Of a stretch of 64,000 nucleotides of DNA, positions 1 to 64,000 are shown in pieces (the stretch's first letter is position 1; every line of letters starts with the position of its first letter). A model generated the notes under the pieces. That model ran no database searches, was not told the DNA's origin, and was given only the letters and a program-made list of their open reading frames with translations. Made by a program: the position numbers and the translations under genes. The DNA is taken from NCBI GenBank assembly GCA_013214945.1, contig JABSRT010000010.1, positions 62,001 to 126,000 on the forward strand, in the 5' to 3' direction. This DNA comes from Gammaproteobacteria bacterium (GTDB lineage: Bacteria > Pseudomonadota > Gammaproteobacteria > Enterobacterales > Psychrobiaceae).

Positions 1-573
1 TAAATCTTTATTGACCACCAAAAATAGCACCAGTGCCATGCTAACGATAATCAAGATCGCGAGTAGACTAAATTTTTGAGAAAATGAGACTATCGGCCCC
101 CGCTCAATCGGCTGGTCTGTGACAGAAATATCACTTAACAATTGACGTTCAGCCAATAGAGCCAAGTCGATCGCAACAAACAGACCTAATATCGCCATGC
201 CAACAATAACCTTAGCGTTACTATGCCAAGGCGTATCAAATATCAGCCAATTTACTGCGGCCAAGCCAATGCCAGCAGTGATAAAAAGTGCCAAATCGAT
301 CGTCAGCTGAGTCGTAACCTTAGCGCCAGAACGATTCGCTATTCGACGGATCAGTAACTCGCGCAAAGGGTACGCAAGCAGTAAAGGAGCCATCAGCTGG
401 ATCGGGGAAATAGCCTCAAGAAACGGACACACCTGATCGCCATAAACGGCAAATAACACCGTCGCGATCAAGTAATGGCACAGCGCTGCATAGCGACTAG
501 CATGACTGCGTTCTCGAGTACTTGGCATCACCGATGGTAATAAAGTAGGCTCAACTAGTTTTTTTTCAATCAT
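1..573 (-). CDS. Integral membrane protein, N-terminal part (runs off the window)
   Basis: An open frame of 191 codons without a stop begins at an ATG whose complement is at 571-573, with an AAAGGGG ribosome binding site just upstream. It runs off the left edge. The visible protein has a short polar N-terminus and then about five hydrophobic segments, near residues 30-48, 55-72, 91-112, 118-138 and 170-188, the last followed by VVNKDL. This topology resembles the membrane part of sensor enzymes such as adenylate cyclases or histidine kinases, but no catalytic domain is in view, so no function is claimed. It is on the same strand as typA, which terminates before it. Confidence 0.6.
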   Translation of the reverse strand, partial: MIEKKLVEPTLLPSVMPSTRERSHASRYAALCHYLIATVLFAVYGDQVCPFLEAISPIQLMAPLLLAYPLRELLIRRIANRSGAKVTTQLTIDLALFITAGIGLAAVNWLIFDTPWHSNAKVIVGMAILGLFVAIDLALLAERQLLSDISVTDQPIERGPIVSFSQKFSLLAILIIVSMALVLFLVVNKDL

Positions 574-660
574 TAAAAACCCCTTTAAATTGGTATAATT
601 TAATCACTTTGATCGCACAACACAAGACAACCGAACTTCGCCAAGCAAAAGTAAAAGCAA

Positions 661-692
661 AAAAAAGGGACTGAATAATCAGTCCCTTTTTA
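661..692 (-). terminator. Rho-independent terminator after typA
   Basis: The arms AAAAGGGACTGA and TCAGTCCCTTTT enclose a four-base ATAA loop. An A-run precedes the stem and a T-run follows it, so it can act in both directions. It lies directly after the stop codon of typA. Confidence 0.85.
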
Positions 693-718
693 TTATTTAC
701 CTTTAATGTCGGTAAATA

Positions 719-2557
719 CTATTTTGGTCCACCGCGGTTAGCGCGCTTACGATCGTTTTCTGTAAGAAGTCTCTTACGGATACGAATGCTCTTTGGTGTT
801 ACTTCAACTAGCTCATCATCATCGATAAACTCTAGAGCTTGCTCTAGGGTGTAAATGATTGGCGTAGTAAGTACCTGAGCTTCATCAGTACCTGATGTAC
901 GAACGTTAGTTAACTGCTTGCCCTTAAGAGCGGTAACAGTTAAATCGTTCTCACGGCTGTGAATACCTAAGATTTGACCTTCGTAAACTTCTTCAGCATG
1001 CTGAGTAAATAAACGACCACGTTGTTGTAAGTTAAACAACGAGTAAGTCAAAGCCTTACCAGTAGCGTTAGAAATTAATACGCCGTTAGAACGCTGGCCG
1101 ATGTTGCCGCCTTTGTGTGGGCCGTATTCTTCAAACGTATGGTAAATTAGACCAGAACCAGAAGTCATAGACATGAAGTCAGTTTGGAAACCGATAAGAC
1201 CACGTGAAGGCATATCGAAATCGATACGAACACGGCCTTTACCGTCTAACTGCATGTCATACATTACAGCTTTACGGATACCAAGTTTTTCCATTACTGT
1301 GCCTTGATGCTGTTCTTCAACATCAACAGTAACTTTTTCCATTGGCTCCATTAGTACGCCATCAACTTCTTTGAGGATAACTTCAGGACGAGAAATCGCC
1401 ATTTCGAAACCTTCACGACGCATGGTTTCGATTAAGATACCTAGGTGAAGTTCGCCACGACCCGATACTTTAAACTTATCCGAGTCAGAACCTGCTTCAA
1501 CGCGTAATGCAACGTTATGAATAAGCTCTTGCTGTAAACGCTCTGCAATGTTACGAGAAGTAACAAATTTACCTTCTTTACCAGCAAACGGAGAGTTGTT
1601 TACTTGGAAAGTCATGGTTACAGTTGGTTCATCAACGCTCAACAATGGTAATGGCTCAACACAATCAACGGCACAAACAGTGTCAGAGATTTTTAGTTCG
1701 CCAAGGCCAGTGATTGCAACTAAGTTACCCGCACAAGCTTCGTCCATTTCGTGACGTTCTAAGCCTAGGTAACCCAATACAGTACCGACTTTAGCTTTAC
1801 GAGTAGTACCGTCAGCCATTGAAACAACAACTTGTTGGTTAGGAGCAACCTTACCACGGGTGATACGACCAACGCCGATAACGCCAACGTAAGAGTTGTA
1901 ATCTAGCTGTGAAATTTGAACCTGTAATGCGCCTTCAGCGTCACCTTCAGGAGCTTCAACATTATCAACGATAGCTTGGAACAATGGTTCCATGTTGTCA
2001 GACTCAACGTCTAAGTCCATTGTTGCCCAACCGTTTAATGCAGAAGCATAAACTACGGTGAAATCTAGCTGTTCATCAGTCGCGCCTAAGTTATCGAATA
2101 AATCAAAGATTTGATCCATAACCCATTCAGGACGAGCGCCAGGACGGTCAATCTTGTTAATAACAACGATTGGCTTTAGGCCTTGAGCAAATGCTTTTTG
2201 CGTAACGAAGCGCGTTTGAGGCATCGGGCCGTCAACTGCGTCAACTAGTAGCAATACTGAATCAACCATCGACATGATACGTTCAACTTCACCACCGAAA
2301 TCGGCGTGACCAGGAGTATCAACGATGTTGATGCGGTGATCATTCCAGTTAATCGCAGTTGGTTTTGCTAAGATGGTTATACCACGTTCTTTTTCAAGAT
2401 CGTTCGAATCCATTACACGCTCTTCAGCTTCGCCGCGTGTTTCAACTGTACCAGATTGCGATAACAATTTATCAACCAATGTTGTCTTACCATGGTCAAC
2501 GTGAGCAATAATTGCGATGTTACGCAACTTGCTGATATCAGTAATATTATTTGACAT
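719..2557 (-). CDS. typA: Translational GTPase TypA/BipA
   Basis: TypA (BipA) is a ribosome-binding GTPase of the EF-G family, needed for 50S assembly and growth under cold or other stress. The N-terminal G domain shows the P-loop AHVDHGKTT, the switch region RGITI, DTPGHADFGGEV and NKIDRPGARP. EF-G-like domains follow, then the TypA-specific C-terminus with GLIGFQTDFM, QQRGRLFTQHAEEVYEGQ and a basic tail. I start at the ATG giving MSNNITDISKLRN, because AGGCGAG lies six bases before it and known TypA proteins begin there. An upstream ATG would add six residues. The product is about 612 residues, the usual length. Family assignment is certain. Confidence 0.97.
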   Translation of the reverse strand: MSNNITDISKLRNIAIIAHVDHGKTTLVDKLLSQSGTVETRGEAEERVMDSNDLEKERGITILAKPTAINWNDHRINIVDTPGHADFGGEVERIMSMVDSVLLLVDAVDGPMPQTRFVTQKAFAQGLKPIVVINKIDRPGARPEWVMDQIFDLFDNLGATDEQLDFTVVYASALNGWATMDLDVESDNMEPLFQAIVDNVEAPEGDAEGALQVQISQLDYNSYVGVIGVGRITRGKVAPNQQVVVSMADGTTRKAKVGTVLGYLGLERHEMDEACAGNLVAITGLGELKISDTVCAVDCVEPLPLLSVDEPTVTMTFQVNNSPFAGKEGKFVTSRNIAERLQQELIHNVALRVEAGSDSDKFKVSGRGELHLGILIETMRREGFEMAISRPEVILKEVDGVLMEPMEKVTVDVEEQHQGTVMEKLGIRKAVMYDMQLDGKGRVRIDFDMPSRGLIGFQTDFMSMTSGSGLIYHTFEEYGPHKGGNIGQRSNGVLISNATGKALTYSLFNLQQRGRLFTQHAEEVYEGQILGIHSRENDLTVTALKGKQLTNVRTSGTDEAQVLTTPIIYTLEQALEFIDDDELVEVTPKSIRIRKRLLTENDRKRANRGGPK

Positions 2558-2771
2558 TATATCTCGCCTAAACATGAGTGATTACGAAAGTTGCAATCAT
2601 TCGGGGGTGACTAAATTTTAGGCGACAAATTCTACAGGCTTGCGGGTCTAAAAGCTATCTATTTAATCGGTGGCTTTAGCACAAAGCTTGCTTAAGTGGT
2701 AATAATTAGACATAAAGCACAGAACACTCTAGATTAGACTGCTATTGCACCAGCATAACGCACCCAAGCAG

Positions 2772-2788
2772 CGCACCATAATGGTGCA
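2772..2788. promoter_or_regulatory. NtrC operator upstream of glnA
   Basis: GCACC, five bases (ATAAT), GGTGC is a perfect dyad and matches the NtrC consensus. It is centred about 115 bases upstream of the predicted glnA transcription start, the usual enhancer distance. A weaker half-matching copy (TGCACC) begins at 2746, and a lone GGTGC half-site is at 2805-2809, so this may be a multi-site enhancer. Confidence 0.85.
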
Positions 2789-2872
2789 CAAGCATGATCA
2801 GATTGGTGCGTAACATAGTCTAAAACCACAACACAAAACAAGTATCATCTAAGTATCAGCTACTTAAAAAAA

Positions 2873-2888
2873 TGGCATGGTTTTAGCT
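2873..2888 (+). promoter_or_regulatory. Sigma-54 promoter of glnA
   Basis: TGGCATGGTTTTAGCT carries the essential GG, ten bases, GC of a -24/-12 promoter and matches TGGCAC-N5-TTGCT at most positions. The start site would be near 2899, about 40 bases before the glnA ATG. Together with the NtrC operator this predicts nitrogen-limited, RpoN-dependent transcription. Confidence 0.8.
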
Positions 2889-2939
2889 ACTAATATTCCA
2901 GTTGAATTTTATTATTATCTATTTTGAAGGAAACATCAG

Positions 2940-4349
2940 ATGTCTGTAGAAAATGTTTTTGAGTTAATTAAAGAAAACGACGTAAAATTTATTGATTTAC
3001 GTTTCACCGATACTAAAGGTAAAGAACAACACATTAGTATCCCAGCACATCAAGTTAATGAAGACTTCTTTGAAGACGGTAAAATGTTCGATGGTTCTTC
3101 AATTGCTGGCTGGAAAGCAATCAACGACTCAGACATGGTGATGATGCCTGACCCGGCAACAGCAGTGATGGACCCATTCACTAACATCCCAACCTTGAAC
3201 ATCCGTTGTGATATTTTAGAACCTGATACGTTGCAAGGTTATGACCGCGACCCTCGTTCAGTTGCTAAGCGCGCAGAAGAATACATGCGCAGTGCTGGTT
3301 TTGCTGACAATGTATTGTTTGGTCCTGAGCCAGAGTTCTTCTTGTTTGATGACGTGCGTTATAAAAACGACATGAACGGTGCTTCTTACTCTATCGATGA
3401 TAAAGAAGCATCTTGGAACTCAAATACTAAATATGAAGAAGGCAATACCGGACACCGTCCAGGCGTTAAAGGCGGTTACTTCCCAGTATCTCCAGTTGAT
3501 TCGGCGCAAGATATCCGTAGCGCGATGTGTTTGATCATGGACCAAATGGGCCTAGTTGTTGAAGCGCATCACCATGAAGTAGCAACAGCTGGTCAAAACG
3601 AAATTGCTTGTCGTTTTAACACTATTGTTGCTAAAGCCGATGAAATCCAAATTTATAAGTATGTTGTTCACAACGTCGCTCACGAATTTGGTAAAACTGC
3701 TACCTTTATGCCGAAGCCATTAGTGGGTGATAACGGTTCTGGTATGCACTGTCATATGTCTCTTGCTAAAGATGGCGAAAACATCTTTGCCGGTGATAAG
3801 TACGGCGGCTTGTCTGAAACAGCACTGTACTACATCGGTGGTATCATCAAGCACGCTCGTGCATTGAATGCATTTACCAATGCTTCAACTAACTCGTACA
3901 AGCGTCTGGTACCTGGTTTCGAAGCGCCGGTAATGCTTGCTTACTCTGCACGTAACCGTAGTGCATCAATCCGTATTCCGGTAGTACCATCACCGAAAGC
4001 TCGCCGCATTGAAGTTCGCTTCCCTGATCCAACGGCTAACCCATATTTATCATTTGCTGCGCTATTAATGGCTGGCCTTGACGGTATTAAAAACAAGATC
4101 CACCCAGGCGAAGCAATGGACAAAGATCTATACGATCTTCCTCCTGAAGAAGCAGCAGAAATTCCAACAGTCGCTGAGTCTTTCGACGAAGCTCTAAAAG
4201 CACTTGATGCAGATCGTGAATTCTTAACTGTTGGCGGTGTATTCTCAAACGATTCTATCGATGCTTACATTGCATTGAAGAGTGAAGAAGTTGAACGTTT
4301 AAATCTAGCTGTTCATCCAGTTGAATTTGAAATGTACTACAGCGTATAA
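2940..4349 (+). CDS. glnA: Glutamine synthetase, type I
   Basis: Glutamine synthetase makes glutamine from glutamate, ammonia and ATP in the cytoplasm as a dodecamer. The protein has 469 residues, the same length as the E. coli enzyme. Visible hallmarks are DGSSIAGW, the metal-binding [16 protein letters not shown], the ATP-site [14 protein letters not shown] and [16 protein letters not shown]. Tyr398, in [10 protein letters not shown], corresponds to the tyrosine adenylylated by GlnE, so activity should also be covalently controlled. AAGGAAACATCAG precedes the ATG. Transcription is predicted from a sigma-54 promoter with an NtrC operator. The regulators GlnL and GlnG lie just downstream after one intervening gene. 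Confidence 0.98.
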
Positions 4350-4394
4350 ACTAAGCAACCTTAGTATCGCTTAAGTATTACATTTAGCTAGTCC

Positions 4395-4419
4395 AAGCCC
4401 GCCTCGTGCGGGCTTTTTG
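4395..4419 (+). terminator. Rho-independent terminator after glnA
   Basis: AAGCCCGC and GCGGGCTT pair around a CTCGT loop, followed by a run of T. It separates glnA from the downstream DUF4124 gene and glnLG. Confidence 0.88.
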
Positions 4420-4526
4420 TTATTTGCCCTTGCAAGATTTACCAACACAGGTGATAGTTGACCATCACGGCTGTTTTGATTAATTTATGGATAAGCCCGT
4501 TCAGTGTTTTTCAATATGGAGCCGTT

Positions 4527-5063
4527 ATGAAATTACTATCGTTAACAACTATCATCCTGATTGCGTCAGTCATCGGCTTTAATGTAACTGCAACAACTGT
4601 CTATAAAAAAGTGCATGCCGATGGCTCTATCTCTTATTCCGATCAGCAATTTACTGGCGCTGTTGCCACTGAAGTCACGCTTAAAAACACCTCGAAGTTA
4701 CCGTCAACAGTCGTCAAACATCAGCAAAATTCAAGCTTAAAAAAACCACCTCAGGTGAGTAAACCACCCGAGGTCAGCATTGTAAGCCCGCAACCACAGC
4801 AAACAATCCGCGCTAATGACGGCAACCTAACCATTGTGGTGCAATCGACACCTAGCTTAAACGATGAATTAAAAGTTCAGTTATATATAAATAATACCCC
4901 GTATCAAAACCCCAGCCAAGCCACTGTTTTTAATGTGAAAAATGTAGATCGTGGTGAAGTAAGAATAAAAGCTGAACTACTCAATCAGTTTGGCAACATT
5001 CTTGCAACCTCTTCTGAGACCATCGTTTATCTGCATCGAGCACGAGTTAACCGCGCCAATTAG
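4527..5063 (+). CDS. Secreted DUF4124-domain protein
   Basis: A protein of 178 residues that starts with a signal peptide (MKLLSLTTIILIASVIGF, predicted cleavage near NVTA). A DUF4124 motif follows at once: VYKKVHADGSISYSDQQF. A Pro/Ser/Lys-rich linker comes next, then a C-terminal beta-rich half that resembles an Ig-like or penicillin-binding-protein-accessory fold. I chose the internal ATG because GGAG is well placed before it and the signal peptide then sits at the N-terminus. An earlier in-frame ATG at 4458 would bury it. Genes of this family often lie between glnA and glnL in marine gammaproteobacteria. The function is unknown, and a periplasmic location is inferred. Confidence 0.8.
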   Translation: MKLLSLTTIILIASVIGFNVTATTVYKKVHADGSISYSDQQFTGAVATEVTLKNTSKLPSTVVKHQQNSSLKKPPQVSKPPEVSIVSPQPQQTIRANDGNLTIVVQSTPSLNDELKVQLYINNTPYQNPSQATVFNVKNVDRGEVRIKAELLNQFGNILATSSETIVYLHRARVNRAN

Positions 5064-5113
5064 GGGATTTCTTCCCCAACATTGTCGATACAGATCAACG
5101 ACAAACTATTACC

Positions 5114-5128
5114 GCACCACCTTGGTGC
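5114..5128. promoter_or_regulatory. NtrC operator upstream of glnL-glnG
   Basis: GCACC-ACCTT-GGTGC is a second perfect NtrC dyad, about 140 bases before the glnL start. By analogy with enteric glnL, NtrC binding here could repress or retune a sigma-70 promoter, giving autoregulation. Confidence 0.8.
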
Positions 5129-5189
5129 GCGTGATATAGTGATAATTAAATATATGATTACAACCCGTTAGCAGGCCTCGCCGGCTTGA

Positions 5190-5206
5190 GTGTAATGGTA
5201 TTACAC
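5190..5206. repeat. Short dyad GTGTAAT-GGT-ATTACAC
   Basis: A perfect seven-base inverted repeat with a three-base centre, 62 bases before the glnL start. It has no following T-run and is therefore more like a protein-binding site than a terminator. The binding factor is not known. Confidence 0.45.
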
Positions 5207-5267
5207 ACCATAGATTAATATTTTCATGTCATTAAAATAATTATTAGCATCGTATTTGGAGCCCTTA

Positions 5268-6314
5268 ATGCCGCAACACTTGGATCACGAAATTCTCGAT
5301 CAATTAGTCACCAGTATTCTGATCATTAATAACGATTTTGAAATTTGTTATGTCAATGCCGCAGCCGAGCAACTCTTCAAGCAAAGTAATAAGCGCATGA
5401 TTGGGATCGGCTTAGCCGAACTTTACCGTGAGTTAAGCTCACAGCGACAGCTGTTTGAACAAGCGCTAGCCGATCAACAAGGTTTCACCGATAACTTAGC
5501 CAGTCTCACTTTTATCGACGGTGAACATATCACGATCGATCTTTGCACCAGTCCTATTTATTGGCAACAACAGTCAGCACTATTGTTAGAAATTCGCCAG
5601 GTAGATCAACAGCAACGCATCTCAACCGAAATGCAGCAGTTAACCCAGCAACAATTAGCCAAAGATCTCGTGCGCGGCCTCGCCCATGAGATTAAAAACC
5701 CATTGGGCGGCTTGCGTGGCGCCGCTCAACTACTGCATCGCCAACTCACCGATGAGTCAAAAGAATATACTCAGATGATTATGGAGCAAGCCGACCGACT
5801 CAATAATTTGGTTGACCGTTTGTTAGGTCCCAATACACACGTTAGTCATACCAGTCATAATATTCATCAGATTATTGAAAAAATAATTAAATTGGTCAGC
5901 TTTGAGCTGCCTAATGCCATCGAAATTAACCGAGATTACGATCCCAGTATTCCAGACATCACCATTGATCCTGAGCAAATACAACAAGCCTTGCTTAATA
6001 TCATTCAAAATGCGATTCAGGCATTAGGTCAGCAAGGAAAAATCACCATTTCGACCCGGGTTGTCAATCAAGTCACCATTGGTGGCACTCGCCATAAATT
6101 AGCCTTAGCAATAAAAATTATTGATGACGGCCCCGGTATTCCGCCCGCGTTAAAACAAACCCTATTTTATCCGATGGTAACGGGACGAGCAGAAGGCACT
6201 GGCCTTGGGTTATCAATCGCACAAACCTTAATTCAACAACATCATGGTCGGATTAGTTTTAATAGTCATGCCGGTCATACCGAGTTTACCGTAACCATTC
6301 CGGTTAAAAATTAA
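5268..6314 (+). CDS. glnL: Nitrogen regulation sensor kinase GlnL (NtrB)
   Basis: GlnL is the cytoplasmic histidine kinase/phosphatase that reads nitrogen status through PII and phosphorylates GlnG. The 348-residue protein has an N-terminal PAS domain (about 10-110, with NNDFEICYVNAAAEQLF). A dimerisation and phosphoacceptor segment LVRGLAHEIKNPLGGLRGA follows, then a HATPase domain with N-box NIIQNAIQAL, DDGPGIP and GTGLGLSIAQ. No membrane segment is present, as expected. I start at the ATG preceded by TTTGGAG. The longer frame would use a TTG inside that ribosome binding site. It is cotranscribed with glnG, ten bases downstream. Confidence 0.96.
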   Translation: MPQHLDHEILDQLVTSILIINNDFEICYVNAAAEQLFKQSNKRMIGIGLAELYRELSSQRQLFEQALADQQGFTDNLASLTFIDGEHITIDLCTSPIYWQQQSALLLEIRQVDQQQRISTEMQQLTQQQLAKDLVRGLAHEIKNPLGGLRGAAQLLHRQLTDESKEYTQMIMEQADRLNNLVDRLLGPNTHVSHTSHNIHQIIEKIIKLVSFELPNAIEINRDYDPSIPDITIDPEQIQQALLNIIQNAIQALGQQGKITISTRVVNQVTIGGTRHKLALAIKIIDDGPGIPPALKQTLFYPMVTGRAEGTGLGLSIAQTLIQQHHGRISFNSHAGHTEFTVTIPVKN

Positions 6315-6324
6315 AGGAGTTATC

Positions 6325-7725
6325 ATGACAGAACAAGTATGGGTATTAGACGATGATAGCTCTATTCGTTGGGTCTTAGAAAAAGCGTTAGGAGCAGCCA
6401 AAATAAGCTGCGCCAGTTTTGCCGCCGCCGAGAGCCTATGGGAGGCATTGCAGCACGAACAACCCAGTGCGATAGTGTCCGATGTTCGCATGCCTGACAC
6501 CGACGGCATGGTCTTGCTGCAACGAATTCAACAGCACTTTCCAGAAGTACCAGTTATTATCATTACTGCCCACTCAGATCTCGACAGTGCTGTAAGTGCT
6601 TATCAAAGTGGTGCTTTTGAGTATTTACCCAAGCCTTTTGATATTGACGAGGCGATCAGCCTGATCCAGCGTGCTATCACACACAGTATCGAGCAAAGCA
6701 GACGGCGTAAAAAAGTCACCAAAGTCACATCAGCCGCCCCTGAGATTATTGGTGAAGCACCAGCAATGCAGGAAGTATTCAGGGCTATCGGCCGACTGTC
6801 CTCGTCGAGTATTAGTGTCTTAATCAACGGTCAATCTGGAACAGGCAAAGAGCTAGTAGCCAAAGCTTTACATAAACACAGCCCACGTAAAGAGCAAAAT
6901 TTTATCGCCTTAAATATGGCGGCTATTCCGAAAGACTTGATCGAGTCTGAGTTATTTGGCCATGAAAAAGGTGCCTTTACCGGCGCCAACAGCGTGCGCC
7001 AAGGTCGCTTTGAGCAAGCTAATGGGGGCACGCTGTTTTTAGATGAAATTGGCGATATGCCGCTCGATGTTCAAACAAGATTATTGCGAGTGCTGGCCGA
7101 TGGTCAGTTCTATCGCGTCGGCGGTCATCAACCAATATCGGTCGATGTCCGAATTATTGCCGCAACCCACCAACATTTAGAGCAATTGGTTAACCAAGGT
7201 GACTTCCGTGAAGATTTGTTTCATCGGCTCAATGTTATCAGAATCCATATTCCGAGTTTAAATGAGCGCAGAGAAGACATCCCGGTATTAACGAAGCATT
7301 TTCTGTTGCTGGCGGCGAAAGAGCTCAATGTAGAACCGAAACAATTAAGCAAAGAAGCCGAAGTTTTCTTAGCTAAACTTGCTTGGCCCGGCAACGTCAG
7401 ACAATTAGAAAACTGTTGTCGCTGGTTAATGGTGATGGCTTCAGGTCAGGAGATTTTAGTAAGCGACCTGCCTCCTGAACTGACCGAGGCAAATTCACAA
7501 CTGACCCAACCTAGTGACTGGCAACAAGCATTACGTCAGTGGTGTGATCAGCAGCTGAGCGAAGGTAACGAAGCGATTCTTGAACAAGCTTTACCAGCAT
7601 TTGAGCGCACTGTCATTGATTGTGCCCTCGCAAATACCTCGGGTCACAAACAGTTGGCCGCCAAGAAACTCGGCTGGGGCCGAAATACCTTAACCCGAAA
7701 ATTAAAAGAGTTAGGTATTTCGTAG
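6325..7725 (+). CDS. glnG: Nitrogen regulation response regulator GlnG (NtrC)
   Basis: GlnG is the sigma-54 enhancer-binding protein that drives glnA and other nitrogen genes when phosphorylated by GlnL. The 466 residues show a receiver domain with phosphoacceptor Asp53 (VSDVRMPDTDG). An AAA+ domain follows, with Walker A GQSGTGKELVAKAL, the sigma-54 contact loop GAFTGA and Walker B GGTLFLDEIGD. The C-terminus has a Fis-type helix-turn-helix (GHKQLAAKKLGWGRNTLTRKL). AAAGGAG lies just before the ATG. The two GCACC-N5-GGTGC dyads upstream of glnA and glnL are its expected targets. Confidence 0.97.
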   Translation: MTEQVWVLDDDSSIRWVLEKALGAAKISCASFAAAESLWEALQHEQPSAIVSDVRMPDTDGMVLLQRIQQHFPEVPVIIITAHSDLDSAVSAYQSGAFEYLPKPFDIDEAISLIQRAITHSIEQSRRRKKVTKVTSAAPEIIGEAPAMQEVFRAIGRLSSSSISVLINGQSGTGKELVAKALHKHSPRKEQNFIALNMAAIPKDLIESELFGHEKGAFTGANSVRQGRFEQANGGTLFLDEIGDMPLDVQTRLLRVLADGQFYRVGGHQPISVDVRIIAATHQHLEQLVNQGDFREDLFHRLNVIRIHIPSLNERREDIPVLTKHFLLLAAKELNVEPKQLSKEAEVFLAKLAWPGNVRQLENCCRWLMVMASGQEILVSDLPPELTEANSQLTQPSDWQQALRQWCDQQLSEGNEAILEQALPAFERTVIDCALANTSGHKQLAAKKLGWGRNTLTRKLKELGIS

Positions 7726-7735
7726 CCAATTTAAG

Positions 7736-7755
7736 CTAATACCAATTGGTATTAG
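7736..7755. repeat. Perfect 20-base palindrome between converging genes
   Basis: CTAATACCAATTGGTATTAG is a perfect palindrome with no spacer, between the end of glnG and the end of the converging cpxP-like gene. It is not followed by a T-run. It may be a bidirectional termination aid, a protein site or one copy of a dispersed intergenic repeat. Confidence 0.55.
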
Positions 7756-7782
7756 GGCAACGTATTGCGACAGCCGTTCAGA

Positions 7783-8295
7783 TTAATGTTCGGCGTCATA
7801 ACCACCGTGATGCTTGCCCTGACGCTTACCATGATGTTGCATTTTTTTCATCTGCTTACCGATCATTTTTAAATACTTCGCTTGCTGCTCAGCATTTAAT
7901 AGCTGATAAATACCGTGCTTGATCTCTATTTGCCCAACAATGTGTGCTTGGCGCTGCTCGCTCGCTTGAGCCAACAATTGCTTAACCGCGGCCGAATCAA
8001 ATTCTGATGCGCCCAATATCGCCTGTAATTGCTCTCGAGCCTGCTGGCGCTGCGCTTTCATTTGGTCTTTGATTTCGGTTTTGCTCAAACGAGGATTCGC
8101 CTCACGGTGCTGGGTCATTAACTGCTTAATTTGCGCTGATTGTTGATCGGTTAAATCTAACCGATTGGTCAATCGTTCGATTCGGTGTTCACTGCGATCG
8201 CCGTCCATTTTTGCAGCAGCCGGCATTACCGCACTCATCGCGCCAAGGCCGGTAATCATCGCAACTGTTAATAATAATTTTGTTGAATGTTTCAT
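7783..8295 (-). CDS. Periplasmic CpxP/Spy-family chaperone-like protein
   Basis: CpxP/Spy proteins are small periplasmic helical proteins. CpxP inhibits the sensor CpxA and helps remove misfolded envelope proteins. This 170-residue protein has a signal peptide (first ~28 residues ending AAA). It carries two LTxxQ-type motifs, DLTDQQSAQIKQL and LLNAEQQAKYLKM, with long Gln/Lys-rich helices between them. The C-terminus is rich in His and Lys (HHGKRQGKHHGGYDAEH), which could bind metal. It is divergent from cpxR across a CpxR box, so it is very probably both a target and a feedback inhibitor of the Cpx system. Whether it is a strict CpxP orthologue cannot be settled here. Confidence 0.85.
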   Translation of the reverse strand: MKHSTKLLLTVAMITGLGAMSAVMPAAAKMDGDRSEHRIERLTNRLDLTDQQSAQIKQLMTQHREANPRLSKTEIKDQMKAQRQQAREQLQAILGASEFDSAAVKQLLAQASEQRQAHIVGQIEIKHGIYQLLNAEQQAKYLKMIGKQMKKMQHHGKRQGKHHGGYDAEH

Positions 8296-8383
8296 AAATA
8301 TAATCCCACTGTTTTAATCGTATTGAGTTTTGTTGAGTCATTTGTAGTTTACGTTCTCGGTTGTAAAGCAACGCTTAATTTAT

Positions 8384-8398
8384 GTAAAGCAGTGTAAA
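8384..8398. promoter_or_regulatory. CpxR box between cpxP-like gene and cpxRA
   Basis: GTAAA-GCAGT-GTAAA matches the CpxR consensus GTAAA-N5-GTAAA exactly. A further GTAAA starts at 8363, two helical turns away, and an inverted TTTAC is at 8348-8352. The placement suits control of both divergent units. Confidence 0.85.
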
Positions 8399-8438
8399 TA
8401 AACTGTGCTTTTAACCTATTTAGCCATAAAATAATCCA

Positions 8439-9128
8439 ATGAATAAAAGTAAACTACTCGTCATTGAAGACGACATCGAACTGTGTCAGCTGTTAGGTAC
8501 CTTATTAGCACTCGAAGGATACGACATAGACTCGGCTCACGACGGCCGCACCGGTTTAGCGATGGCGTTAACAGGGCAATACCAATTAGTATTACTCGAT
8601 GTAATGCTGCCTCAACTCAATGGTTTTGAAGTGTTACAAGGTTTGCGCCAGCAAAGTAACCTGCCGGTATTGATGTTAACCGCCAAAGGCGATGAAATTG
8701 ACCGGGTAACCGGACTTGAGTTTGGCGCCGATGATTATCTGCCCAAACCTTTTAACGATCGCGAGCTACTGGCCAGAATTAAAGCTATTTTACGCCGAAC
8801 TCAGGCCCATGACTCCAAAAGCCAACCCTTAATCCATGGCGACATAGAACTAAACCCCGGACGACAAGAAGCCAAGTGCCAAGGCGTGATTATTGACCTT
8901 ACTGGCACCGAATTTTTGTTATTACTCGAGTTAATCAAACAAGCAGGTCAATTACTCGATAAAAACCAGCTCAGCCAACAGGTGTTAGGTAAACGCTTAC
9001 AGCCGTTTGATCGCAGTCTTGATATGCATCTTTCGAACTTACGTAAAAAACTGCCTGCGGCGGCCGACAATAGCCCGCGGATTAAAACCGTGCGAGGCCA
9101 TGGTTACATTTGGTTAACCAATGCCTAA
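8439..9128 (+). CDS. cpxR: Envelope-stress response regulator CpxR
   Basis: CpxR is an OmpR-family transcription factor activated by CpxA when envelope proteins misfold. The 229 residues include a receiver domain with acidic pocket EDD at 10-12, phosphoacceptor Asp54 (LLDVMLP) and the conserved LTAKGDEIDRV. A winged-helix DNA-binding domain follows, ending in IKTVRGHGYIW. It overlaps the start of cpxA by eight bases, which indicates translational coupling. The CpxR box about 45 bases upstream indicates autoregulation. Confidence 0.95.
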   Translation: MNKSKLLVIEDDIELCQLLGTLLALEGYDIDSAHDGRTGLAMALTGQYQLVLLDVMLPQLNGFEVLQGLRQQSNLPVLMLTAKGDEIDRVTGLEFGADDYLPKPFNDRELLARIKAILRRTQAHDSKSQPLIHGDIELNPGRQEAKCQGVIIDLTGTEFLLLLELIKQAGQLLDKNQLSQQVLGKRLQPFDRSLDMHLSNLRKKLPAAADNSPRIKTVRGHGYIWLTNA

Positions 9129-10497
9129 GCAGCTATTCTTCAAGCTATTACTTGGCTTTTGGCTGATTTGCGTGTTAATTGCCGGCGCGGTCATCGCGCT
9201 ACCGGTCATTATCGATCAGAAAGTAGATTTTAAAAAACAATTAATCCGTACTCATCAACAGTTTGCCCAGCGGCTGAGCAATTCAACAGATTTAGCGCGT
9301 CAATTACGTCGGCTCACACGTACCAAACAAATATCAATGCCTAACCCGCGTCAACACGACAAAAGGCAGCATCGCGCTTTGTTTATCACCAGCGAAAGCG
9401 GCGCCGCGCTAGGCTTCACTCCATTGCCGCCAGATATCAACAAAGCGATCAAGCGACTGAAACATAAAAACCGCCCCCGTCGTTATCATTTTAAACAATC
9501 AATCGTGTTTGGCCCTTACCCCTTCATCCATCAAGGCAACTCTTATCAGTTGTATGTCAGAGAACATCGTCCCGAAATTTACCGTCACTACCTCAGCTCG
9601 CTCAGTGAGAACCGCTGGTTGTTACTCTTCGTGATGGCCCTAGTCAGCGGTTTATGTTGTGCTTTTTTTGCCTGGCACATTACCCGACCAATAAAATCGC
9701 TTGAGCGAACGGCTAAGCAATTAGCCTTGGGACAGCTATCAGCAAGAGCACAGCCGTTAACGCTGCGTCGGCGTGATGAAATTGGTCAATTAGCCCATTC
9801 GTTTAATGAAATGGCCGAATCAGTTGAGCAGATGATGCTGAATCAGCAGCGCTTACTCAGCGATATCTCTCACGAATTACGCACCCCACTAACCCGACTG
9901 CAACTGGCATTGGCCATAGGTCGGCGCCAACAAGATGGCCAGCTAGCTCAGGCGTCTCGGATCGAACAAGAAGCAAATTTAATCGACAAAATGCTGCAGC
10001 AATTACTGGTATTATCACGACTACGCATTAACAACAGCTTGCCGTTCACCAAGGTAGCTATCGCCGAGTTACTGGATGACATTATTGATAACGCCATTTT
10101 TGAAGCGCGCCAATATGATAAAACTGTGACCTCGCAACCATCACCTGACATCACCATCGATGCCCTCGAAGAGCCGCTAGCAAGCGCGATAGAAAATGTG
10201 ATCCGCAATGCTATTAGCTATGCCAAAACCAATGTAACGCTTAGCACCAGCCTTAGTAAAACCCACTTAACGATTGCAATCGAAGACAATGGCAGCGGCG
10301 TGCCTTCTGAGCACCTTGATAAATTATTTGAGCCGTTTTACCGAGTATCTGATGCCAGAGAGCGACGTTCTGGTGGTACAGGATTAGGCTTAGCTATCGC
10401 CAGCGAAGCCATTGCGCGGCATCGAGGCAGCATTAACGCCTATAACACAGCGCATGGCGGATTAAACGTGGTAATTAACATTCCACGTCATCAATAA
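9121..10497 (+). CDS. cpxA: Envelope-stress sensor histidine kinase CpxA
   Basis: CpxA is the inner-membrane sensor of the Cpx system. In the 458 residues I see an N-terminal membrane helix (KLLLGFWLICVLIAGAVIAL) and a periplasmic region to about residue 160. A second helix follows (WLLLFVMALVSGLCCAFFAW), then a HAMP domain. The phosphoacceptor box DISHELRTPLTRLQLALA and a HATPase domain (NVIRNAISYA, EDNGSGVP, GGTGLGLAIA) complete it. The periplasmic part is rich in Arg, Lys and His, unlike the generally less basic enteric sensor. It is translated from an ATG overlapping the cpxR stop region. Confidence 0.94.
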   Translation: MPKQLFFKLLLGFWLICVLIAGAVIALPVIIDQKVDFKKQLIRTHQQFAQRLSNSTDLARQLRRLTRTKQISMPNPRQHDKRQHRALFITSESGAALGFTPLPPDINKAIKRLKHKNRPRRYHFKQSIVFGPYPFIHQGNSYQLYVREHRPEIYRHYLSSLSENRWLLLFVMALVSGLCCAFFAWHITRPIKSLERTAKQLALGQLSARAQPLTLRRRDEIGQLAHSFNEMAESVEQMMLNQQRLLSDISHELRTPLTRLQLALAIGRRQQDGQLAQASRIEQEANLIDKMLQQLLVLSRLRINNSLPFTKVAIAELLDDIIDNAIFEARQYDKTVTSQPSPDITIDALEEPLASAIENVIRNAISYAKTNVTLSTSLSKTHLTIAIEDNGSGVPSEHLDKLFEPFYRVSDARERRSGGTGLGLAIASEAIARHRGSINAYNTAHGGLNVVINIPRHQ

Positions 10498-10596
10498 AAA
10501 TATTAATTGACCGACAGAAAGCACAATTTTAGCGCTTTCCTTTGGATAATAGCGCGGGTACAATGGCGTTATTATTCGATAACACATGCAAATCAT

Positions 10597-11061
10597 ATGT
10601 TACACGTTGCACTCTTCGAGCCCGAGATCCCACCCAATACGGGCAATATTATCCGCTTATGTGCCAATTCCGGTTTTCATCTTCACCTTATCGAGCCGTT
10701 AGGTTTTGATCTTGACGAAAAAAAAGTTCGCCGAGCCGGGCTTGATTACCGTGAAATGACTAACGTTACGCGTCATGCCAACTATCAAGAGATGTTAGCG
10801 ACCGTGCAGCCAAGCCGAATATTTGCTTGTACTACCAAAGCGACCCAAAGTCATAGTGCGGCGACCTTTGCCGACGGTGATATGTTGTTATTTGGCCCTG
10901 AAACTCGCGGTTTGCCTAGCGAAATAATTGACAGCCTGCCACCAGAACAGCGAATTAGAATCCCAATGCTACCAACGAGTCGCAGCATGAACTTATCCAA
11001 TGCCGTGGCAGTTATAACTTATGAATGCTGGCGTCAGCTAGACTATATAGGTGCAACTTAA
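10597..11061 (+). CDS. trmL: tRNA (cytidine/uridine(34)-2'-O)-methyltransferase TrmL
   Basis: TrmL is a SPOUT-class dimeric enzyme that 2'-O-methylates the wobble base of two leucine tRNAs using S-adenosylmethionine. The 154-residue product begins [20 protein letters not shown], the classic N-terminus. It carries the knot motifs [11 protein letters not shown] and [20 protein letters not shown] start at this ATG because the family begins here. The longer frame would add 30 residues without similarity to the family. There is no strong ribosome binding site before it. Confidence 0.94.
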
Positions 11062-11062
11062 G

Positions 11063-11254
11063 ATGAAACATTCAACCAGACTTCGCCATTGCAAACGTTT
11101 AAGAAAGCGTCATCAATCGTACCGTCGAATGGAGTTCTATAGCGATCATGTCATGACGTCACCGTCGCAAGAACAAGAACAAGCAGGAGCCAACTGTCAT
11201 TGGCCGCAAGAAGATCAGGCACAAAAAAGCCAACTTAATAAAAAGTCGGCTTAG
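11063..11254 (+). CDS. Possible small basic protein downstream of trmL
   Basis: An ATG one base after the trmL stop opens a 63-codon frame. The predicted peptide has a strongly basic N-terminus (RLRHCKRLRKRHQSYRR) and a Gln/Glu-rich tail. I do not recognise it. Its last codons lie inside the minus-strand terminator of the gpsA operon, and its ribosome binding site is weak. It may be a coupled small gene or only the trailer of the trmL transcript. Confidence 0.3.
   Translation: MKHSTRLRHCKRLRKRHQSYRRMEFYSDHVMTSPSQEQEQAGANCHWPQEDQAQKSQLNKKSA
11227..11252 (-). terminator. Rho-independent terminator of the gpsA operon
   Basis: Read on the minus strand, AAGCCGACTT and AAGTTGGCTT pair (one mismatch) around TTTATT and are followed by TTTTTT. 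It lies 35 bases beyond the gpsA stop codon. Confidence 0.75.
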
Positions 11255-11286
11255 TTAACCTGAGCACAGGTTAGTTAAACAAGTAA

Positions 11287-12294
11287 TTACTCGACTGTTT
11301 TAGCGCGACTAAGTAGTTCTTTAGCCGCCTGCAGTGGGGCTTTGTTTTGATATAACACTTGATAAATCTGATCAGTGATCGGCATTTCGACCCCTAAACG
11401 CTTAGCCAGTAAATACACTTCCTTGGTATTTCTATAACCTTCAACTACTTGGCCAATATCGCGCTGAGCCTGTTCAATATCAGAACCTTGACCTAATGCT
11501 AAGCCAAAACGGCGGTTTCGCGATTGGTTATCGGTACAGGTTAGGACTAAATCGCCTAAACCAGCCATGCCCATAAAGGTCGCGGTGTCTGCACCCATCG
11601 CATTACCTAAGCGACAAAGCTCAGCCAAACCACGTGTAACCAGTGCGATACGCGCATTGGCGCCAAAGCCTAAACCATCGGACATACCAGCGCCAATTGC
11701 GATAACATTTTTAACCGCGCCGCCAAGCTGAATGCCAATAAAATCAGAATTTTGGTAAACTCTAAACGTCTTCTCACAATGGAGCAAACTTGCTAAATCT
11801 TCCGCGAACTCTTGTTGTGATGCTGCCACAGCGATAGCAGTAGGCAAACCAGCCGCCATTTCTTTAGCAAACGTTGGCCCAGACAACACAGCCAACGGAA
11901 TATCTTGGCCTAAGATTTCACGAGCAACATCTTGTAATAATCGCCCGGTGTCCGCTTCAAGCCCCTTGGTTGCCCAAGCCACGCGATGCGCAGGTGTTAA
12001 CAATGGCTTCAAGCGTTTAAGCATGTCAGCAAATGCAAAGCTTGGCACTACCACTAATATCTCAGTGGTTGCGGCGACAACCCGAGCTAAATCGGCGTCG
12101 GGCACTAACGATGGTGGAAAGCTCACCCCAGGCAAGTACTTTTCATTGCCACCATCTTCAATTAGTTGCTTAATGTGTGCGCTATTGTGAGCCCATAATA
12201 AAGTTTTCGTACCTTTTCGGGCTAAACAAATAGCAAGGGCGGAGCCATAAGACCCCGCCCCTAACACAGCAATATCTGCTGATTTCATCGTCAT
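11287..12294 (-). CDS. gpsA: Glycerol-3-phosphate dehydrogenase [NAD(P)+]
   Basis: GpsA reduces dihydroxyacetone phosphate to sn-glycerol-3-phosphate, the backbone of membrane phospholipids. The protein (335 residues from the chosen start) has the dinucleotide-binding motif [13 protein letters not shown] near the N-terminus, [11 protein letters not shown], and the catalytic and substrate-binding stretch [18 protein letters not shown] start at the ATG one base after the secB stop ([10 protein letters not shown]). A second ATG two codons later is possible. A longer frame reaching into secB is rejected because it would precede the Rossmann strand by 28 unrelated residues. It is the last gene of the operon. 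Confidence 0.95.
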
Positions 12295-12295
12295 A

Positions 12296-12811
12296 TTAAG
12301 CGTCTGCGCTTTGACCTTCAGCTGCACCGCTAGCTTCTTCTTGGCGCGACTGAACGTATTGTGAGAACAACGCGTCAAAGTTAACTGGGGCCAAGTTTAA
12401 CTGTGGGAAAGTACCACGGCTTACAAGGCTAGCAATAGCTTCACGTGCATATGGGAATAGAATGTTTGGACAGTAAGAACCCACTGAGTGAGCCATTTGG
12501 TTTTCTTCAAGACCAGAGATAGAGAAAATACCAGCTTGTTGAACTTCAGCCAAAAATGCCGTTTCTTCGCCTAATTTAGCCGTTACCGTTAACGACAAAA
12601 CGACTTCATAAACATCGTCAGATAATTTCTTGCTGCGAGTATCTAAATCCAATTTAACTTCTGGCTGCCACTCTTTTTGAAATATTTCAGGCGAGTTTGG
12701 CGTTTCAAACGAAATATCTTTGGTATAAATACGCTGGATATTAAATGCTGGGCCTTGCTGTTCAGTCTTTACTGCGTTTTCATTAACTGCATTTTCGTTA
12801 GCTTCTGACAT
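12296..12811 (-). CDS. secB: Protein-export chaperone SecB
   Basis: SecB is a cytoplasmic tetrameric chaperone that keeps preproteins unfolded and passes them to SecA. The 171-residue protein shows [43 protein letters not shown] and [36 protein letters not shown], all typical. The N- and C-terminal extensions are acidic and rich in Ala and Asn. It follows grxC by 45 bases and is joined almost directly to gpsA, the same order as in many gammaproteobacteria. Confidence 0.97.
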
Positions 12812-12857
12812 AAATATTCCTACCTTGGTATTATTCTTAAAGTTTAATGCTAAAGGC

Positions 12858-13112
12858 CTAAGCCTTTAGCAAATTATCTAATTCGCCGCTGGCATTAAGT
12901 GCCATTAAATCATCACAGCCACCAATCGGCTGTTGATTAATAAATATTTGAGGCACCGAAGTGCGTCCGGTTAACGTGATCATTTCTTCACGTTTTTTTG
13001 GCTGAAGCTCAATATCGATTACATCAAATTCGATGTCTTTTTGCTGTAAAACTGATTTTGCCTGGTGGCAAAATGAACACCATGAACGGCTATAAATTGT
13101 TACTTGAGCCAC
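12858..13112 (-). CDS. grxC: Glutaredoxin 3
   Basis: Glutaredoxin 3 reduces protein and glutathione disulfides in the cytoplasm. The 84-residue protein has the thioredoxin-fold pattern [16 protein letters not shown], so the active site is CSFC instead of the common CPYC. The cis-proline TSVPQIF and the glutathione-binding GGCDDL follow. The CxFC change may alter redox potential but is within the range seen for the family. It sits between a rhodanese gene and secB in one operon. Confidence 0.94.
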
Positions 13113-13126
13113 GTGACTATCCTCAA

Positions 13127-13555
13127 TTATTTCTTGGTCAACGGTAAGTTAGCTTCTTTCCACTTACTGATACCGCCTTGCAGATTATGAATATTAGTAA
13201 ACCCTGCTTTGTGCAACATTTGGCATGCCTGCGACGAGGTCATTCCAGTATTACATACAATAATGATGGGGCTATCTTTTACTTTTTCAAGGCTAGCTAG
13301 TTCATTATTTTTAATTTGCGATAACGCCAAATGACGTGAATTAATGATATGACCTTTCTTAAAATCATCTTGAGCACGCACATCAACTAATACTGCATTC
13401 TCACGATTTAACAGTAAAGTCGCTTGTTGGTGACTTACTTGTTTGATTGGTGAGGTGCTGGTTTTGATGACCGTAAAGATCAGAGCGCCAAAAATACCAA
13501 TCCACGCAGCAGCAAGGAGTGGGTTAGCCTGAATAAATTCTATATATGGTTGCAT
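13127..13555 (-). CDS. Membrane-anchored rhodanese-domain protein (YibN-like)
   Basis: A 142-residue protein with one N-terminal membrane helix (LLAAAWIGIFGALIFTVI) followed by a single rhodanese domain at about 40-138. The domain has VDVRAQDDFKKGHI, the active-site loop VCNTGMTS with its cysteine, and GGISKWKEANLPL. Rhodaneses carry sulfur as a cysteine persulfide. YibN-type proteins lie upstream of grxC-secB-gpsA in many gammaproteobacteria, as here, and are thought to assist at the membrane. It is the first gene of the operon. Confidence 0.88.
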   Translation of the reverse strand: MQPYIEFIQANPLLAAAWIGIFGALIFTVIKTSTSPIKQVSHQQATLLLNRENAVLVDVRAQDDFKKGHIINSRHLALSQIKNNELASLEKVKDSPIIIVCNTGMTSSQACQMLHKAGFTNIHNLQGGISKWKEANLPLTKK

Positions 13556-13962
13556 TTGGGTTCCGGTTTAATTCACAGATTATTTAGCGCGTTAGTATAT
13601 ACCCAAATGCCGTTAAAATGCAGACCCCAATGATAATTATCGATTTTAGCGTTACACCGCCAACGTTTAAATATAGCCATCTAGTTGCGCCAATACCAGT
13701 CTAGGTGACGCAAACCGTATTGTTCACGGACCACAAAATGAGCCATGATGTTTTTTTACCGCGTATTTATGTAATACGTATCGCTCGATGACAATGCACT
13801 TGCAATAATTTAGGCATAACCTATATCACCTTGGTTAGTACTTAATACTAATTAATACTGTCGTCACCGTTATTTATCAGTATATTAACAACTAATCTTT
13901 TTAATCTCACATTGACCGTGTAAAATGTGAGTCCTGATATCTGGTAAAGGAAATTGACTTCA
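13556..13962. other. Divergent intergenic region, about 400 bases
   Basis: This gap separates the rhodanese operon from gpmI, which point away from each other, so promoters for both must lie in it. It is AT-rich, and I find no convincing reading frame. A TATACT element about 45 bases before the rhodanese start could be its -10 box. An inverted repeat near gpmI is listed separately. Confidence 0.5.
13906..13931 (+). promoter_or_regulatory. Inverted repeat in the gpmI leader
   Basis: CTCACATT and AATGTGAG form a perfect eight-base dyad with a ten-base centre, ending 31 bases before the gpmI ATG. It contains TTGACC, a possible -35 box. It could be an operator over the promoter or a leader hairpin. 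Confidence 0.45.
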
Positions 13963-15507
13963 ATGCTTACAGTAAAAAAACCGCTCGTTTTAGTTATTCT
14001 TGATGGCTGGGGCCACCGTGTAGATAAATCACACAATGCGATTGCGCAAGCGAATACCCCAGTACTTGATGAGTTGTGGCAAAAATACCCTCATACCCTG
14101 ATATCAGGTTCTGGTTTGGATGTCGGCCTGCCAGACGGTCAAATGGGTAACTCTGAAGTTGGCCACGTCAATATTGGCTCAGGTCGTATCGTTTATCAAA
14201 ATTTCAGTAAAATAAACAAAGCGATTGAAGATCAAGAGTTTGAAAAAAACCCCGTATTTATTAAGCATATTGATCAGGCCGTTGCAGCCGGTAAAGCTGT
14301 GCACTTAATGGGACTGTTGTCACCTGGTGGCGTCCATAGCCATGAAGATCATATCGTGGCATTAATCAAACTTGCCGCGCAGCGTGGCGCCAAAGAAATT
14401 TATTGTCATGCTTTTCTTGATGGCCGCGATACTCCACCACGCAGCGCATTAGCCTCGATTGATAAACTAGTCACATTATTTGCCAGCCTAAAAGTCGGTC
14501 AATTTGGATCCTTGATCGGGCGGTATTATGCACTTGATCGCGACCAACGCTGGGATCGGGTCGAAGCTGCTTACGATCTATTAACTCAGGGCCTCGCCAA
14601 AAATCAATATGGCTGCCCAATTGAAGCCCTAGAGCAAGCTTACCAACGCGATGAAAACGATGAGTTTGTCAGCGCATCTGCGATCACTAAAGCCGACGGC
14701 AGCACAGTTACCATTAACGATGGTGACGCTTTATTTTTTATGAATTTTAGAGCAGATCGAGCCCGCGAAATAACCCGAGCTTTTGTTGATAGTGATTTCA
14801 GTGGTTTCGAACGTAAAACCAAGCCAAAACTCTCAGGTTTCGTTCAGCTAACCCAATATGCCGACGACATTGCTGCCCCGTGCGCCTTCGCGCCAGTGCA
14901 ATTAACCAATGTGTTAGGCCAGTGGTTACAAGATCACAACAAAACCCAACTGCGTATTTCTGAAACTGAAAAATATGCCCACGTGACATTTTTCTTTAAC
15001 GGCGGCGTCGAAGAAGTTTTCAAAGGTGAAGAGCGGATCCTGATCCCTTCACCAAAGGTCGCCACCTACGACTTACAACCAGAAATGAATTCAGAACTCT
15101 TAACCGATAAATTAGTGGACGCCATAGCCAGCCAAAAGTATGACGTGATTATTTGTAATTATCCCAATGGCGATATGGTTGGTCATACAGGCGTGATGTC
15201 TGCCGCGATAGCAGCCTGCGAGGCAGTGGACCATTGTGTCGGACGCGTGGTCGATGCTTTAGCAAAAGTCGATGGTGAATGCTTAATTACCGCTGATCAT
15301 GGTAATGCCGAGCAAATGCTTAATGAAACTACACGCCAGGCCCATACCGCTCATACCACAGAACCTGTCCCGTTCATTTATGTTGGCCGTGCCGCGACAC
15401 CTATCGACAATGGCAAACTCAGCGATATCGCCCCGACCATGCTAACTTTGCTTGGCATGGAAATACCTGCTGAGATGACCGGTAAGCTATTAATGAAACT
15501 TAGTTAA
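13963..15507 (+). CDS. gpmI: 2,3-bisphosphoglycerate-independent phosphoglycerate mutase
   Basis: GpmI interconverts 3- and 2-phosphoglycerate in glycolysis and gluconeogenesis, using two manganese ions and a phosphoserine. The 514-residue protein has the metal-binding N-terminus VILDGWGHR, the nucleophile serine in [32 protein letters not shown], and the C-terminal metal site ADHGNAE with [10 protein letters not shown] choose the ATG giving [10 protein letters not shown], with AAAGGAAA upstream. The longer frame would start at a TTG too close to that site. envC and a deacetylase gene follow on the same strand. Confidence 0.97.
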
Positions 15508-15511
15508 GCGG

Positions 15512-16642
15512 TTGAAGTTTTTTCAATTCAATCAAATCATTGCTGTATTACTAATTTTTACGATTAGTAATATCAGCAGCGCCGCACCTGAAAAAGAACA
15601 ACTGACTGAAGTTAAGCAGCAATTAAAACAACGTCAGACATTATTAAAATCACAGCAACGCCAACATAAAAAACTGCTCACAAAACTCAAACAAACTGAG
15701 TTAAATATCGCGGCAACAGCCGCAAAATTGCACCAGACTCGCCAAGACTTAACAGCCAACAAGCGCCAGCAACGCCAGTTAGCTAAGCAACAGGCCAAAC
15801 TGAGTCTTTCGAGCCAGCAACAACAGCAAGCCTTGGCTAAACAACTGGCAAGTGCATATATGATTGGTGATAACGATTTAATTCAAGTACTGCTCAATCA
15901 AGAACAAAGCAATAAAATAGAACGCTTATTGGGTTATTATAGCTATATTAATAAAGCCAGATTAGCCGCGTTAGATCAGTTAAAAGCCACCAAAGACAAA
16001 CTATTAAGCGTTGAGCAAGCAGTTAAAAAATCAGCACAAAAATTAGTCCAATTGGTGGGCCAGCAACAGCTTGAAACCAATAAACTCGCTAAAAATAAAA
16101 AAAACAGAAACAGCGCGTTAGCGACTCTAAATCAGCGTTACCTCGCCAACAGCGTCACGATAGAACAACTGCAATTATCAGAAGTTGACCTTAAACGCTT
16201 GATAAAAGAAGCAAAGAAGCCTATCGCGCCAAAGCAGCAACCACTGCAAGGCTTAGCTTCGCGCAAGGGTAAACTAAAATTACCGAGTAAAGGTAGATTA
16301 ATCAACAAGTTTGGCCAAGAACGACAAGGCAGTCGTCGCTGGAAGGGCATCATAATCAACGGCCAAACAGGCCAAGCGGTTAATGTCATATCCCACGGTA
16401 GAGTATTGTTTGCCGACTGGATTAAAGGGTTTGGCTTAGTAATGGTTGTTGATCATGGTAAAGGATACATGACGCTCTATGGTCATAATCAAACCTTATT
16501 AAAACAGGCCGGTGATTATGTCCAGGCCAATGAGCAGATTGCTTTATTAGGCCAAAGTGGTGGTCAAAACAAACCTGTTTTATATTTTGAGCTACGCCAT
16601 AAGGGCAAGGCTATTAACCCAATACGCTGGCTTAAGAGCTAA
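15512..16642 (+). CDS. envC: Murein hydrolase activator EnvC (LytM-domain)
   Basis: EnvC is a periplasmic divisome protein that is recruited by FtsEX and switches on the amidases AmiA/AmiB at the septum. The 376-residue protein has a signal peptide (ending ISSAA). A long Gln/Lys-rich coiled coil spans about 30-240, and a C-terminal M23/LytM domain spans about 265-375. The catalytic histidines are missing: the final motif reads VLYFELRHKG instead of HLHFE, as expected for a non-enzymatic activator. The start is a TTG four bases after the gpmI stop; without it the signal peptide would be lost. ftsE and ftsX, its membrane partners, are encoded 2.3 kb away. Confidence 0.93.
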   Translation: MKFFQFNQIIAVLLIFTISNISSAAPEKEQLTEVKQQLKQRQTLLKSQQRQHKKLLTKLKQTELNIAATAAKLHQTRQDLTANKRQQRQLAKQQAKLSLSSQQQQQALAKQLASAYMIGDNDLIQVLLNQEQSNKIERLLGYYSYINKARLAALDQLKATKDKLLSVEQAVKKSAQKLVQLVGQQQLETNKLAKNKKNRNSALATLNQRYLANSVTIEQLQLSEVDLKRLIKEAKKPIAPKQQPLQGLASRKGKLKLPSKGRLINKFGQERQGSRRWKGIIINGQTGQAVNVISHGRVLFADWIKGFGLVMVVDHGKGYMTLYGHNQTLLKQAGDYVQANEQIALLGQSGGQNKPVLYFELRHKGKAINPIRWLKS

Positions 16643-16660
16643 TTAGGAGTAATCTCGACC

Positions 16661-17491
16661 ATGATAAGGGCTGTACTAATTCGTCGTATTTTTGGCTGCT
16701 GGCTGGCTGTAGTGACTATTTATCTGAGTCTAATGACCAATGCTGCTGCGGCGCACCCAGTGCAAATAGCCATTGTTATTGATGATATCGGCTACCGTAA
16801 AACAGATATTAGTGCGATTAAATTAGCCGGCGATTTTACTTTTGCTATTGTGCCATTTGCGCCACTAACCCACCACTTAGCTGTTGCAGCCAATAATCAT
16901 AACAAAGAAGTGATCGCCCATATCCCGATGGAAGCCCTGAGCAGCAACCACCTATTAGGCCAAGGCGCTATCACTGCCGATATGGATAAAAGCCAACTCG
17001 TCGAGCAGCTGCGCTCTGCGATTCAGGACGTGCCTTACGCCAAAGGCATTAATAATCATATGGGCAGTAAGTTGACCACGATGACCCAACCCATTCATTG
17101 GATTATGGAGCAACTTTCACACAGTCAGCTCTATTTTCTCGATAGTAAAACATCACCACACTCAGTTGGAGAATCGATCGCAGCTAAATATGGCATTCAA
17201 ACAGGTCATCGTCATATATTTCTTGATAATATCCGCGAGCAAGCCGCGATTGAACAGCAATTCAATCAATTAATCAGGATTGCCAAAAAGCATCAATCGG
17301 CGATTGCGATTGCCCACCCCCACCCACAGACCATTGCTTTTTTAAGCTCGATAGAGCAGCGACTGCGCCGTCATAATATAAAACTCGTGCCATTATCTAA
17401 AGTTCTAACTCACACCAACAAATTAGCCAAGATTACAACTACGCTTGCGCTTCCTGCCACTGACGCTCAAACCAATAGCCAACTCAATTAG
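16661..17491 (+). CDS. Divergent polysaccharide deacetylase family protein (YibQ-like)
   Basis: The 276-residue protein has an N-terminal signal or anchor (LIRRIFGCWLAVVTIYLSLMTNAAAA) and a divergent polysaccharide deacetylase domain (DUF610). Its motif is IAIVIDDIGYRKTDISAIKLAG, with VIAHIPMEA, NNHMGSKLTT, FLDSKTSP and IAHPHPQT. It follows envC, the same pairing as in E. coli (envC-yibQ), so a role in cell-wall processing is likely. The substrate is not established. An AGGAG lies in the short gap after envC. Confidence 0.88.
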   Translation: MIRAVLIRRIFGCWLAVVTIYLSLMTNAAAAHPVQIAIVIDDIGYRKTDISAIKLAGDFTFAIVPFAPLTHHLAVAANNHNKEVIAHIPMEALSSNHLLGQGAITADMDKSQLVEQLRSAIQDVPYAKGINNHMGSKLTTMTQPIHWIMEQLSHSQLYFLDSKTSPHSVGESIAAKYGIQTGHRHIFLDNIREQAAIEQQFNQLIRIAKKHQSAIAIAHPHPQTIAFLSSIEQRLRRHNIKLVPLSKVLTHTNKLAKITTTLALPATDAQTNSQLN

Positions 17492-17685
17492 CAATTGCTC
17501 TATTGTGCGCTATATTTATTTAAACTTGATCTGTCACAGCTAAATACTCAATAAACTCACTGATAATGTCTAACCAGCGTTGTCATTCGATTTATTTTAG
17601 GTAGAATCAATTTGGTTTACTAACGGCGGTTATAAGCTGGTATTGCACTGATAATAATAACTTTTATAAAATAAGGAAGATTTCT

Positions 17686-17853
17686 ATGACAGCAGGAAAA
17701 CCACCTGTCGCATTATTAAAAACTTGGCTTTGGATGATGTTAGATGCAAAAGACGAACAATTACGCAAGCAAGGTGAAACAAAGATAATCGCTACCTTCT
17801 CTAATCTCAAAGCAGCAATAGACTACCTAGAAAGCAATGATGTTAAAGTATAG
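17686..17853 (+). CDS. Small conserved-looking protein of 55 residues
   Basis: A short frame starts at an ATG with AAGGA nine bases upstream. It encodes MTAGKPPVALLKTWLWMMLD followed by AKDEQLRKQGETKIIATFSN and LKAAIDYLESNDVKV. A Trp-rich amphipathic helix, a charged middle and a second helix give it the look of a real folded small protein. I cannot name a family. It stands alone between the deacetylase gene and the terminator that ends rpoH, and its own transcript could use the same terminator. Confidence 0.6.
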   Translation: MTAGKPPVALLKTWLWMMLDAKDEQLRKQGETKIIATFSNLKAAIDYLESNDVKV

Positions 17854-17908
17854 CTCCGGTGCAATTTACGCTTAATCACTGAGCGCTAACTTTATAATAA
17901 TTTGCACA

Positions 17909-17936
17909 AAAAAAAGCAGCCTAAGCTGCTTTTTTT
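17909..17936. terminator. Bidirectional terminator between the small ORF and rpoH
   Basis: AAAAAAGCAGC and GCTGCTTTTTT pair around CTAA, with A and T runs on the two sides. It ends rpoH on the minus strand, and anything read from the left on the plus strand. Confidence 0.85.
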
Positions 17937-17951
17937 GACGACTCTAGAATA

Positions 17952-18809
17952 TTATTCCATCGCCGCCTTGAGTTTTTTCATCGCATTTTTTTCAAGCTGG
18001 CGTACCCGCTCGGCAGAAACCTGATAATACGCGGCTAAATTTTGCAAGGTGGTTTTATTATCATCGAGCCAACGCGCTTGCACAATATGCTGGCTGCGCT
18101 CATCAAGCGTTGATAACGCGCTGCGTAACTTACGATTAGCATGATATTCCCAGTTTTTCGCTTCAACAGATTCAGCAACATCAGAAGACTTGTCTTCAAG
18201 ATACTGCGTCGGTGCGAAAGAAGAAGTACCACTGTCATCATCATCGGTCGACAAATCAAAGGCACAATCACTTGAGCTCATTCGATTTTCCATTTCGACC
18301 ACGTCAGAACTTGAAACACCAAGCTCTTGAGCAACATGATTGACTTCATCTTGATTAAACCAACCAAGACGCTTTTTATTTTTTCGTAGATTGAAAAATA
18401 ACTTACGCTGAGATTTAGTGGTTGCTACCTTGACTATCCGCCAGTTTTTTAGCACATACTCATGAATCTCAGCCTTAATCCAATGCACGGCAAAAGAAAC
18501 CAAACGCACCCCAACATCGGGATTAAAGCGTTTAACCGCCTTCATTAATCCAACATTACCTTCCTGAATAAGATCGGCATGAGGTAAGCCATAACCCGCA
18601 TAACTTTTAGCGACGTGGATTACAAAACGTAAATGAGACATAATCAGCTGCTGCGCCGCTTCTAGATCACCACCGTGAAATAGACGTTCAGCTAACTCAC
18701 GTTCTTCACTTGCTTCAAGCATAGGTACTCGAGCTGCTGCCGAGACATAAGCCTCGATGCTGCCTGAAGGTACCGCGATTAACGAATTTGAGTGGATCCC
18801 TAAGCTCAT
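17952..18809 (-). CDS. rpoH: Heat-shock sigma factor RpoH (sigma-32)
   Basis: RpoH directs RNA polymerase to chaperone and protease promoters after heat or protein stress. The 285-residue protein shows sigma region 2 ([36 protein letters not shown] and [20 protein letters not shown]), the RpoH-specific box QRKLFFNLR, and region 4 with a helix-turn-helix ([27 protein letters not shown]). As in E. coli it lies just downstream of ftsYEX on the same strand. The leader before it has an unusual pair of alternative hairpins, described separately. Confidence 0.97.
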
Positions 18810-18857
18810 AGAACAACCTCTATTTTAAAACTTGTTTCGATACTATCATGCTAAGAC

Positions 18858-18905
18858 GGAGATCACCATAGGATCAAGATCTCCTTTTTAAGATAAACTT
18901 GATCC
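18858..18905 (-). promoter_or_regulatory. Alternative hairpins in the rpoH leader region
   Basis: GGAGATC (18858-18864) can pair with GATCTCC (18878-18884). Alternatively GGATCAAG (18871-18878) can pair with CTTGATCC (18898-18905). The second arm set uses the loop of the first, so the two structures exclude each other. They lie 49-96 bases before the rpoH start. Confidence 0.4.
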
Positions 18906-18945
18906 TGCGTAACCCTGATCTACTCTCACTTAACAACGTAGTTTA

Positions 18946-19932
18946 TTACAGTTGATTTTCTGGCTCAATCTCATGAACATGCCGGGTAACTGAACCATAA
19001 GCTCCTAACCAACCCAAGCTGGCACCACCGACAATCAACCACAAAAATTCATTAAAGCTTAAACCCGTGAGGGTAAAATCACTGCCAAACTGACCGACCA
19101 AATTAACCAATGCGTCTTCCATCCACCACAACATCATTGAGACACAAAGCCAGGCAATGATGCCACCAATTAAGCCATACCAAATTCCGGTATATAAAAA
19201 CGGTCGTCGAATAAAATCATCGGTTGCGCCAACCAGCTTCAAGACTTCAATTTCATCGCGCCGATTTAAAATCGACAAACGAATCGTATTGCCAATCACC
19301 AGTACCACAGCCACTAACAGCAGAATGCCCAACGCCAGCACAGCATCTTGCAACAATTTAATAATCGCACCAAGCTTTTCTAGCCATGCAATATCGAGCT
19401 TGCCAAAGTCGACTTCGCGCTGTTGCTCTAACTTATCAAGCAACAACCGCGCACCATCAGGGCTCGAATACTTAGTCGTTGGCGCCACTAAAAGTAAAGC
19501 CGGTAATGGGTTTTTATCTAAATAATCAAGCGCCTGACCAAATCCTGACAATTGCTTAAATTCAGCCAAGGCTTGTTCCGATGAAATATGATGAACACTC
19601 GCCACTTCAGGATAAAGCAAAATACGATTACTGAGTTTTGTAGTCGCCGATTCACTAAGATGCTCGGTTAAAAACAGGGTGATTTCGGAAGCGCTATCCC
19701 ATGAGGTTTGCAGTTGCTCACTGTTTTTCAACAACAAATGCAAGGTCGCTGGTAACGCTAAGCTCACGCCAAGCACGGCCATCGTCAACAAAGACGAAAA
19801 CGGCATACGCCACAATTCGCCCATGCTAGCCAAGGCTTGTTGCAAATGGCGAATAAAGAACATTGTCACGACATGACCCGGTTTCATTTGACCAGCAGTG
19901 GGGGATTTTCGTTGTTTAAATAGCAGACTCAA
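18946..19932 (-). CDS. ftsX: Cell-division ABC transporter permease-like protein FtsX
   Basis: FtsX forms the FtsEX complex with FtsE. It does not transport but relays ATP hydrolysis across the inner membrane to activate EnvC and amidases. The 328-residue protein has a cytoplasmic N-terminus, a first helix (MPFSSLLTMAVLGVSLALPATLHLLL) and a periplasmic domain at about 75-190 with IAWLEKLG. Three further helices follow, the last in FNEFLWLIVGGASLGWLGAYG. It is about 26 bases downstream of ftsE. A shorter start at MKPGHVV or MFFIRHLQ is possible. Confidence 0.95.
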   Translation of the reverse strand: MSLLFKQRKSPTAGQMKPGHVVTMFFIRHLQQALASMGELWRMPFSSLLTMAVLGVSLALPATLHLLLKNSEQLQTSWDSASEITLFLTEHLSESATTKLSNRILLYPEVASVHHISSEQALAEFKQLSGFGQALDYLDKNPLPALLLVAPTTKYSSPDGARLLLDKLEQQREVDFGKLDIAWLEKLGAIIKLLQDAVLALGILLLVAVVLVIGNTIRLSILNRRDEIEVLKLVGATDDFIRRPFLYTGIWYGLIGGIIAWLCVSMMLWWMEDALVNLVGQFGSDFTLTGLSFNEFLWLIVGGASLGWLGAYGSVTRHVHEIEPENQL

Positions 19933-19958
19933 TCTAACATATCCTTGATAAATAAGGC

Positions 19959-20663
19959 TTAAGCAACAGGCTCGAAATCACTATATCTTAAGTCAGTTGA
20001 GGCCAAACCGTCATTAATTAATTGCCCTTCGCGCAAGGTTAAGGTGTGATATTTTAATCGAGCAATCAAACCAAGGTCGTGCGTTGCAATCAAGACCGCT
20101 ACCCCGACCGAGTTTAAGTCTTCAAATAGTCGAATAATTTCGAGCGATAACGCGGGGTCTAAATTACCCGTTGGCTCATCTGCTAATAATAATGGCGGCT
20201 TATTAACGATCGCTCGCGCAATGCCAACCCGCTGCAGTTCGCCACCGGACAGGCTAACAGGCAAGCTGTTGACCTTATCGAGTAAACCGACCTTGTCTAA
20301 AGCAGCTGCAACCCGGCGTTTAATATCAGATAAATGATAACCTTCAATAATTAGCGGCAAGGCAACATTGTTAAATACACTGCGATCCATCAACAAACGA
20401 TGATTTTGAAAGATCATGCCAATATCACGCCGCGCAAACGGGATCTGGCGTTTGGTAATTTTATTGAGATTATGGCCATTAATAAAGACTTGCCCCGACG
20501 TTGGACGCTCCATCATCGCGATCAATTTCAACAAGGTACTTTTACCAGCACCTGAGTGACCAGTTAAAAAAGCCATTTCCCCGGCCTTAAGCTGAAAATC
20601 AACTCGATTTAATGCCTGTTGACCACCAGGGTATACCTTACTGACTTGTTCAAATCGAATCAT
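19959..20663 (-). CDS. ftsE: Cell-division ATP-binding protein FtsE
   Basis: FtsE is the cytoplasmic ATPase of FtsEX and binds near FtsZ at the division site. The 234 residues contain Walker A GHSGAGKSTLLKLI, the Q-loop IFQNHRLL, signature LSGGELQRVGIARA, Walker B LLLADEPTGNLDP and the switch histidine IATHDLGL. It lies between ftsY and ftsX in the conserved order. Confidence 0.97.
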   Translation of the reverse strand: MIRFEQVSKVYPGGQQALNRVDFQLKAGEMAFLTGHSGAGKSTLLKLIAMMERPTSGQVFINGHNLNKITKRQIPFARRDIGMIFQNHRLLMDRSVFNNVALPLIIEGYHLSDIKRRVAAALDKVGLLDKVNSLPVSLSGGELQRVGIARAIVNKPPLLLADEPTGNLDPALSLEIIRLFEDLNSVGVAVLIATHDLGLIARLKYHTLTLREGQLINDGLASTDLRYSDFEPVA

Positions 20664-20731
20664 GCGCCGGGCTACCTATTATCAAATCCATTCGTTTTAC
20701 AATATTAAGGCGATTTCAATACCAAGACTAA

Positions 20732-21967
20732 TTATTCATCCTTGGCAAATAATGCCTCAATAAAGTCTTTGCTATTAAAGTCGCGTAAATCGTCGATGCC
20801 TTCACCCACCCCGATATAACGGATCGGAATGCCAAATTTATCGGCCAAGGAAAAAATAACGCCGCCTTTAGCTGTGCCGTCTAATTTAGTAATCGTTAGC
20901 CCGGTCACCCCGACAGCTTCATTAAATAATTTAACCTGACTAATCGCATTTTGGCCAGTGCCAGCGTCTAGAGTCAGCATCACTTCGTGTGGCGCTGTTG
21001 CATCAAGTTTTTTCATTACTCGCACTATTTTCTTGAGCTCATCCATTAGGTGCGCTTTGTTTTGCAATCGTCCGGCGGTATCTGCGATAAGCACATCAAT
21101 ATTACGCGCTTTGGCCGCCTGCACCGCATCGAAAATCACCGACGCACTGTCAGCGCCAGTATGTTGGGCAATCACCGTAATATCGTTACGTTCGCCCCAC
21201 ACTTGCAGCTGCTCAACCGCCGCAGCTCTGAACGTATCACCTGCCGCCAAGGCGACCTTTTTACCTTGTTGTTGGAATTTTTTCGCCAGTTTGCCAATGG
21301 TGGTGGTTTTACCAACGCCATTAATACCAACCATCAAAATAACATAGGGACCATTTTCGTTGCTGGCCACCAAAGGTTGTGATACCGGCTCAATAATAGT
21401 TGCCAGCTCTTGCTGTAATAGGCCATAAAGTGCCTCACCGTCTTTAAGCTGCTTGCGACTGGCGGTTTCAGTTAAAGATTTAATCACTTTTAAGGTAGTA
21501 TCGACCCCAACATCAGCGATCAGCAATTGCTCTTCTAACTCTTCAAACAAATCGTCATCAATCTGTTTGCCTTTGAATAAACTCAAAAAACCGCTGCCAA
21601 AATGCTGCTTAGTACGCTTTAAACCTTCTTTTAAGCGGCTGAAAAATCCTGCTTTTTCACTGGCTACAGGTTCTGTGCTTTCAACAAGTTCTGTTGATTC
21701 AGTTACCACCTCGGGCTCGCTATCAGCTAATGCTTTGCTTGCTGCCGTGGTCACGATTGGATCGATAACCTCGTCAACTTCCGGCGCTGCGGCTTCAATA
21801 AGCTCTGGCTCAGTAACCTGTTCAGCCTCAACTTCAACATGCTGTTCATCTAGGGTATCGGTGCCAGTGTTAATTTCTTCAACTGCGGTATCAACATCGG
21901 TTTGCTGCGCTTGCTGTTCTTTATCACGACCGAGGCCAAGCCAACCTAATATGCCTTTTTTCGCCAT
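20732..21967 (-). CDS. ftsY: Signal recognition particle receptor FtsY
   Basis: FtsY is the SRP receptor that docks ribosomes making membrane proteins. Of its 411 residues, the first ~110 form an acidic, Glu/Val-rich A domain after a basic N-terminus (MAKKGILGWLGLGRDK). The N domain and then the GTPase G domain follow, with MVGINGVGKTTTIGKLA, DTFRAAAVEQL, ADTAGRLQNK, TKLDGTAKGG and IGVGEGIDDLRDF. It heads the ftsY-ftsE-ftsX-rpoH block and is divergent from rsmD. Confidence 0.97.
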   Translation of the reverse strand: MAKKGILGWLGLGRDKEQQAQQTDVDTAVEEINTGTDTLDEQHVEVEAEQVTEPELIEAAAPEVDEVIDPIVTTAASKALADSEPEVVTESTELVESTEPVASEKAGFFSRLKEGLKRTKQHFGSGFLSLFKGKQIDDDLFEELEEQLLIADVGVDTTLKVIKSLTETASRKQLKDGEALYGLLQQELATIIEPVSQPLVASNENGPYVILMVGINGVGKTTTIGKLAKKFQQQGKKVALAAGDTFRAAAVEQLQVWGERNDITVIAQHTGADSASVIFDAVQAAKARNIDVLIADTAGRLQNKAHLMDELKKIVRVMKKLDATAPHEVMLTLDAGTGQNAISQVKLFNEAVGVTGLTITKLDGTAKGGVIFSLADKFGIPIRYIGVGEGIDDLRDFNSKDFIEALFAKDE

Positions 21968-22080
21968 TTCGACAAAATCCTCTAACTGCTATTACGTTTT
22001 AGACGCTGAACTTGCTAAAATAGCGCCTAAAGAAAAATGTAGACTGCGATAATAGCAAATAGTAACGGAATGAGGTAGCA

Positions 22081-22677
22081 ATGGCTTCGGTTAAAAAGAG
22101 TTCAAGAGGATCTAAGGGACAATCTGGACAAATTCGGATCATCGGTGGCCAATGGCGCAGCCGAAAACTGCCGGTCCATGATGTTGATGGCTTACGCCCA
22201 ACCACTGACAGGGTTAAAGAAACGGTATTTAATTGGCTTGCTCCTTACATCGATGGCGCGCAATGTCTCGACTTGTTTGCCGGCAGTGGTGGTTTGTCTT
22301 TTGAGGCCTTATCGCGTTTTGCCGATTCAGCGTTATTACTGGAAAAAGATCGTAGTGCGGCACGCCAACTCAGCGAGAATTTAACGATGTTAGGCTGTGA
22401 CAACGGTCAAGTTAAAAATACCGATAGCCTTACTTTTTTGGCCAGCTCTGCTAGCCAACAATTTTCACTGGTATTTATCGATCCACCATTTCGTAAAGAT
22501 TTGTTAGAGCAAAGCTGCCAATTGCTTGAGCAGCAAGGTTGGCTTAGTGACGATGCGGTAATATACCTTGAAATGGAATCTGAATTATCTCAGGTAAAAT
22601 TACCCGATAACTGGCAATGTTTAAAAGAAAAAAATGCCGGTCAGGTTAATTTCTCATTGTGGCAGCGCACTAATTAA
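22081..22677 (+). CDS. rsmD: 16S rRNA (guanine(966)-N2)-methyltransferase RsmD
   Basis: RsmD methylates G966 of 16S rRNA in the 30S subunit with S-adenosylmethionine. The 198 residues include RIIGGQWRSRKLPV and RPTTDRVKETVFNWL. They also carry the cofactor motif CLDLFAGSGGLSFEAL and the catalytic VFIDPPFRKD (NPPY-type). It is divergent from ftsY, the usual arrangement in gammaproteobacteria, and ends at a strong terminator shared with the converging ETF-QO gene. Confidence 0.95.
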   Translation: MASVKKSSRGSKGQSGQIRIIGGQWRSRKLPVHDVDGLRPTTDRVKETVFNWLAPYIDGAQCLDLFAGSGGLSFEALSRFADSALLLEKDRSAARQLSENLTMLGCDNGQVKNTDSLTFLASSASQQFSLVFIDPPFRKDLLEQSCQLLEQQGWLSDDAVIYLEMESELSQVKLPDNWQCLKEKNAGQVNFSLWQRTN

Positions 22678-22686
22678 GCCACCATA

Positions 22687-22714
22687 AAAAAGGCCGCCTA
22701 GTGGCGGCCTTTTT
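22687..22714. terminator. Bidirectional terminator between rsmD and the ETF-QO gene
   Basis: AAAAAGGCCGCC and GGCGGCCTTTTT pair perfectly around TAGT. The A/T flanks serve both converging genes. Confidence 0.92.
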
Positions 22715-22726
22715 ATTAAACAGCTA

Positions 22727-24376
22727 TTACATGTTCGGGTAATTGGGCCCGCCACCGCCTTCTGGTGAAATCCAAGTAATGTTTTGACTCGGATCTTTTA
22801 TGTCACAAGTTTTACAATGGACACAGTTTTGGCCGTTGATTTGAAAACGTTTTTCGCCATTTTCTTCAACAATTTCATACACACCCGCCGGACAGTAACG
22901 CTGGGCTGGCTCAGCCCATTTTTCTAAGTTTACTGACAAAGGAATCGATTGGTCAGCCAAGGTTAAATGGCAACGCTGATCTTCTTCGTGATAGGTATTA
23001 GACAAAAATACCGATGACAACTTATCGAAACTTAATTTACCATCAGGCTTAGGGTAAGCAATTTCTTTTGATTGACTCGCTAACTTAAGCTGCGCGTGAT
23101 CTAGGCTGTCATCTTTAAGATTAACCGGCAATTTACCACCAAACACATTTTGGTCGATGGTATTAAACGCACCGCCTAAAATGGTGCCAAATTTATGCAT
23201 TGCCGCGCCAAAGTTACGTGAACTATAAAGTTCTTCGTAAATCCACGACTGCTTAAACTGCTCGCCATATTGGGTTAATTCGCTAACGGCGGCATCGCCC
23301 TTGGCCAATTCAGCCACGATAACATCAGCAGCAATCATGCCCGACTTCATCGCGGTGTGCGATCCTTTGATTTTGGCAAAATTAAGCGTGCCAGCATCAC
23401 AACCAATGATCAAACCACCAGCAAAGCTCATTTTAGACAATGAGTTTAAGCCGCCTTTAGCGATTGCACGAGCACCATAAGACAAGCGAGTACCGCCAGT
23501 TAGGTATTTGGCAATTTGAGGATGATGCTTATAACGCTGGAATTCATCAAATGGGCTGAGGTATGGATTGCTATAATTTAAATCAACAATCAAGCCAACA
23601 ACCACTTGATTATCTTCAATGTGATACAAGAAACCACCCCCAGTCGCGCCATCATTTAGTGGCCAACCTGCGGTATGAACTACCTTACCTTGCTGATGTT
23701 GCTCGCTAGGTATAGTCCAAATTTCTTTAATGCCTAAACCATAATGCTGCGGGCTACGGCCTTCATTGAGGTTAAATCGATCCTGTAGTTCTTTGCCTAA
23801 ATGGCCACGACAGCCTTCAGCAAAAATAGTGTATTTGGCGTGTAATTCCATACCGGGCATGTACGAGTCTTTTTGCTCACCACTTTCGCTAATACCCATA
23901 TCGCCGATTAAAATGCCTTTAACTGCACCATCTTCGTGGTACAAGGTTTCAGCAGCGGCAAAACCTGGGAATATTTCGACCCCAAGTTGCTCAGCTTGCT
24001 CACCAAGCCAGCGACAAACATTGCCCAAACTAACAATATAGTTGCCTTCATTGTGCATGGTTTTAGGCACCAGCATATTCGGGACTTTTATGCTGTTAAA
24101 CTCACCGTTAAACATAAATATATCGTCGACAACCACTTCGGTATGTAGTGGTGCGCCGAGCTCTTTCCAATTAGGAAAAAGTTCGTTCAGTGCTTTTGGC
24201 TCAAAGACCGCACCAGATAAGATATGCGCGCCAACTTCAGAGCCTTTTTCAACCAAACAAACCGTGAGTTCTTGCTCTTGTTCTTTTGCTGCCTGCATTA
24301 AACGGCAAGCCGCCGATAAACCGGCTGGGCCGGCACCAACGATGACAACGTCAAACTCCATCGATTCACGTTCCAT
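22727..24376 (-). CDS. Electron transfer flavoprotein-ubiquinone oxidoreductase
   Basis: ETF-QO passes electrons from electron-transfer flavoprotein (fed by acyl-CoA dehydrogenases and similar enzymes) to ubiquinone. It is an inner-membrane-associated protein with FAD and one 4Fe-4S cluster. The 549 residues begin with the FAD motif VVIVGAGPAGLSAACRL. They continue with GLGIKEIWTIP, GCDAGTLNFAKIKGSHTAMKSG and a C-terminal ferredoxin segment with cysteines in HCKTCDIKDPSQNITW, ending PEGGGGPNYPNM. GAGGAG stands seven bases before the chosen ATG. Its presence implies fatty-acid or amino-acid beta-oxidation in this organism. Confidence 0.95.
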   Translation of the reverse strand: MERESMEFDVVIVGAGPAGLSAACRLMQAAKEQEQELTVCLVEKGSEVGAHILSGAVFEPKALNELFPNWKELGAPLHTEVVVDDIFMFNGEFNSIKVPNMLVPKTMHNEGNYIVSLGNVCRWLGEQAEQLGVEIFPGFAAAETLYHEDGAVKGILIGDMGISESGEQKDSYMPGMELHAKYTIFAEGCRGHLGKELQDRFNLNEGRSPQHYGLGIKEIWTIPSEQHQQGKVVHTAGWPLNDGATGGGFLYHIEDNQVVVGLIVDLNYSNPYLSPFDEFQRYKHHPQIAKYLTGGTRLSYGARAIAKGGLNSLSKMSFAGGLIIGCDAGTLNFAKIKGSHTAMKSGMIAADVIVAELAKGDAAVSELTQYGEQFKQSWIYEELYSSRNFGAAMHKFGTILGGAFNTIDQNVFGGKLPVNLKDDSLDHAQLKLASQSKEIAYPKPDGKLSFDKLSSVFLSNTYHEEDQRCHLTLADQSIPLSVNLEKWAEPAQRYCPAGVYEIVEENGEKRFQINGQNCVHCKTCDIKDPSQNITWISPEGGGGPNYPNM

Positions 24377-24607
24377 ATTCTGCTCCTCTATCGCTATTGC
24401 TCGCGTAACTATTTTTATAATATTTATTATGATTATTCATTAGCGCAAAACTTACGTTAACGTCAACTAGACCAACCAGCACGATAGCCGATATTAACCC
24501 TGCGGTACAGTCGTAATGAATAAACTTTCGACTACATTACAGGAATTAAACAACCGTTTTAAACTTTGTGCAAGTTAATTTTTATATTATTTACTGACCT
24601 GATGTCG

Positions 24608-26758
24608 TTATTGGACGGCGCACTCGCTTAATAACATCGTTACCGCTTGTCTCAACAAAGCTTCCGACCCCTTACGGCCACTAGTGCCACACGGCCGACA
24701 ACAAGCAGACCAAGATTGCTGTTGCAGCACTTTAAGGATCAGGATCTGCTGAAATTGAGTTGATAGTTGCGTTAATTGCTGGCCCTTGCTCCAAATCAGT
24801 TGTGCAATCGAATGAGCCACCAGCTCAAATGGCCGGCCACCAGCGGTAAACACCTCAATATTTGAGAGATCTTGGGTCTTAAGCGGCTCAGATCCCACGA
24901 CGTCGCTCAGCAAGCCAACCACCAGTTCGAATTCCAGCGCCTCAAATTGTGCACTTAAGGCATACCCTAAGTTGTGATAAAAATTTTGCTGAGCCAAGTT
25001 AATCAATTGCTGATGTGGCTCGCTGACCTGCAGCGGTTTTAATACGATCGCAGAATGGGTGCCGCTGGCACTGTCACGATTAAGCCCCAATCGCAGGGGT
25101 TGATAATTTAACGCCTGCCAATAATCGAGTAAATCGGCGGTCGCGCCAAAGCTGGCGCCAATAAAATCGAGCTGGTTGGCTTGTGCCCACTGCTCAATTT
25201 GCTGATCTAACTGCAGACCAATGCCATTACGGTGCAACTGTGGCTGCACCGCAATGCGCATAATCCGGCCATAACGATACGCACCCGCTTCTTGCAGCCC
25301 AACTTGAGCCATTAGCGACTGTGGCAACAGATGCCCGCGCAAGCGACGCTGTCCCAACCAAATCTGCTGCGCTAACGCCGGCTTAATGTCGCCCTCGGTT
25401 AACACTAGCGCGGTAGCCACCAATTGCTGATCTATTGTCGCTATAAATATTGTTAAGTCTGGAGCGTCTAATAACTGACGAAAGTCAGAAGGTGACGTTT
25501 GGTAATGCGCTAATACCAACAAACCAAAGAGCTGCTCTAGCAAGCTGGGGTTGTCCAATAACTGTCGCTGACTAAGTTGACTAAACTCAAGCTGTTGGCG
25601 GCCGTGCTTACCAGCCATAGCTTCAACAAGTGAATCAACATTCGCCGCTTCAGATTTTAGCCCGAGCAGTTGATAAGTCAGCTGCTCTAGCGGATCTTGC
25701 TCAGCCCACCGGATTGGTTGATTAAGCCCGGCGGTGCGATACCCCGGTGATATTTCAGCTAGGCGTTTAATAAAGCGCAACGCAAAACCACGACCAGTGC
25801 CTTCGTACCCATGCAGGGTTGTCGCAAAGACCAATCGTGAATAGGTGGTCGCTAAGGTCGCCAACATCGCTGTCGGGATTGCGGCCGCTTCATCCACCAG
25901 CACTAAATCGCTATCTGGTTGCAGCTTTATCAAGGCATCAGGCGCAATAAACTCAATGGTCTTGCCCTGCCACGTAAGGCAAAGCTTAGTGATCTGCGCA
26001 CCATCGAGCAGTAACGCCGCATGTTTAAAGACCGACTGCACCGCGGCAACTGTTGGCGCGGTAATGATAATGCGAGAAACTCGGCTGGCTAAGAGCTCGG
26101 CGGCGGCAATACCCAAGGCTGCAGATTTACCACGGCCACGATCGGCACTAATCACTAACGGTCGTCGGCGGTGACCAGTAACCGTTTTAACTATCTGTGC
26201 CACCGCATGCTGTTGTTCCTCACTTGCATAAGGGGCAATAGTCGCAAGCTTAGGCTCGTTAATCACCACGTTGCTTAACTCGGGCAGCGGTGTATCAGGC
26301 GTTAGCACATAACAAGACGATTGCGCCTTAATGATGGTGATAGCTCGGCGAATAAAATAACCCGTTACGCGGTCAACATCTTGGGGGGTTGCGACATAAC
26401 GCACGTAATCGGGATCGGCGAAGCTTGGCCACTCCTTAAAATCAGGACAAATGATAAAACAAATGCCGCCACCCGCTAAGGTGCCACTGACCACCCCGAA
26501 CGCATCGGGGTTAAAGCCACTGTAGCCGTTAAACACCAACTGCTGATATTCTTGACCGAGCACTGATTTAGCCTTATTGATCGCAAGACAACTTGACCAC
26601 GGCCCGTCGCCTAACCAACAGCAAGACTGGGCAGTTAACTGCTCAGCCAACAACTCAGTTGCCCACGACTGAGGTCCACTAAGCACCACCACACTCCGGT
26701 GGTTACTCTGCTGGCCATGTTGGGCTAATTGCTCAATAAAACTTTTAAAATCATTCAC
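24608..26758 (-). CDS. tmcA: tRNA(Met) cytidine acetyltransferase TmcA
   Basis: TmcA makes N4-acetylcytidine at the wobble base of elongator tRNA-Met, using acetyl-CoA and ATP. The 716 residues show an N-terminal DUF1726 region and an RNA helicase-like ATPase with Walker A SADRGRGKSAALGIAAAELL and the acidic motif LVDEAAAIP. A GNAT acetyltransferase region around 440-560 (RIMRIAVQPQLHRNGIGLQL) follows, then a C-terminal tRNA-binding part. It is slightly longer than the E. coli protein. It stands alone and is divergent from a thioesterase gene. Confidence 0.95.
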   Translation of the reverse strand: MNDFKSFIEQLAQHGQQSNHRSVVVLSGPQSWATELLAEQLTAQSCCWLGDGPWSSCLAINKAKSVLGQEYQQLVFNGYSGFNPDAFGVVSGTLAGGGICFIICPDFKEWPSFADPDYVRYVATPQDVDRVTGYFIRRAITIIKAQSSCYVLTPDTPLPELSNVVINEPKLATIAPYASEEQQHAVAQIVKTVTGHRRRPLVISADRGRGKSAALGIAAAELLASRVSRIIITAPTVAAVQSVFKHAALLLDGAQITKLCLTWQGKTIEFIAPDALIKLQPDSDLVLVDEAAAIPTAMLATLATTYSRLVFATTLHGYEGTGRGFALRFIKRLAEISPGYRTAGLNQPIRWAEQDPLEQLTYQLLGLKSEAANVDSLVEAMAGKHGRQQLEFSQLSQRQLLDNPSLLEQLFGLLVLAHYQTSPSDFRQLLDAPDLTIFIATIDQQLVATALVLTEGDIKPALAQQIWLGQRRLRGHLLPQSLMAQVGLQEAGAYRYGRIMRIAVQPQLHRNGIGLQLDQQIEQWAQANQLDFIGASFGATADLLDYWQALNYQPLRLGLNRDSASGTHSAIVLKPLQVSEPHQQLINLAQQNFYHNLGYALSAQFEALEFELVVGLLSDVVGSEPLKTQDLSNIEVFTAGGRPFELVAHSIAQLIWSKGQQLTQLSTQFQQILILKVLQQQSWSACCRPCGTSGRKGSEALLRQAVTMLLSECAVQ

Positions 26759-26865
26759 GTCAATCTATCCACTTAATCGTTCCAATCTCACGAAACTCAT
26801 ATTATAACCTTATTATTTTTGTTAGATTAGATAAAAATTTAAACAATCGTTTACTGGAGATCACC

Positions 26866-27270
26866 ATGTTAGCTACTTCTATCAGCCCTCGTTTTCTTGA
26901 AACTGATGCCCTAGGCCATATCAACAATACCGTTCTGCCAATGTGGTTTGAAGCCGCGCGTGAGCCGGTTTTTCGAATGTTTTCCCCCGAGCTCGATCTT
27001 AAAGACTGGAAGTTAATGCTTGGCAAGTTTAGCGTTACTTTTCACGCCGAAACCCACTATGGCAGCGAAGTCGAAATAAAAACCTATATCAGTCGGATCG
27101 GTGGAGCCTCGTTCGATGTTTATCAAGAATGCTGGCAAAATGGCACAAAAACGGTCAGTGGACTCACCACCATGATTAATTTTTGCCATCAGGAAAAGAA
27201 AAGCCAACCGCTGCCTCAACACATAATCGATTTAATGAAAGAGCACTTTATCGAGCTGGCTCAATCTTAA
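26866..27270 (+). CDS. Hotdog-fold acyl-CoA thioesterase (YbgC/FadM type)
   Basis: A 134-residue protein of the 4HBT family, which hydrolyses acyl-CoA thioesters. The N-terminal signature RFLETDALGHINNTVLPMWFEAAR has the catalytic aspartate and the GHxNN turn. KFSVTFHAETHYGSEVEIKTYISRIGGASFDVYQE forms the central strands. TGGAGATCACC precedes the ATG. The acyl group it acts on cannot be told from sequence. It stands alone before an ABC exporter pair. Confidence 0.88.
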   Translation: MLATSISPRFLETDALGHINNTVLPMWFEAAREPVFRMFSPELDLKDWKLMLGKFSVTFHAETHYGSEVEIKTYISRIGGASFDVYQECWQNGTKTVSGLTTMINFCHQEKKSQPLPQHIIDLMKEHFIELAQS

Positions 27271-27318
27271 TGCGTTAACCCACCAATTTAAGGTATAGTG
27301 CCCGCGATTACTTTTGTG

Positions 27319-27342
27319 CTAATCGGGGTGCCCCGATATTAG
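27319..27342 (+). terminator. Hairpin between the thioesterase and ABC exporter genes
   Basis: CTAATCGGGG and CCCCGAT(A)TTAG pair with one bulged base around a very short loop. The T-run after it is poor (CCATTTAT), so it may be a weak terminator or an mRNA end structure. Confidence 0.45.
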
Positions 27343-27384
27343 CCATTTATCCCAACCCGCTTGCTCAGATAAGGATTTTCGGCG

Positions 27385-28230
27385 ATGTCAGTGCCTTCTG
27401 CTTTACCCTCACGGCCGCAAACCATCAAGATAATTTGGCTAATTTGTCAATTTGAACTGGTTAGAGTCGCCCTCACCAAGCGCGGTTTAATGCTGGTTAT
27501 TGCCTTTGCCATTAGTTGGCTGCTGTTGTTAAAATATCCTATTTATCAAGCCGCTGCTATTTTAAGTAACCCGAGCTACTTTAATGACTTTTTCCTGTTC
27601 TCACAAACTATCAATCTTGAGTACCTGCTTGCTTGGCCCTACCCTGAGCTAGCCGTTTATTGGTTGATTGCTGCTTTTGTGTTTCCGTTGACCAGTGTGT
27701 TATTTGCCAGCGATCAATTAGCGTCAGATCATAACCGGGGCACATTACGCTTTATTGCCCTACGCGCCACTCGTAATCAATTATTATTTGGCCGATTCAT
27801 TGCTCAACTTATTATTGTTTTTAGCGGCATTGTGCTTACGCTTGGAGCAACCATGCTGATGGCGTTAATTCGAGATCCATCATCGCTGCTCGCCGCAACC
27901 AACCAATTAGTACTGATTGGCACCAACTTATTCATTTTATGTTTACCCTTTATCGCCTTAATGAGTTTGTTTAACTGCATTTTTGTTTCTGCACGTTTGA
28001 GTGTCGTTGCCACCGTGATTGTTATTCCACTATTAAGCAGCATTATTGGCCTGGCGGCACTTGGCTCACCCGGCTTAAGTTCGCTGTTAATTATCCTACC
28101 GGGTCAACAGTTAACGTCTTTGGTTCAGGCTGATGCAATGTCATCGCTTAACAGTGCGATAGTGCCGTTGGCCCAAACCGTCTGTTATCTGGTATTAGCC
28201 CAACAGATATTTGCCCGGAGAGCACTATGA
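27385..28230 (+). CDS. ABC-2 type exporter permease
   Basis: A 281-residue membrane protein with about six hydrophobic helices. The first is LMLVIAFAISWLLLL, and later ones include LAVYWLIAAFVFPLTSVLFA, FIAQLIIVFSGIVLTLGATMLMALI and VVATVIVIPLLSSIIGLAAL. The charged loop ASDQLASDHNRGTLRFIALRATRNQLLFGRF, with its RGT-RF-like pattern, is typical of ABC-2/NosY permeases. Its last four bases overlap the start of the ATPase gene, so the two form one exporter. The substrate is unknown. Confidence 0.82.
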   Translation: MSVPSALPSRPQTIKIIWLICQFELVRVALTKRGLMLVIAFAISWLLLLKYPIYQAAAILSNPSYFNDFFLFSQTINLEYLLAWPYPELAVYWLIAAFVFPLTSVLFASDQLASDHNRGTLRFIALRATRNQLLFGRFIAQLIIVFSGIVLTLGATMLMALIRDPSSLLAATNQLVLIGTNLFILCLPFIALMSLFNCIFVSARLSVVATVIVIPLLSSIIGLAALGSPGLSSLLIILPGQQLTSLVQADAMSSLNSAIVPLAQTVCYLVLAQQIFARRAL

Positions 28231-29174
28231 CTGCAATTATCCAATGCCGAGATTTAACCAAGCGCTTTGGCGGCAAACTCGCGTTAAACCAAGTTAGCTT
28301 CACCTTAGGCGCCAGTTCTGATGAAAGTCGAGGTGATGGTTTTAACAGCCCACGGCGTGGTGCAACCGCACTTGTTGGTCCTAATGGTGCGGGAAAAACC
28401 ACCTTGTTTAATATTTTAGCCAACTATCAGCAACCGAGCAGCGGTGACATAACCCTGCTTGGTCATGCTCCCGGTGCCAGCGCTTTGCTCGGTCGGATCA
28501 GTTCATTACCGCAAGATGCCCTGCTTGATCCAGCTTTTACCATTGGTCAGCAGCTAACGTTTTACGCCAAACTGCAAGGGTACACCAGCTCAGGCGCTCA
28601 GCTTGAAACCGATCGCGTATTACAATTAGTGAATTTGAGTGAGGTCTTGTCTTTGCGACCAACGAGCTTAAGTCACGGCATGAAAAAACGGGTCGCTATC
28701 GCTCAGGCATTGATTGGTTCGCCGCAACTGGTGCTATTAGACGAGCCGACTGCCGGTCTTGATCCGGCCAGTGCTCGTCAAATAAGAGCGTTGATCGCCG
28801 ATTTATCAGAGCAAGCGCACTTTATTATTAGCTCACACAATTTAAGTGAACTAGAGCAGCTGTGTGACACGGTGTTGTTACTTGAACAAGGCGTAATGAG
28901 CCAACAGAAAATTGGCCATGCCAACGATAACTTAGTGCAGCACCTTAGCCTGCAACTCGTTACTCCAGCCGATAACGAAGTCGTTGCGCTGTTAAATAAA
29001 TTATCGGGCCTGATCTCATTAAATAACCAACAAAAGAATCGTCTGGTTATTAGTTACAACGGCCAAGAGCAACCGCGCTTTGATCGGTTATTGCTCGACT
29101 GCCTTTATCAACATGGCATTGATTACCGACAACTGGTTAAAGGCCAGTCGCTAGAACAGCAATTGTTTGATTAA
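28227..29174 (+). CDS. ABC exporter ATP-binding protein
   Basis: The 315-residue ATPase partner of the preceding permease. It has Walker A LVGPNGAGKTTLFNIL, Q-loop SSLPQDALL, signature LSHGMKKRVAIAQAL, Walker B LVLLDEPTAGLDPAS and switch histidine IISSHNLSELEQL. About 80 residues of a C-terminal domain follow, as in NosF/CcmA-type ATPases. Between the first strand pair and Walker A there is an unusual polar insert of about 15 residues (SDESRGDGFNSPRRG) where relatives have a tight turn. ATG overlaps the permease stop. Confidence 0.88.
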   Translation: MTAIIQCRDLTKRFGGKLALNQVSFTLGASSDESRGDGFNSPRRGATALVGPNGAGKTTLFNILANYQQPSSGDITLLGHAPGASALLGRISSLPQDALLDPAFTIGQQLTFYAKLQGYTSSGAQLETDRVLQLVNLSEVLSLRPTSLSHGMKKRVAIAQALIGSPQLVLLDEPTAGLDPASARQIRALIADLSEQAHFIISSHNLSELEQLCDTVLLLEQGVMSQQKIGHANDNLVQHLSLQLVTPADNEVVALLNKLSGLISLNNQQKNRLVISYNGQEQPRFDRLLLDCLYQHGIDYRQLVKGQSLEQQLFD

Positions 29175-29185
29175 TTAATGGCAAT

Positions 29186-29219
29186 AAAAAAGGCTAGCAT
29201 TCATCAGAGCGCTAGCCTT
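29186..29219 (-). terminator. Rho-independent terminator of kbl-tdh
   Basis: On the minus strand AAGGCTAGC and GCTAGCCTT form a nine-base stem around twelve bases, followed by TTTTTT. It lies 23 bases after the tdh stop codon. Confidence 0.88.
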
Positions 29220-29241
29220 GTTGGTTAAATTAAAGTTAAGG

Positions 29242-30267
29242 TTAATCCCAGTTTAAAATAACTTTTCCTGACAATCCTGAGCCCATGGCGTCAAAACCTT
29301 GCTGGAAATCATCAATGTTAAAATGATGGGTAATAATTGGAGAAATATCGAGGCCTGACTGAATTAAACTGGCCATTTTATACCAAGTTTCAAACATTTC
29401 ACGGCCGTAAATTCCTTTTATCACCAATCCTTTAAAGATAATCTGATCCCAGTCAATTGACATATCTGACGGCGGAATGCCAAGCATCGCAATGCGGCCA
29501 CCGTGGTTCATGTTTTTAAGCATGCTTTGGAACGCCGACGGTACGCCAGACATTTCCATGCCGACATCAAAACCTTCGGTCATGCCAAGGTCGCTCATGA
29601 CATCTTCAAGTTTCTCTTCCATCACGTTAACCGCACGGGTCGCGCCCATTTTCTTGGCAAGTTCAAGACGGTAAGGGTTAACATCAGTAATTACCACGTG
29701 GCGCGCGCCAACGTGTTTACAAATAGCGGCCGCCATAATGCCGATTGGCCCGGCACCGGTAATTAAAACGTCTTCACCAACCAAGTCGAACGACAACGCA
29801 GTGTGCACCGCATTACCAAACGGGTCGAATACCGCAGCTAAGTCATCTGAAATATCATCAGGTAACTTAAAAGCATTAAACGCTGGAATAACTAATAACT
29901 CTGCAAATGAACCTGAACGGTTAACGCCCACGCCAATAGTATTACGGCATAAATGGGTACGGCCACCGCGACAGTTACGACAATGACCACAGGTAATATG
30001 GCCTTCGCCTGATACGCGGTCGCCAATGGCAAAACCTTTAACTTCTTGGCCAATGCCAACGACTTCACCAACATATTCATGACCAACAACCATTGGCACC
30101 GGAATAGTACGCTGTGCCCAGTCATCCCAGTTATAGATGTGCATGTCGGTGCCGCAAATCGCCGTTTTACGGATCCGAATTAATAGATCGTTATGACCCA
30201 TTTGTGGCTCTGGCGCGTCGACCATCCAGATGCCTTTTTCGGCTTTGACTTTACTTAATGCTTTCAT
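29242..30267 (-). CDS. tdh: L-threonine 3-dehydrogenase
   Basis: Tdh oxidises L-threonine with NAD+ to 2-amino-3-ketobutyrate, the first step of threonine breakdown to glycine. The 341-residue zinc alcohol-dehydrogenase-family protein shows the catalytic zinc region [12 protein letters not shown] and GHEYVGEVV. The structural zinc cysteines are in [15 protein letters not shown], and the NAD motif is [14 protein letters not shown]. It overlaps the end of kbl by four bases, so both steps are coupled in translation. Confidence 0.97.
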
Positions 30268-31457
30268 GAAATAACCTTAAGCTCTTTACCGACTTCGATA
30301 AATGCAGCAATAGCCTGATCTAACTGAGCTTTGGTGTGTGCAGCAGACATTTGAGTACGGATACGTGCCGCGCCTTTAGGGACCACAGGAAATGAGAAAC
30401 CAACAACGTAAATGCCTTTCGCCAGCAGCTTGTTTGACATTTGCTGTGCTAATTTCGCATCACCTAACATCACAGGTACAATCGCGTGATCCGCACCCGA
30501 CATCGTGAAGCCAGCAGCAGCCATTTCACTACGGAAATATTCGGCATTCGCTTTAACGCGGTCGCGTAGCTCTTGGCCGTCTTCAAGCATATCTAATACT
30601 TTGATTGAGGCCGTAACAATCGCTGGTGCCAGCGAGTTTGAGAACAAATAAGGGCGTGAACGTTGACGCAACCATTCAACCACTTCTTTACTGGCTGAGG
30701 TAAAGCCGCCTGACGCGCCGCCAAGTGCTTTGCCTAACGTGCCAGTAATAATGTCAACTCGGTTCATCACGTCGCAATGCTCGTGAGTGCCACGACCAAG
30801 ATCACCAACAAAACCAACAGCATGTGAGTCATCAACCATTACCATTGCGTCATACTTATCAGCAAGATCACAAACGCCTTTAAGGTTGGCGATCACGCCG
30901 TCCATTGAAAAGACACCGTCAGTGGCAATTAATTTAAAACGAGCACCAGCTTCAGTTGCCGCAATTAATTGCGCTTCAAGTGCAGCCATGTCGTTATTGG
31001 CGTAGCGAAAACGCTTAGCCTTACATAAACGCACGCCATCGATAATTGAGGCATGATTAAGTGCATCGGAAATGATCGCGTCTTCAGGGCCTAATAAGGT
31101 TTCAAATAAACCGGCATTGGCATCGAAACATGATGAATACAAAATAGTATCTGGCATGCCAAGGAATGAACTCAGTTTATTTTCCAGTTGCTTATGAATA
31201 TCTTGAGTACCACAGATAAATCGCACCGACGCCATACCAAAGCCATTGTTATCTAGGCCATGTTTAGCAGCGGTTATAAGATCAGGGTGATTGGCTAAAC
31301 CTAAATAGTTGTTAGCACAAAAATTAATAACTTCACCAGCGGATACTTCAATGCCAGTATCCTGCGGTGAAAGCAGCTGACGCTCTTCTTTGTATAGGCC
31401 GTCGGCCTTCACTTGAACGAGCTGTTGCTTAATAAAATCACTAAATGAACCAGACAT
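30264..31457 (-). CDS. kbl: 2-amino-3-ketobutyrate coenzyme A ligase
   Basis: Kbl is a PLP enzyme that cleaves 2-amino-3-ketobutyrate with CoA to glycine and acetyl-CoA. The 397 residues include [45 protein letters not shown] and the PLP lysine in [14 protein letters not shown]. It precedes tdh in one operon. The 230-base upstream region has an imperfect inverted repeat that may be regulatory. Confidence 0.97.
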
Positions 31458-31610
31458 GATGTCTCCTAAAAAATGAACGGGTATGTTCGTCGTTAGTATA
31501 GCGCCATGTGCGGCGCTGTACGGTGCGAGTATAGGAGTATGTTACTGGTATTTGTGATACAAATCCGTTCTATCGGGCCAGAATAGCAGCACTATTAGTT
31601 TTTTTCGTGT

Positions 31611-31655
31611 TAACAAGTTGTTTCAACTATAAAACAATGAAATAACAACATGTTA
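31611..31655. repeat. Imperfect inverted repeat between kbl and the TetR gene
   Basis: TAACAAGTTGTT and AACAACATGTTA are 12-base arms with one mismatch, 21 bases apart. The repeat lies upstream of kbl and downstream of the tetR-type gene. It could be a terminator without a clear T-run or an operator for kbl-tdh. Confidence 0.4.
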
Positions 31656-31686
31656 TACGTAGCTTGTAATCTGGTTATCAATATTA

Positions 31687-32346
31687 CTAATCGAGGGTCG
31701 GTGAAATATCATCACTGTTCATTAATTCGCGATAGTTTTTCTCAATTTGATTGAGATGAGTACGGCCCTTATCACTAATATGGCCCTTAAAAATACAAAT
31801 TACTTTAAGCACGCCCGCTGAAATTGTTGCTTGGGTAATTTCTTCCTCACTCTGGGTTTGTTGGTAACTAATCCAAAAGGTCACCACTAGTTTCAAGGTT
31901 TGGGCCAAATCATTAAGCATGTCATCGTCGAGATCAATATAACCTTGCTCGCGGATCTCAGCCAAGCTGGTGATAATTCGATGATAGAGCCGCTTTTGAG
32001 CAACCAGATAGCGCTGGTGCAGCTCTTTGTCTCGAGCCAAAATGTCGGTCAAGTTGGCGTAAAAAAAACGAAAGCGCCACATCGAATAAAAAACCCGATC
32101 AACGTAATACATCATTTCATCCATACCGACGCTTTCGTGATGCTGCGGCTGAAACATTTGGTCAAGATTTTGTTCATACAGGGTATAGATAGAACGAATA
32201 ATATCGTCCTTATTACGGTAATGGTAATAAAGATTGCCGGGGCTAATATTGAGGTGGGCCGCAATATGATTGGTTGATACATTTCGCTCACCAAGCAAAT
32301 TAAATAACTCGATGCTTGCTTGGATAATTTTATCTTTGGTTTTCAT
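31687..32346 (-). CDS. TetR/AcrR-family transcriptional regulator
   Basis: A 219-residue regulator with an N-terminal TetR helix-turn-helix: KDKIIQASIELFNLLGERNVSTNHIAAHLNISPGNLYYHYRNKDDII. The C-terminal ligand-binding domain is all-helical, with a notable aromatic stretch (YYVDRVFYSMWRFRFFYANL) that suggests a hydrophobic ligand pocket. Neither target nor ligand is known. It lies between kbl-tdh (same strand) and waaA (divergent), so control of either neighbour is possible but unproven. Confidence 0.88.
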   Translation of the reverse strand: MKTKDKIIQASIELFNLLGERNVSTNHIAAHLNISPGNLYYHYRNKDDIIRSIYTLYEQNLDQMFQPQHHESVGMDEMMYYVDRVFYSMWRFRFFYANLTDILARDKELHQRYLVAQKRLYHRIITSLAEIREQGYIDLDDDMLNDLAQTLKLVVTFWISYQQTQSEEEITQATISAGVLKVICIFKGHISDKGRTHLNQIEKNYRELMNSDDISPTLD

Positions 32347-32500
32347 TAGTATCTGTTTTGCTTAGTTGTTATTAAGAATATATCTAGGGCACAAACCACC
32401 AGCGAACTGTTATTTTTTCCAAAACAACGTATGATAAAGCCTAGTCAGACTCGTACTCCCCCTATGAGTCAATGTAACCTGTTCACAGACAACAAGCAAA

Positions 32501-33781
32501 ATGAATAGACACTTATATACCTTTTTTTTATACCTACTTACGCCAATTATCTTAGCTTATCTTGGCTATAGAGCGTTACGATCGGCCGATTATCGCGGCA
32601 GGGTTGGCGAACGCTTCGGCTTTAATAAATTTAATGTCAGCAAACCGGTTATTTTAATCCATTCGGTATCGGTTGGTGAAACCATTGCTGCTACGCCATT
32701 AATCAATAATTTGCTCTGCAACCATCCCGATCATCAAATTGTGGTAACAACGAGTACTCCTACTGGCAGCGCCACTGTGATCAAAGCATTTGGCAATCGC
32801 GTTACCCATTGTTATTTACCGCTAGACTTACCTGGTGCGATGCAACGATTCTTGCATCGATTACAGCCTGCCATTTGCATTATTATGGAAACGGAATTGT
32901 GGCCCAACATGATTCATCAGTTGCACCAACGCCAAATTCCGACCTTACTAGCCAATGCCAGAATGTCTGAAAAGTCAGCCCGTGGCTATCATAAAAAAGC
33001 CGCACCATTAATGGCCGAAATGTTAGCTAAAATAACGCAAGTATCAGCGCAATTTGCCAGTGATGGTCAACGTTTCTCAGATTTAGGCTTAGCGGCAGAA
33101 AAATTAAAAATTACCGGCAGCATCAAGTTCGATCTTAAGATTTCACCTGAATTAATCGCGCAACAAATGCAGTTAAAAGCAGCGTGGGCCACTCAGCGTC
33201 CGGTTTGGGTCGCAGGTAGTACCCACCCAGTTGAAGATCAGCAAATTTTGCAGGTTCACCAACAATTGTTACTGCAACTACCCGAGTTATTACTGGTTAT
33301 TGTGCCGCGCCATTCGGAGCGATTCGACGGAGTCAGTCAACTGTGCCAAAGCATGGCGCTTAGTTTTGTCAAACGTAGCGATGACGAAGCACCAAGCCTC
33401 AAGACCCAAGTTGTAGTAGGCGATACCATGGGCGAATTATTACTGATGTGCGGGGTGGCGGATGTCGCTTTTATTGGCGGCAGTTTAATAGAGCGTGGCG
33501 GCCATAACCCACTAGAACCCGCCGCTTTAGGCAAGCCGGTATTAATGGGTCCACATGTCTTTAATTTTAGCGACATTTGTCAACGTTTAACCGCTGCCAA
33601 AGGTTTAACGATCGTCGAAGACCCATCTCAGCTCAGTCAAGAGCTGCAACGCTTATTTAACGATAACAACCAGCGACTGACCATGGGTCATAGCGCTCAA
33701 GAGTTTGTCAAAAGCAACCAAGGCACTCTGCAACGCCTTGAGCTGTGGGTTAGTAAGCAGCTAGCAATAACCAATACTTAA
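32501..33781 (+). CDS. waaA: 3-deoxy-D-manno-octulosonic acid transferase
   Basis: WaaA (KdtA) adds Kdo from CMP-Kdo to lipid IVA at the inner face of the inner membrane. The 426-residue GT30 protein has an N-terminal membrane anchor (TFFLYLLTPIILAYLGYRAL). It also shows the motifs HSVSVGETIAATPLI, TTSTPTGSATV, METELWPNM, WVAGSTHPVEDQQI, FIGGSLIERGGHNPLEPAALGKPVLMGPH and NF. The adjacent converging kdkA suggests a single phosphorylated Kdo, as in Haemophilus and Vibrio. Confidence 0.96.
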   Translation: MNRHLYTFFLYLLTPIILAYLGYRALRSADYRGRVGERFGFNKFNVSKPVILIHSVSVGETIAATPLINNLLCNHPDHQIVVTTSTPTGSATVIKAFGNRVTHCYLPLDLPGAMQRFLHRLQPAICIIMETELWPNMIHQLHQRQIPTLLANARMSEKSARGYHKKAAPLMAEMLAKITQVSAQFASDGQRFSDLGLAAEKLKITGSIKFDLKISPELIAQQMQLKAAWATQRPVWVAGSTHPVEDQQILQVHQQLLLQLPELLLVIVPRHSERFDGVSQLCQSMALSFVKRSDDEAPSLKTQVVVGDTMGELLLMCGVADVAFIGGSLIERGGHNPLEPAALGKPVLMGPHVFNFSDICQRLTAAKGLTIVEDPSQLSQELQRLFNDNNQRLTMGHSAQEFVKSNQGTLQRLELWVSKQLAITNT

Positions 33782-33794
33782 ACCTGGCTAGGAG

Positions 33795-34520
33795 TTAAGC
33801 TTGCACTGCCATTGCTTGCTGATAACCTTGCAATAACTGTTGCCACTGCTGCGGACCAAAATGAAAAACGCCAAGTTGGGCTAATTCTTTCTCAAAAGAG
33901 CGTAATAACCGGTCGAGGTTTTGCTGGCACCAGGCACCAGCCTCGGCTTTTATTTCACCGCGATCAAAATCAATTAACCAAGTTTGCTGGTTGTTGTCGA
34001 TCAAAATATTGTGGGCATTTAAATCGGCGTGATAAACCCGCGCCCGATGAAATTCTGCAATCGTTGCACCAATCGCCGCCCATTGCGATTCTGTTAGCGG
34101 CCCTTGTGTTAACAAGGCCACCAGATCCTGACCATTGTCGACCATCTTCATCAGTAAATCGGCCCGATAAATTAAGCCAGTTTTGGTCACTTGCGCTGCC
34201 ACAACGCGACAAGCCGGTAACTGCAGTCGCTCTAATTCCACCAATAACGAAAATTCGCGATAAGCCCTAGTTTGTTCGATACTGCTAAACCAATAACAAT
34301 CTGTTATTAATTTACCAATTAAACCGCCACGATAATAATGGCGTAATACCATAGCCTGCTCTGGCAGGCCGACAAACCAGGTGACATTACGGCCATGAGA
34401 TTGACCTAAAATCTGCTGTTGTTGCTGCCAATACGAGGGCATAAACCACGCCCGATCGACCACGGCGTCTAAATGACCAATAAGCCACTGATTATCTGAT
34501 TGTTGCAGGTGTAAAACCAC
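33795..34520 (-). CDS. kdkA: 3-deoxy-D-manno-octulosonic acid kinase
   Basis: KdkA phosphorylates position 4 of the Kdo residue on lipid A, a modification of organisms with a single Kdo. The 241-residue protein has a small protein-kinase-like fold: VLRHYYRGGLIGKL (nucleotide-binding lysine region), catalytic loop YHADLNAHNILID and metal-binding LIDFDRGEI. The start is a GTG followed by VLHLQQSDN. It converges on waaA with a 13-base gap. Confidence 0.93.
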   Translation of the reverse strand: MVLHLQQSDNQWLIGHLDAVVDRAWFMPSYWQQQQQILGQSHGRNVTWFVGLPEQAMVLRHYYRGGLIGKLITDCYWFSSIEQTRAYREFSLLVELERLQLPACRVVAAQVTKTGLIYRADLLMKMVDNGQDLVALLTQGPLTESQWAAIGATIAEFHRARVYHADLNAHNILIDNNQQTWLIDFDRGEIKAEAGAWCQQNLDRLLRSFEKELAQLGVFHFGPQQWQQLLQGYQQAMAVQA

Positions 34521-34653
34521 AGAGAAATATCCATCGAATAATTTTCGCTAGTTTAGCCTAATCGGCGACGGGTTTATACCTAAGCGATTTGACGATTCAT
34601 TTAGAACTTATGATAAACTCAAGATCTCTGAGACAACCAATAAGTTTACCGCC

Positions 34654-35748
34654 ATGAATTACCCCGGACATCAGCCGCAATCTATTTGTATTCTACGTTT
34701 AAGTGCCATTGGAGACGTCTGCAATGCTGTCGCCGCAGTGCAAGCCATTCAGCGCCGCTGGCCAGAAACAACCATCACATGGGTGATCGGTAAAGTAGAA
34801 GCTATGCTGCTTGAAGGATTACCAGGGGTCGAATTTATTATTTTTGACAAAAAATCCGGCTTACAAGGTTATAAAGAACTCAAGACAACGCTTAAAGGTC
34901 GCCAGTTCGATGTTTTATTGCAAATGCAGGTCGCGCTGCGAGCTAGCCTCGCCAGTTGGTGCATCAAAGCCAAGTACAAAGTAGGTTTTGATAAAAAACG
35001 AGCGAAAGAAGGCCAATGGTTGTTTGGTAATCGTAGAATTAAGGCACAAATAAAACCTCACGTACTCGACGGTTTCATGGCCTTTGCCGAAGTCACAGGG
35101 GTAACAGATCTCACTCCGCAATGGCAAATGCCACTAAATGAGCAAGACCTCAACTGGGCCAATCAACATTTTGATCCCGATCGCCGAACTTTAGTTATTG
35201 CACCAGCCGCCAGTAAAGCCGAGCGAAATTGGCAGGCTCAGCACTATAGCGCTATTGTTAACTATGCTCACGATAAAGATTGGAATGTTATTTTATGTGG
35301 CGGTCCGACAGCATCAGAGCAACAGCTTGGACAATTGATCAATGATAGCTGCGAGCAGCAACCACTAAATTTAATTGGTAAAACAACGTTAAAGCAGCTG
35401 CTAGCAGTATTAAAACAAGCTGATGTGGTGTTAGCGCCAGATACCGGCCCAGCACATATGGCCGTCACCGTAGCTACGCCAGTTATTGGTTTATATGCGC
35501 ACAGTAACCCTGCGCGAACAGGCCCATATAGCTATCAAGAGTTTGTCGTTAGTACTTATATTGAGACCATCGTAGAGCAAAAGAAAAAACCTATTTCGAT
35601 GATCAAATGGGGCACCCGGGCTAAAGGCGAAAACTTAATGGACACAATTAAAGTCCAAGACGTAAAAAACAAACTAGAAACGATGATTTTAGAGCTTGAT
35701 TTGGCCCCAAAACGTTATGGTGGTTTCGCTAAAAAAACTCAATCATAA
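34654..35748 (+). CDS. LPS heptosyltransferase, GT9 family
   Basis: A 364-residue GT9 protein, probably an inner-core heptosyltransferase that uses ADP-heptose. It has the N-terminal motif ICILRLSAIGDVCNAVAAVQAIQRRWP, and the donor-binding region LAPDTGPAHMAVTVATPVIGLYAHSNPARTGP with GKTTLKQLLAVLKQAD. Its place beside waaA and kdkA fits inner-core assembly. Whether it is the first (WaaC) or second (WaaF) transferase is not clear, so no symbol is given. Confidence 0.87.
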   Translation: MNYPGHQPQSICILRLSAIGDVCNAVAAVQAIQRRWPETTITWVIGKVEAMLLEGLPGVEFIIFDKKSGLQGYKELKTTLKGRQFDVLLQMQVALRASLASWCIKAKYKVGFDKKRAKEGQWLFGNRRIKAQIKPHVLDGFMAFAEVTGVTDLTPQWQMPLNEQDLNWANQHFDPDRRTLVIAPAASKAERNWQAQHYSAIVNYAHDKDWNVILCGGPTASEQQLGQLINDSCEQQPLNLIGKTTLKQLLAVLKQADVVLAPDTGPAHMAVTVATPVIGLYAHSNPARTGPYSYQEFVVSTYIETIVEQKKKPISMIKWGTRAKGENLMDTIKVQDVKNKLETMILELDLAPKRYGGFAKKTQS

Positions 35749-35973
35749 AGATGGCCCAGGTGTAAGTTCTGCAGTAAGGCTAAAATTTTTGAGCGCCTAC
35801 AACGTGAGGGCGCAATATCTACTTTCCTGAAGCCTTGCTGCAATACGGGGCTATCATGTCCCTAAGTAAATTATAGCTTAACAATCAAGAGATAAATTAG
35901 GCTTAATGCGCCCGAGATTAATCATGCTATTGACCACGGTCGAGATATTAATCACAATAGCGAAAAGTTTTAA

Positions 35974-36468
<495 letters not shown>

Positions 36469-36632
36469 GTTATGAAAGTAGTTCGTCTAAAATAAAGGTC
36501 TAGTTATGTGGGATTTCCTAATAATAACTATCTAGTGATCATAATCACTTTTAAAACGACTGATAGACTTGATCAAAATACCCTCATCTCATAAGATGGC
36601 TTGGAATACTTTAATATTATCTGGGATGGGAT

Positions 36633-37388
36633 GTGAACAAAGAAAATGTTGCGCTAGTTCTAACGAGCTGTAATCGATTTGATTTACTTGAAATGACTTT
36701 AGCCAGTTTTTTCAAATTCAATACTTACCCTATCTCTCAGCATATCATCATTGAAGATAGTCATAATCTAGTGCAATTAACAAAAGTGCTAGATAAGTTC
36801 CCTGCTATTGATTTCATCGTATTAAATAACGATCCTCAATTAGGTCAAATGAGAAGCATTGATAAGGCTTATGCATGTGTAACTGCTGAGTATATTTTTC
36901 ACTGCGAGGACGATTGGGAGTTTTATCGAGAAGGTTTTATCGAAGACTCATTTGACGTCCTAAAATCAGATGAAAAAATTGTAACCGTTTGGCTACGAGA
37001 ACAAAATGATACTAATGAGCATCCAGTTGAACCAGAACTTTTCGACAGCACTTCCACCAAACCCATACAATATCAGATCATGTTACGTAACCATAAGCGT
37101 CGGGCTAATTCAGCCCTGTGGCACGGCTTTACATTTAATCCAGGCTTGAGAAGGCTGTCTGACTATCAAATACTTGCACCTATAGGTGAATTGGCTGGTG
37201 AACTTAACATGAGTGAGATTTATCATCAAAAAGGCTTCAAAGCGGCAATTTTCCCAACGGGTTATGTGCGGCATACAGGTGACCATAGGGGGATCAGGTA
37301 TAAACTCAGCCAAAATCAGCTAGCTAAAGATTTTTCGGTTTTCTGCAAACGAATTAGCGCTGCGTTCTGTCGAATTTTCGGCATTTAA
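36633..37388 (+). CDS. Putative glycosyltransferase family 2-like protein
   Basis: A 251-residue protein that begins ALVLTSCNRFDLLEMTLASFFKF, the nucleotide-sugar-binding start of a GT-A glycosyltransferase, with a DxD-like acidic motif HCEDDWEFYREGF. The C-terminus has a positively charged stretch without a clear membrane helix. The start is GTG, because the overlapping ATG runs into a stop. It is AT-rich compared with coaD and has a different codon look, as do the next two genes. It is probably a variable LPS or polysaccharide decoration enzyme; donor and acceptor are unknown. Confidence 0.75.
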   Translation: MNKENVALVLTSCNRFDLLEMTLASFFKFNTYPISQHIIIEDSHNLVQLTKVLDKFPAIDFIVLNNDPQLGQMRSIDKAYACVTAEYIFHCEDDWEFYREGFIEDSFDVLKSDEKIVTVWLREQNDTNEHPVEPELFDSTSTKPIQYQIMLRNHKRRANSALWHGFTFNPGLRRLSDYQILAPIGELAGELNMSEIYHQKGFKAAIFPTGYVRHTGDHRGIRYKLSQNQLAKDFSVFCKRISAAFCRIFGI

Positions 37389-37620
37389 TTTACATTAAAA
37401 AGTACAAACCCTTGAAGCCAATTAATTTTTTTAGCGACCACTAATTGGCTATACCTATCTGGATTAATACGAAGTCAGTTTGTTCCGAATAGGTATCGCT
37501 GGCATAAGCCACAGCCTTTTTAGCAACAGCTCTTTAGCTAAAAATAGTGTATAAGTTCAAATGATGATTAATTATACTTCTCTTGAACTTACCTGCTAAC
37601 GCTCAAAGAAAGTAAGTCGT

Positions 37621-37657
37621 CCATCATTACCTAACGTTTAATCTTAGGTAATGATGG
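37621..37657 (-). repeat. 13-base-stem hairpin spanning the stop codon of the GT25 gene
   Basis: CCATCATTACCTA and TAGGTAATGATGG are perfect inverted copies separated by eleven bases. The last codons and stop codon of the glycosyltransferase lie inside it. There is no T-run, so it is more likely an mRNA 3'-end stabiliser or Rho-linked stop than an intrinsic terminator. Confidence 0.6.
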
Positions 37658-38392
37658 GATATTATTGCGATGATGAATAAGCTCCAGTTCGAAATGGATT
37701 TTTTGTACCCAGCGCTTCAACCGATGTTTTTTTGCCTCTCTACGGTCGGACACTTGATTAATTTCACTGCCAAAATCTCCATTTAAGATAGGAGACGGCT
37801 GTGCCACAAAACATCTTAATTGTTTCTCGAACCAATACTGAATTTCAACATCGATTGGCCTAGCGATTGGAAATGCATGAGCCATTAACTTCTCAGCTCC
37901 AGATAGAGAAACAAATTGGCCAGTATTAGTAGAAGGTATTTTCTTGGCGGTACTCAATGACAAGTTGTCACCTATTGATACCGTATCAATTACTTTTTTT
38001 ACCTTACTACCATGAGACAATTTAATATAATCCCAATCATTAGATATCATCGGAATATTTTTAATATATCCGTTAATATGCTCAGTCAAAATAGCATCGT
38101 CTTCCAAAATTAATGCATAATCTAGCTGCTCAGCGATAATTTTCTCATAACAACGCACGTGGCTTAAGTAACATCCAATTTCACCATCATTTAATATCTT
38201 ATGGTACTTTTGTAGGTTAATGTCTAGATCGAATATTTCGCTCTTTTCTTGCTTGCTTAAATCACTTCCCCGCACAGCGGACACACGCTCAAATTCAAGG
38301 CCAAGTTTGTCGAATTGCTGAGCAATAGACACCAGTCGATCTTGACTTGAGTCTAGATTAATCACAAATATTTTAAATTTAACTATTGCCAT
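37631..38392 (-). CDS. Glycosyltransferase family 25 (LPS/LOS biosynthesis)
   Basis: A 253-residue GT25 protein. Members add galactose or similar sugars to lipooligosaccharide. It has FVINLDSSQDRLVSI at the N-terminus, FERVSAVRGSDL, GEIGCYLSHVRCYEKI and the acidic LILEDDAIL, followed by SGAEKLMAHAFPIARPIDV. The gene is AT-rich. It faces the GT2-like gene at its 3' end and is followed upstream by another transferase on the same strand, 52 bases away, so those two form an operon. Confidence 0.88.
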   Translation of the reverse strand: MAIVKFKIFVINLDSSQDRLVSIAQQFDKLGLEFERVSAVRGSDLSKQEKSEIFDLDINLQKYHKILNDGEIGCYLSHVRCYEKIIAEQLDYALILEDDAILTEHINGYIKNIPMISNDWDYIKLSHGSKVKKVIDTVSIGDNLSLSTAKKIPSTNTGQFVSLSGAEKLMAHAFPIARPIDVEIQYWFEKQLRCFVAQPSPILNGDFGSEINQVSDRREAKKHRLKRWVQKIHFELELIHHRNNIPSLPKIKR

Positions 38393-38444
38393 AATATAAT
38401 TTAACTCGTGTAAATTAGTAATAGATTAGAACTATAAAGCTCCA

Positions 38445-39224
38445 CTATTGTTCTCTCTTGTTAACCTTAACCGATTGATCCACTTGAAGCTCATACAATT
38501 TAGCTTCTTTCATAAATGCATAATAGGCCAGAATAATCGACAAAATAAAACCGCGCTTACCAGAAAATATTTTTCGCTGAAAAAGCAACTCTTTAATAAA
38601 AACTAATGGGAAAATAAATAACAACTTAATTATCGAAAAGTTTTTATTTTTATCAAATTTTTCCTGAGATTTTAGCGATGAGTATAAATTATTCTTATGG
38701 GTTAAAACTTCAATATTACCATAACCATAATGCGTCAACGTTTCACTGATAAAAAGCTCTTTCCCTTCTACCGTAGCGCTTTCATGTACCAGACGACTAC
38801 TATCGAAACATGCTAAAGATTTTTTATATAATCTATTGTTATTAGGTTTCTTTGACCAAGAAGATAGCGCTTCACCCATAAAAATATCATCACGTAAGCA
38901 ACGGATATTAACGTACTTATCCTGAGTAACAAGCTCTTTGAAGCGCTCTGCTAAAGCAGGAGTAACCTCTTCATCGGCATCAAGATTCAAGACCCAATCA
39001 TGACGGCATAACCCCATGGCAAACTGTTTTTGTTTTGCATAACCAGGCCAAGAGTTTACAACAACAGTTGCACCAAGCCCTTGTGCTATTGCTACTGTAC
39101 GATCACTACTACCAGAGTCCACAACAATAATCTCATCAGCAAAGTTCACGCTTTGAAGTGCTGTCGCGATATTTTTTTCTTCATTCAACGTAACAATAAA
39201 AACACTGATCGGTAGTTTTTTCAT
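38445..39224 (-). CDS. Glycosyltransferase family 2, WaaE/KdtX-like
   Basis: A 259-residue GT2 protein with PISVFIVTLNEEKNIATALQSV, DEIIVVDSGSSDRTVAIAQ and LNLDADEEVTPAL (DxD motif). RLVHESATVEG and a C-terminal hydrophobic segment (FSIIKLLFIFPLVFIKELLF) follow. This pattern matches WaaE/KdtX inner-core glucosyltransferases often linked to coaD and mutM. I start at MKKLPISVF; the longer frame adds 30 residues of no similarity. The gene is the first of a two-gene unit with the GT25 gene. Confidence 0.86.
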   Translation of the reverse strand: MKKLPISVFIVTLNEEKNIATALQSVNFADEIIVVDSGSSDRTVAIAQGLGATVVVNSWPGYAKQKQFAMGLCRHDWVLNLDADEEVTPALAERFKELVTQDKYVNIRCLRDDIFMGEALSSWSKKPNNNRLYKKSLACFDSSRLVHESATVEGKELFISETLTHYGYGNIEVLTHKNNLYSSLKSQEKFDKNKNFSIIKLLFIFPLVFIKELLFQRKIFSGKRGFILSIILAYYAFMKEAKLYELQVDQSVKVNKREQ

Positions 39225-39704
39225 ATAATCATCTCTTAAACTTGAACTAATATTTCGGTAATTAATATTTATATACACCAAAAATTGGCAGCCCTGCCCA
39301 TATATTAAACACAAAAAACGCTAAAATTTAAGATCTTAGCATCAAAAACTAATTATCTTTAATAAAAGATATACTTGCTTATCTGACCGGTCTGCAATTG
39401 AATTATTCCAAAATACATATTTTAAGTAGCGTAGCAGGCATGCTGACTTATGGAGTAACCACAACTTGTGACTTTTAAAACAACTATAAGCTCAGACTCC
39501 GCATTTAGTCTTATTTTCTGAGCCATTTTGGATGATAGTTTAGAGTGCGTCGCTTAGTATAACCGGAAGCCATAATAACAGTAAGATTTTAGCTACGAAT
39601 AACTACCCTTTCGGCATTACATCAGCAGTGCGCGAAGTTTATCCCTGTAATACGCCAATAAAAAACAATGTTTCAACACAAATTTTTATTTAAACAAGAA
39701 ACTT
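39225..39704. other. Intergenic region of about 480 bases, AT-rich
   Basis: It separates the glycosyltransferase pair from mutM, on the same strand. I see no protein frame with a convincing start. TATAAAT about 60 bases before the transferase start may be its -10 box. I found no strong terminator hairpin for mutM and no JUMPstart/ops element. The stretch looks like degraded sequence left by turnover of LPS genes. Confidence 0.4.
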
Positions 39705-40514
39705 TCATTTCTGGCAATGCTCACAAAACACGCTTGCCCGCTGACCAATTTTTAGCTCTTGCAATATTTGTCCACACTGAGTGCACGCTTGGCCACCACG
39801 CCCATAAACATGCAATGATTGGGCAAAGTAACCTGGCTTGCCATCGGTCTGGCTGAAATCTTTAAGCGTGGTACCGCCCTGCTTAATCGCAGCGACTAGC
39901 ACGTTTTTGATCACTTCAACCAGCTTAGACAATTGCTTTTCCGGTACCTGATTGGCTGGGGTCCGCGGATCAATTCCAGCTAAAAACAATGCCTCATTTG
40001 CGTAAATGTTCCCCACGCCAACCACCACAGGGTTATCCATAATAACCTGTTTTATCACAGCCTTACGCTTTTGACATAGCGCAATTAAATGGCTCGCATT
40101 AAAATCATCAGTCAGAGGTTCTGGGCCCAACTTACTAAATACCTGGTGTGTTTGTCCTGGCGCCGCGAACAACAAAGCCCCAAAACGACGCGGATCATTC
40201 AAGCGTAAAACCTTGTCGGCCACCACTAAATCGAAATGATCATGTTTTTTTAAGGCACTATCGCGCGCAATGACCCGCAAACTGCCCGACATGCCTAAAT
40301 GAATAATAATATCGCCAGCGGCCGTTTCAATAATCAGATATTTCGCGCGGCGCGAGACATTAATAATACGCTGGCCGATCAGTGTTTTTAGTTGCTCAGT
40401 TGGAATATCCCAGCGTAATTTTGGTGTTCGAACGATTATATCGCTAATCACTTGCTGATTAAGATGTTGGCTAACGCCTAATTTACTCACTTCAACTTCG
40501 GGTAATTCAGGCAT
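39705..40514 (-). CDS. mutM: Formamidopyrimidine-DNA glycosylase MutM
   Basis: MutM removes 8-oxoguanine and formamidopyrimidines from DNA and cuts the strand. The 269-residue protein starts with the catalytic PELPEVE, after removal of Met. It has the lysine and loop motifs HLGMSGSLRV, NDPRRFG and GVGNIYANEALFLAGIDP. It ends with a zinc finger of four cysteines (CTQCGQ and CEHCQK). Its start overlaps the stop of the upstream membrane-anchored gene by one base, so they are coupled. Confidence 0.97.
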   Translation of the reverse strand: MPELPEVEVSKLGVSQHLNQQVISDIIVRTPKLRWDIPTEQLKTLIGQRIINVSRRAKYLIIETAAGDIIIHLGMSGSLRVIARDSALKKHDHFDLVVADKVLRLNDPRRFGALLFAAPGQTHQVFSKLGPEPLTDDFNASHLIALCQKRKAVIKQVIMDNPVVVGVGNIYANEALFLAGIDPRTPANQVPEKQLSKLVEVIKNVLVAAIKQGGTTLKDFSQTDGKPGYFAQSLHVYGRGGQACTQCGQILQELKIGQRASVFCEHCQK

Positions 40515-40999
40515 TATGACTCTTTAACTAATTCAAGCGACTGCAACGTTAATTGCGCAATTTGTGTTGATGGAATTTTCCACGTGGTTTGGCTCAAGAT
40601 ATCGGTAACCAATCCCGCCGTTGGCTGAACCCACAAGCGGCGAGGCTCTTGCGCTGCAGCTAACCAAATCACGACGCGGTACCCCTGCTCATCGCTACTA
40701 ACAAGCATAATATCGCCAGTTAGCCCTAACCAACGATCAATCAATAGTTGCGTTGCCTGTTGGCCTTGCTCGCCACTAAGTGATGCCTGAGACGACGTAA
40801 CAAGCCAATTGCGCCCTAATCGTTCTATAGTGCCGCTAGGGTATTCCACCGTTAAAATCATGCTGCCAGCAGGTAATACAGGCGCAGATTCACCCTCAGC
40901 GTTATCGACTAACTTATTACTCATGGTATTAAAAATAAGAATCATCGCTATGCATGAAAAGATTAATACATTGTTCCAGGTGCGCTTGGTTAGTCTCAC
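40514..40999 (-). CDS. Membrane-anchored protein of unknown function upstream of mutM
   Basis: A 161-residue protein with one N-terminal membrane helix (NVLIFSCIAMILIFNTMS) and a probably periplasmic remainder rich in beta strands. The remainder includes MILTVEYPSGTIERLGRNWLVT and WLGLTGDIMLVSSDEQGYRVVIWLAAAQEPRRLWVQP. The start is GTG. Similar small membrane proteins are commonly found beside mutM in marine gammaproteobacteria, but I know of no function. Coupling to mutM by overlapping stop and start suggests only shared expression. Confidence 0.7.
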   Translation of the reverse strand: MRLTKRTWNNVLIFSCIAMILIFNTMSNKLVDNAEGESAPVLPAGSMILTVEYPSGTIERLGRNWLVTSSQASLSGEQGQQATQLLIDRWLGLTGDIMLVSSDEQGYRVVIWLAAAQEPRRLWVQPTAGLVTDILSQTTWKIPSTQIAQLTLQSLELVKES

Positions 41000-41046
41000 G
41001 AGATTACTCTCTGATTTAAAAGATCAGTTTACCGTATTTTGGTCAC

Positions 41047-41078
41047 AAAAAAAGCCCGGTATTAACCGGGCTTTTTTT
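41047..41078. terminator. Terminator after rpmB-rpmG
   Basis: AAAAAAAGCCCGGT and ACCGGGCTTTTTTT pair around ATTA. It ends the ribosomal protein operon on the minus strand and could stop any plus-strand reading as well. Confidence 0.9.
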
Positions 41079-41115
41079 TGAGGTTAGATAACCTCGTACT
41101 AAGATCAAATAGCAA

Positions 41116-41268
41116 TTACTTGATTTTAGCTTCTTTGTACATAACGTGCTTACGTACAATCGGGTCGAACTTTTTAAGTTCTAGTTTCTCTGGCATAGTG
41201 CGTTTGTTCTTATCAGTCGTGTAAAAATGACTGCTAGCACTTGAAACTAATTTAATTTTTTCGCGCAT
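41116..41268 (-). CDS. rpmG: 50S ribosomal protein L33
   Basis: A 50-residue protein: [20 protein letters not shown], then [20 protein letters not shown] and [10 protein letters not shown]. This is bacterial L33 of the zinc-free type, since no CxxC pairs are present. It lacks the extra MAKGI of the E. coli protein. AGGAATT stands upstream of the ATG. It follows rpmB by eleven bases in the conserved rpmB-rpmG order. Confidence 0.96.
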
Positions 41269-41279
41269 TTTTTAATTCC

Positions 41280-41516
41280 TTAAACCTTTTCGCCACGGGT
41301 ACGCATTTCTGCTAATACCACATCAATACCTTTCTTATCGATAATACGCATACCTTTAGCAGTAAGACGTAATTTAACGAAACGATTTTCACTCTCAACC
41401 CAAAAACGGTGAGTGTGAAGATTTGGTAAAAAACGACGACGCGTGTGGTTTTTTGCGTGCGATACGTTGTTACCTGTAATTGGTCTTTTACCAGTTACTT
41501 GGCATACTTTAGACAT
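41280..41516 (-). CDS. rpmB: 50S ribosomal protein L28
   Basis: A 78-residue protein starting [20 protein letters not shown] and continuing with [40 protein letters not shown], the classic L28. A strong GGAGGACTGAC site fixes the start. The longer frame upstream is not translated. It is the first gene of the rpmB-rpmG operon. Confidence 0.97.
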
Positions 41517-41728
41517 GTCAGTCCTCCAAAAATAAACTTCTAAGCTCGAGCTTTTAATGTGCCCCGTTTGGCCGTCGCCCGAGGCACAAATGAGGGCGCG
41601 TATCCTACAGCACATTAAAATTCAAAGCAAGCAATGTTCAATAATGAGACGATATAAGTTGCTTTTTCGCCTCAAAACAAGAATTAGTTCACAAAAAACG
41701 CTCCAAAAGTCCAAAAGAACCTTGGTCG

Positions 41729-42403
41729 CTATATTAGCCCGTTATCTGCAAAAGAATACGGATTTCCAAAGCCGATAATGACATGATCTAGGATCGATAC
41801 ATCAATCAATATTAGTGCCGCTTTTATTCGATTAGTGATGCGAATATCAGACTGACTCGGCTCGGAAATTCCCGACGGGTGATTATGACTTAAAATAACC
41901 GCCGCAGCATTATATTTTATCACTTGGCGAACAATTTCTCGCGGATAAACATTTGCCGCATTAATTGTACCGCGAAATAGTTCCTCGCATTGCAGCACTT
42001 GGTGCTGATTATCAAGGTAGATCACAACAAAGCTTTCATAAGGTAAATTGACCAATTTCGCCTGTAAATAATCCATCGTTTGCGCCGAACTGGTTAATGC
42101 CACAATTTGTTGTAGTTGTTGTTTAAGGCAGCGCTTAGTTAGCTCGGCACTCGCCTGTAGCTGCGCATATTTGGCCTCCCCGAGACCAACCTGTTGGCAA
42201 AATTCAGTTTTAGACGCCTGTAATAAGGCCGGTAAACTACCAAAGTTGACCAACAAATTATTGGCCAACGCCACGGCAGATAGGCCCCGCACACCTGTGC
42301 GTAAAAATATCGCCAACAATTCTGCATCGGATAAGGCGCTTGCGCCCTGTGCTAATAATTTTTCTCGCGGCCGCATTTGTTGTGGCCAATGTTTGATCGA
42401 CAT
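41729..42403 (-). CDS. radC: RadC-family JAB-domain protein
   Basis: A 224-residue protein with an N-terminal UPF0758 helix-hairpin-helix region (RPREKLLAQGASALSDAELLAIFLRTGVRGLSAVALA). The C-terminal metalloprotease-like JAB domain has the zinc motif ILSHNHPSGISEPSQSD. RadC was once linked to DNA repair but its role is unsettled. It is divergent from coaBC and near rpmB-rpmG, the conserved neighbourhood. Confidence 0.94.
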   Translation of the reverse strand: MSIKHWPQQMRPREKLLAQGASALSDAELLAIFLRTGVRGLSAVALANNLLVNFGSLPALLQASKTEFCQQVGLGEAKYAQLQASAELTKRCLKQQLQQIVALTSSAQTMDYLQAKLVNLPYESFVVIYLDNQHQVLQCEELFRGTINAANVYPREIVRQVIKYNAAAVILSHNHPSGISEPSQSDIRITNRIKAALILIDVSILDHVIIGFGNPYSFADNGLI

Positions 42404-42440
42404 ATACGATTCCCAACCAGTAAAGTTCCCTTTGCGGATC

Positions 42441-42479
42441 CCACCGATAAATCACAGTGAACCTTCGAGTTATTGGTGG
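42441..42479. repeat. Imperfect inverted repeat between radC and coaBC
   Basis: CCACCGATAA and TTATTGGTGG are ten-base arms with one mismatch and a 19-base centre. They lie between two divergent genes and have no T-run. An operator is possible. Confidence 0.35.
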
Positions 42480-42574
42480 TGAACGGTTATTAGTATGGAC
42501 AAAATTCATTAACTTGACTGAAGTGTGATATCTTATTGGCCATAAGTTAATGGTTATGCTGGTTAAATATACAC

Positions 42575-43765
42575 GTGAAAAATAAAAAGATCGTACTAGG
42601 CATCACAGGCGGTATCGCCGCCTATAAATGCGCAGAATTAGTTCGTCGCCTTAAAGAACGTGGCGCTGATGTTCGTGTGATCATGACTCATGGTGCAAAA
42701 GAATTTATCACCCCACTGACCTTGCAAGCCGTTAGCGGCCATCCGGTCAGCGATAGTTTGCTTGATCCTGCTGCAGAAGCCGCAATGGGACATATTGAGT
42801 TGGCAAAATGGGCCGATTTAGTACTCATTGCGCCAGCTACCGTTAACGTTATCGCCTCGATTAATGCCGGGTTAGCCGGTGATTTACTCACCACAGTATG
42901 CCTAGCGACGGCGGCACCCATTGCGATTGCGCCGGCGATGAATCAGCAAATGTACCGAGCAACTGCAACTCAGCACAACATTACCAATTTAAAAGCCCGC
43001 GGAATAAAAGTATGGGGCCCAGGTAGTGGTGAGCAAGCTTGTGGTGATGTTGGGCTAGGCAGAATGCTAGAACCGATGCAATTGGTTGAACTTGTTCAGC
43101 AGCATTTTCAACCTGCTCAGCCTAAGTTTAAAATATTAATCACCGCTGGCCCAACGAGAGAAGCGATTGATCCTGTTCGTTATATTAGCAACCACAGTTC
43201 AGGAAAAATGGGTTTTGCATTAGCTAAGGCTGCCGCTCAGCTCGGTGGCGAAGTCACTTTAATTAGCGGCCCTGTTTCATTAACAGCGCCAGAGAATGTC
43301 ACTCGCATTGATGTTGTCAGCGCCAAGCAGATGCACCAACAAGCGCTAGCGAAAGCCGGACAGGTGGATATTTTTGTTGGCTGTGCCGCCGTTGCTGATT
43401 ACCGCCCTGTTGCGATTGCGGATCAAAAAATCAAGAAAAATGATGACCAAATGACCATTACCATGGTTAAAAATCCTGACATTTTGCAAGATATATCATT
43501 AAGCAACAACCGCCCTTTTTGTGTTGGTTTTGCTGCTGAGACTCAAGATGTTGAAACCTATGCCCGGGGTAAGCTCCAGCGCAAAAAACTCGACTTGATT
43601 GCCGCCAATAATGTTGCAATCGCCGGCCAAGGCTTTAATGCCGATCAAAATGCCCTGACCCTATTCTGGAAAGATGGCCAACTTGATCTGCCTTTGGCCA
43701 ACAAAGAACAATTAGCTACTAAGTTAATGGTTGAAATTCTTAGCCATTTCCATAACAAATCATAA
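42575..43765 (+). CDS. coaBC: Bifunctional phosphopantothenoylcysteine decarboxylase/phosphopantothenate-cysteine ligase
   Basis: CoaBC makes 4'-phosphopantetheine in two steps on the way to CoA, and CoaD in this window performs the next step. The 396 residues contain the flavin-dependent CoaC domain ([41 protein letters not shown]). The CTP-dependent CoaB domain follows ([53 protein letters not shown]). The start is GTG with a weak ribosome binding site. slmA follows within 20 bases. Confidence 0.95.
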
Positions 43766-43781
43766 GCAGGACTTTCGCTAC

Positions 43782-44366
43782 ATGGCCGTCACAAAAAAAA
43801 TAAATCGTCGCGAGCAAATTTTACAAGCACTAGCCCACATGCTTGAAACGCCAGGACGGCGCATCACTACCGCTAGTTTAGCCAAGGAAGTCGGGGTTTC
43901 AGAAGCGGCGCTTTATCGCCACTTCCCTTCTAAAGCCCGGATGTTTGAAGGGCTAATTGAGTTTATTGAACAATCGATTTTATCGCGCGTTAATATTATT
44001 ACCAGTGATGAAAAAAACACCTTGTTACGTTGTTATCGCTTAATTCAGCTTATTTTACTGTTTGCTGAAAAAAATCCCGGCATTACCAGAATTATGACTG
44101 GCGACGCTTTATTAGGCGAACACGACAGGCTTAGAGAACGCATGTCGATGCTCTTTGATAAGCTAGAAACTCATCTTAAGCAAATATTGCGCGAACGTAA
44201 ATTACGTGAAGGAAAAAGCTTTGATATTGATGAAAGTCAGTTAGCCAACATGCTACTCGCTTATGCCGAAGGGCGGATTACTCAGTACGTACGCAGTGAG
44301 TTTAAGCTTAAACCGACCGACGGTTTTGAACAGCAATGGCAGCAGTTTGCTAAATTACTTGGCTAA
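43782..44366 (+). CDS. slmA: Nucleoid occlusion factor SlmA
   Basis: SlmA is a TetR-type DNA-binding protein that blocks FtsZ polymerisation over the nucleoid. The 194-residue protein begins [20 protein letters not shown]. It has the helix-turn-helix [37 protein letters not shown] and ends with [21 protein letters not shown] start at this ATG; the longer frame overlaps coaBC and adds unrelated residues. It follows coaBC, the conserved order in gammaproteobacteria. Confidence 0.95.
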
Positions 44367-44450
44367 CGTGGCGCCACATCTAGCATTGTGCCTAGCGCAT
44401 CCATTTACAAAGCACAGCAGCCATCGAGCACCCAGCCTGCAGTGTTTTAC

Positions 44451-44485
44451 CCTTAACGATCTGAGGAGTAAGCAGATCGTTAAGG
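44451..44485 (+). promoter_or_regulatory. 13-base perfect hairpin before the nucleotidyltransferase-kinase gene
   Basis: CCTTAACGATCTG and CAGATCGTTAAGG pair perfectly. The nine-base loop (AGGAGTAAG) holds a ribosome-binding-site-like AGGAG. It ends 24 bases before the next ATG and has no T-run. It may be a leader structure, an operator or the end signal of coaBC-slmA. Confidence 0.6.
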
Positions 44486-44509
44486 CCAGCGGCATCTAAG
44501 TGACTAATC

Positions 44510-46084
44510 ATGTATTTAATAACTTCGGCTAACTATATCGATTCGGAACTGCAGTCAGAATTTGGCGCAATACCACCCTGCTTTTTACCGGTTGGCAATA
44601 AGCGGCTATTTTATCATCAACTTAAAACAATACCATCGGATCAAACCGTGGTAATGATGCTGCCACAAGGCTTCACGCCTGAATGCTATGATTTACAATT
44701 TTTGCAAAAAAATCAGATTATATTATTGTATTTACCGACCCACCTTAACCTCGGTGAATCAATTGCCTATACGTTAAACTCATTAAAATTAGATCACGAT
44801 GAGCCACTGTATATTTTACACGGTGACACTTTAATTGACGACATGGCGAGTACACCTAATACCCTTGGTGTTAGTAAAGTAGCGGAAAATTACAACTGGT
44901 CAGAATATCAAATAGAGACAGGCTTACTGCTGCGTTGCGATCCCAACGATCATAATCGCAGCGACTTAATTGCCAATGGTTTTTTTAGCTTTGCCGCCCC
45001 TAACATACTGATTAAACATATATCGCTGGCCAAGTGGGACTTCATTGAAGGCGTTAATGGCTATCAGCAAGAAGTAGGTATGCAGGCGGTACTTAGCCAA
45101 CGCTGGCTTGATTTTGGTCATATCCAAACCTATTATGCATCCAAATCAGCCATCACCACACAACGCGCGTTTAATGAAATGAAAATTAACCAGCGAGTGG
45201 TCTGTAAAACCAGCAGCAAAGCCAATAAATTAGCAGCAGAAGCAAACTGGTACCGCAATATTCCAGGGCCACTAAAAATATATACTCCACAATTACTTGG
45301 CTGGCAGCACCATGCGAACAGCTTTGAATACAGTATTGAGTACCTGCATTTAACCGCGCTCAACGAACTTTACGTGTTCAGTAAATTGCCAGCTTTTGCG
45401 TGGCGAAAAATTATTAATGCCTGCTGCCAATTTATCACCGACGCCCAGCAGTTTGCTGCGCCAGCGAACGCGATTCAAGCCAACATCGAGCGATTATTTA
45501 CCTATAAAACACAGCAGCGGCTGGCAGATTACGCCCTGACTAATCGAGTTGATTTAGACCAGTCCTTAACTATTAATGGGCGGCAGCACCTAAGCCTAAC
45601 GCAATTATCAGTTGCAAGCCAAAAACTATTACCTACTGATAATAAACTCAATAACGTCATTCATGGGGATTTGTGTTTTAGTAATATTCTTTATGATTCT
45701 AGAACCGCTTCAATTAAAGTGATTGATCCCCGCGGCATCGATGAGCACGATAAACCAACCATTTATGGCAACAGTTGGTATGACATCGCCAAACTAGCTC
45801 ACTCAATTATTGGCCTTTACGACTTAATTATTGCGGGTTACTTTACCGCTAATCGCGCTGGCAATAAGCTAAGTTTTGATCTTGCCATTACCGAGCGGCA
45901 CGAGCAGATATCGGCTATTTTTATTGAACTGATTGCTAAAGAGTTTGAGCTGTCGGCCAACCAACTTTATGCGATGCAAATTCAATTATTTTTATCAATG
46001 TTACCGCTGCATGACGACAGACCCGATCGCCAGCTGGGTTTTATCTGTAATGCTTATCGGCTGTACGACAAAATAACAAACTGA
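44510..46084 (+). CDS. Nucleotidyltransferase-like and APH/choline-kinase-like fusion protein
   Basis: A 524-residue two-domain protein. The first ~230 residues resemble a sugar-phosphate or phosphocholine nucleotidyltransferase: FGAIPPCFLPVGNKRLFYHQL corresponds to the usual P-K-L-PV-KP-L stretch, LNLGESIAYTL and LYILHGDTLIDD to the central strand and metal-binding Asp. The opening glycine-rich GxGxR motif is missing. The last ~280 residues are a phosphotransferase with the catalytic NVIHGDLCFSNILYD and metal-binding KVIDPRG, like choline or aminoglycoside kinases. Such fusions (LicC-LicA type) activate and attach small groups to surface polysaccharides. It has no surface-sugar neighbours here. 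Function inferred only. Confidence 0.72.
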   Translation: MYLITSANYIDSELQSEFGAIPPCFLPVGNKRLFYHQLKTIPSDQTVVMMLPQGFTPECYDLQFLQKNQIILLYLPTHLNLGESIAYTLNSLKLDHDEPLYILHGDTLIDDMASTPNTLGVSKVAENYNWSEYQIETGLLLRCDPNDHNRSDLIANGFFSFAAPNILIKHISLAKWDFIEGVNGYQQEVGMQAVLSQRWLDFGHIQTYYASKSAITTQRAFNEMKINQRVVCKTSSKANKLAAEANWYRNIPGPLKIYTPQLLGWQHHANSFEYSIEYLHLTALNELYVFSKLPAFAWRKIINACCQFITDAQQFAAPANAIQANIERLFTYKTQQRLADYALTNRVDLDQSLTINGRQHLSLTQLSVASQKLLPTDNKLNNVIHGDLCFSNILYDSRTASIKVIDPRGIDEHDKPTIYGNSWYDIAKLAHSIIGLYDLIIAGYFTANRAGNKLSFDLAITERHEQISAIFIELIAKEFELSANQLYAMQIQLFLSMLPLHDDRPDRQLGFICNAYRLYDKITN

Positions 46085-46138
46085 TAGCTCGTTTTTTATT
46101 TTATTAGTCCAGTTAAAACAACCAACAAAAAGCGCAGC

Positions 46139-46175
46139 GCTAGCTTAAAACATCTTATCGATGCTCCAAGCTAGC
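46139..46175 (-). terminator. Hairpin after pyrE
   Basis: GCTAGCTT and AAGCTAGC pair around 21 bases. On the minus strand the stem is followed by GCTGCGCTTTTTG, so it could end the rph-pyrE transcript, perhaps together with the small GCGC stem in that tail. Confidence 0.5.
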
Positions 46176-46187
46176 AGGTAGATAGAA

Positions 46188-46829
46188 TTATACGCCGTAC
46201 TGATCGCGATAAGCAGTTACACTTGCTAGGGTGTCTGTGAGTTCACCCTTTTCGGTCAAATAGCCAATTAAATCGGTCAGAGTAACAATTGAAATTACGG
46301 TCGCACCGTAGTCACGCTCAATTTCCTGAATGGCAGACAACTCGCCTTTCCCTTTCTCTTGACGGTCAAGGGCAATTAAAACCCCTGCCAACGTTGCGCC
46401 ATTATCATTAATAATGTCCATTGACTCACGAATCGCCGTGCCTGCAGTGATCACATCATCCACTAACATCACTTTACCGGTTAACTCGCTACCGACTAAG
46501 CTACCGCCCTCACCGTGAGTTTTCTTTTCTTTACGATTAAAGCAATAAGGCATGTCGATGTCATGAACTTCGCACAACTGTAACGCCGTGGCACTAGCAA
46601 TCGGAATGCCTTTATATGCAGGGCCGAATAATAAATCATAATCAATGCCACTGTCTATTAATGCTGCAGCATAAAAACGCCCTAACCGTGCTAAATCACG
46701 ACCGGTATTAAACAAACCAGCATTAAAAAAGTAAGGACTGGTACGACCCGATTTTAAGGTGAATTCGCCAAATTTAAGCACGCTACGTTCTAGTGCAAAC
46801 TCAATAAAATCAATTTGATATTGTTTCAT
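46188..46829 (-). CDS. pyrE: Orotate phosphoribosyltransferase
   Basis: PyrE joins orotate to PRPP in UMP synthesis. The 213 residues show [28 protein letters not shown], the catalytic loop [17 protein letters not shown] and the PRPP-binding motif [17 protein letters not shown]. It follows rph by nine bases, the order known from E. coli. That gap is too short to hold the rph-pyrE attenuator seen in enterics. Confidence 0.97.
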
Positions 46830-46838
46830 GTTAGTTCC

Positions 46839-47585
46839 TTACTTCAGTGTTTCTAACTGTTTGGTGAATAAATCTTTAATGCCATCGTTCGCTAACGCCA
46901 GCATTGCTAGCAACTCATCATGGCTAAATGGTTCGCCTTCGGCGGTGCCTTGCACTTCAATCATCTTACCATTGTCGGCCATCACAACATTCATATCGGT
47001 TTCAGCCGCTGAATCTTCTGGGTAGTCTAAATCGCAAACCGCTTGGCCTTTATAAATACCAACAGACACGGCTGCAATCATATATTTTAGCGGATTTTTC
47101 TTGATCATCTTCTGTTCAAGCATGTAATTAATTGCATCAACCAACGCCACACAAGCACCAGTAATTGAAGCTGTGCGAGTGCCACCATCGGCCTGAATAA
47201 CATCACAGTCGATAGTAATAGTGAATTCACCTAATACTTCAAGATCAACCGCAGCACGCAATGAACGGGCGATTAATCGTTGAATTTCTAATGTACGGCC
47301 ACCTTGCTTGCCGGCATTGGCTTCACGGCGCATTCGAGAATGAGTAGAACGCGGTAACATGCCATATTCGGCGTTAATCCAACCCTGACCTTTGCCTTTA
47401 AGAAAACGCGGCACACCAGTTTCAACGGTGGCATTACACAATACCTTAGTGCCACCAAACTCAACCAATACCGAACCTTCTGCATGCTCAGTAAAATGAC
47501 GGGTGAATTTAACGGCTCTGACTTCGTCATTAGCTCGGCCGCTTGGACGGATATTTGTTTCGCTCGATGCTGCTTGCTGGCTCAT
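46839..47585 (-). CDS. rph: Ribonuclease PH
   Basis: RNase PH is a phosphorolytic 3'-to-5' exonuclease that trims tRNA precursors. The 248-residue protein has [105 protein letters not shown] and the phosphate-site residues. It looks full length and intact. AAGG lies eight bases before the ATG. It is divergent from yicC, with pyrE downstream. Confidence 0.97.
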
Positions 47586-47717
47586 GGCTGTACCTTAATT
47601 ATTGGGGCTGTTCAAATTGCCCGCTATTATAGAGACACTCACCCAGATTGGCTATCGCCATTGCCCGATCTCAGCAGCAAGTTTATACTGATAGTAAAAA
47701 TAGACAGGGGAAACAAC

Positions 47718-48578
47718 ATGATCCACAGCATGACTGCATTTGCTCGCCAAGAAACTAATGCCGACTGGGGCAATGCTAGCTGGGAAATTCGCTCGGTTAA
47801 TCAACGCTATCTCGAAACCTATATTCGATTGCCAGAACAACTGCGTAGTTTAGAGCCTATTTTACGCCAACGTTTTCGCAACCGACTGCAGCGCGGCAAA
47901 GTAGAATGCAACCTGCGTTTTGAACCGCTTAAGGATCAAACATCCCTCAACATTAATAATAAATTGGCCAGTCAGGTGATAAAGCAAGCCAACTGGGTAA
48001 TACAGCAAGCCGGCAGTGGTTCAATTAACCCGCTTGATATTCTTAACTGGCCCGGAGTAATTGCAGCGCCAGAACATGACATGGACGAAATTAATACCGC
48101 CTTGCTCGCGCAATTTGAGCTCGCGATTGAACAGTTTGTCGCCGCCCGTGCTAGCGAGGGTGATAATCTGAAAACAATGATAGTGACCCGCCTTAACGCC
48201 ATTAGCGAATTAGTATCGACGATCAGGAAACAAATGCCGACGATAATCGAATGGCAACGCCAGCGACTAAATAAAAAATTCGACGAGGCAAAAATTCAGC
48301 TCGATCCAGAACGGTTAGAACAAGAATTAGTCTTGTTGGCGCAAAAAGTTGATGTAGCAGAAGAACTCGACCGACTCGATAGTCATGTCAGCGAAACACA
48401 GAAAATAATGAAAAAAGGCGGTGCTTGCGGCAGACGCCTCGATTTTATGATGCAAGAATTTAACCGTGAAGCCAATACCTTAGCCTCAAAATCAATCAAC
48501 AGTGACATTACCCAAGCCAGCGTTGAATTAAAGGTTTTAATTGAACAAATGCGGGAGCAGATCCAGAATATAGAGTAA
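47718..48578 (+). CDS. yicC: YicC-family endoribonuclease, 3' end serving as an integration site
   Basis: YicC proteins are widespread and have been reported to act as endoribonucleases on small RNAs. The 286-residue protein starts MIHSMTAFARQETNADWG, after AGGGGAAACAAC. It has the C-terminal DUF1732 block DVAEELDRLDSHVSETQKIMKKGGACGRRLDFMMQEFNREANTLASKS and ends IEQMREQIQNIE. The long upstream frame is excluded because it overlaps rph antisense. Its last 23 bases recur as a near copy 1.5 kb downstream. Known mobilizable genomic islands of Vibrio insert at exactly this place, and a truncated integrase start follows here. Confidence 0.95.
   Translation: MIHSMTAFARQETNADWGNASWEIRSVNQRYLETYIRLPEQLRSLEPILRQRFRNRLQRGKVECNLRFEPLKDQTSLNINNKLASQVIKQANWVIQQAGSGSINPLDILNWPGVIAAPEHDMDEINTALLAQFELAIEQFVAARASEGDNLKTMIVTRLNAISELVSTIRKQMPTIIEWQRQRLNKKFDEAKIQLDPERLEQELVLLAQKVDVAEELDRLDSHVSETQKIMKKGGACGRRLDFMMQEFNREANTLASKSINSDITQASVELKVLIEQMREQIQNIE
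48556..48578 (+). repeat. Left attachment-site copy (attL) at the yicC 3' end
   Basis: AGCAGATCCAGAATATAGAG plus TAA forms the last codons and stop of yicC. It matches 20 of 23 bases at 50052-50074, in the same orientation. Similarity begins abruptly at the first base, as expected for a recombination core. Confidence 0.75.
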
Positions 48579-48596
48579 CATCTAGTAAAACCCAGA

Positions 48597-48610
48597 CAGA
48601 TCCAAAATAT
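48597..48610 (+). repeat. Third, shorter copy of the att core
   Basis: CAGATCCAAAATAT matches the yicC end CAGATCCAGAATAT at 13 of 14 bases, 39 bases further on. In the same register it would again read Gln-Ile-Gln-Asn-Ile. It may be an older att scar or an integrase arm site. Confidence 0.5.
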
Positions 48611-48661
48611 TATATTAATGACCAACCAAGCCCCACAAAAACCAAAGCGTTGGAGTGATAT

Positions 48662-48775
48662 ATGGACAGCTTAACGGTTAAAGAAGTCGCATCAAAAGCG
48701 AAAGGGGCACCAGGCCGGTTTTCGGACGGAAATGGGTTACATCTTCAAACTACATATAATAAAAAAGGCACTTAG
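48662..48775 (+). pseudogene. Truncated tyrosine integrase N-terminus
   Basis: An ATG with GGAGTG nine bases upstream opens 37 codons: MDSLTVKEVASKAKGAPGRF then SDGNGLHLQTTYNKKGT and a stop. The pattern LTVKxV...PGRFSDGNGLHL matches the arm-binding (DUF4102-type) N-terminus of phage and island integrases, where about 400 residues should follow. The frame ends inside the terminator of the next gene, so the rest was lost by deletion. It points away from yicC, beside the left attachment copy, the normal place for an island integrase. Confidence 0.7.
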
Positions 48776-48784
48776 AGTGCCTTT
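48764..48784 (-). terminator. Terminator of the 56-residue orphan gene
   Basis: AAAGGCAC and GTGCCTTT pair around five bases. On the minus strand TTTTTT follows. It lies ten bases after the stop of the orphan gene and overlaps the end of the integrase fragment. Confidence 0.85.
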
Positions 48785-48794
48785 GTGTAGAAGT

Positions 48795-48965
48795 TTATGC
48801 TGCTTTTTTCTTTTTGGGACCACTAGTATCTATACCATGAAATTTATTTTCATCGCTCAGCATTTGAGGTGCAGACTTTAATAAAAGTTCCATAGCTCCC
48901 CCTAGACGAGCATACACATCTTCCGCACCGAATAGACTTTTATCTTTTTGGATTGCTTGTTTCAT
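48795..48965 (-). CDS. Orphan small protein of 56 residues in the yicC island
   Basis: The protein reads MKQAIQKDKSLFGAEDVYAR, LGGAMELLLKSAPQMLSDEN, KFHGIDTSGPKKKKAA. It has an amphipathic helix and a lysine-rich C-terminus. TAAGGAATTC precedes the ATG and an intrinsic terminator follows the stop, so it is a complete transcription unit. I do not recognise the family. A nucleic-acid-binding or regulatory role for the basic tail is only a guess. Being cargo of an integrative element, it could be a regulator or an antitoxin-like protein. Confidence 0.65.
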   Translation of the reverse strand: MKQAIQKDKSLFGAEDVYARLGGAMELLLKSAPQMLSDENKFHGIDTSGPKKKKAA

Positions 48966-49142
48966 AATATGAATTCCTTAAGCTTCCTCGCCCCAGTCAT
49001 ATATTATTTATGATATATAAAGCCTATATAGTCAATGTTTAATATTATTAATTTTGATCTGGAACAACGCTGTTATTAATCGTCTCTGTAAAAGCGGACA
49101 AAAATTATACCTGAAATATTACTGAAGAATCAACAAAATTAA

Positions 49143-49670
49143 CTATGAGAATTTTTTCACAGCTAATTCTAAGTCATCTTTTGAAATCTTTAACCTAAGT
49201 GTAGGTTCACTATTTTCCACTCGCGAAAAACCAAAGCCACAATAATAATCTATCAGTTTTTTCGTAGTCGGGCCTACGATTTCCACAGCATCACCGTCTG
49301 TAGCAGAAATAAAGAGAAGAGACGCAATAAGAGTAATCATTACCATGCGCCCGTTTAATGGATGATTCTCGTTATCTCGAATAAAGCTTTCTATAAATTG
49401 AATCTCTAGAGTCTTTTCATTGAAATCATATTCCCCTAACATCGCACCGTCAGGAACACCATCTTGCTGAATTTTAACTGTAAATTCAAATTTATCGTCA
49501 GAATTACCGAACTGTCCGAATCCCCAACCCCATTCCAATTCAGCATAACCAGATGTAAGAATTCTATAGTCGTGGTCTGAAATAGGCCCTACTTTTAAAT
49601 CTAAACCTTGTTGCTCCAGAATCATTTGCAGACTATTAATTACCGCCGAGCTGATTTGATCTATGTTCAA
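49143..49670 (-). CDS. Orphan protein with a GNAT-like C-terminal half
   Basis: A 175-residue acidic protein. It starts at TTG (NIDQISSAVINSLQMILEQQ), with GGGAAGG three bases upstream; the next Met would remove 15 residues. After an aromatic strand AELEWGWGFGQFG comes a pattern like the core of GNAT acetyltransferases: GAMLGEYDF, LEIQFIESF, a helix NGRMVMITLIASLLFI, then KKLIDYYCGFGFSRV, which looks like the closing helix-strand of the fold. The usual acetyl-CoA loop (Q/R-x-x-G-x-G/A) is not clear. AT-rich cargo of the yicC island; no function assigned. Confidence 0.6.
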   Translation of the reverse strand: MNIDQISSAVINSLQMILEQQGLDLKVGPISDHDYRILTSGYAELEWGWGFGQFGNSDDKFEFTVKIQQDGVPDGAMLGEYDFNEKTLEIQFIESFIRDNENHPLNGRMVMITLIASLLFISATDGDAVEIVGPTTKKLIDYYCGFGFSRVENSEPTLRLKISKDDLELAVKKFS

Positions 49671-49802
49671 TGACCTTCCCTTCTCATTAATTTAGTGCCC
49701 CAAGGTTAATCCCTTACTAGGCCATAATCAATAAATATGCTCAATAGAAGTAAATATATTGGCTATGTTCTCCATAAATGCTGCTATGTGTGTAATCAAT
49801 TG

Positions 49803-49903
49803 AAAGTGTTGCTATTTGACAAAGCAAGCTGGAGCACATAGGTACCGCTCTAGAGTCCCACGGATGGGTTTACGGCGACTTGCTGTTCTAATGGCAACAC
49901 TTT
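49803..49903. repeat. 101-base imperfect inverted repeat
   Basis: AAAGTGTTGCTATTTGACAA (from 49803) pairs, with few mismatches and one bulge, with CTTGCTGTTCTAATGGCAAC up to 49903. The stem is about 25 bases long around 50 bases that include CCCACGGATGGG. No open frame lies in it. It may be a small palindromic mobile element, a structured RNA or a folded recombination site. Confidence 0.6.
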
Positions 49904-50051
49904 AGTACAACAGAGCCAAATATATTGAATAGGCAACAAAGAGGCACGGTGAGGCGACCTCCTACCACGCGGTGGGTAAATTGGTGAGTAAGAAACAAAT
50001 AAAGATAAAAACAAGATGCAAATTACAACAAAAAAACAATCATACTCAACA

Positions 50052-50074
50052 AGCAGATCCGGAACATTGAGTAA
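50052..50074 (+). repeat. Right attachment-site copy (attR)
   Basis: AGCAGATCCGGAACATTGAG plus TAA repeats the yicC end with three differences. Read in the yicC frame it gives Gln-Ile-Arg-Asn-Ile-Glu-stop; two of the three changes are silent, so it looks like a true diverged yicC end and not a chance match. Confidence 0.75.
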
Positions 50075-50171
50075 AAAACCGACCTCAAACTATAACTTGG
50101 GGCTGACATCTCCCCTTAATATTTATATGAGCTAAAACGCCATTGAACGGCAAAACCCTCATGCAGCACAG

Positions 50172-50195
50172 ATGCAAAACATACTTATTTTGCAT
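50172..50195. promoter_or_regulatory. Palindrome upstream of pxpABC
   Basis: ATGCAAAA and TTTTGCAT are perfect eight-base arms with an eight-base centre, ending 53 bases before the pxpA ATG. There is no T-run after it. The position suits an operator over the pxp promoter. Confidence 0.55.
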
Positions 50196-50248
50196 ACGTT
50201 TTACTTTTGATATATCGTTAACTTAAAATTAGCGGGATTGAAAAATAG

Positions 50249-50986
50249 ATGAAACTTAACTGTGATATGGGTGAAAGCTTTGGTTCGTGGACTCTAGGCC
50301 TAGACCAAGCGGTTATGCCGTGGGTCGACATGGCCAATATTGCCTGTGGCTTTCATGCGTCCGATCCTGACGTAATGGCGAGCACCATTAAAAGCGCCAT
50401 TGAACATCAGGTTACTATTGGCGCCCACCCAGGTTATGACGACAAGAAAGGCTTTGGTCGTCGCTCAATCCCTTGCTCGTTAACTGAGATTACCCACTTA
50501 GTGGCATATCAAGTCGGTGCAATGCAGGGCATGTGCGCGCTTTATGGCGCGGATGTCAGTTATGTTAAACCTCATGGCGCGTTATATAACGACATGATGA
50601 ACAATCTTGAGATATTTTCTGCTATTGTCGACGGAGTTGCTAGTCAGGCCGCTAAACCCGCTTTAATGATTTTGGCGACTTTCGACCATCAAAAATACCA
50701 AAAATTAGCAGCGCAGCAAGGGGTTAGATTATTGTTTGAAGCCTTTGCAGATCGGGCTTACACCCCCGATGGCAAGCTGGTGCCACGTTCTGAACCAGGC
50801 GCAGTATTACATCAGACCAGTGACATTATTAAACAAGTAGTGAGGCTGGCTGACAGCAATGAAATTGTGGCAACCGATGGTTCTGTACTCCGTATTAAGG
50901 TTGATACTGTCTGTGTTCATGGTGATAATGCCGAATCCGTGGCTTGTATTAAAGCGCTAAAACTCGCGCTGACACAATCTGAATAA
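50249..50986 (+). CDS. pxpA: 5-oxoprolinase subunit A (LamB/YcsF family)
   Basis: PxpA, with PxpB and PxpC, hydrolyses 5-oxoproline (pyroglutamate) to glutamate using ATP, and so clears a toxic by-product of glutamine and glutathione. The 245 residues show MKLNCDMGESFGSWTLG, MANIACGFHASDP, GAHPGYDDKKGFGRR, YVKPHGALYNDM, FEAFADRAYTPDGKLVPRS and CVHGDN, the metal-site pattern of the family. It is the first gene of pxpABC and stands just beyond the right end of the yicC island. Confidence 0.95.
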   Translation: MKLNCDMGESFGSWTLGLDQAVMPWVDMANIACGFHASDPDVMASTIKSAIEHQVTIGAHPGYDDKKGFGRRSIPCSLTEITHLVAYQVGAMQGMCALYGADVSYVKPHGALYNDMMNNLEIFSAIVDGVASQAAKPALMILATFDHQKYQKLAAQQGVRLLFEAFADRAYTPDGKLVPRSEPGAVLHQTSDIIKQVVRLADSNEIVATDGSVLRIKVDTVCVHGDNAESVACIKALKLALTQSE

Positions 50987-50990
50987 CGTG

Positions 50991-51692
50991 ATGAAGATAC
51001 GTTTAGTCCAAGTATCTGAAACGGCTCTAATGGTCTATTTTGGCGACAAAATCGAAACCTCATTGCCACAGCAGATAGCTCGCTTTGATCAAATAATTAC
51101 GACCCAATTGGGGGCTGCGATTACCGATGCTATCCCTTCGTATACCTCATTGTTACTAGAATATAATCCGTTAAAAATAACCATTGAACAGTTAATGACC
51201 ACCGCTCAGTTGGTGGTTTCTCAGTTAGTTCAACCGCATCTAATTCAAGAGCCTGCCACTATTGTATTACCGGTTTATTATGGACTAGAAGTCAGCCCAG
51301 ACCTTGTGTCAGTTGCAAGGCAACATAATTTATCGACCGCACAAGTGATCACCATTCATAGCCAGCGGGATTATACGGTGTGCGCGATAGGTTTTGCGCC
51401 AGGTTTTGCTTTTTTAGGATCGGTTGATCCGCGCATAGCAACGCCTAGACATCGTAAACCTCGGTTAAAAATTCCAGCTGGCAGTGTCGGCATTGCCGAT
51501 CAGCAAAGTGCCGTTTATCCGAATGACAGCCCCGGCGGTTGGCAAATCATTGGGAATTGCCCTCGCCAGTTATTCGATCCTACTGGCGATCCTATCATGC
51601 CTTTTAAAGTCGGAGACAAGGTAAGATTTAAACCAATAGATATCGAAAAGTACCAAAGTCTTGGGGGGAAATTATGTCTGGATTGGAAGTAG
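50991..51692 (+). CDS. pxpB: 5-oxoprolinase subunit B
   Basis: PxpB (233 residues) forms the phosphotransfer complex with PxpC. It carries CAIGFAPGFAFLGSVDPRIATPRHRKPRLKIPAGSVGIADQQSAVYPNDSPGGWQIIGN. The histidine in the RHRKPR region corresponds to the family's conserved site. I start at ATG (MKIRLVQVSE), four bases after the pxpA stop; an adjacent GTG one codon earlier is also possible. It overlaps pxpC by 19 bases. Confidence 0.94.
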   Translation: MKIRLVQVSETALMVYFGDKIETSLPQQIARFDQIITTQLGAAITDAIPSYTSLLLEYNPLKITIEQLMTTAQLVVSQLVQPHLIQEPATIVLPVYYGLEVSPDLVSVARQHNLSTAQVITIHSQRDYTVCAIGFAPGFAFLGSVDPRIATPRHRKPRLKIPAGSVGIADQQSAVYPNDSPGGWQIIGNCPRQLFDPTGDPIMPFKVGDKVRFKPIDIEKYQSLGGKLCLDWK

Positions 51693-52627
51693 TTAATCCC
51701 GGGTTTTTATCACTTATTCAGGATCTTGGCCGTCATGGTTCGGCATATTTAGGGCTTAGTCCTGGGGGACCAATTGATCTGCACGCGTTTTGCTGGGGCA
51801 ATAAGTTACTGGGTAATTCGGCCAATGCCGCCGCGATCGAGATAACCTTGGGTCAAGCCAGCTTTAAAGCAACAAAAGACACTTTACTTGCCCTCACCGG
51901 GGCAGAAATGCAAGCAACAGTCGATGACCAGCCACAACCCAATTGGCATACCTTTGTCCTCAAAAAGGGCCAAGTATTAAGCTTAGGTATAGCTCACAGT
52001 GGCTTACGCGCTTATGTTAGCGTAGCGGGAGGCATTAAAGTACCGTTAGTATTTAACAGCGCAGCAACCGTTTGCCGCAATCAACTAGGTGGCCTTGCTG
52101 AAGCTAATAATGAATTTGGATTGGGTAATAAATTACGTCAAGCCGATCAGCTTCCGGTCAACGACTTAGCATTAACTGGCTCACCGCTGATTCACCATGG
52201 CGTGCCAGTTCGCTATGTTCCAACTTACCCAGCTGAAATTACGATCTGTTTAATTGAGTCGTATCAATGTGATGCTTTTAATGACCAACAGAAAGCACTG
52301 TTTTATCAAAGCCAGTACCAAGTGACTCCTCACAGTGACCGCATGGGCATTCGTCTGGCAGGCCCGTCAATCAGTAGTGAGTTATCAGGCATAGTATCAG
52401 AGGGGATCGCACTGGGCTCGGTGCAAATTCCACCAGACGGCCAGCCGATTATTTTACTCAATGACCGTCAAACATTAGGCGGTTACCCCAAACTTGGCTG
52501 CATAGCTAGGCGCGACCTTTCTAAAATAGCGCAGGCACGACCTGGTACCATTGTGCGTTTTCAGCCCGCGAACCTGCAACAACAAACAAAAAAATGGTGC
52601 GAGTTTATGCGGTTTTTTAAGCTGTAA
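51674..52627 (+). CDS. pxpC: 5-oxoprolinase subunit C
   Basis: PxpC (317 residues) is the biotin-dependent carboxylase-like partner of PxpB. It has VVNPGFLSLIQDLGRHGSAYLGLSPGGPIDLHAFCWGNKLLGN, AYVSVAGGI, VTPHSDRMGIRLAGP, IVSEGIALGSVQIPPDGQPIILLNDRQTLGGYPKLG and CIARRDLSKIAQARPG, all typical. GGGGG lies before its ATG inside the end of pxpB. It is the last gene of the unit and converges with a chemoreceptor gene. Confidence 0.95.
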   Translation: MSGLEVVNPGFLSLIQDLGRHGSAYLGLSPGGPIDLHAFCWGNKLLGNSANAAAIEITLGQASFKATKDTLLALTGAEMQATVDDQPQPNWHTFVLKKGQVLSLGIAHSGLRAYVSVAGGIKVPLVFNSAATVCRNQLGGLAEANNEFGLGNKLRQADQLPVNDLALTGSPLIHHGVPVRYVPTYPAEITICLIESYQCDAFNDQQKALFYQSQYQVTPHSDRMGIRLAGPSISSELSGIVSEGIALGSVQIPPDGQPIILLNDRQTLGGYPKLGCIARRDLSKIAQARPGTIVRFQPANLQQQTKKWCEFMRFFKL

Positions 52628-52634
52628 GTATCTC

Positions 52635-54962
52635 TTAAATTTTAAATTGGGCAACTAACTGACGTAAGTTACCACCGAGCGACGCTAAATCTTTTGAGGC
52701 TTCAGCTGTTTGCTTAGAACCATCAGCGCATTCATGCGCGGCATCGGATATCGACAAAACATTCTTATTAATATCTACGGTTGTCGCGCGCTGCTCTTCA
52801 ACGGCTGCGGCAATCATTTGGTTCATGTTATTAATATCATCTATTGATTGCGATACTGCCGAAAAACGCTCACTGGCAGCTTGCGCTTGCTCTACAACCC
52901 CTAGCGTCGAACGCTGGCTTTGCTCCATGACTGTTACCGCCTTTGCTGAGCTAGCTTGTAATTTATCAATGACATCGGTTATTTCAGTCGTCGAACGTTG
53001 GGTCCGACTCGCTAACGCTCTGACTTCGTCGGCAACCACCGCGAAACCTCGACCTTGTTCACCAGCTCTTGCGGCTTCAATTGCAGCATTTAGGGCCAGT
53101 AAATTCGTTTGCTCTGCGACGCCTTTGATGACATCGAGCACCGCTATAATTTGACCACTGTGTTGCTCAAAATCATTAATCACCGCGGTTGCCGAATCAA
53201 TCTGCTGGGCCAAGTTATTAACCGCGTCGACCGTTGATTTCATGAGGTCATAACCCTCGTTAGACTGCTGGTTAGCCTCATCAACCGCAATGACCATATT
53301 GCCAATATGACTGGCGACTTCTTCAATCGCGCAAGTCATTTGCTCCATGGCTGTAGCGACCATCGCTGTTTGACTGTGTTGCTCTTCAATCAAGATACTG
53401 TTTTGATTAGTAATCACCGACGCTTGCTCAGCTGTGGTCGCAATTTGTGTCGAGTTCTCAGCGACATTTTTAATGCCACCGTGAAACTTAGTTAACATTG
53501 AATTTAATGCCTTCGACGCTTGACCAATTTCGTCACCAGTTTCAATCAGAAACCGGTGAGTTAAATCGGAATCTAGTTCAACTTTCTCGATACCTGTACT
53601 TAGGTTAATGATCGGCTTACTAATTCTATTCGCAAAAAATAAACCGCCTAGCAATCCGAATATAATTAACACTAGCCCGACAGACACCGCTGATATTTTA
53701 ATCACTGCCGTCATTGCATTGGCACTAGCAAAAGCCTCACTGGTATCGATTTCAGCCAAAATAGCCCAGTTTAAGCCGTTAAACGTTACCGGTGCATAAG
53801 CCGATAACACTGAAACTCCCCGATAATCATTAATGGTTTCAATCCCTGATTTACCATTTAATGCCTTTGCCGCCGACGGTGTGCTTACGGCCTGCAGACC
53901 AATTCCGCTCTTTTTCGCTTCAATAATACCGACAATCTCAGCACTCACCCCACCATTCTTTAAGGCTGTTATATAAGCGGGTAAATCTTGCTGCAAAAAT
54001 CGACTCTGAGACCTGAGGGTATTGTCTGACCCAATTAAGTAGGTTTCTCCTGACTTACCTAGTCCTGATTGCTGCCAGTGGCCGTCTTGATTCATAATGT
54101 TATTGATTCGACCAATCGGCATTTGAAAAATCAGTACCCCGATATTTTTGCCTTGATCAAAAATAGGCGTTGCGATAAACGCCGCCGCATCTTGGTAAGA
54201 CGGCTGATAACTTGCAAAATCACTGATCACTGTCTCACCTGGTGTCGTCGCTTGTTGCGCTGTTCTAAATACTTTGCCGATGGCTGAATTAGCAAATGTG
54301 CCCGTTGTTAAGGACGTTGAAAAATCCAATTCTTTAAACACCGAATAAACAACATTACCGCTGGTACTATCAACTAAAAATATATCGTAATACTCAAACT
54401 CCGCTAAATAGTTACTAATAATTGGATGGTAAAGCTGGTGAGTACGGTCATAATCGGAGCGATTATTAAGCGCAACCATTTGGTCTTTTTGCCCCAAAGG
54501 GTCGGGGTTTTTCTCGATTAATTGATGCTGAAGCAAGACCGAGGTATCTGACAAATTGCCAAGCCATTGTTCAAACGGCGCATTATCACCTTGGTTGCGT
54601 GATTGATATTGCTGATTAAACTCTTGTTGATAATACCGACGAAGTTCACTTCTGGCAGTGTCTGGCGATATTGTTACTTGCGTAGCATAATTGTCATAAG
54701 ACCATTTAAACGCATGCATTGCATTAATCGTCATCGTACTTTGAGCAAAAGTCCGAACTTGCTTATCAATATTACCTAAATAATCTTCGATCCGGCCCTT
54801 AGTAATATCTCTAATGGCTAACAGACGCTCGTTAGTCGCAACCTCCATCGCTTGATAAGCGCTGGTCGATGATTGATAACCAATAATGAATGAGGAGATA
54901 ATGACAGGAAGAGCAACCAACAGGGTAGCGCCAACTAAAATTTTACTTTTCAACTTGAACAT
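52635..54962 (-). CDS. Methyl-accepting chemotaxis protein with periplasmic Cache domain
   Basis: A 775-residue chemoreceptor. It has one N-terminal membrane helix ([20 protein letters not shown]) and a large periplasmic sensor of about 360 residues with a double-Cache-like pattern, including [20 protein letters not shown] and [22 protein letters not shown] second helix follows ([21 protein letters not shown]), then HAMP, and a long coiled coil with the signalling tip [35 protein letters not shown] start at MFKLKSK with AAGGA eleven bases upstream; a start four codons earlier would overlap that site. Cache domains often bind amino or carboxylic acids; the ligand here is unknown. Confidence 0.92.
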
Positions 54963-55197
54963 GAAATTTACCATCCTTGATAAAAAACCCTAACCATTAA
55001 CTCAACACTACGTAATTTTTTCGCCATGCGCCAGAAATAACTGAACTCAGTGCGCACTATTACCCCTGAGATTTATAGCAAATATCCTGGATTGAGTTAT
55101 CAATTCACAAACTAAAATTCACCATAAACCAAGGTAAATTCAGCTGCCTGCAATGTGGTTATACTAATTTAATTAATTAGCTGATCAATTTTTTATC

Positions 55198-55227
55198 AAA
55201 AAAAACGGCCCATCAAAGGACCGTTTT
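55198..55227 (-). terminator. Terminator of the TRAP operon
   Basis: AAAACGG and CCGTTTT pair, with one internal mismatch and two further pairs, around ATCAAA. On the minus strand a long T-run follows. It lies 30 bases past the TRAP permease stop. Confidence 0.75.
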
Positions 55228-55256
55228 ATAATCGATAAATCAATTACCGCATCAGG

Positions 55257-58085
55257 TTAAACTTGCGCTTGACTCAATACCGCCGCACGACGACGTTGAG
55301 CAAATCCAATTAAACCTAATAACAATAAGGCTGGAATATAGAACCACTGACGAGCAGGACGGTCAACGGGTACGCCAACACTAGCAATTACCTGATCAAA
55401 GTCGAAGCCAGCTTTTGAAGCGCCACTGTCAAAACCAACCCCATCGATCATGACATCGCCATTATCTTGAGTAAGCAACTCTAAACCATAACCTTCCAGT
55501 CGATCTTGACCAGTAGTTTCATCACCAACGGTCAATAACATCGTTAAGGTCACGGGATCACCAACATCGTTTTCGCCATTAACCAAGATCTTTAATTCTT
55601 GTCCTGGCTCAACATCGGCCATTGCTTGCACCAGACCAGCACCACCGCGTTCTTCGTATGGTGGCACCACATAGTCCATCCAAAAACCAGGACGGAATAA
55701 GGTGAATGCAACCAACATTAACGCTGCTGATTCCCACAGCTTTGATCTTGCAAGGAAGTAACCCTGAGTACCCGCGGTAAAAATCAACATCGCAGCAGTT
55801 GCCACAATAAAGATAAATATACCTTCGGTAAAGGTGACGTCAATCAGCAACAAATCGGTATTGAAAATGAACAGGAATGGTAATAAAGCGGTACGCAACG
55901 AGTAGAAAAATGCGATAAAGCCAGTCGTTATTGGTTTGCCGCCAGATATTGCGGCGGCGGCAAAGGACGCGAGCCCCACCGGCGGCGTAACGTCGGCCAT
56001 AATACCAAAATAGAACACAAACATATGCACCGCAATTAACGGCACAATTAAACCATTTTGCTGACCAAGGCTAACAATAACCGGAGCCAGTAACGAGGAA
56101 ACAACAATATAGTTCGCAGTGGTCGGCAAACCCATGCCTAAAATTAGACTCAGGATTGCGGTCCACAACAGGATCAACATAATGTTGCCCATTGACAAGA
56201 ACTCAACCAGTGCCGCAAGTTTAAGCCCAACGCCCGTTTGCGATACTGCGCCAACGATGATACCTGCAGCCGCTGTTGCGATGCCAATACCAATCATATT
56301 ACGTGCACCAGCGATTAAACCTTCAATCAACTCGTTAAAACCTAATTTGAAACGACCGATAGTTTCTTGATTGCGGAAAAAAGCAAAAACATAACGCTGG
56401 GTCAGCAAAATGAAGATCATCAATATCGTGGCATAAAATGCCGACAGTCCTGGTGATAAACGCTCAACCATCAAACACCAAATCAACACGATAACTGGTA
56501 ATAAGAAATGTAAACCAGCCATTACTGTCGGTTTTGTTTCTGGTAATTCCAACACGGGTGAATTTGGATCGTCCAACACTAAATCTGGATAAGCAGAGCT
56601 AATTTTAGCTAAATAAATATATGCTGCGATTGTAATCGCACCCATAACCCAAGGAGTAAAGTCTTTACCTACCGTAGCTTGAACTATGTCAATTAAGAAA
56701 AACAGACCAAAGGCACCAATCACAATATTACACAAGACCATCGCACCGGTTGATACTAGCTGCGCATAAGTATTTTCCGTCGTTTTAGCCTTTAGACCAT
56801 TAACAACGAAGAACTGCACCGCTAAAATTCCCGCTACACCCATTAAACGTGCGCCGGTAGATTCCAGTAACTGATAAACTTCGGATAAGTAATAAAGACC
56901 ACCGCCCATCGCCATAATAGCCGATACGGTCATTGCCCAAGATAGCATTACATACTTAGCTGGCTTGCTTTCACCAAGCTTAGTCAAGCCTTGCATGCCA
57001 GACTTCATCGCTTCTAAATGCACAATGTAGACGAGTGCGATGTAAGAGATGATTGCCGGCAAAAATGCGTGTTTAACCACTTCGAAATAAGGAATGTTAA
57101 CGTATTCCACCATTAAGAAGGCCGCGGCCCCCATCACGGGTGGCATAATCTGGCCGTTTACTGACGAAGCAACTTCAATCGCACCGGCTTTTTCAGCGCT
57201 AAAACCAACGCGTTTCATCATTGGAATGGTAAAGGTACCCGTAGTAACCACGTTGGCAATTGAAGAGCCAGAGATTAACCCGGTCATACCTGACGCAACA
57301 ACGGCTGCTTTAGCAGGTCCACCACGCAAGTGGCCCATCATTGAGAAGGCAATTTTAATAAAGTAGTTACCCGCACCAGCGCGATCTAACAAGGCGCCAA
57401 ATAATACGAATAAGAACACTAGCTCGGTCGATACACCCAGTGCGATCCCGAAGACCCCTTCACCGAATAACCATTGGTGATCCATGGTGCCACCAAAAGA
57501 AGAACCTTTCCAAGCCAGTAACCCCGGGGCATATGGCCCAAGGAAGGTATAACACAAGAAGACGATTGCAACGACCATTAACGGCGGCCCTAAGGCACGA
57601 CGAGTAGCTTCAAGCAACAAAATGATGCCGATAACCGAGGCAACAATGTCAAATGTGTTAGGATTTGCCGGACGATCAGATAGCATAGTGCCAAATATTG
57701 AATCCACTAATGCCGAATCAGCAATAAACGGATAAAGCGCACAAAGTGCACCGACAATAGCCAGCGTCCAGTCAAATACTGAAATATGTTTACGCGACGA
57801 ACTTTTCAGGGCTGGATAGGCCAAGAAAGTAAGAAACATTGAAAATGCTAGGTGAATTTTACGTGCTTCATCCCCAGAAAATACTCCCCAACCAATAGTA
57901 AATGGCACAGGTGAGGCGATCCACACTTGAAATAGCGACCAAGCCAATGCGGTCATAGCAAGTAAATTAACTATGGCTTTATTTGTAGGCGATCGCCCTC
58001 CCATATCACTTGATGCGACTAAATCTTGTATTTCTGAATCAGTCATTTGTTGTGAGTTGCTGCTGTTATCTGCATTCATCCCCAT
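55257..58085 (-). CDS. TAXI-type TRAP transporter fused permease (4TM + 12TM)
   Basis: A 942-residue inner-membrane protein in which the small and large TRAP permease subunits are fused; TRAP systems use a sodium gradient and a periplasmic binding protein. Many hydrophobic helices alternate with the large-subunit signatures SGMTGLISGSSIANVVTTGTFTIPMMKRVGF and GMGLPTTANYIVVSSLLAPVI. Near the C-terminus lies a soluble stretch (about 800-915) with a final membrane helix, matching the DUF3394 tail of TAXI permeases. It follows the TAXI binding-protein gene on the same strand with a stable hairpin between them. The start could be either of two ATGs two codons apart. Confidence 0.93.
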   Translation of the reverse strand: MGMNADNSSNSQQMTDSEIQDLVASSDMGGRSPTNKAIVNLLAMTALAWSLFQVWIASPVPFTIGWGVFSGDEARKIHLAFSMFLTFLAYPALKSSSRKHISVFDWTLAIVGALCALYPFIADSALVDSIFGTMLSDRPANPNTFDIVASVIGIILLLEATRRALGPPLMVVAIVFLCYTFLGPYAPGLLAWKGSSFGGTMDHQWLFGEGVFGIALGVSTELVFLFVLFGALLDRAGAGNYFIKIAFSMMGHLRGGPAKAAVVASGMTGLISGSSIANVVTTGTFTIPMMKRVGFSAEKAGAIEVASSVNGQIMPPVMGAAAFLMVEYVNIPYFEVVKHAFLPAIISYIALVYIVHLEAMKSGMQGLTKLGESKPAKYVMLSWAMTVSAIMAMGGGLYYLSEVYQLLESTGARLMGVAGILAVQFFVVNGLKAKTTENTYAQLVSTGAMVLCNIVIGAFGLFFLIDIVQATVGKDFTPWVMGAITIAAYIYLAKISSAYPDLVLDDPNSPVLELPETKPTVMAGLHFLLPVIVLIWCLMVERLSPGLSAFYATILMIFILLTQRYVFAFFRNQETIGRFKLGFNELIEGLIAGARNMIGIGIATAAAGIIVGAVSQTGVGLKLAALVEFLSMGNIMLILLWTAILSLILGMGLPTTANYIVVSSLLAPVIVSLGQQNGLIVPLIAVHMFVFYFGIMADVTPPVGLASFAAAAISGGKPITTGFIAFFYSLRTALLPFLFIFNTDLLLIDVTFTEGIFIFIVATAAMLIFTAGTQGYFLARSKLWESAALMLVAFTLFRPGFWMDYVVPPYEERGGAGLVQAMADVEPGQELKILVNGENDVGDPVTLTMLLTVGDETTGQDRLEGYGLELLTQDNGDVMIDGVGFDSGASKAGFDFDQVIASVGVPVDRPARQWFYIPALLLLGLIGFAQRRRAAVLSQAQV

Positions 58086-58207
58086 ATCTCTATCTCTCTG
58101 GCGAATATCAACACCTAAATGTCGATCACTTCTCGCGTTATTAATGGAATTTTTCTTAACTTTTCTACTTCTAGTCGCTGCAGGTTGACAGCGCTAAAAA
58201 CGAAATC

Positions 58208-58235
58208 AGGCGAAAGTGTTGTGACACTTTCGCCT
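58208..58235 (-). repeat. Strong intercistronic hairpin between TAXI binding protein and permease
   Basis: AGGCGAAAGTGT and ACACTTTCGCCT are perfect 12-base arms around a four-base loop. On the minus strand no T-run follows. It probably protects the binding-protein mRNA or lowers read-through, giving more binding protein than permease. Confidence 0.75.
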
Positions 58236-58278
58236 TTGGTAGACTACTGAATTATATTCACTTTAGGCGAATATTAAA

Positions 58279-59247
58279 TTACATCCAACCGCGTTCTTTG
58301 TAATAACGAATTGCACCATCGTGTAATGGAGCAGATAGGTTATCAATGATCATGTTGCTCTCTTTAAGATGAGCAAACGCTGGATGCATTTTCTTGAAAC
58401 GCTTAAAGTTTTCGAAAACAGCTTTTACCATTTGGTAAATAGTTTCGTCATCAGTCGCGGTTGAGCTAACAAAAGTAGCGCCAACACCAAACGTTGCAGT
58501 ATCAGTATCAGTACCTTTGTACATGCCACCAGGAATACTAGTCATTGCATAGTAATCATTGTCTGACGCTAGTTTCATCGCTTCAGCATTAGCTACAGGT
58601 ACCATCACAGCATCACAAGAAGTTGTTGCTTCTTTGATTGAACCGTTAGGATGACCCACAGTAAATACGATTGCATCAACTTTTCCATCACAAAGCGCTG
58701 CTGCTTGCTCTGATGATTTTAGCTGAGAAGCCACGGCGAAATCATCCATGGTCCAACCCATTTTGCCCATGATTACTTCCATGGTGCCGCGTTGACCAGA
58801 ACCTGGGTTACCAACATTAACTTTTTTACCTTTAAGATCAGCAAAAGTCTTGATACCAGAATCAGCACGAGCAACTACAGTGAATGGTTCCGGGTGAACA
58901 GAGAATACTGCGCGTAATTCTTTGTAAGCACCGTCTTGGAACTTGTCTGGTGCAGTGCCGTTATATGCGTGATACTGCCAATCAGACTGAGCAACACCCA
59001 TGTCAACATCGCCAGCACGAATGCCGTTAAGGTTAGTTACAGAGCCACCTGTTTTATGAGTACAGTTAATGTTGTGATCAGAAGTGCCTTTATTAACTAG
59101 GCGACAAATTGCACCACCAACTTGGTAATAAACACCAGTTTGACCACCGGTACCAATAACCACATGTTTAGTTTCTGCAAATGCAGACGCTGTCATCATA
59201 GTGGCAGCACCAACCATCGCAGTAATGGCTAACTTTTTAATTAACAT
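58279..59247 (-). CDS. TAXI-family TRAP periplasmic solute-binding protein
   Basis: A 322-residue secreted protein with a signal peptide (MLIKKLAITAMVGAATMMTA, cleavage near SAFA). The TAXI fold starts HVVIGTGGQTGVYYQVGGAICRLVNKG, where the family name motif T-A-x-I-type binding loop lies. VARADSGIKTFADLKGKKVNVGNPGSGQRGTMEVIM follows. Only three cysteine-containing spots are visible (CRLV, CTHK, CDGK). TAXI proteins of known ligand bind glutamate or dicarboxylates in several bacteria. The neighbours (aminotransferase, BKACE) suggest an amino or keto acid. It is the donor protein for the fused permease downstream. Confidence 0.93.
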   Translation of the reverse strand: MLIKKLAITAMVGAATMMTASAFAETKHVVIGTGGQTGVYYQVGGAICRLVNKGTSDHNINCTHKTGGSVTNLNGIRAGDVDMGVAQSDWQYHAYNGTAPDKFQDGAYKELRAVFSVHPEPFTVVARADSGIKTFADLKGKKVNVGNPGSGQRGTMEVIMGKMGWTMDDFAVASQLKSSEQAAALCDGKVDAIVFTVGHPNGSIKEATTSCDAVMVPVANAEAMKLASDNDYYAMTSIPGGMYKGTDTDTATFGVGATFVSSTATDDETIYQMVKAVFENFKRFKKMHPAFAHLKESNMIIDNLSAPLHDGAIRYYKERGWM

Positions 59248-59459
59248 TCATTTCTCCTTTGTTTTTATACTTATGTAATTAGAGTAAACATACAGCTGTT
59301 GCTGTTAGTTTATGACTATATAATAGTTGGTCTTTGTGACTTCAACCAAATATAACCATTAAAATAATAATCCAGTATTAGGTAAAACATTGCTCTAAGC
59401 CAACCTGCTCAGTGCGGCGCTAGTGTATGAGTATTAGCACCCAATAGAAAGTCCTTATT

Positions 59460-60281
59460 CTATTTCATCCCTAGAATTTCTCTAGAGTCGGCGGAGGTTG
59501 CCCGATTACGGCCCAACTTGCCAAGATTTGACACGAAATTTGTGACCAATGCCGCGTTATTAGGCGCTTTAGCACCATTTGGCAGTAACATGTTGTTCTC
59601 GAATCCGATGCGACAGTGACCACCATGCATCGCAGCAAGCAGTACGCACTCAGCTTCTTTAGCACCAAATGCACAGACAGCCCACACAGATTCAAACTCA
59701 TCAAGCGCTGCCAGCATTGGTTTTAAGTCATCAGGATCTGAGGTTTGGTTTTCACTATAACGCCCTAAAACCAGCAATAATGATGGGCAGGCATCAGGAA
59801 TAACGCCTTGGCGATGTAGCTTAATAAAACGTTCAATGTCTTCAACACTATAAAGAATATATTGAGGTGCAATTTTATTTTGTAATAACCAGCGAAAGAA
59901 CTCGCCAGCTTGCTGTTCACGGCCCTCTGGACACAGTTCTTTTAAGGCTACTGAGACGGCTTCAGGTTTTAGCTCGCGTACCGCAGCCATCTGCTGCTCT
60001 GGCGTATACATGCCTACAGCTTCGGTGGTCGCTTGAATAATTAAGTCATGGCCAACTCGCGCTCTAATTGCCGCAATTGCCGGACGATAATATGCAGGCT
60101 CAATTGAATGTTTACCTTGGGGGTCTCTAACATGCAAATGAATCATTGAAGCACCTGCCCGTAAACAATTTTCAGCTTCAGTCGCTAATTCCTCAGGACT
60201 AATAGGTATAGCACTATGATCTTGTTTGCTTTTTCTAGCACCATTAGGTGCCACGCAAATAATCACTGAGTTATTTTTCAT
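59460..60281 (-). CDS. BKACE-family (DUF849) beta-keto acid cleavage enzyme
   Basis: BKACE enzymes cleave a beta-keto acid with acetyl-CoA to acetoacetate and a new acyl-CoA, using a zinc ion. This 273-residue protein has VIICVAPNGARKSKQ, the metal-site HLHVRDPQGKHS and IIQATTEAVGMYTPEQQ. It also has AVSVALKELCPEG and GGHCRIGFENNMLLPNGAKAPNNAALV, the second zinc-site block. I start at the second ATG (MKNNSVIICV), which overlaps the aminotransferase end by eleven bases. The first Met three codons earlier is possible. Substrate classes in this family vary widely and cannot be read from sequence alone. Confidence 0.87.
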   Translation of the reverse strand: MKNNSVIICVAPNGARKSKQDHSAIPISPEELATEAENCLRAGASMIHLHVRDPQGKHSIEPAYYRPAIAAIRARVGHDLIIQATTEAVGMYTPEQQMAAVRELKPEAVSVALKELCPEGREQQAGEFFRWLLQNKIAPQYILYSVEDIERFIKLHRQGVIPDACPSLLLVLGRYSENQTSDPDDLKPMLAALDEFESVWAVCAFGAKEAECVLLAAMHGGHCRIGFENNMLLPNGAKAPNNAALVTNFVSNLGKLGRNRATSADSREILGMK

Positions 60282-61632
60282 CTTGAACAATCCCTTTTTC
60301 GACTAATGCTTGATCTAATGCCAGACCCAGTTTGGTGACAATTTCATCAATATGGCATTGCTCGATGATAAAAGGTGGTGCGAGTAAAATATGGTTGCCA
60401 GCGACCCCGTCAATTGTGCCACCGCTCGGATAACAGATGAGACCTTGCGCCATTGCGGCCTTTTTTATCGCGCTATGGATCTTTAACCCCGCATCTAATG
60501 GTGCTTTCGTACTCCGATCAGCAACCAATTCAAGTCCCCAAAATAACCCGCGGCCACGAATATCTCCCACATTAGGATGGTCGCCAAAACGCTCAATCAA
60601 CGCCTGCTCAAACTTACTGCCCATCAAATTGACATTATCGAGCAGGTTATGACTAACTATTTCCTGCTGAACCGCCAAAGCGGCCGCGCATGCCGTTGAA
60701 TGTGCTAAATAAGTATGACCGTGCTGGAAAAAACCGCTGCCATTGATAATCGCATCGTATATTTTACCGCTGAGCAGCATCGCCCCAATCGCCTGATAGC
60801 CAGCGCCCAGGCCTTTAGCCACGGTCAAAATATCAGGGGTGATATCTTCTTGCTCACAAGCAAATAAACTGCCAGTTCGCCCCATGCCGCACATTACTTC
60901 ATCAAGAATTAATAAAATACCATGCTGATCGCAAATTTCTCGTACCCGTTTAAAATAGCCAGGCACTGGCGTTAATACCCCAGATGTCGCGCCCACGACC
61001 GGCTCGGCTAAAAACGCAATAACATTCTCAGCCCCAAGCGCTTGAATGCGTTCGTCTAACTCATTGGCTATGCGCTGACCGTATTGGTAGTCACTTTCGC
61101 CGGCCGCTTTGCCACGATAAGGATAACAGGGACTAATATGCTCAACGTCAATCAGCAGTGGATCAAATTGTTGGCGGCGCCACATATTGCCACCAGCAGC
61201 TAGCGCCCCCAACGTATTACCATGATAGCTTTGCTTGCGAGCAATAAAGTATTTACGCGAGCTTTCGCCACGCTCCATAAAATATTGCCGCGCCAACTTT
61301 AGTGCTGACTCAACCGCTTCAGAGCCACCCGAAACAAAATACGCATAAGCAAGTCCTGCTGGTGCTTGCTCAACCAAAAAGTCAGCCAAATCTTCGGCCG
61401 GATCACTGGTAAAAAATGACGTATGGGCAAAAGCAATTTTATCAACCTGATCTTTAATTGCTTGGCGGACTTTAGTATTTGAGTGGCCCAAGCAAGAAAC
61501 AGCGGCACCGCCGGAGGCATCAATGTAACGCTTACCGTCTTGATCGATGATATATGGACCATCTCCCAGCGCAGCGACTGGTAATGTATCTTTGGGTTGG
61601 CGGTGTAAAATTCGGGTGGTACGGCTTGGCAT
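60271..61632 (-). CDS. Class III PLP-dependent aminotransferase
   Basis: A 453-residue aminotransferase of the omega-amino acid/acetylornithine group. It has YIIDQDGKRYIDASGGAAVSCLGHSN, FVSGGSEAVESALKLAR, KQSYHGNTLGALAAGGN and LAEPVVGATSGVLTPVPGYF. LILDEVMCGMGRTG, the PLP lysine in LTVAKGLGAGYQAIGAMLL, and FQHGHTYLAHSTACAAALAV follow. Enzymes of this subgroup accept beta-alanine, taurine, diamines or related amines. Its product keto acid could be the substrate of the BKACE next in the operon. A LysR-type dyad lies 83-101 bases upstream. Confidence 0.9.
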   Translation of the reverse strand: MPSRTTRILHRQPKDTLPVAALGDGPYIIDQDGKRYIDASGGAAVSCLGHSNTKVRQAIKDQVDKIAFAHTSFFTSDPAEDLADFLVEQAPAGLAYAYFVSGGSEAVESALKLARQYFMERGESSRKYFIARKQSYHGNTLGALAAGGNMWRRQQFDPLLIDVEHISPCYPYRGKAAGESDYQYGQRIANELDERIQALGAENVIAFLAEPVVGATSGVLTPVPGYFKRVREICDQHGILLILDEVMCGMGRTGSLFACEQEDITPDILTVAKGLGAGYQAIGAMLLSGKIYDAIINGSGFFQHGHTYLAHSTACAAALAVQQEIVSHNLLDNVNLMGSKFEQALIERFGDHPNVGDIRGRGLFWGLELVADRSTKAPLDAGLKIHSAIKKAAMAQGLICYPSGGTIDGVAGNHILLAPPFIIEQCHIDEIVTKLGLALDQALVEKGIVQDEK

Positions 61633-61714
61633 AGTGAACAGCTTGTATCGTTTAAAGTCTTACCAGACTAAGCCATCACTTGGTCGTTTTTCAATCGATT
61701 TAATCTAATGCACA

Positions 61715-61733
61715 CTGTTAGATTATCTAACAG
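61715..61733. promoter_or_regulatory. LysR-type dyad before the aminotransferase operon
   Basis: CTGTTAGA-TTA-TCTAACAG is a perfect eight-base dyad that contains the T-N11-A pattern of LysR-type sites. It spans the LysR gene stop codon and lies upstream of the aminotransferase start. It could also stop the LysR transcript, but no T-run follows. Confidence 0.6.
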
Positions 61734-62658
61734 CCACCACATACTGACTCAGCGGCGTCCGCGTTTGTTGGTAATGTTCAACTTGTGCTAGTAACCAACG
61801 ATGAAATAGCTCAATAGTCGGTTGTGAGCTGTCTTTCTTAGGATAAAACAAATAATAAGCCATGCGACTGCCAACAAATATATTGAACGGAATAACGAGT
61901 TTTCCTTGCTCTAATTCTCGCGCAGCGAGAATACTGCCTGCAGTGATTATGCCTTGACCATCAATTGCCGCCTGCAATGCTAACGCAGAATCTGAAAAGT
62001 AGTGTCCGGTCGTCGTATCAACGTTGTCAATTCCCGCTTCTTGGCACCAAGTTTTCCACGCCGTGCCATCGTCATCATGAATTAAGGTTTGCCGTGCCAG
62101 ATCGGTCGCCGTTTTTAAACCACAATCGCCGTCAAGTAATTGCGGTGCACAGGCAACAAAGGCATCGACATCAAAAAGTTTAGTCACGTTAGTCATTTGA
62201 TCGTGCTGACAGTCCCAGCGGATCGCAACATCGACTTCGTCACCGTTATTAAAACCATCAAAGGTTGCGCTTGGCTGAAGTCTAAGTCGAATATTAGGGT
62301 GGCGCTGTTGAAAGTCATTTAATCGCGGTACTAACCAATGAATAGCAAACGCCGAGGTCAAACTAATCGTTAGCGTTTCAATTGCAATATCATTGCTCAG
62401 TTTCTCACAAACGTTCGCGAGTTGGTCAAGAGCACTAGAGGTTACTGGTAACAGTTTTTTACCTTGCTCATTCAAAGATATTTTACCGTGTGAACGGACA
62501 AATAATGGCTGATTAAAATAAGCTTCCAATAATTTAATTTGCTGGCTTACCGCACCATGAGTCACATGCAACTCTTGGGCAGCTAAGGTAAAACTCTGTA
62601 ATCGTGCCGCTGCCTCAAAGACTCGCAAGGCTTTTAAAGGTGGTAATTTCCGCTCCAT
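61723..62658 (-). CDS. LysR-family transcriptional regulator (GcvA-like)
   Basis: A 311-residue regulator with an N-terminal winged helix (LKALRVFEAAARLQSFTLAAQELHVTHGAVSQQIKLLEAYFNQPLFVRSHGKISL). A periplasmic-binding-like effector domain follows, with LTISLTSAFAIHWLVPRLNDFQQRHPNIRLRL and DGQGIITAGSILAARELEQGKLVIPF. AGGGG precedes the ATG. It lies just upstream of the aminotransferase-BKACE-TRAP genes on the same strand, so it is the likely controller of that unit. The effector is presumably the transported compound. Confidence 0.9.
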   Translation of the reverse strand: MERKLPPLKALRVFEAAARLQSFTLAAQELHVTHGAVSQQIKLLEAYFNQPLFVRSHGKISLNEQGKKLLPVTSSALDQLANVCEKLSNDIAIETLTISLTSAFAIHWLVPRLNDFQQRHPNIRLRLQPSATFDGFNNGDEVDVAIRWDCQHDQMTNVTKLFDVDAFVACAPQLLDGDCGLKTATDLARQTLIHDDDGTAWKTWCQEAGIDNVDTTTGHYFSDSALALQAAIDGQGIITAGSILAARELEQGKLVIPFNIFVGSRMAYYLFYPKKDSSQPTIELFHRWLLAQVEHYQQTRTPLSQYVVAVR

Positions 62659-62706
62659 TTGTTAACCCCTAGACCATGATTTTAATAGCAATGACGACTC
62701 GCTAAC

Positions 62707-63051
62707 TTAAACTGCAACCAGTGCCACACCTTCAAATTTTATGCCTTGCCAACCTTGAGCGATAAATTGTCGAATATTGCCATGATCTTCACCCTGAGGA
62801 TGCTTTAATACATCATCACGATAATAGGCACCGAAACAGGCTAACGTTTGCTGCTGATTCAACTTATTAAGCAGTGCAAAGGCAAATATTTTGCACGAAC
62901 CTTCATTTTTACCTGCGGCGTTAAGCAGCGAACCATTGGCAAACGTTGTTGGCAGGTAATTATAATGTTCACTTATCACCGCCATTACTTGCACAAAGTC
63001 GATTTGCTGTGGCTGGTCTTCAATTTGGTTAAGTAATTCAGTCAATGACAT
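62707..63051 (-). CDS. HopJ-family protein
   Basis: A 114-residue protein of the HopJ type III effector family: FVQVMAVISEHYNYLPTTFANG, NAAGKNEGSCKIFAFALLNKLNQQQTLACFGAYYRDDVLKHPQGEDHGNIRQFIAQGW. Despite the name, members occur in many free-living marine bacteria with no type III secretion, and no secretion gene is near here. A domestic cytoplasmic role is likely, but the function is not known. The ribosome binding site is weak. Confidence 0.88.
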   Translation of the reverse strand: MSLTELLNQIEDQPQQIDFVQVMAVISEHYNYLPTTFANGSLLNAAGKNEGSCKIFAFALLNKLNQQQTLACFGAYYRDDVLKHPQGEDHGNIRQFIAQGWQGIKFEGVALVAV

Positions 63052-63198
63052 TTTTTTGATTCTTGATGGTTAATTTATTAGTATTTTGTCAGAATAAGCG
63101 TTAACAAAATAGCCTCAGTAGCAATAAATTACCGCTTAACCTCCAGCGAGCTAACCATCGCAGTTAAAATATTAAGAAAAAATTTATTAGGAATAACG

Positions 63199-64000
63199 AT
63201 GAAGATTGATTTTATCGACAGCATTAGTCCGATCCCTGCCGCTCAATGGCAAAGATTAAACAATTGTGAGTCGCCATTTTTACAACAGTCTTTCTTTAGC
63301 GCGTTAGAAACAAGCCACAGCGCCGTAGAGGCCAATGGCTGGATACCACACCACATGCTGGTCCACGGTGAGAACGAGCAGCAACTTAAGGCGATTTTAC
63401 CGCTCTATATTAAGCAGCACTCGTGGGGGGAATTCGTTTTTGACTGGGCCTGGGCCGACGCATTTGAGCGTAATGGTTATGCTTATTATCCCAAGTTAGT
63501 AAGTACCATTCCCTTTACCCCGGTTAGCGGTGATAAGCTACTATCGAACGATATTTCACAATATGAAGTTATGCAATCGCTGACGGAACACTGTCAGCAA
63601 CAAGATTTTAATAGCTGGCATTTATTATTTTGTCCCGCAACAGACCAGTTGCCCGATGATGTTTTTTTACGTCACACCGTTCAATTTCAATGGTTTAATC
63701 GTGACTATCTAGATTTTGATCATTTTTTAGCGACATTTACAGCCCGAAAACGTAAAAACACCCGCAAAGAACGCTTATCAATTGCTGCACAAGGGCTAAC
63801 AATACAACGACTTAGCGCTGATGAGATAACCGAGCACGAACTGGACTTCTTTTACCTGACCTATCAATTAACCTATGCCAAACGCGGTCATACTCCGCAT
63901 TTAACCAAAGCGTTTTTTCAGCAAATCATTGCAGATCAAGCAAGCAATGTCTTGTTGGTTATCGCCAGTTATCAAAAAAAATATGTTGCGGCGGCTTGGT
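63199..64000 (+). CDS. FemAB/GNAT-like protein (DUF482), cut off by the window end
   Basis: The visible 267 codons begin after TTAGGAATAACG and run off the right edge. The protein reads MKIDFIDSISPIPAAQWQRL, CESPFLQQSFFSALETSHSA, PHHMLVHGENEQQLKAILPLYIKQHSWGEFVFDWAWADAFERNGYAYYPKLVSTIPFTPVSG and FTARKRKNTRKERLSIAAQGL. It matches the PF04339-type FemAB-like family, related to peptidyl- or aminoacyl-transferases of the GNAT fold. The substrate is unknown. No gene lies between it and the HopJ gene, which is divergent. Confidence 0.85.
   Translation, partial: MKIDFIDSISPIPAAQWQRLNNCESPFLQQSFFSALETSHSAVEANGWIPHHMLVHGENEQQLKAILPLYIKQHSWGEFVFDWAWADAFERNGYAYYPKLVSTIPFTPVSGDKLLSNDISQYEVMQSLTEHCQQQDFNSWHLLFCPATDQLPDDVFLRHTVQFQWFNRDYLDFDHFLATFTARKRKNTRKERLSIAAQGLTIQRLSADEITEHELDFFYLTYQLTYAKRGHTPHLTKAFFQQIIADQASNVLLVIASYQKKYVAAAW

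Follow-up and report, generated by a model that had tools for sequence, protein, structure and literature searches.

The 3' end of yicC serves as an insertion site for several types of element, according to the available portions of three reports (PMC8409611, PMC8978831, PMC4344509), and in the gammaproteobacterial genome analysed here the end of this gene recurs 1.5 kb downstream, which raises the question of whether the DNA between the two copies is the remnant of such an element, and of which kind. A preliminary description had read this segment as the scar of an island related to MGIVflInd1. We compared the window, that is, the whole stretch of 64,000 nucleotides under analysis, with genomes of the same genus, order and class, with other yicC loci and with phage sequences. 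The 1.5-kb segment is very probably an integrase-less deletion derivative of a yicC-targeting element, resembling a cis-mobilizable element (CIME), whose right end carries cargo of phage type.

The target gene yicC is complete (positions 47718 to 48578, plus strand; Pfam YicC-like_N, 1.6e-43, and YicC-like_C, 3.2e-41). Its final 23 bases (48556 to 48578) form the attL core, and a direct repeat on the same strand at 50052 to 50074 forms the attR core. The repeat search returned 23 nt, 87% identical (20/23), at a spacing of 1496, in agreement with the earlier claim that the yicC end recurs 1.5 kb downstream in the same orientation; the abrupt start of similarity at the cores was likewise confirmed, as in the window the similarity ends at the core. 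At no more than three mismatches, the 23-bp core occurs in exactly two places in its own genome (4,699,491 bases), both at this locus, and a reversed control pattern of the 23-mer gave no match in that genome. When the 1.67 kb behind yicC was shuffled 500 times (first order), the closest approach to the core was 18/23, and none of the 500 shuffles attained the 20 of the real sequence. Its uniqueness in a 4.7-Mb genome and the outcome of the shuffles indicate that the repeat is not due to chance, and further copies elsewhere in the genome, which the preliminary description had considered as a case against its reading, were not found. The 23-bp repeat is the core of a yicC attachment site. The interior of the relic has a G+C content of 0.372, versus 0.448 in yicC and 0.436 in the whole window, and the host gene flanking it on the right belongs to the LamB/YcsF family (pxpA-like; 50249 to 50986, plus strand; PF03746, 2.2e-92).

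At the left end, the integrase appears to be reduced to a stub of 37 codons of an Arm_3-type N-terminus followed by TAG (48662 to 48775, plus strand). Its ATG at 48662 lies 83 bp behind yicC with GGAG six bases before it, and its position and orientation are as expected for a yicC-type integrase. Among 21 integrases from yicC sites, the one from genome G099 aligns best, start to start with residues 1 to 28 of the stub (55% over 28 residues, E 2e-5), and the integrase of G311 also aligns from the first residue (58% over 26 residues). The GGAG before the ATG is in keeping with the earlier claim of an integrase-like N-terminus with a good ribosome binding site. In the profile search against tyrosine recombinases proposed with that claim, a profile of the 21 integrases matched the stub at E 0.0049, and the Pfam match to Arm-DNA-bind_3 is weak (12.9 bits, E 0.12, below the curated cut-off of 27). 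An equally strong integrase match (E 0.005) stands at the same position in Aeromonas simiae (locus L077), where a GGTGAGTA motif lies between yicC and the match, so such weak matches can be real remnants.

The right end is of the island type and provides the strongest evidence. The motif pair GGTGGGTA / GGTGAGTA (49971 to 49990, plus strand), whose members lie 12 bp apart start to start, stands 61 bp before the attR core. A pair of GGTGRGYA motifs with the same 12-bp spacing is present in six of the eight island right ends that we compared, with the nearer copy 69-73 bp before the core; as two of these islands, those of G080 and G151, are near-identical and belong to one genus, the six right ends are not all independent. 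Elsewhere in the window (62,480 bp), such motifs number 3 on one strand and 5 on the other. The pair is missing from the right ends of G099, which is the genome whose integrase is closest to the stub, and of G297, as well as from the scar L123 and the unlinked core copy of G176 (L064). Directly before the attR core, TACTCAACA (50043 to 50051, plus strand) contains TACTCAA, an inverted repeat with TTGAGTA of the core, and the exact TACTCAA precedes the core in three of the eight island right ends as well (G310, G050, G172). We regard the GGTGRGYA motifs as putative arm-type integrase sites.

The comparison rests on islands and relics at yicC in other genomes. The 23-mer was matched at no more than three mismatches in 133 of the 394 genomes of the order; eight regions with a second same-strand core copy were fetched (G297, G311, G080, G151, G050, G099, G310, G172), and this second copy lies 8.4-29.6 kb downstream. 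In G151 and G172, the end of yicC itself carries 4 and 5 mismatches to the 23-mer, respectively. A related Arm_3-type tyrosine integrase stands behind yicC in nine other genomes of the order, namely these eight and G004, which belongs to the genus of the window and whose contig ends before any second core copy; for G311 and G004, the integrase was matched by the Pfam families Arm-DNA-bind_3, Phage_int_M and Phage_integrase. The scan of relatives suggested earlier yielded nine genomes with a related integrase behind yicC, and searches with the cargo protein in the 394 genomes of the order and 369 of the class brought up no intact ancestor of the relic. In a second set, the best 80 named loci of 572 candidates, which overlaps with the first (L150 / G080), integrase homology behind yicC was observed at 16 loci: 12 with long integrases (at least 300 residues; that of L087 ends with its contig and that of L108 stops short) and four with a fragment alone, in Aeromonas simiae (L077), Shewanella sp. 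AS1 (L123), Vibrio ruber (L127) and Vibrio ordalii (L136). Locus L123 (6842-9337) presents a short yicC relic, with cores 2.5 kb apart and a truncated integrase. At L114 (6842-10470), from an Aliivibrio MAG, the yicC end is duplicated 3.6 kb downstream without an integrase, and between the copies an HlyD/MFS-like pair and a TetR-like gene were recognised by eye.

The preliminary description had stated that the island lost most of its body, which is correct, although the interior still holds two genes, both apparently intact, which that description had missed, and a dispersed repeat. Both genes lie on the minus strand and read inward from the attR side, in the order of a 175-aa gene (49143 to 49670; phrog_4350, E 2.3e-49), a 56-aa gene (48795 to 48965; phrog_2741, E 1.9e-9) and a terminator-like hairpin (48764 to 48784, minus strand). 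The 175-aa gene has a TTG start behind GAAGGGAAGG. The hairpin, with a 9-bp stem and a T-rich tail, was called by the consensus scan alone, which returned 4 terminator-like sites in the region versus 1.4 in shuffles, and the integrase stub ends within it. Both PHROGs are annotated as function unknown, and neither protein was matched by Pfam or by the defence-system models of PADLOC. No phage structural or replication gene was recognised on reading the open reading frames of at least 40 aa, the PHROG scan covering the two cargo genes. Based on a structural model built with seven relatives (pLDDT 77.7), a set of mutually similar sequences that each share about 42% identity with it, the 175-aa protein is predicted to have a GNAT fold: the model had 245 PDB matches at E<=0.001, and the 50 that were listed are mostly acetyltransferases, with TM 0.40-0.61. 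A first model, without relatives, had a pLDDT of 66.6 and no PDB match at E<=0.001, with AtaT, KacT and other acetyltransferases among its top rows, none of them at that threshold. The cargo unit seems to be intact and is possibly still expressed, and its likeliest role would be an accessory (moron-like) acyltransferase function derived from the ancestor.

The dispersed repeat within the relic (49745 to 49930) has 32 further matches in its own genome. It was found in five of the nine genomes of the genus, with 34, 30, 5, 2 and 1 matches per genome, although some of these could be fragments of a single copy. An inverted repeat lies within it, and several of its matches are partial, as if the repeat were modular.

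The cargo pair also occurs together at loci L065 and L068 and in Enterobacteria phage mEp460, where the counterpart of the 175-aa protein (mEp460_023) is 42% and that of the 56-aa protein 31% identical. A search of viral contigs with the mEp460 protein found 51 loci, in all of which (51/51) the small gene follows, and for 19 of these loci no more than 10 bp separate the contig start from the first gene of the pair. In L189, FUR-family and TraF_2 genes precede the pair and a PrtN-like gene (PF11112) follows. In those of the viral contigs whose sequence was read, the DNA before the pair reads, judging from its peptide, like what we take to be the 5' end of dusA. mEp460 itself is named as the carrier of a dusA-associated integrase in the available part of one report (PMC4482086), and the two observations together place the pair next to the attachment site that lies across from the integrase, reading inward, as in the window. 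The place of the pair is not fixed, since L065 has it upstream of a tape-measure gene rather than at an end. The 175-aa protein had 14 matches at E<=0.1 in the 394 genomes of the order, window included, and at 1e-8 matched the window alone in the 369 genomes of the class; a search of the viral contigs with the same protein found no relative, and the 56-aa protein gave no tblastn match in the phage records. Two of the matching places, in L065 and L068, were viewed in wider context together with L067, and no cargo homologue was seen beside yicC there. The best homologue, in G176, lies on a different contig from the core copy of that genome, and no link between the two was found.

As the cargo matches two phage families, a prophage or an island with phage cargo is just as conceivable an ancestor. 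It is a real possibility, falling somewhat short of probable, that the element derives from a temperate phage whose integrase was of the yicC type, the scar then being a prophage remnant rather than that of an island, given that both surviving genes are of phage families and that the pair adjoins the attachment site in mEp460 and related viral contigs. Against this, the relic retains neither a phage structural gene nor a PrtN-like gene, and no structural gene was noticed by eye in the three island interiors inspected (G310, G311, G099) of the eight fetched. Prophages of the mEp460 type also differ from the relic in integrase and target gene (PMC4482086), and the mEp460 integrase bears only a marginal resemblance to those of yicC sites, with no match at E 0.01.

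The known yicC-specific islands (MGIVflInd1, IEEcoMOD1, GISpuPO1/GI21) share with the relic, in the sections available of their reports, the 3'-end target with the gene kept whole, the integrase next to the left site and the cores at both ends (PMC4344509, PMC8409611, PMC8978831). By the same sections, they differ from it in belonging to a 20-30 kb class, against its 1.5 kb, whereas the relic retains a stub alone, no recognised directionality factor, and cargo of phage families. That the ancestor was specifically a mobilizable island of the MGIVflInd1 type, which has the same target, a similar layout and an integrase next to yicC (PMC4344509 and PMC8409611, in part), is unlikely, because no feature that defines such islands was recognised in the remaining 1.5 kb and several element types use yicC. 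Of the preliminary description, the scar of a yicC-targeting element with both cores and a truncated integrase is supported, the right end agreeing with that of most islands; kinship with MGIVflInd1 in particular is conjectural, the surviving cargo matching two phage families.

Comparison with the other genomes supports a course in which an element with a yicC-type tyrosine integrase would have inserted at the 3' end of yicC, keeping the gene whole, and the insertion would have made the second core copy at the far end of the element. From the anatomy of the relic, an internal deletion would then have removed everything between about codon 35 of the integrase and the terminator behind the cargo, and the left-arm sites would have been lost too; the deletion junction is placed right behind the cargo because the hairpin overlaps the end of the stub. 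The remaining order would be the attL core, the stub, the terminator, the 56-aa gene, the GNAT-fold gene, the dispersed repeat, the right-arm sites and the attR core. Left-arm GGTGRGYA motifs, present in 11 of 22 other left ends, including all six islands with the right pair, were not found at the left end of the window, which keeps the core and the stub. As the other 11 of the 22 also have none, their absence proves no deletion.

The presence of the right motifs and the lack of the left ones would also suit a composite, in which the left and right ends come from two elements that inserted successively at yicC and were fused by deletion, and a weak third core-like stretch (48595 to 48617, plus strand; 15/23) lies near the left core. 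This stretch, possibly a chance likeness, is given no weight, as at least 15/23 was attained 75 times when these 83 bp were shuffled 2000 times, and one element with one deletion accounts for all parts; we hold a composite to be improbable.

The locus varies within the genus. YicC was matched in four of the nine genomes, that of the window included, and the other five gave no match, one of them being at 100% completeness in 9 contigs. Behind yicC stand a TonB-receptor-like gene in G002, a hipBA-like pair (recognised by eye) in G003, and an integrase with a primase-helicase-like gene in G004, the names being given by eye except for genes that were scanned, such as the G004 integrase. None of these three relatives shares the 1.5 kb; such sharing without any island is what the preliminary description had named as counting against its reading. 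No genome was found with an empty site in which yicC joins the right flank directly; a pxpA-like gene was found in four of the nine genomes, that of the window along with G003, G004 and G008, and its upstream side was read in G003, where by eye it is preceded by a pilin-like gene. In G003 (L015, 3570-5151), the hipBA-like pair lies directly behind yicC, with hipA converging on yicC, likewise by eye. The available part of one report places hipAB at the end of yicC islands (PMC8978831).

A plain duplication of the yicC end, involving no mobile element, has a counterpart in L114, one of the 80 named loci (best of 572), where the second copy extends upstream into more of yicC and no integrase is present; in the window, the similarity ends at the core, island-type sequence precedes the copy and a stub lies behind yicC. 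The motif pair and the stub effectively rule such a duplication out here, leaving it a very small probability. A chance repeat joined by a chance open reading frame, to which the weakness of the stub taken alone might point, is rejected as having next to no probability by the uniqueness of the pair in 4.7 Mb, the 0/500 shuffles and the motif pair.

The deletion derivative is CIME-like in having att sites at both ends and cargo inside without a working integrase, a likeness that is anatomical and read from the sequence; the left-arm motifs are absent, and no close yicC-type integrase occurs elsewhere in the genome. The best other integrases there are 26-27% identical to that of G311, in a search that missed the stub itself. 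With the stub alone left and no closer integrase among these, the relic is most likely immobile by itself. We would give little credence to a more far-reaching proposal, in which the relic is no debris but a stable minimal cassette: selection would have preserved the intact GNAT/56-aa operon, which would travel at the right end of unrelated integrative elements, dusA prophages as well as those at yicC, and serve as a small unit of lysogenic conversion or addiction, and losing everything else would have fixed it in the chromosome.

Much of this is ordinary genome archaeology, the relic at yicC being clear but of a known type. It records a final stage of islands at a much-used insertion site, and comparable scars are found elsewhere, as 4 of the 80 named yicC loci (the best of 572) have an integrase fragment alone behind the gene. 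In addition, it draws attention to a conserved and uncharacterised phage gene pair, phrog_4350 and phrog_2741, which appears to adjoin attachment sites of different specificity and for which a GNAT fold can be proposed.
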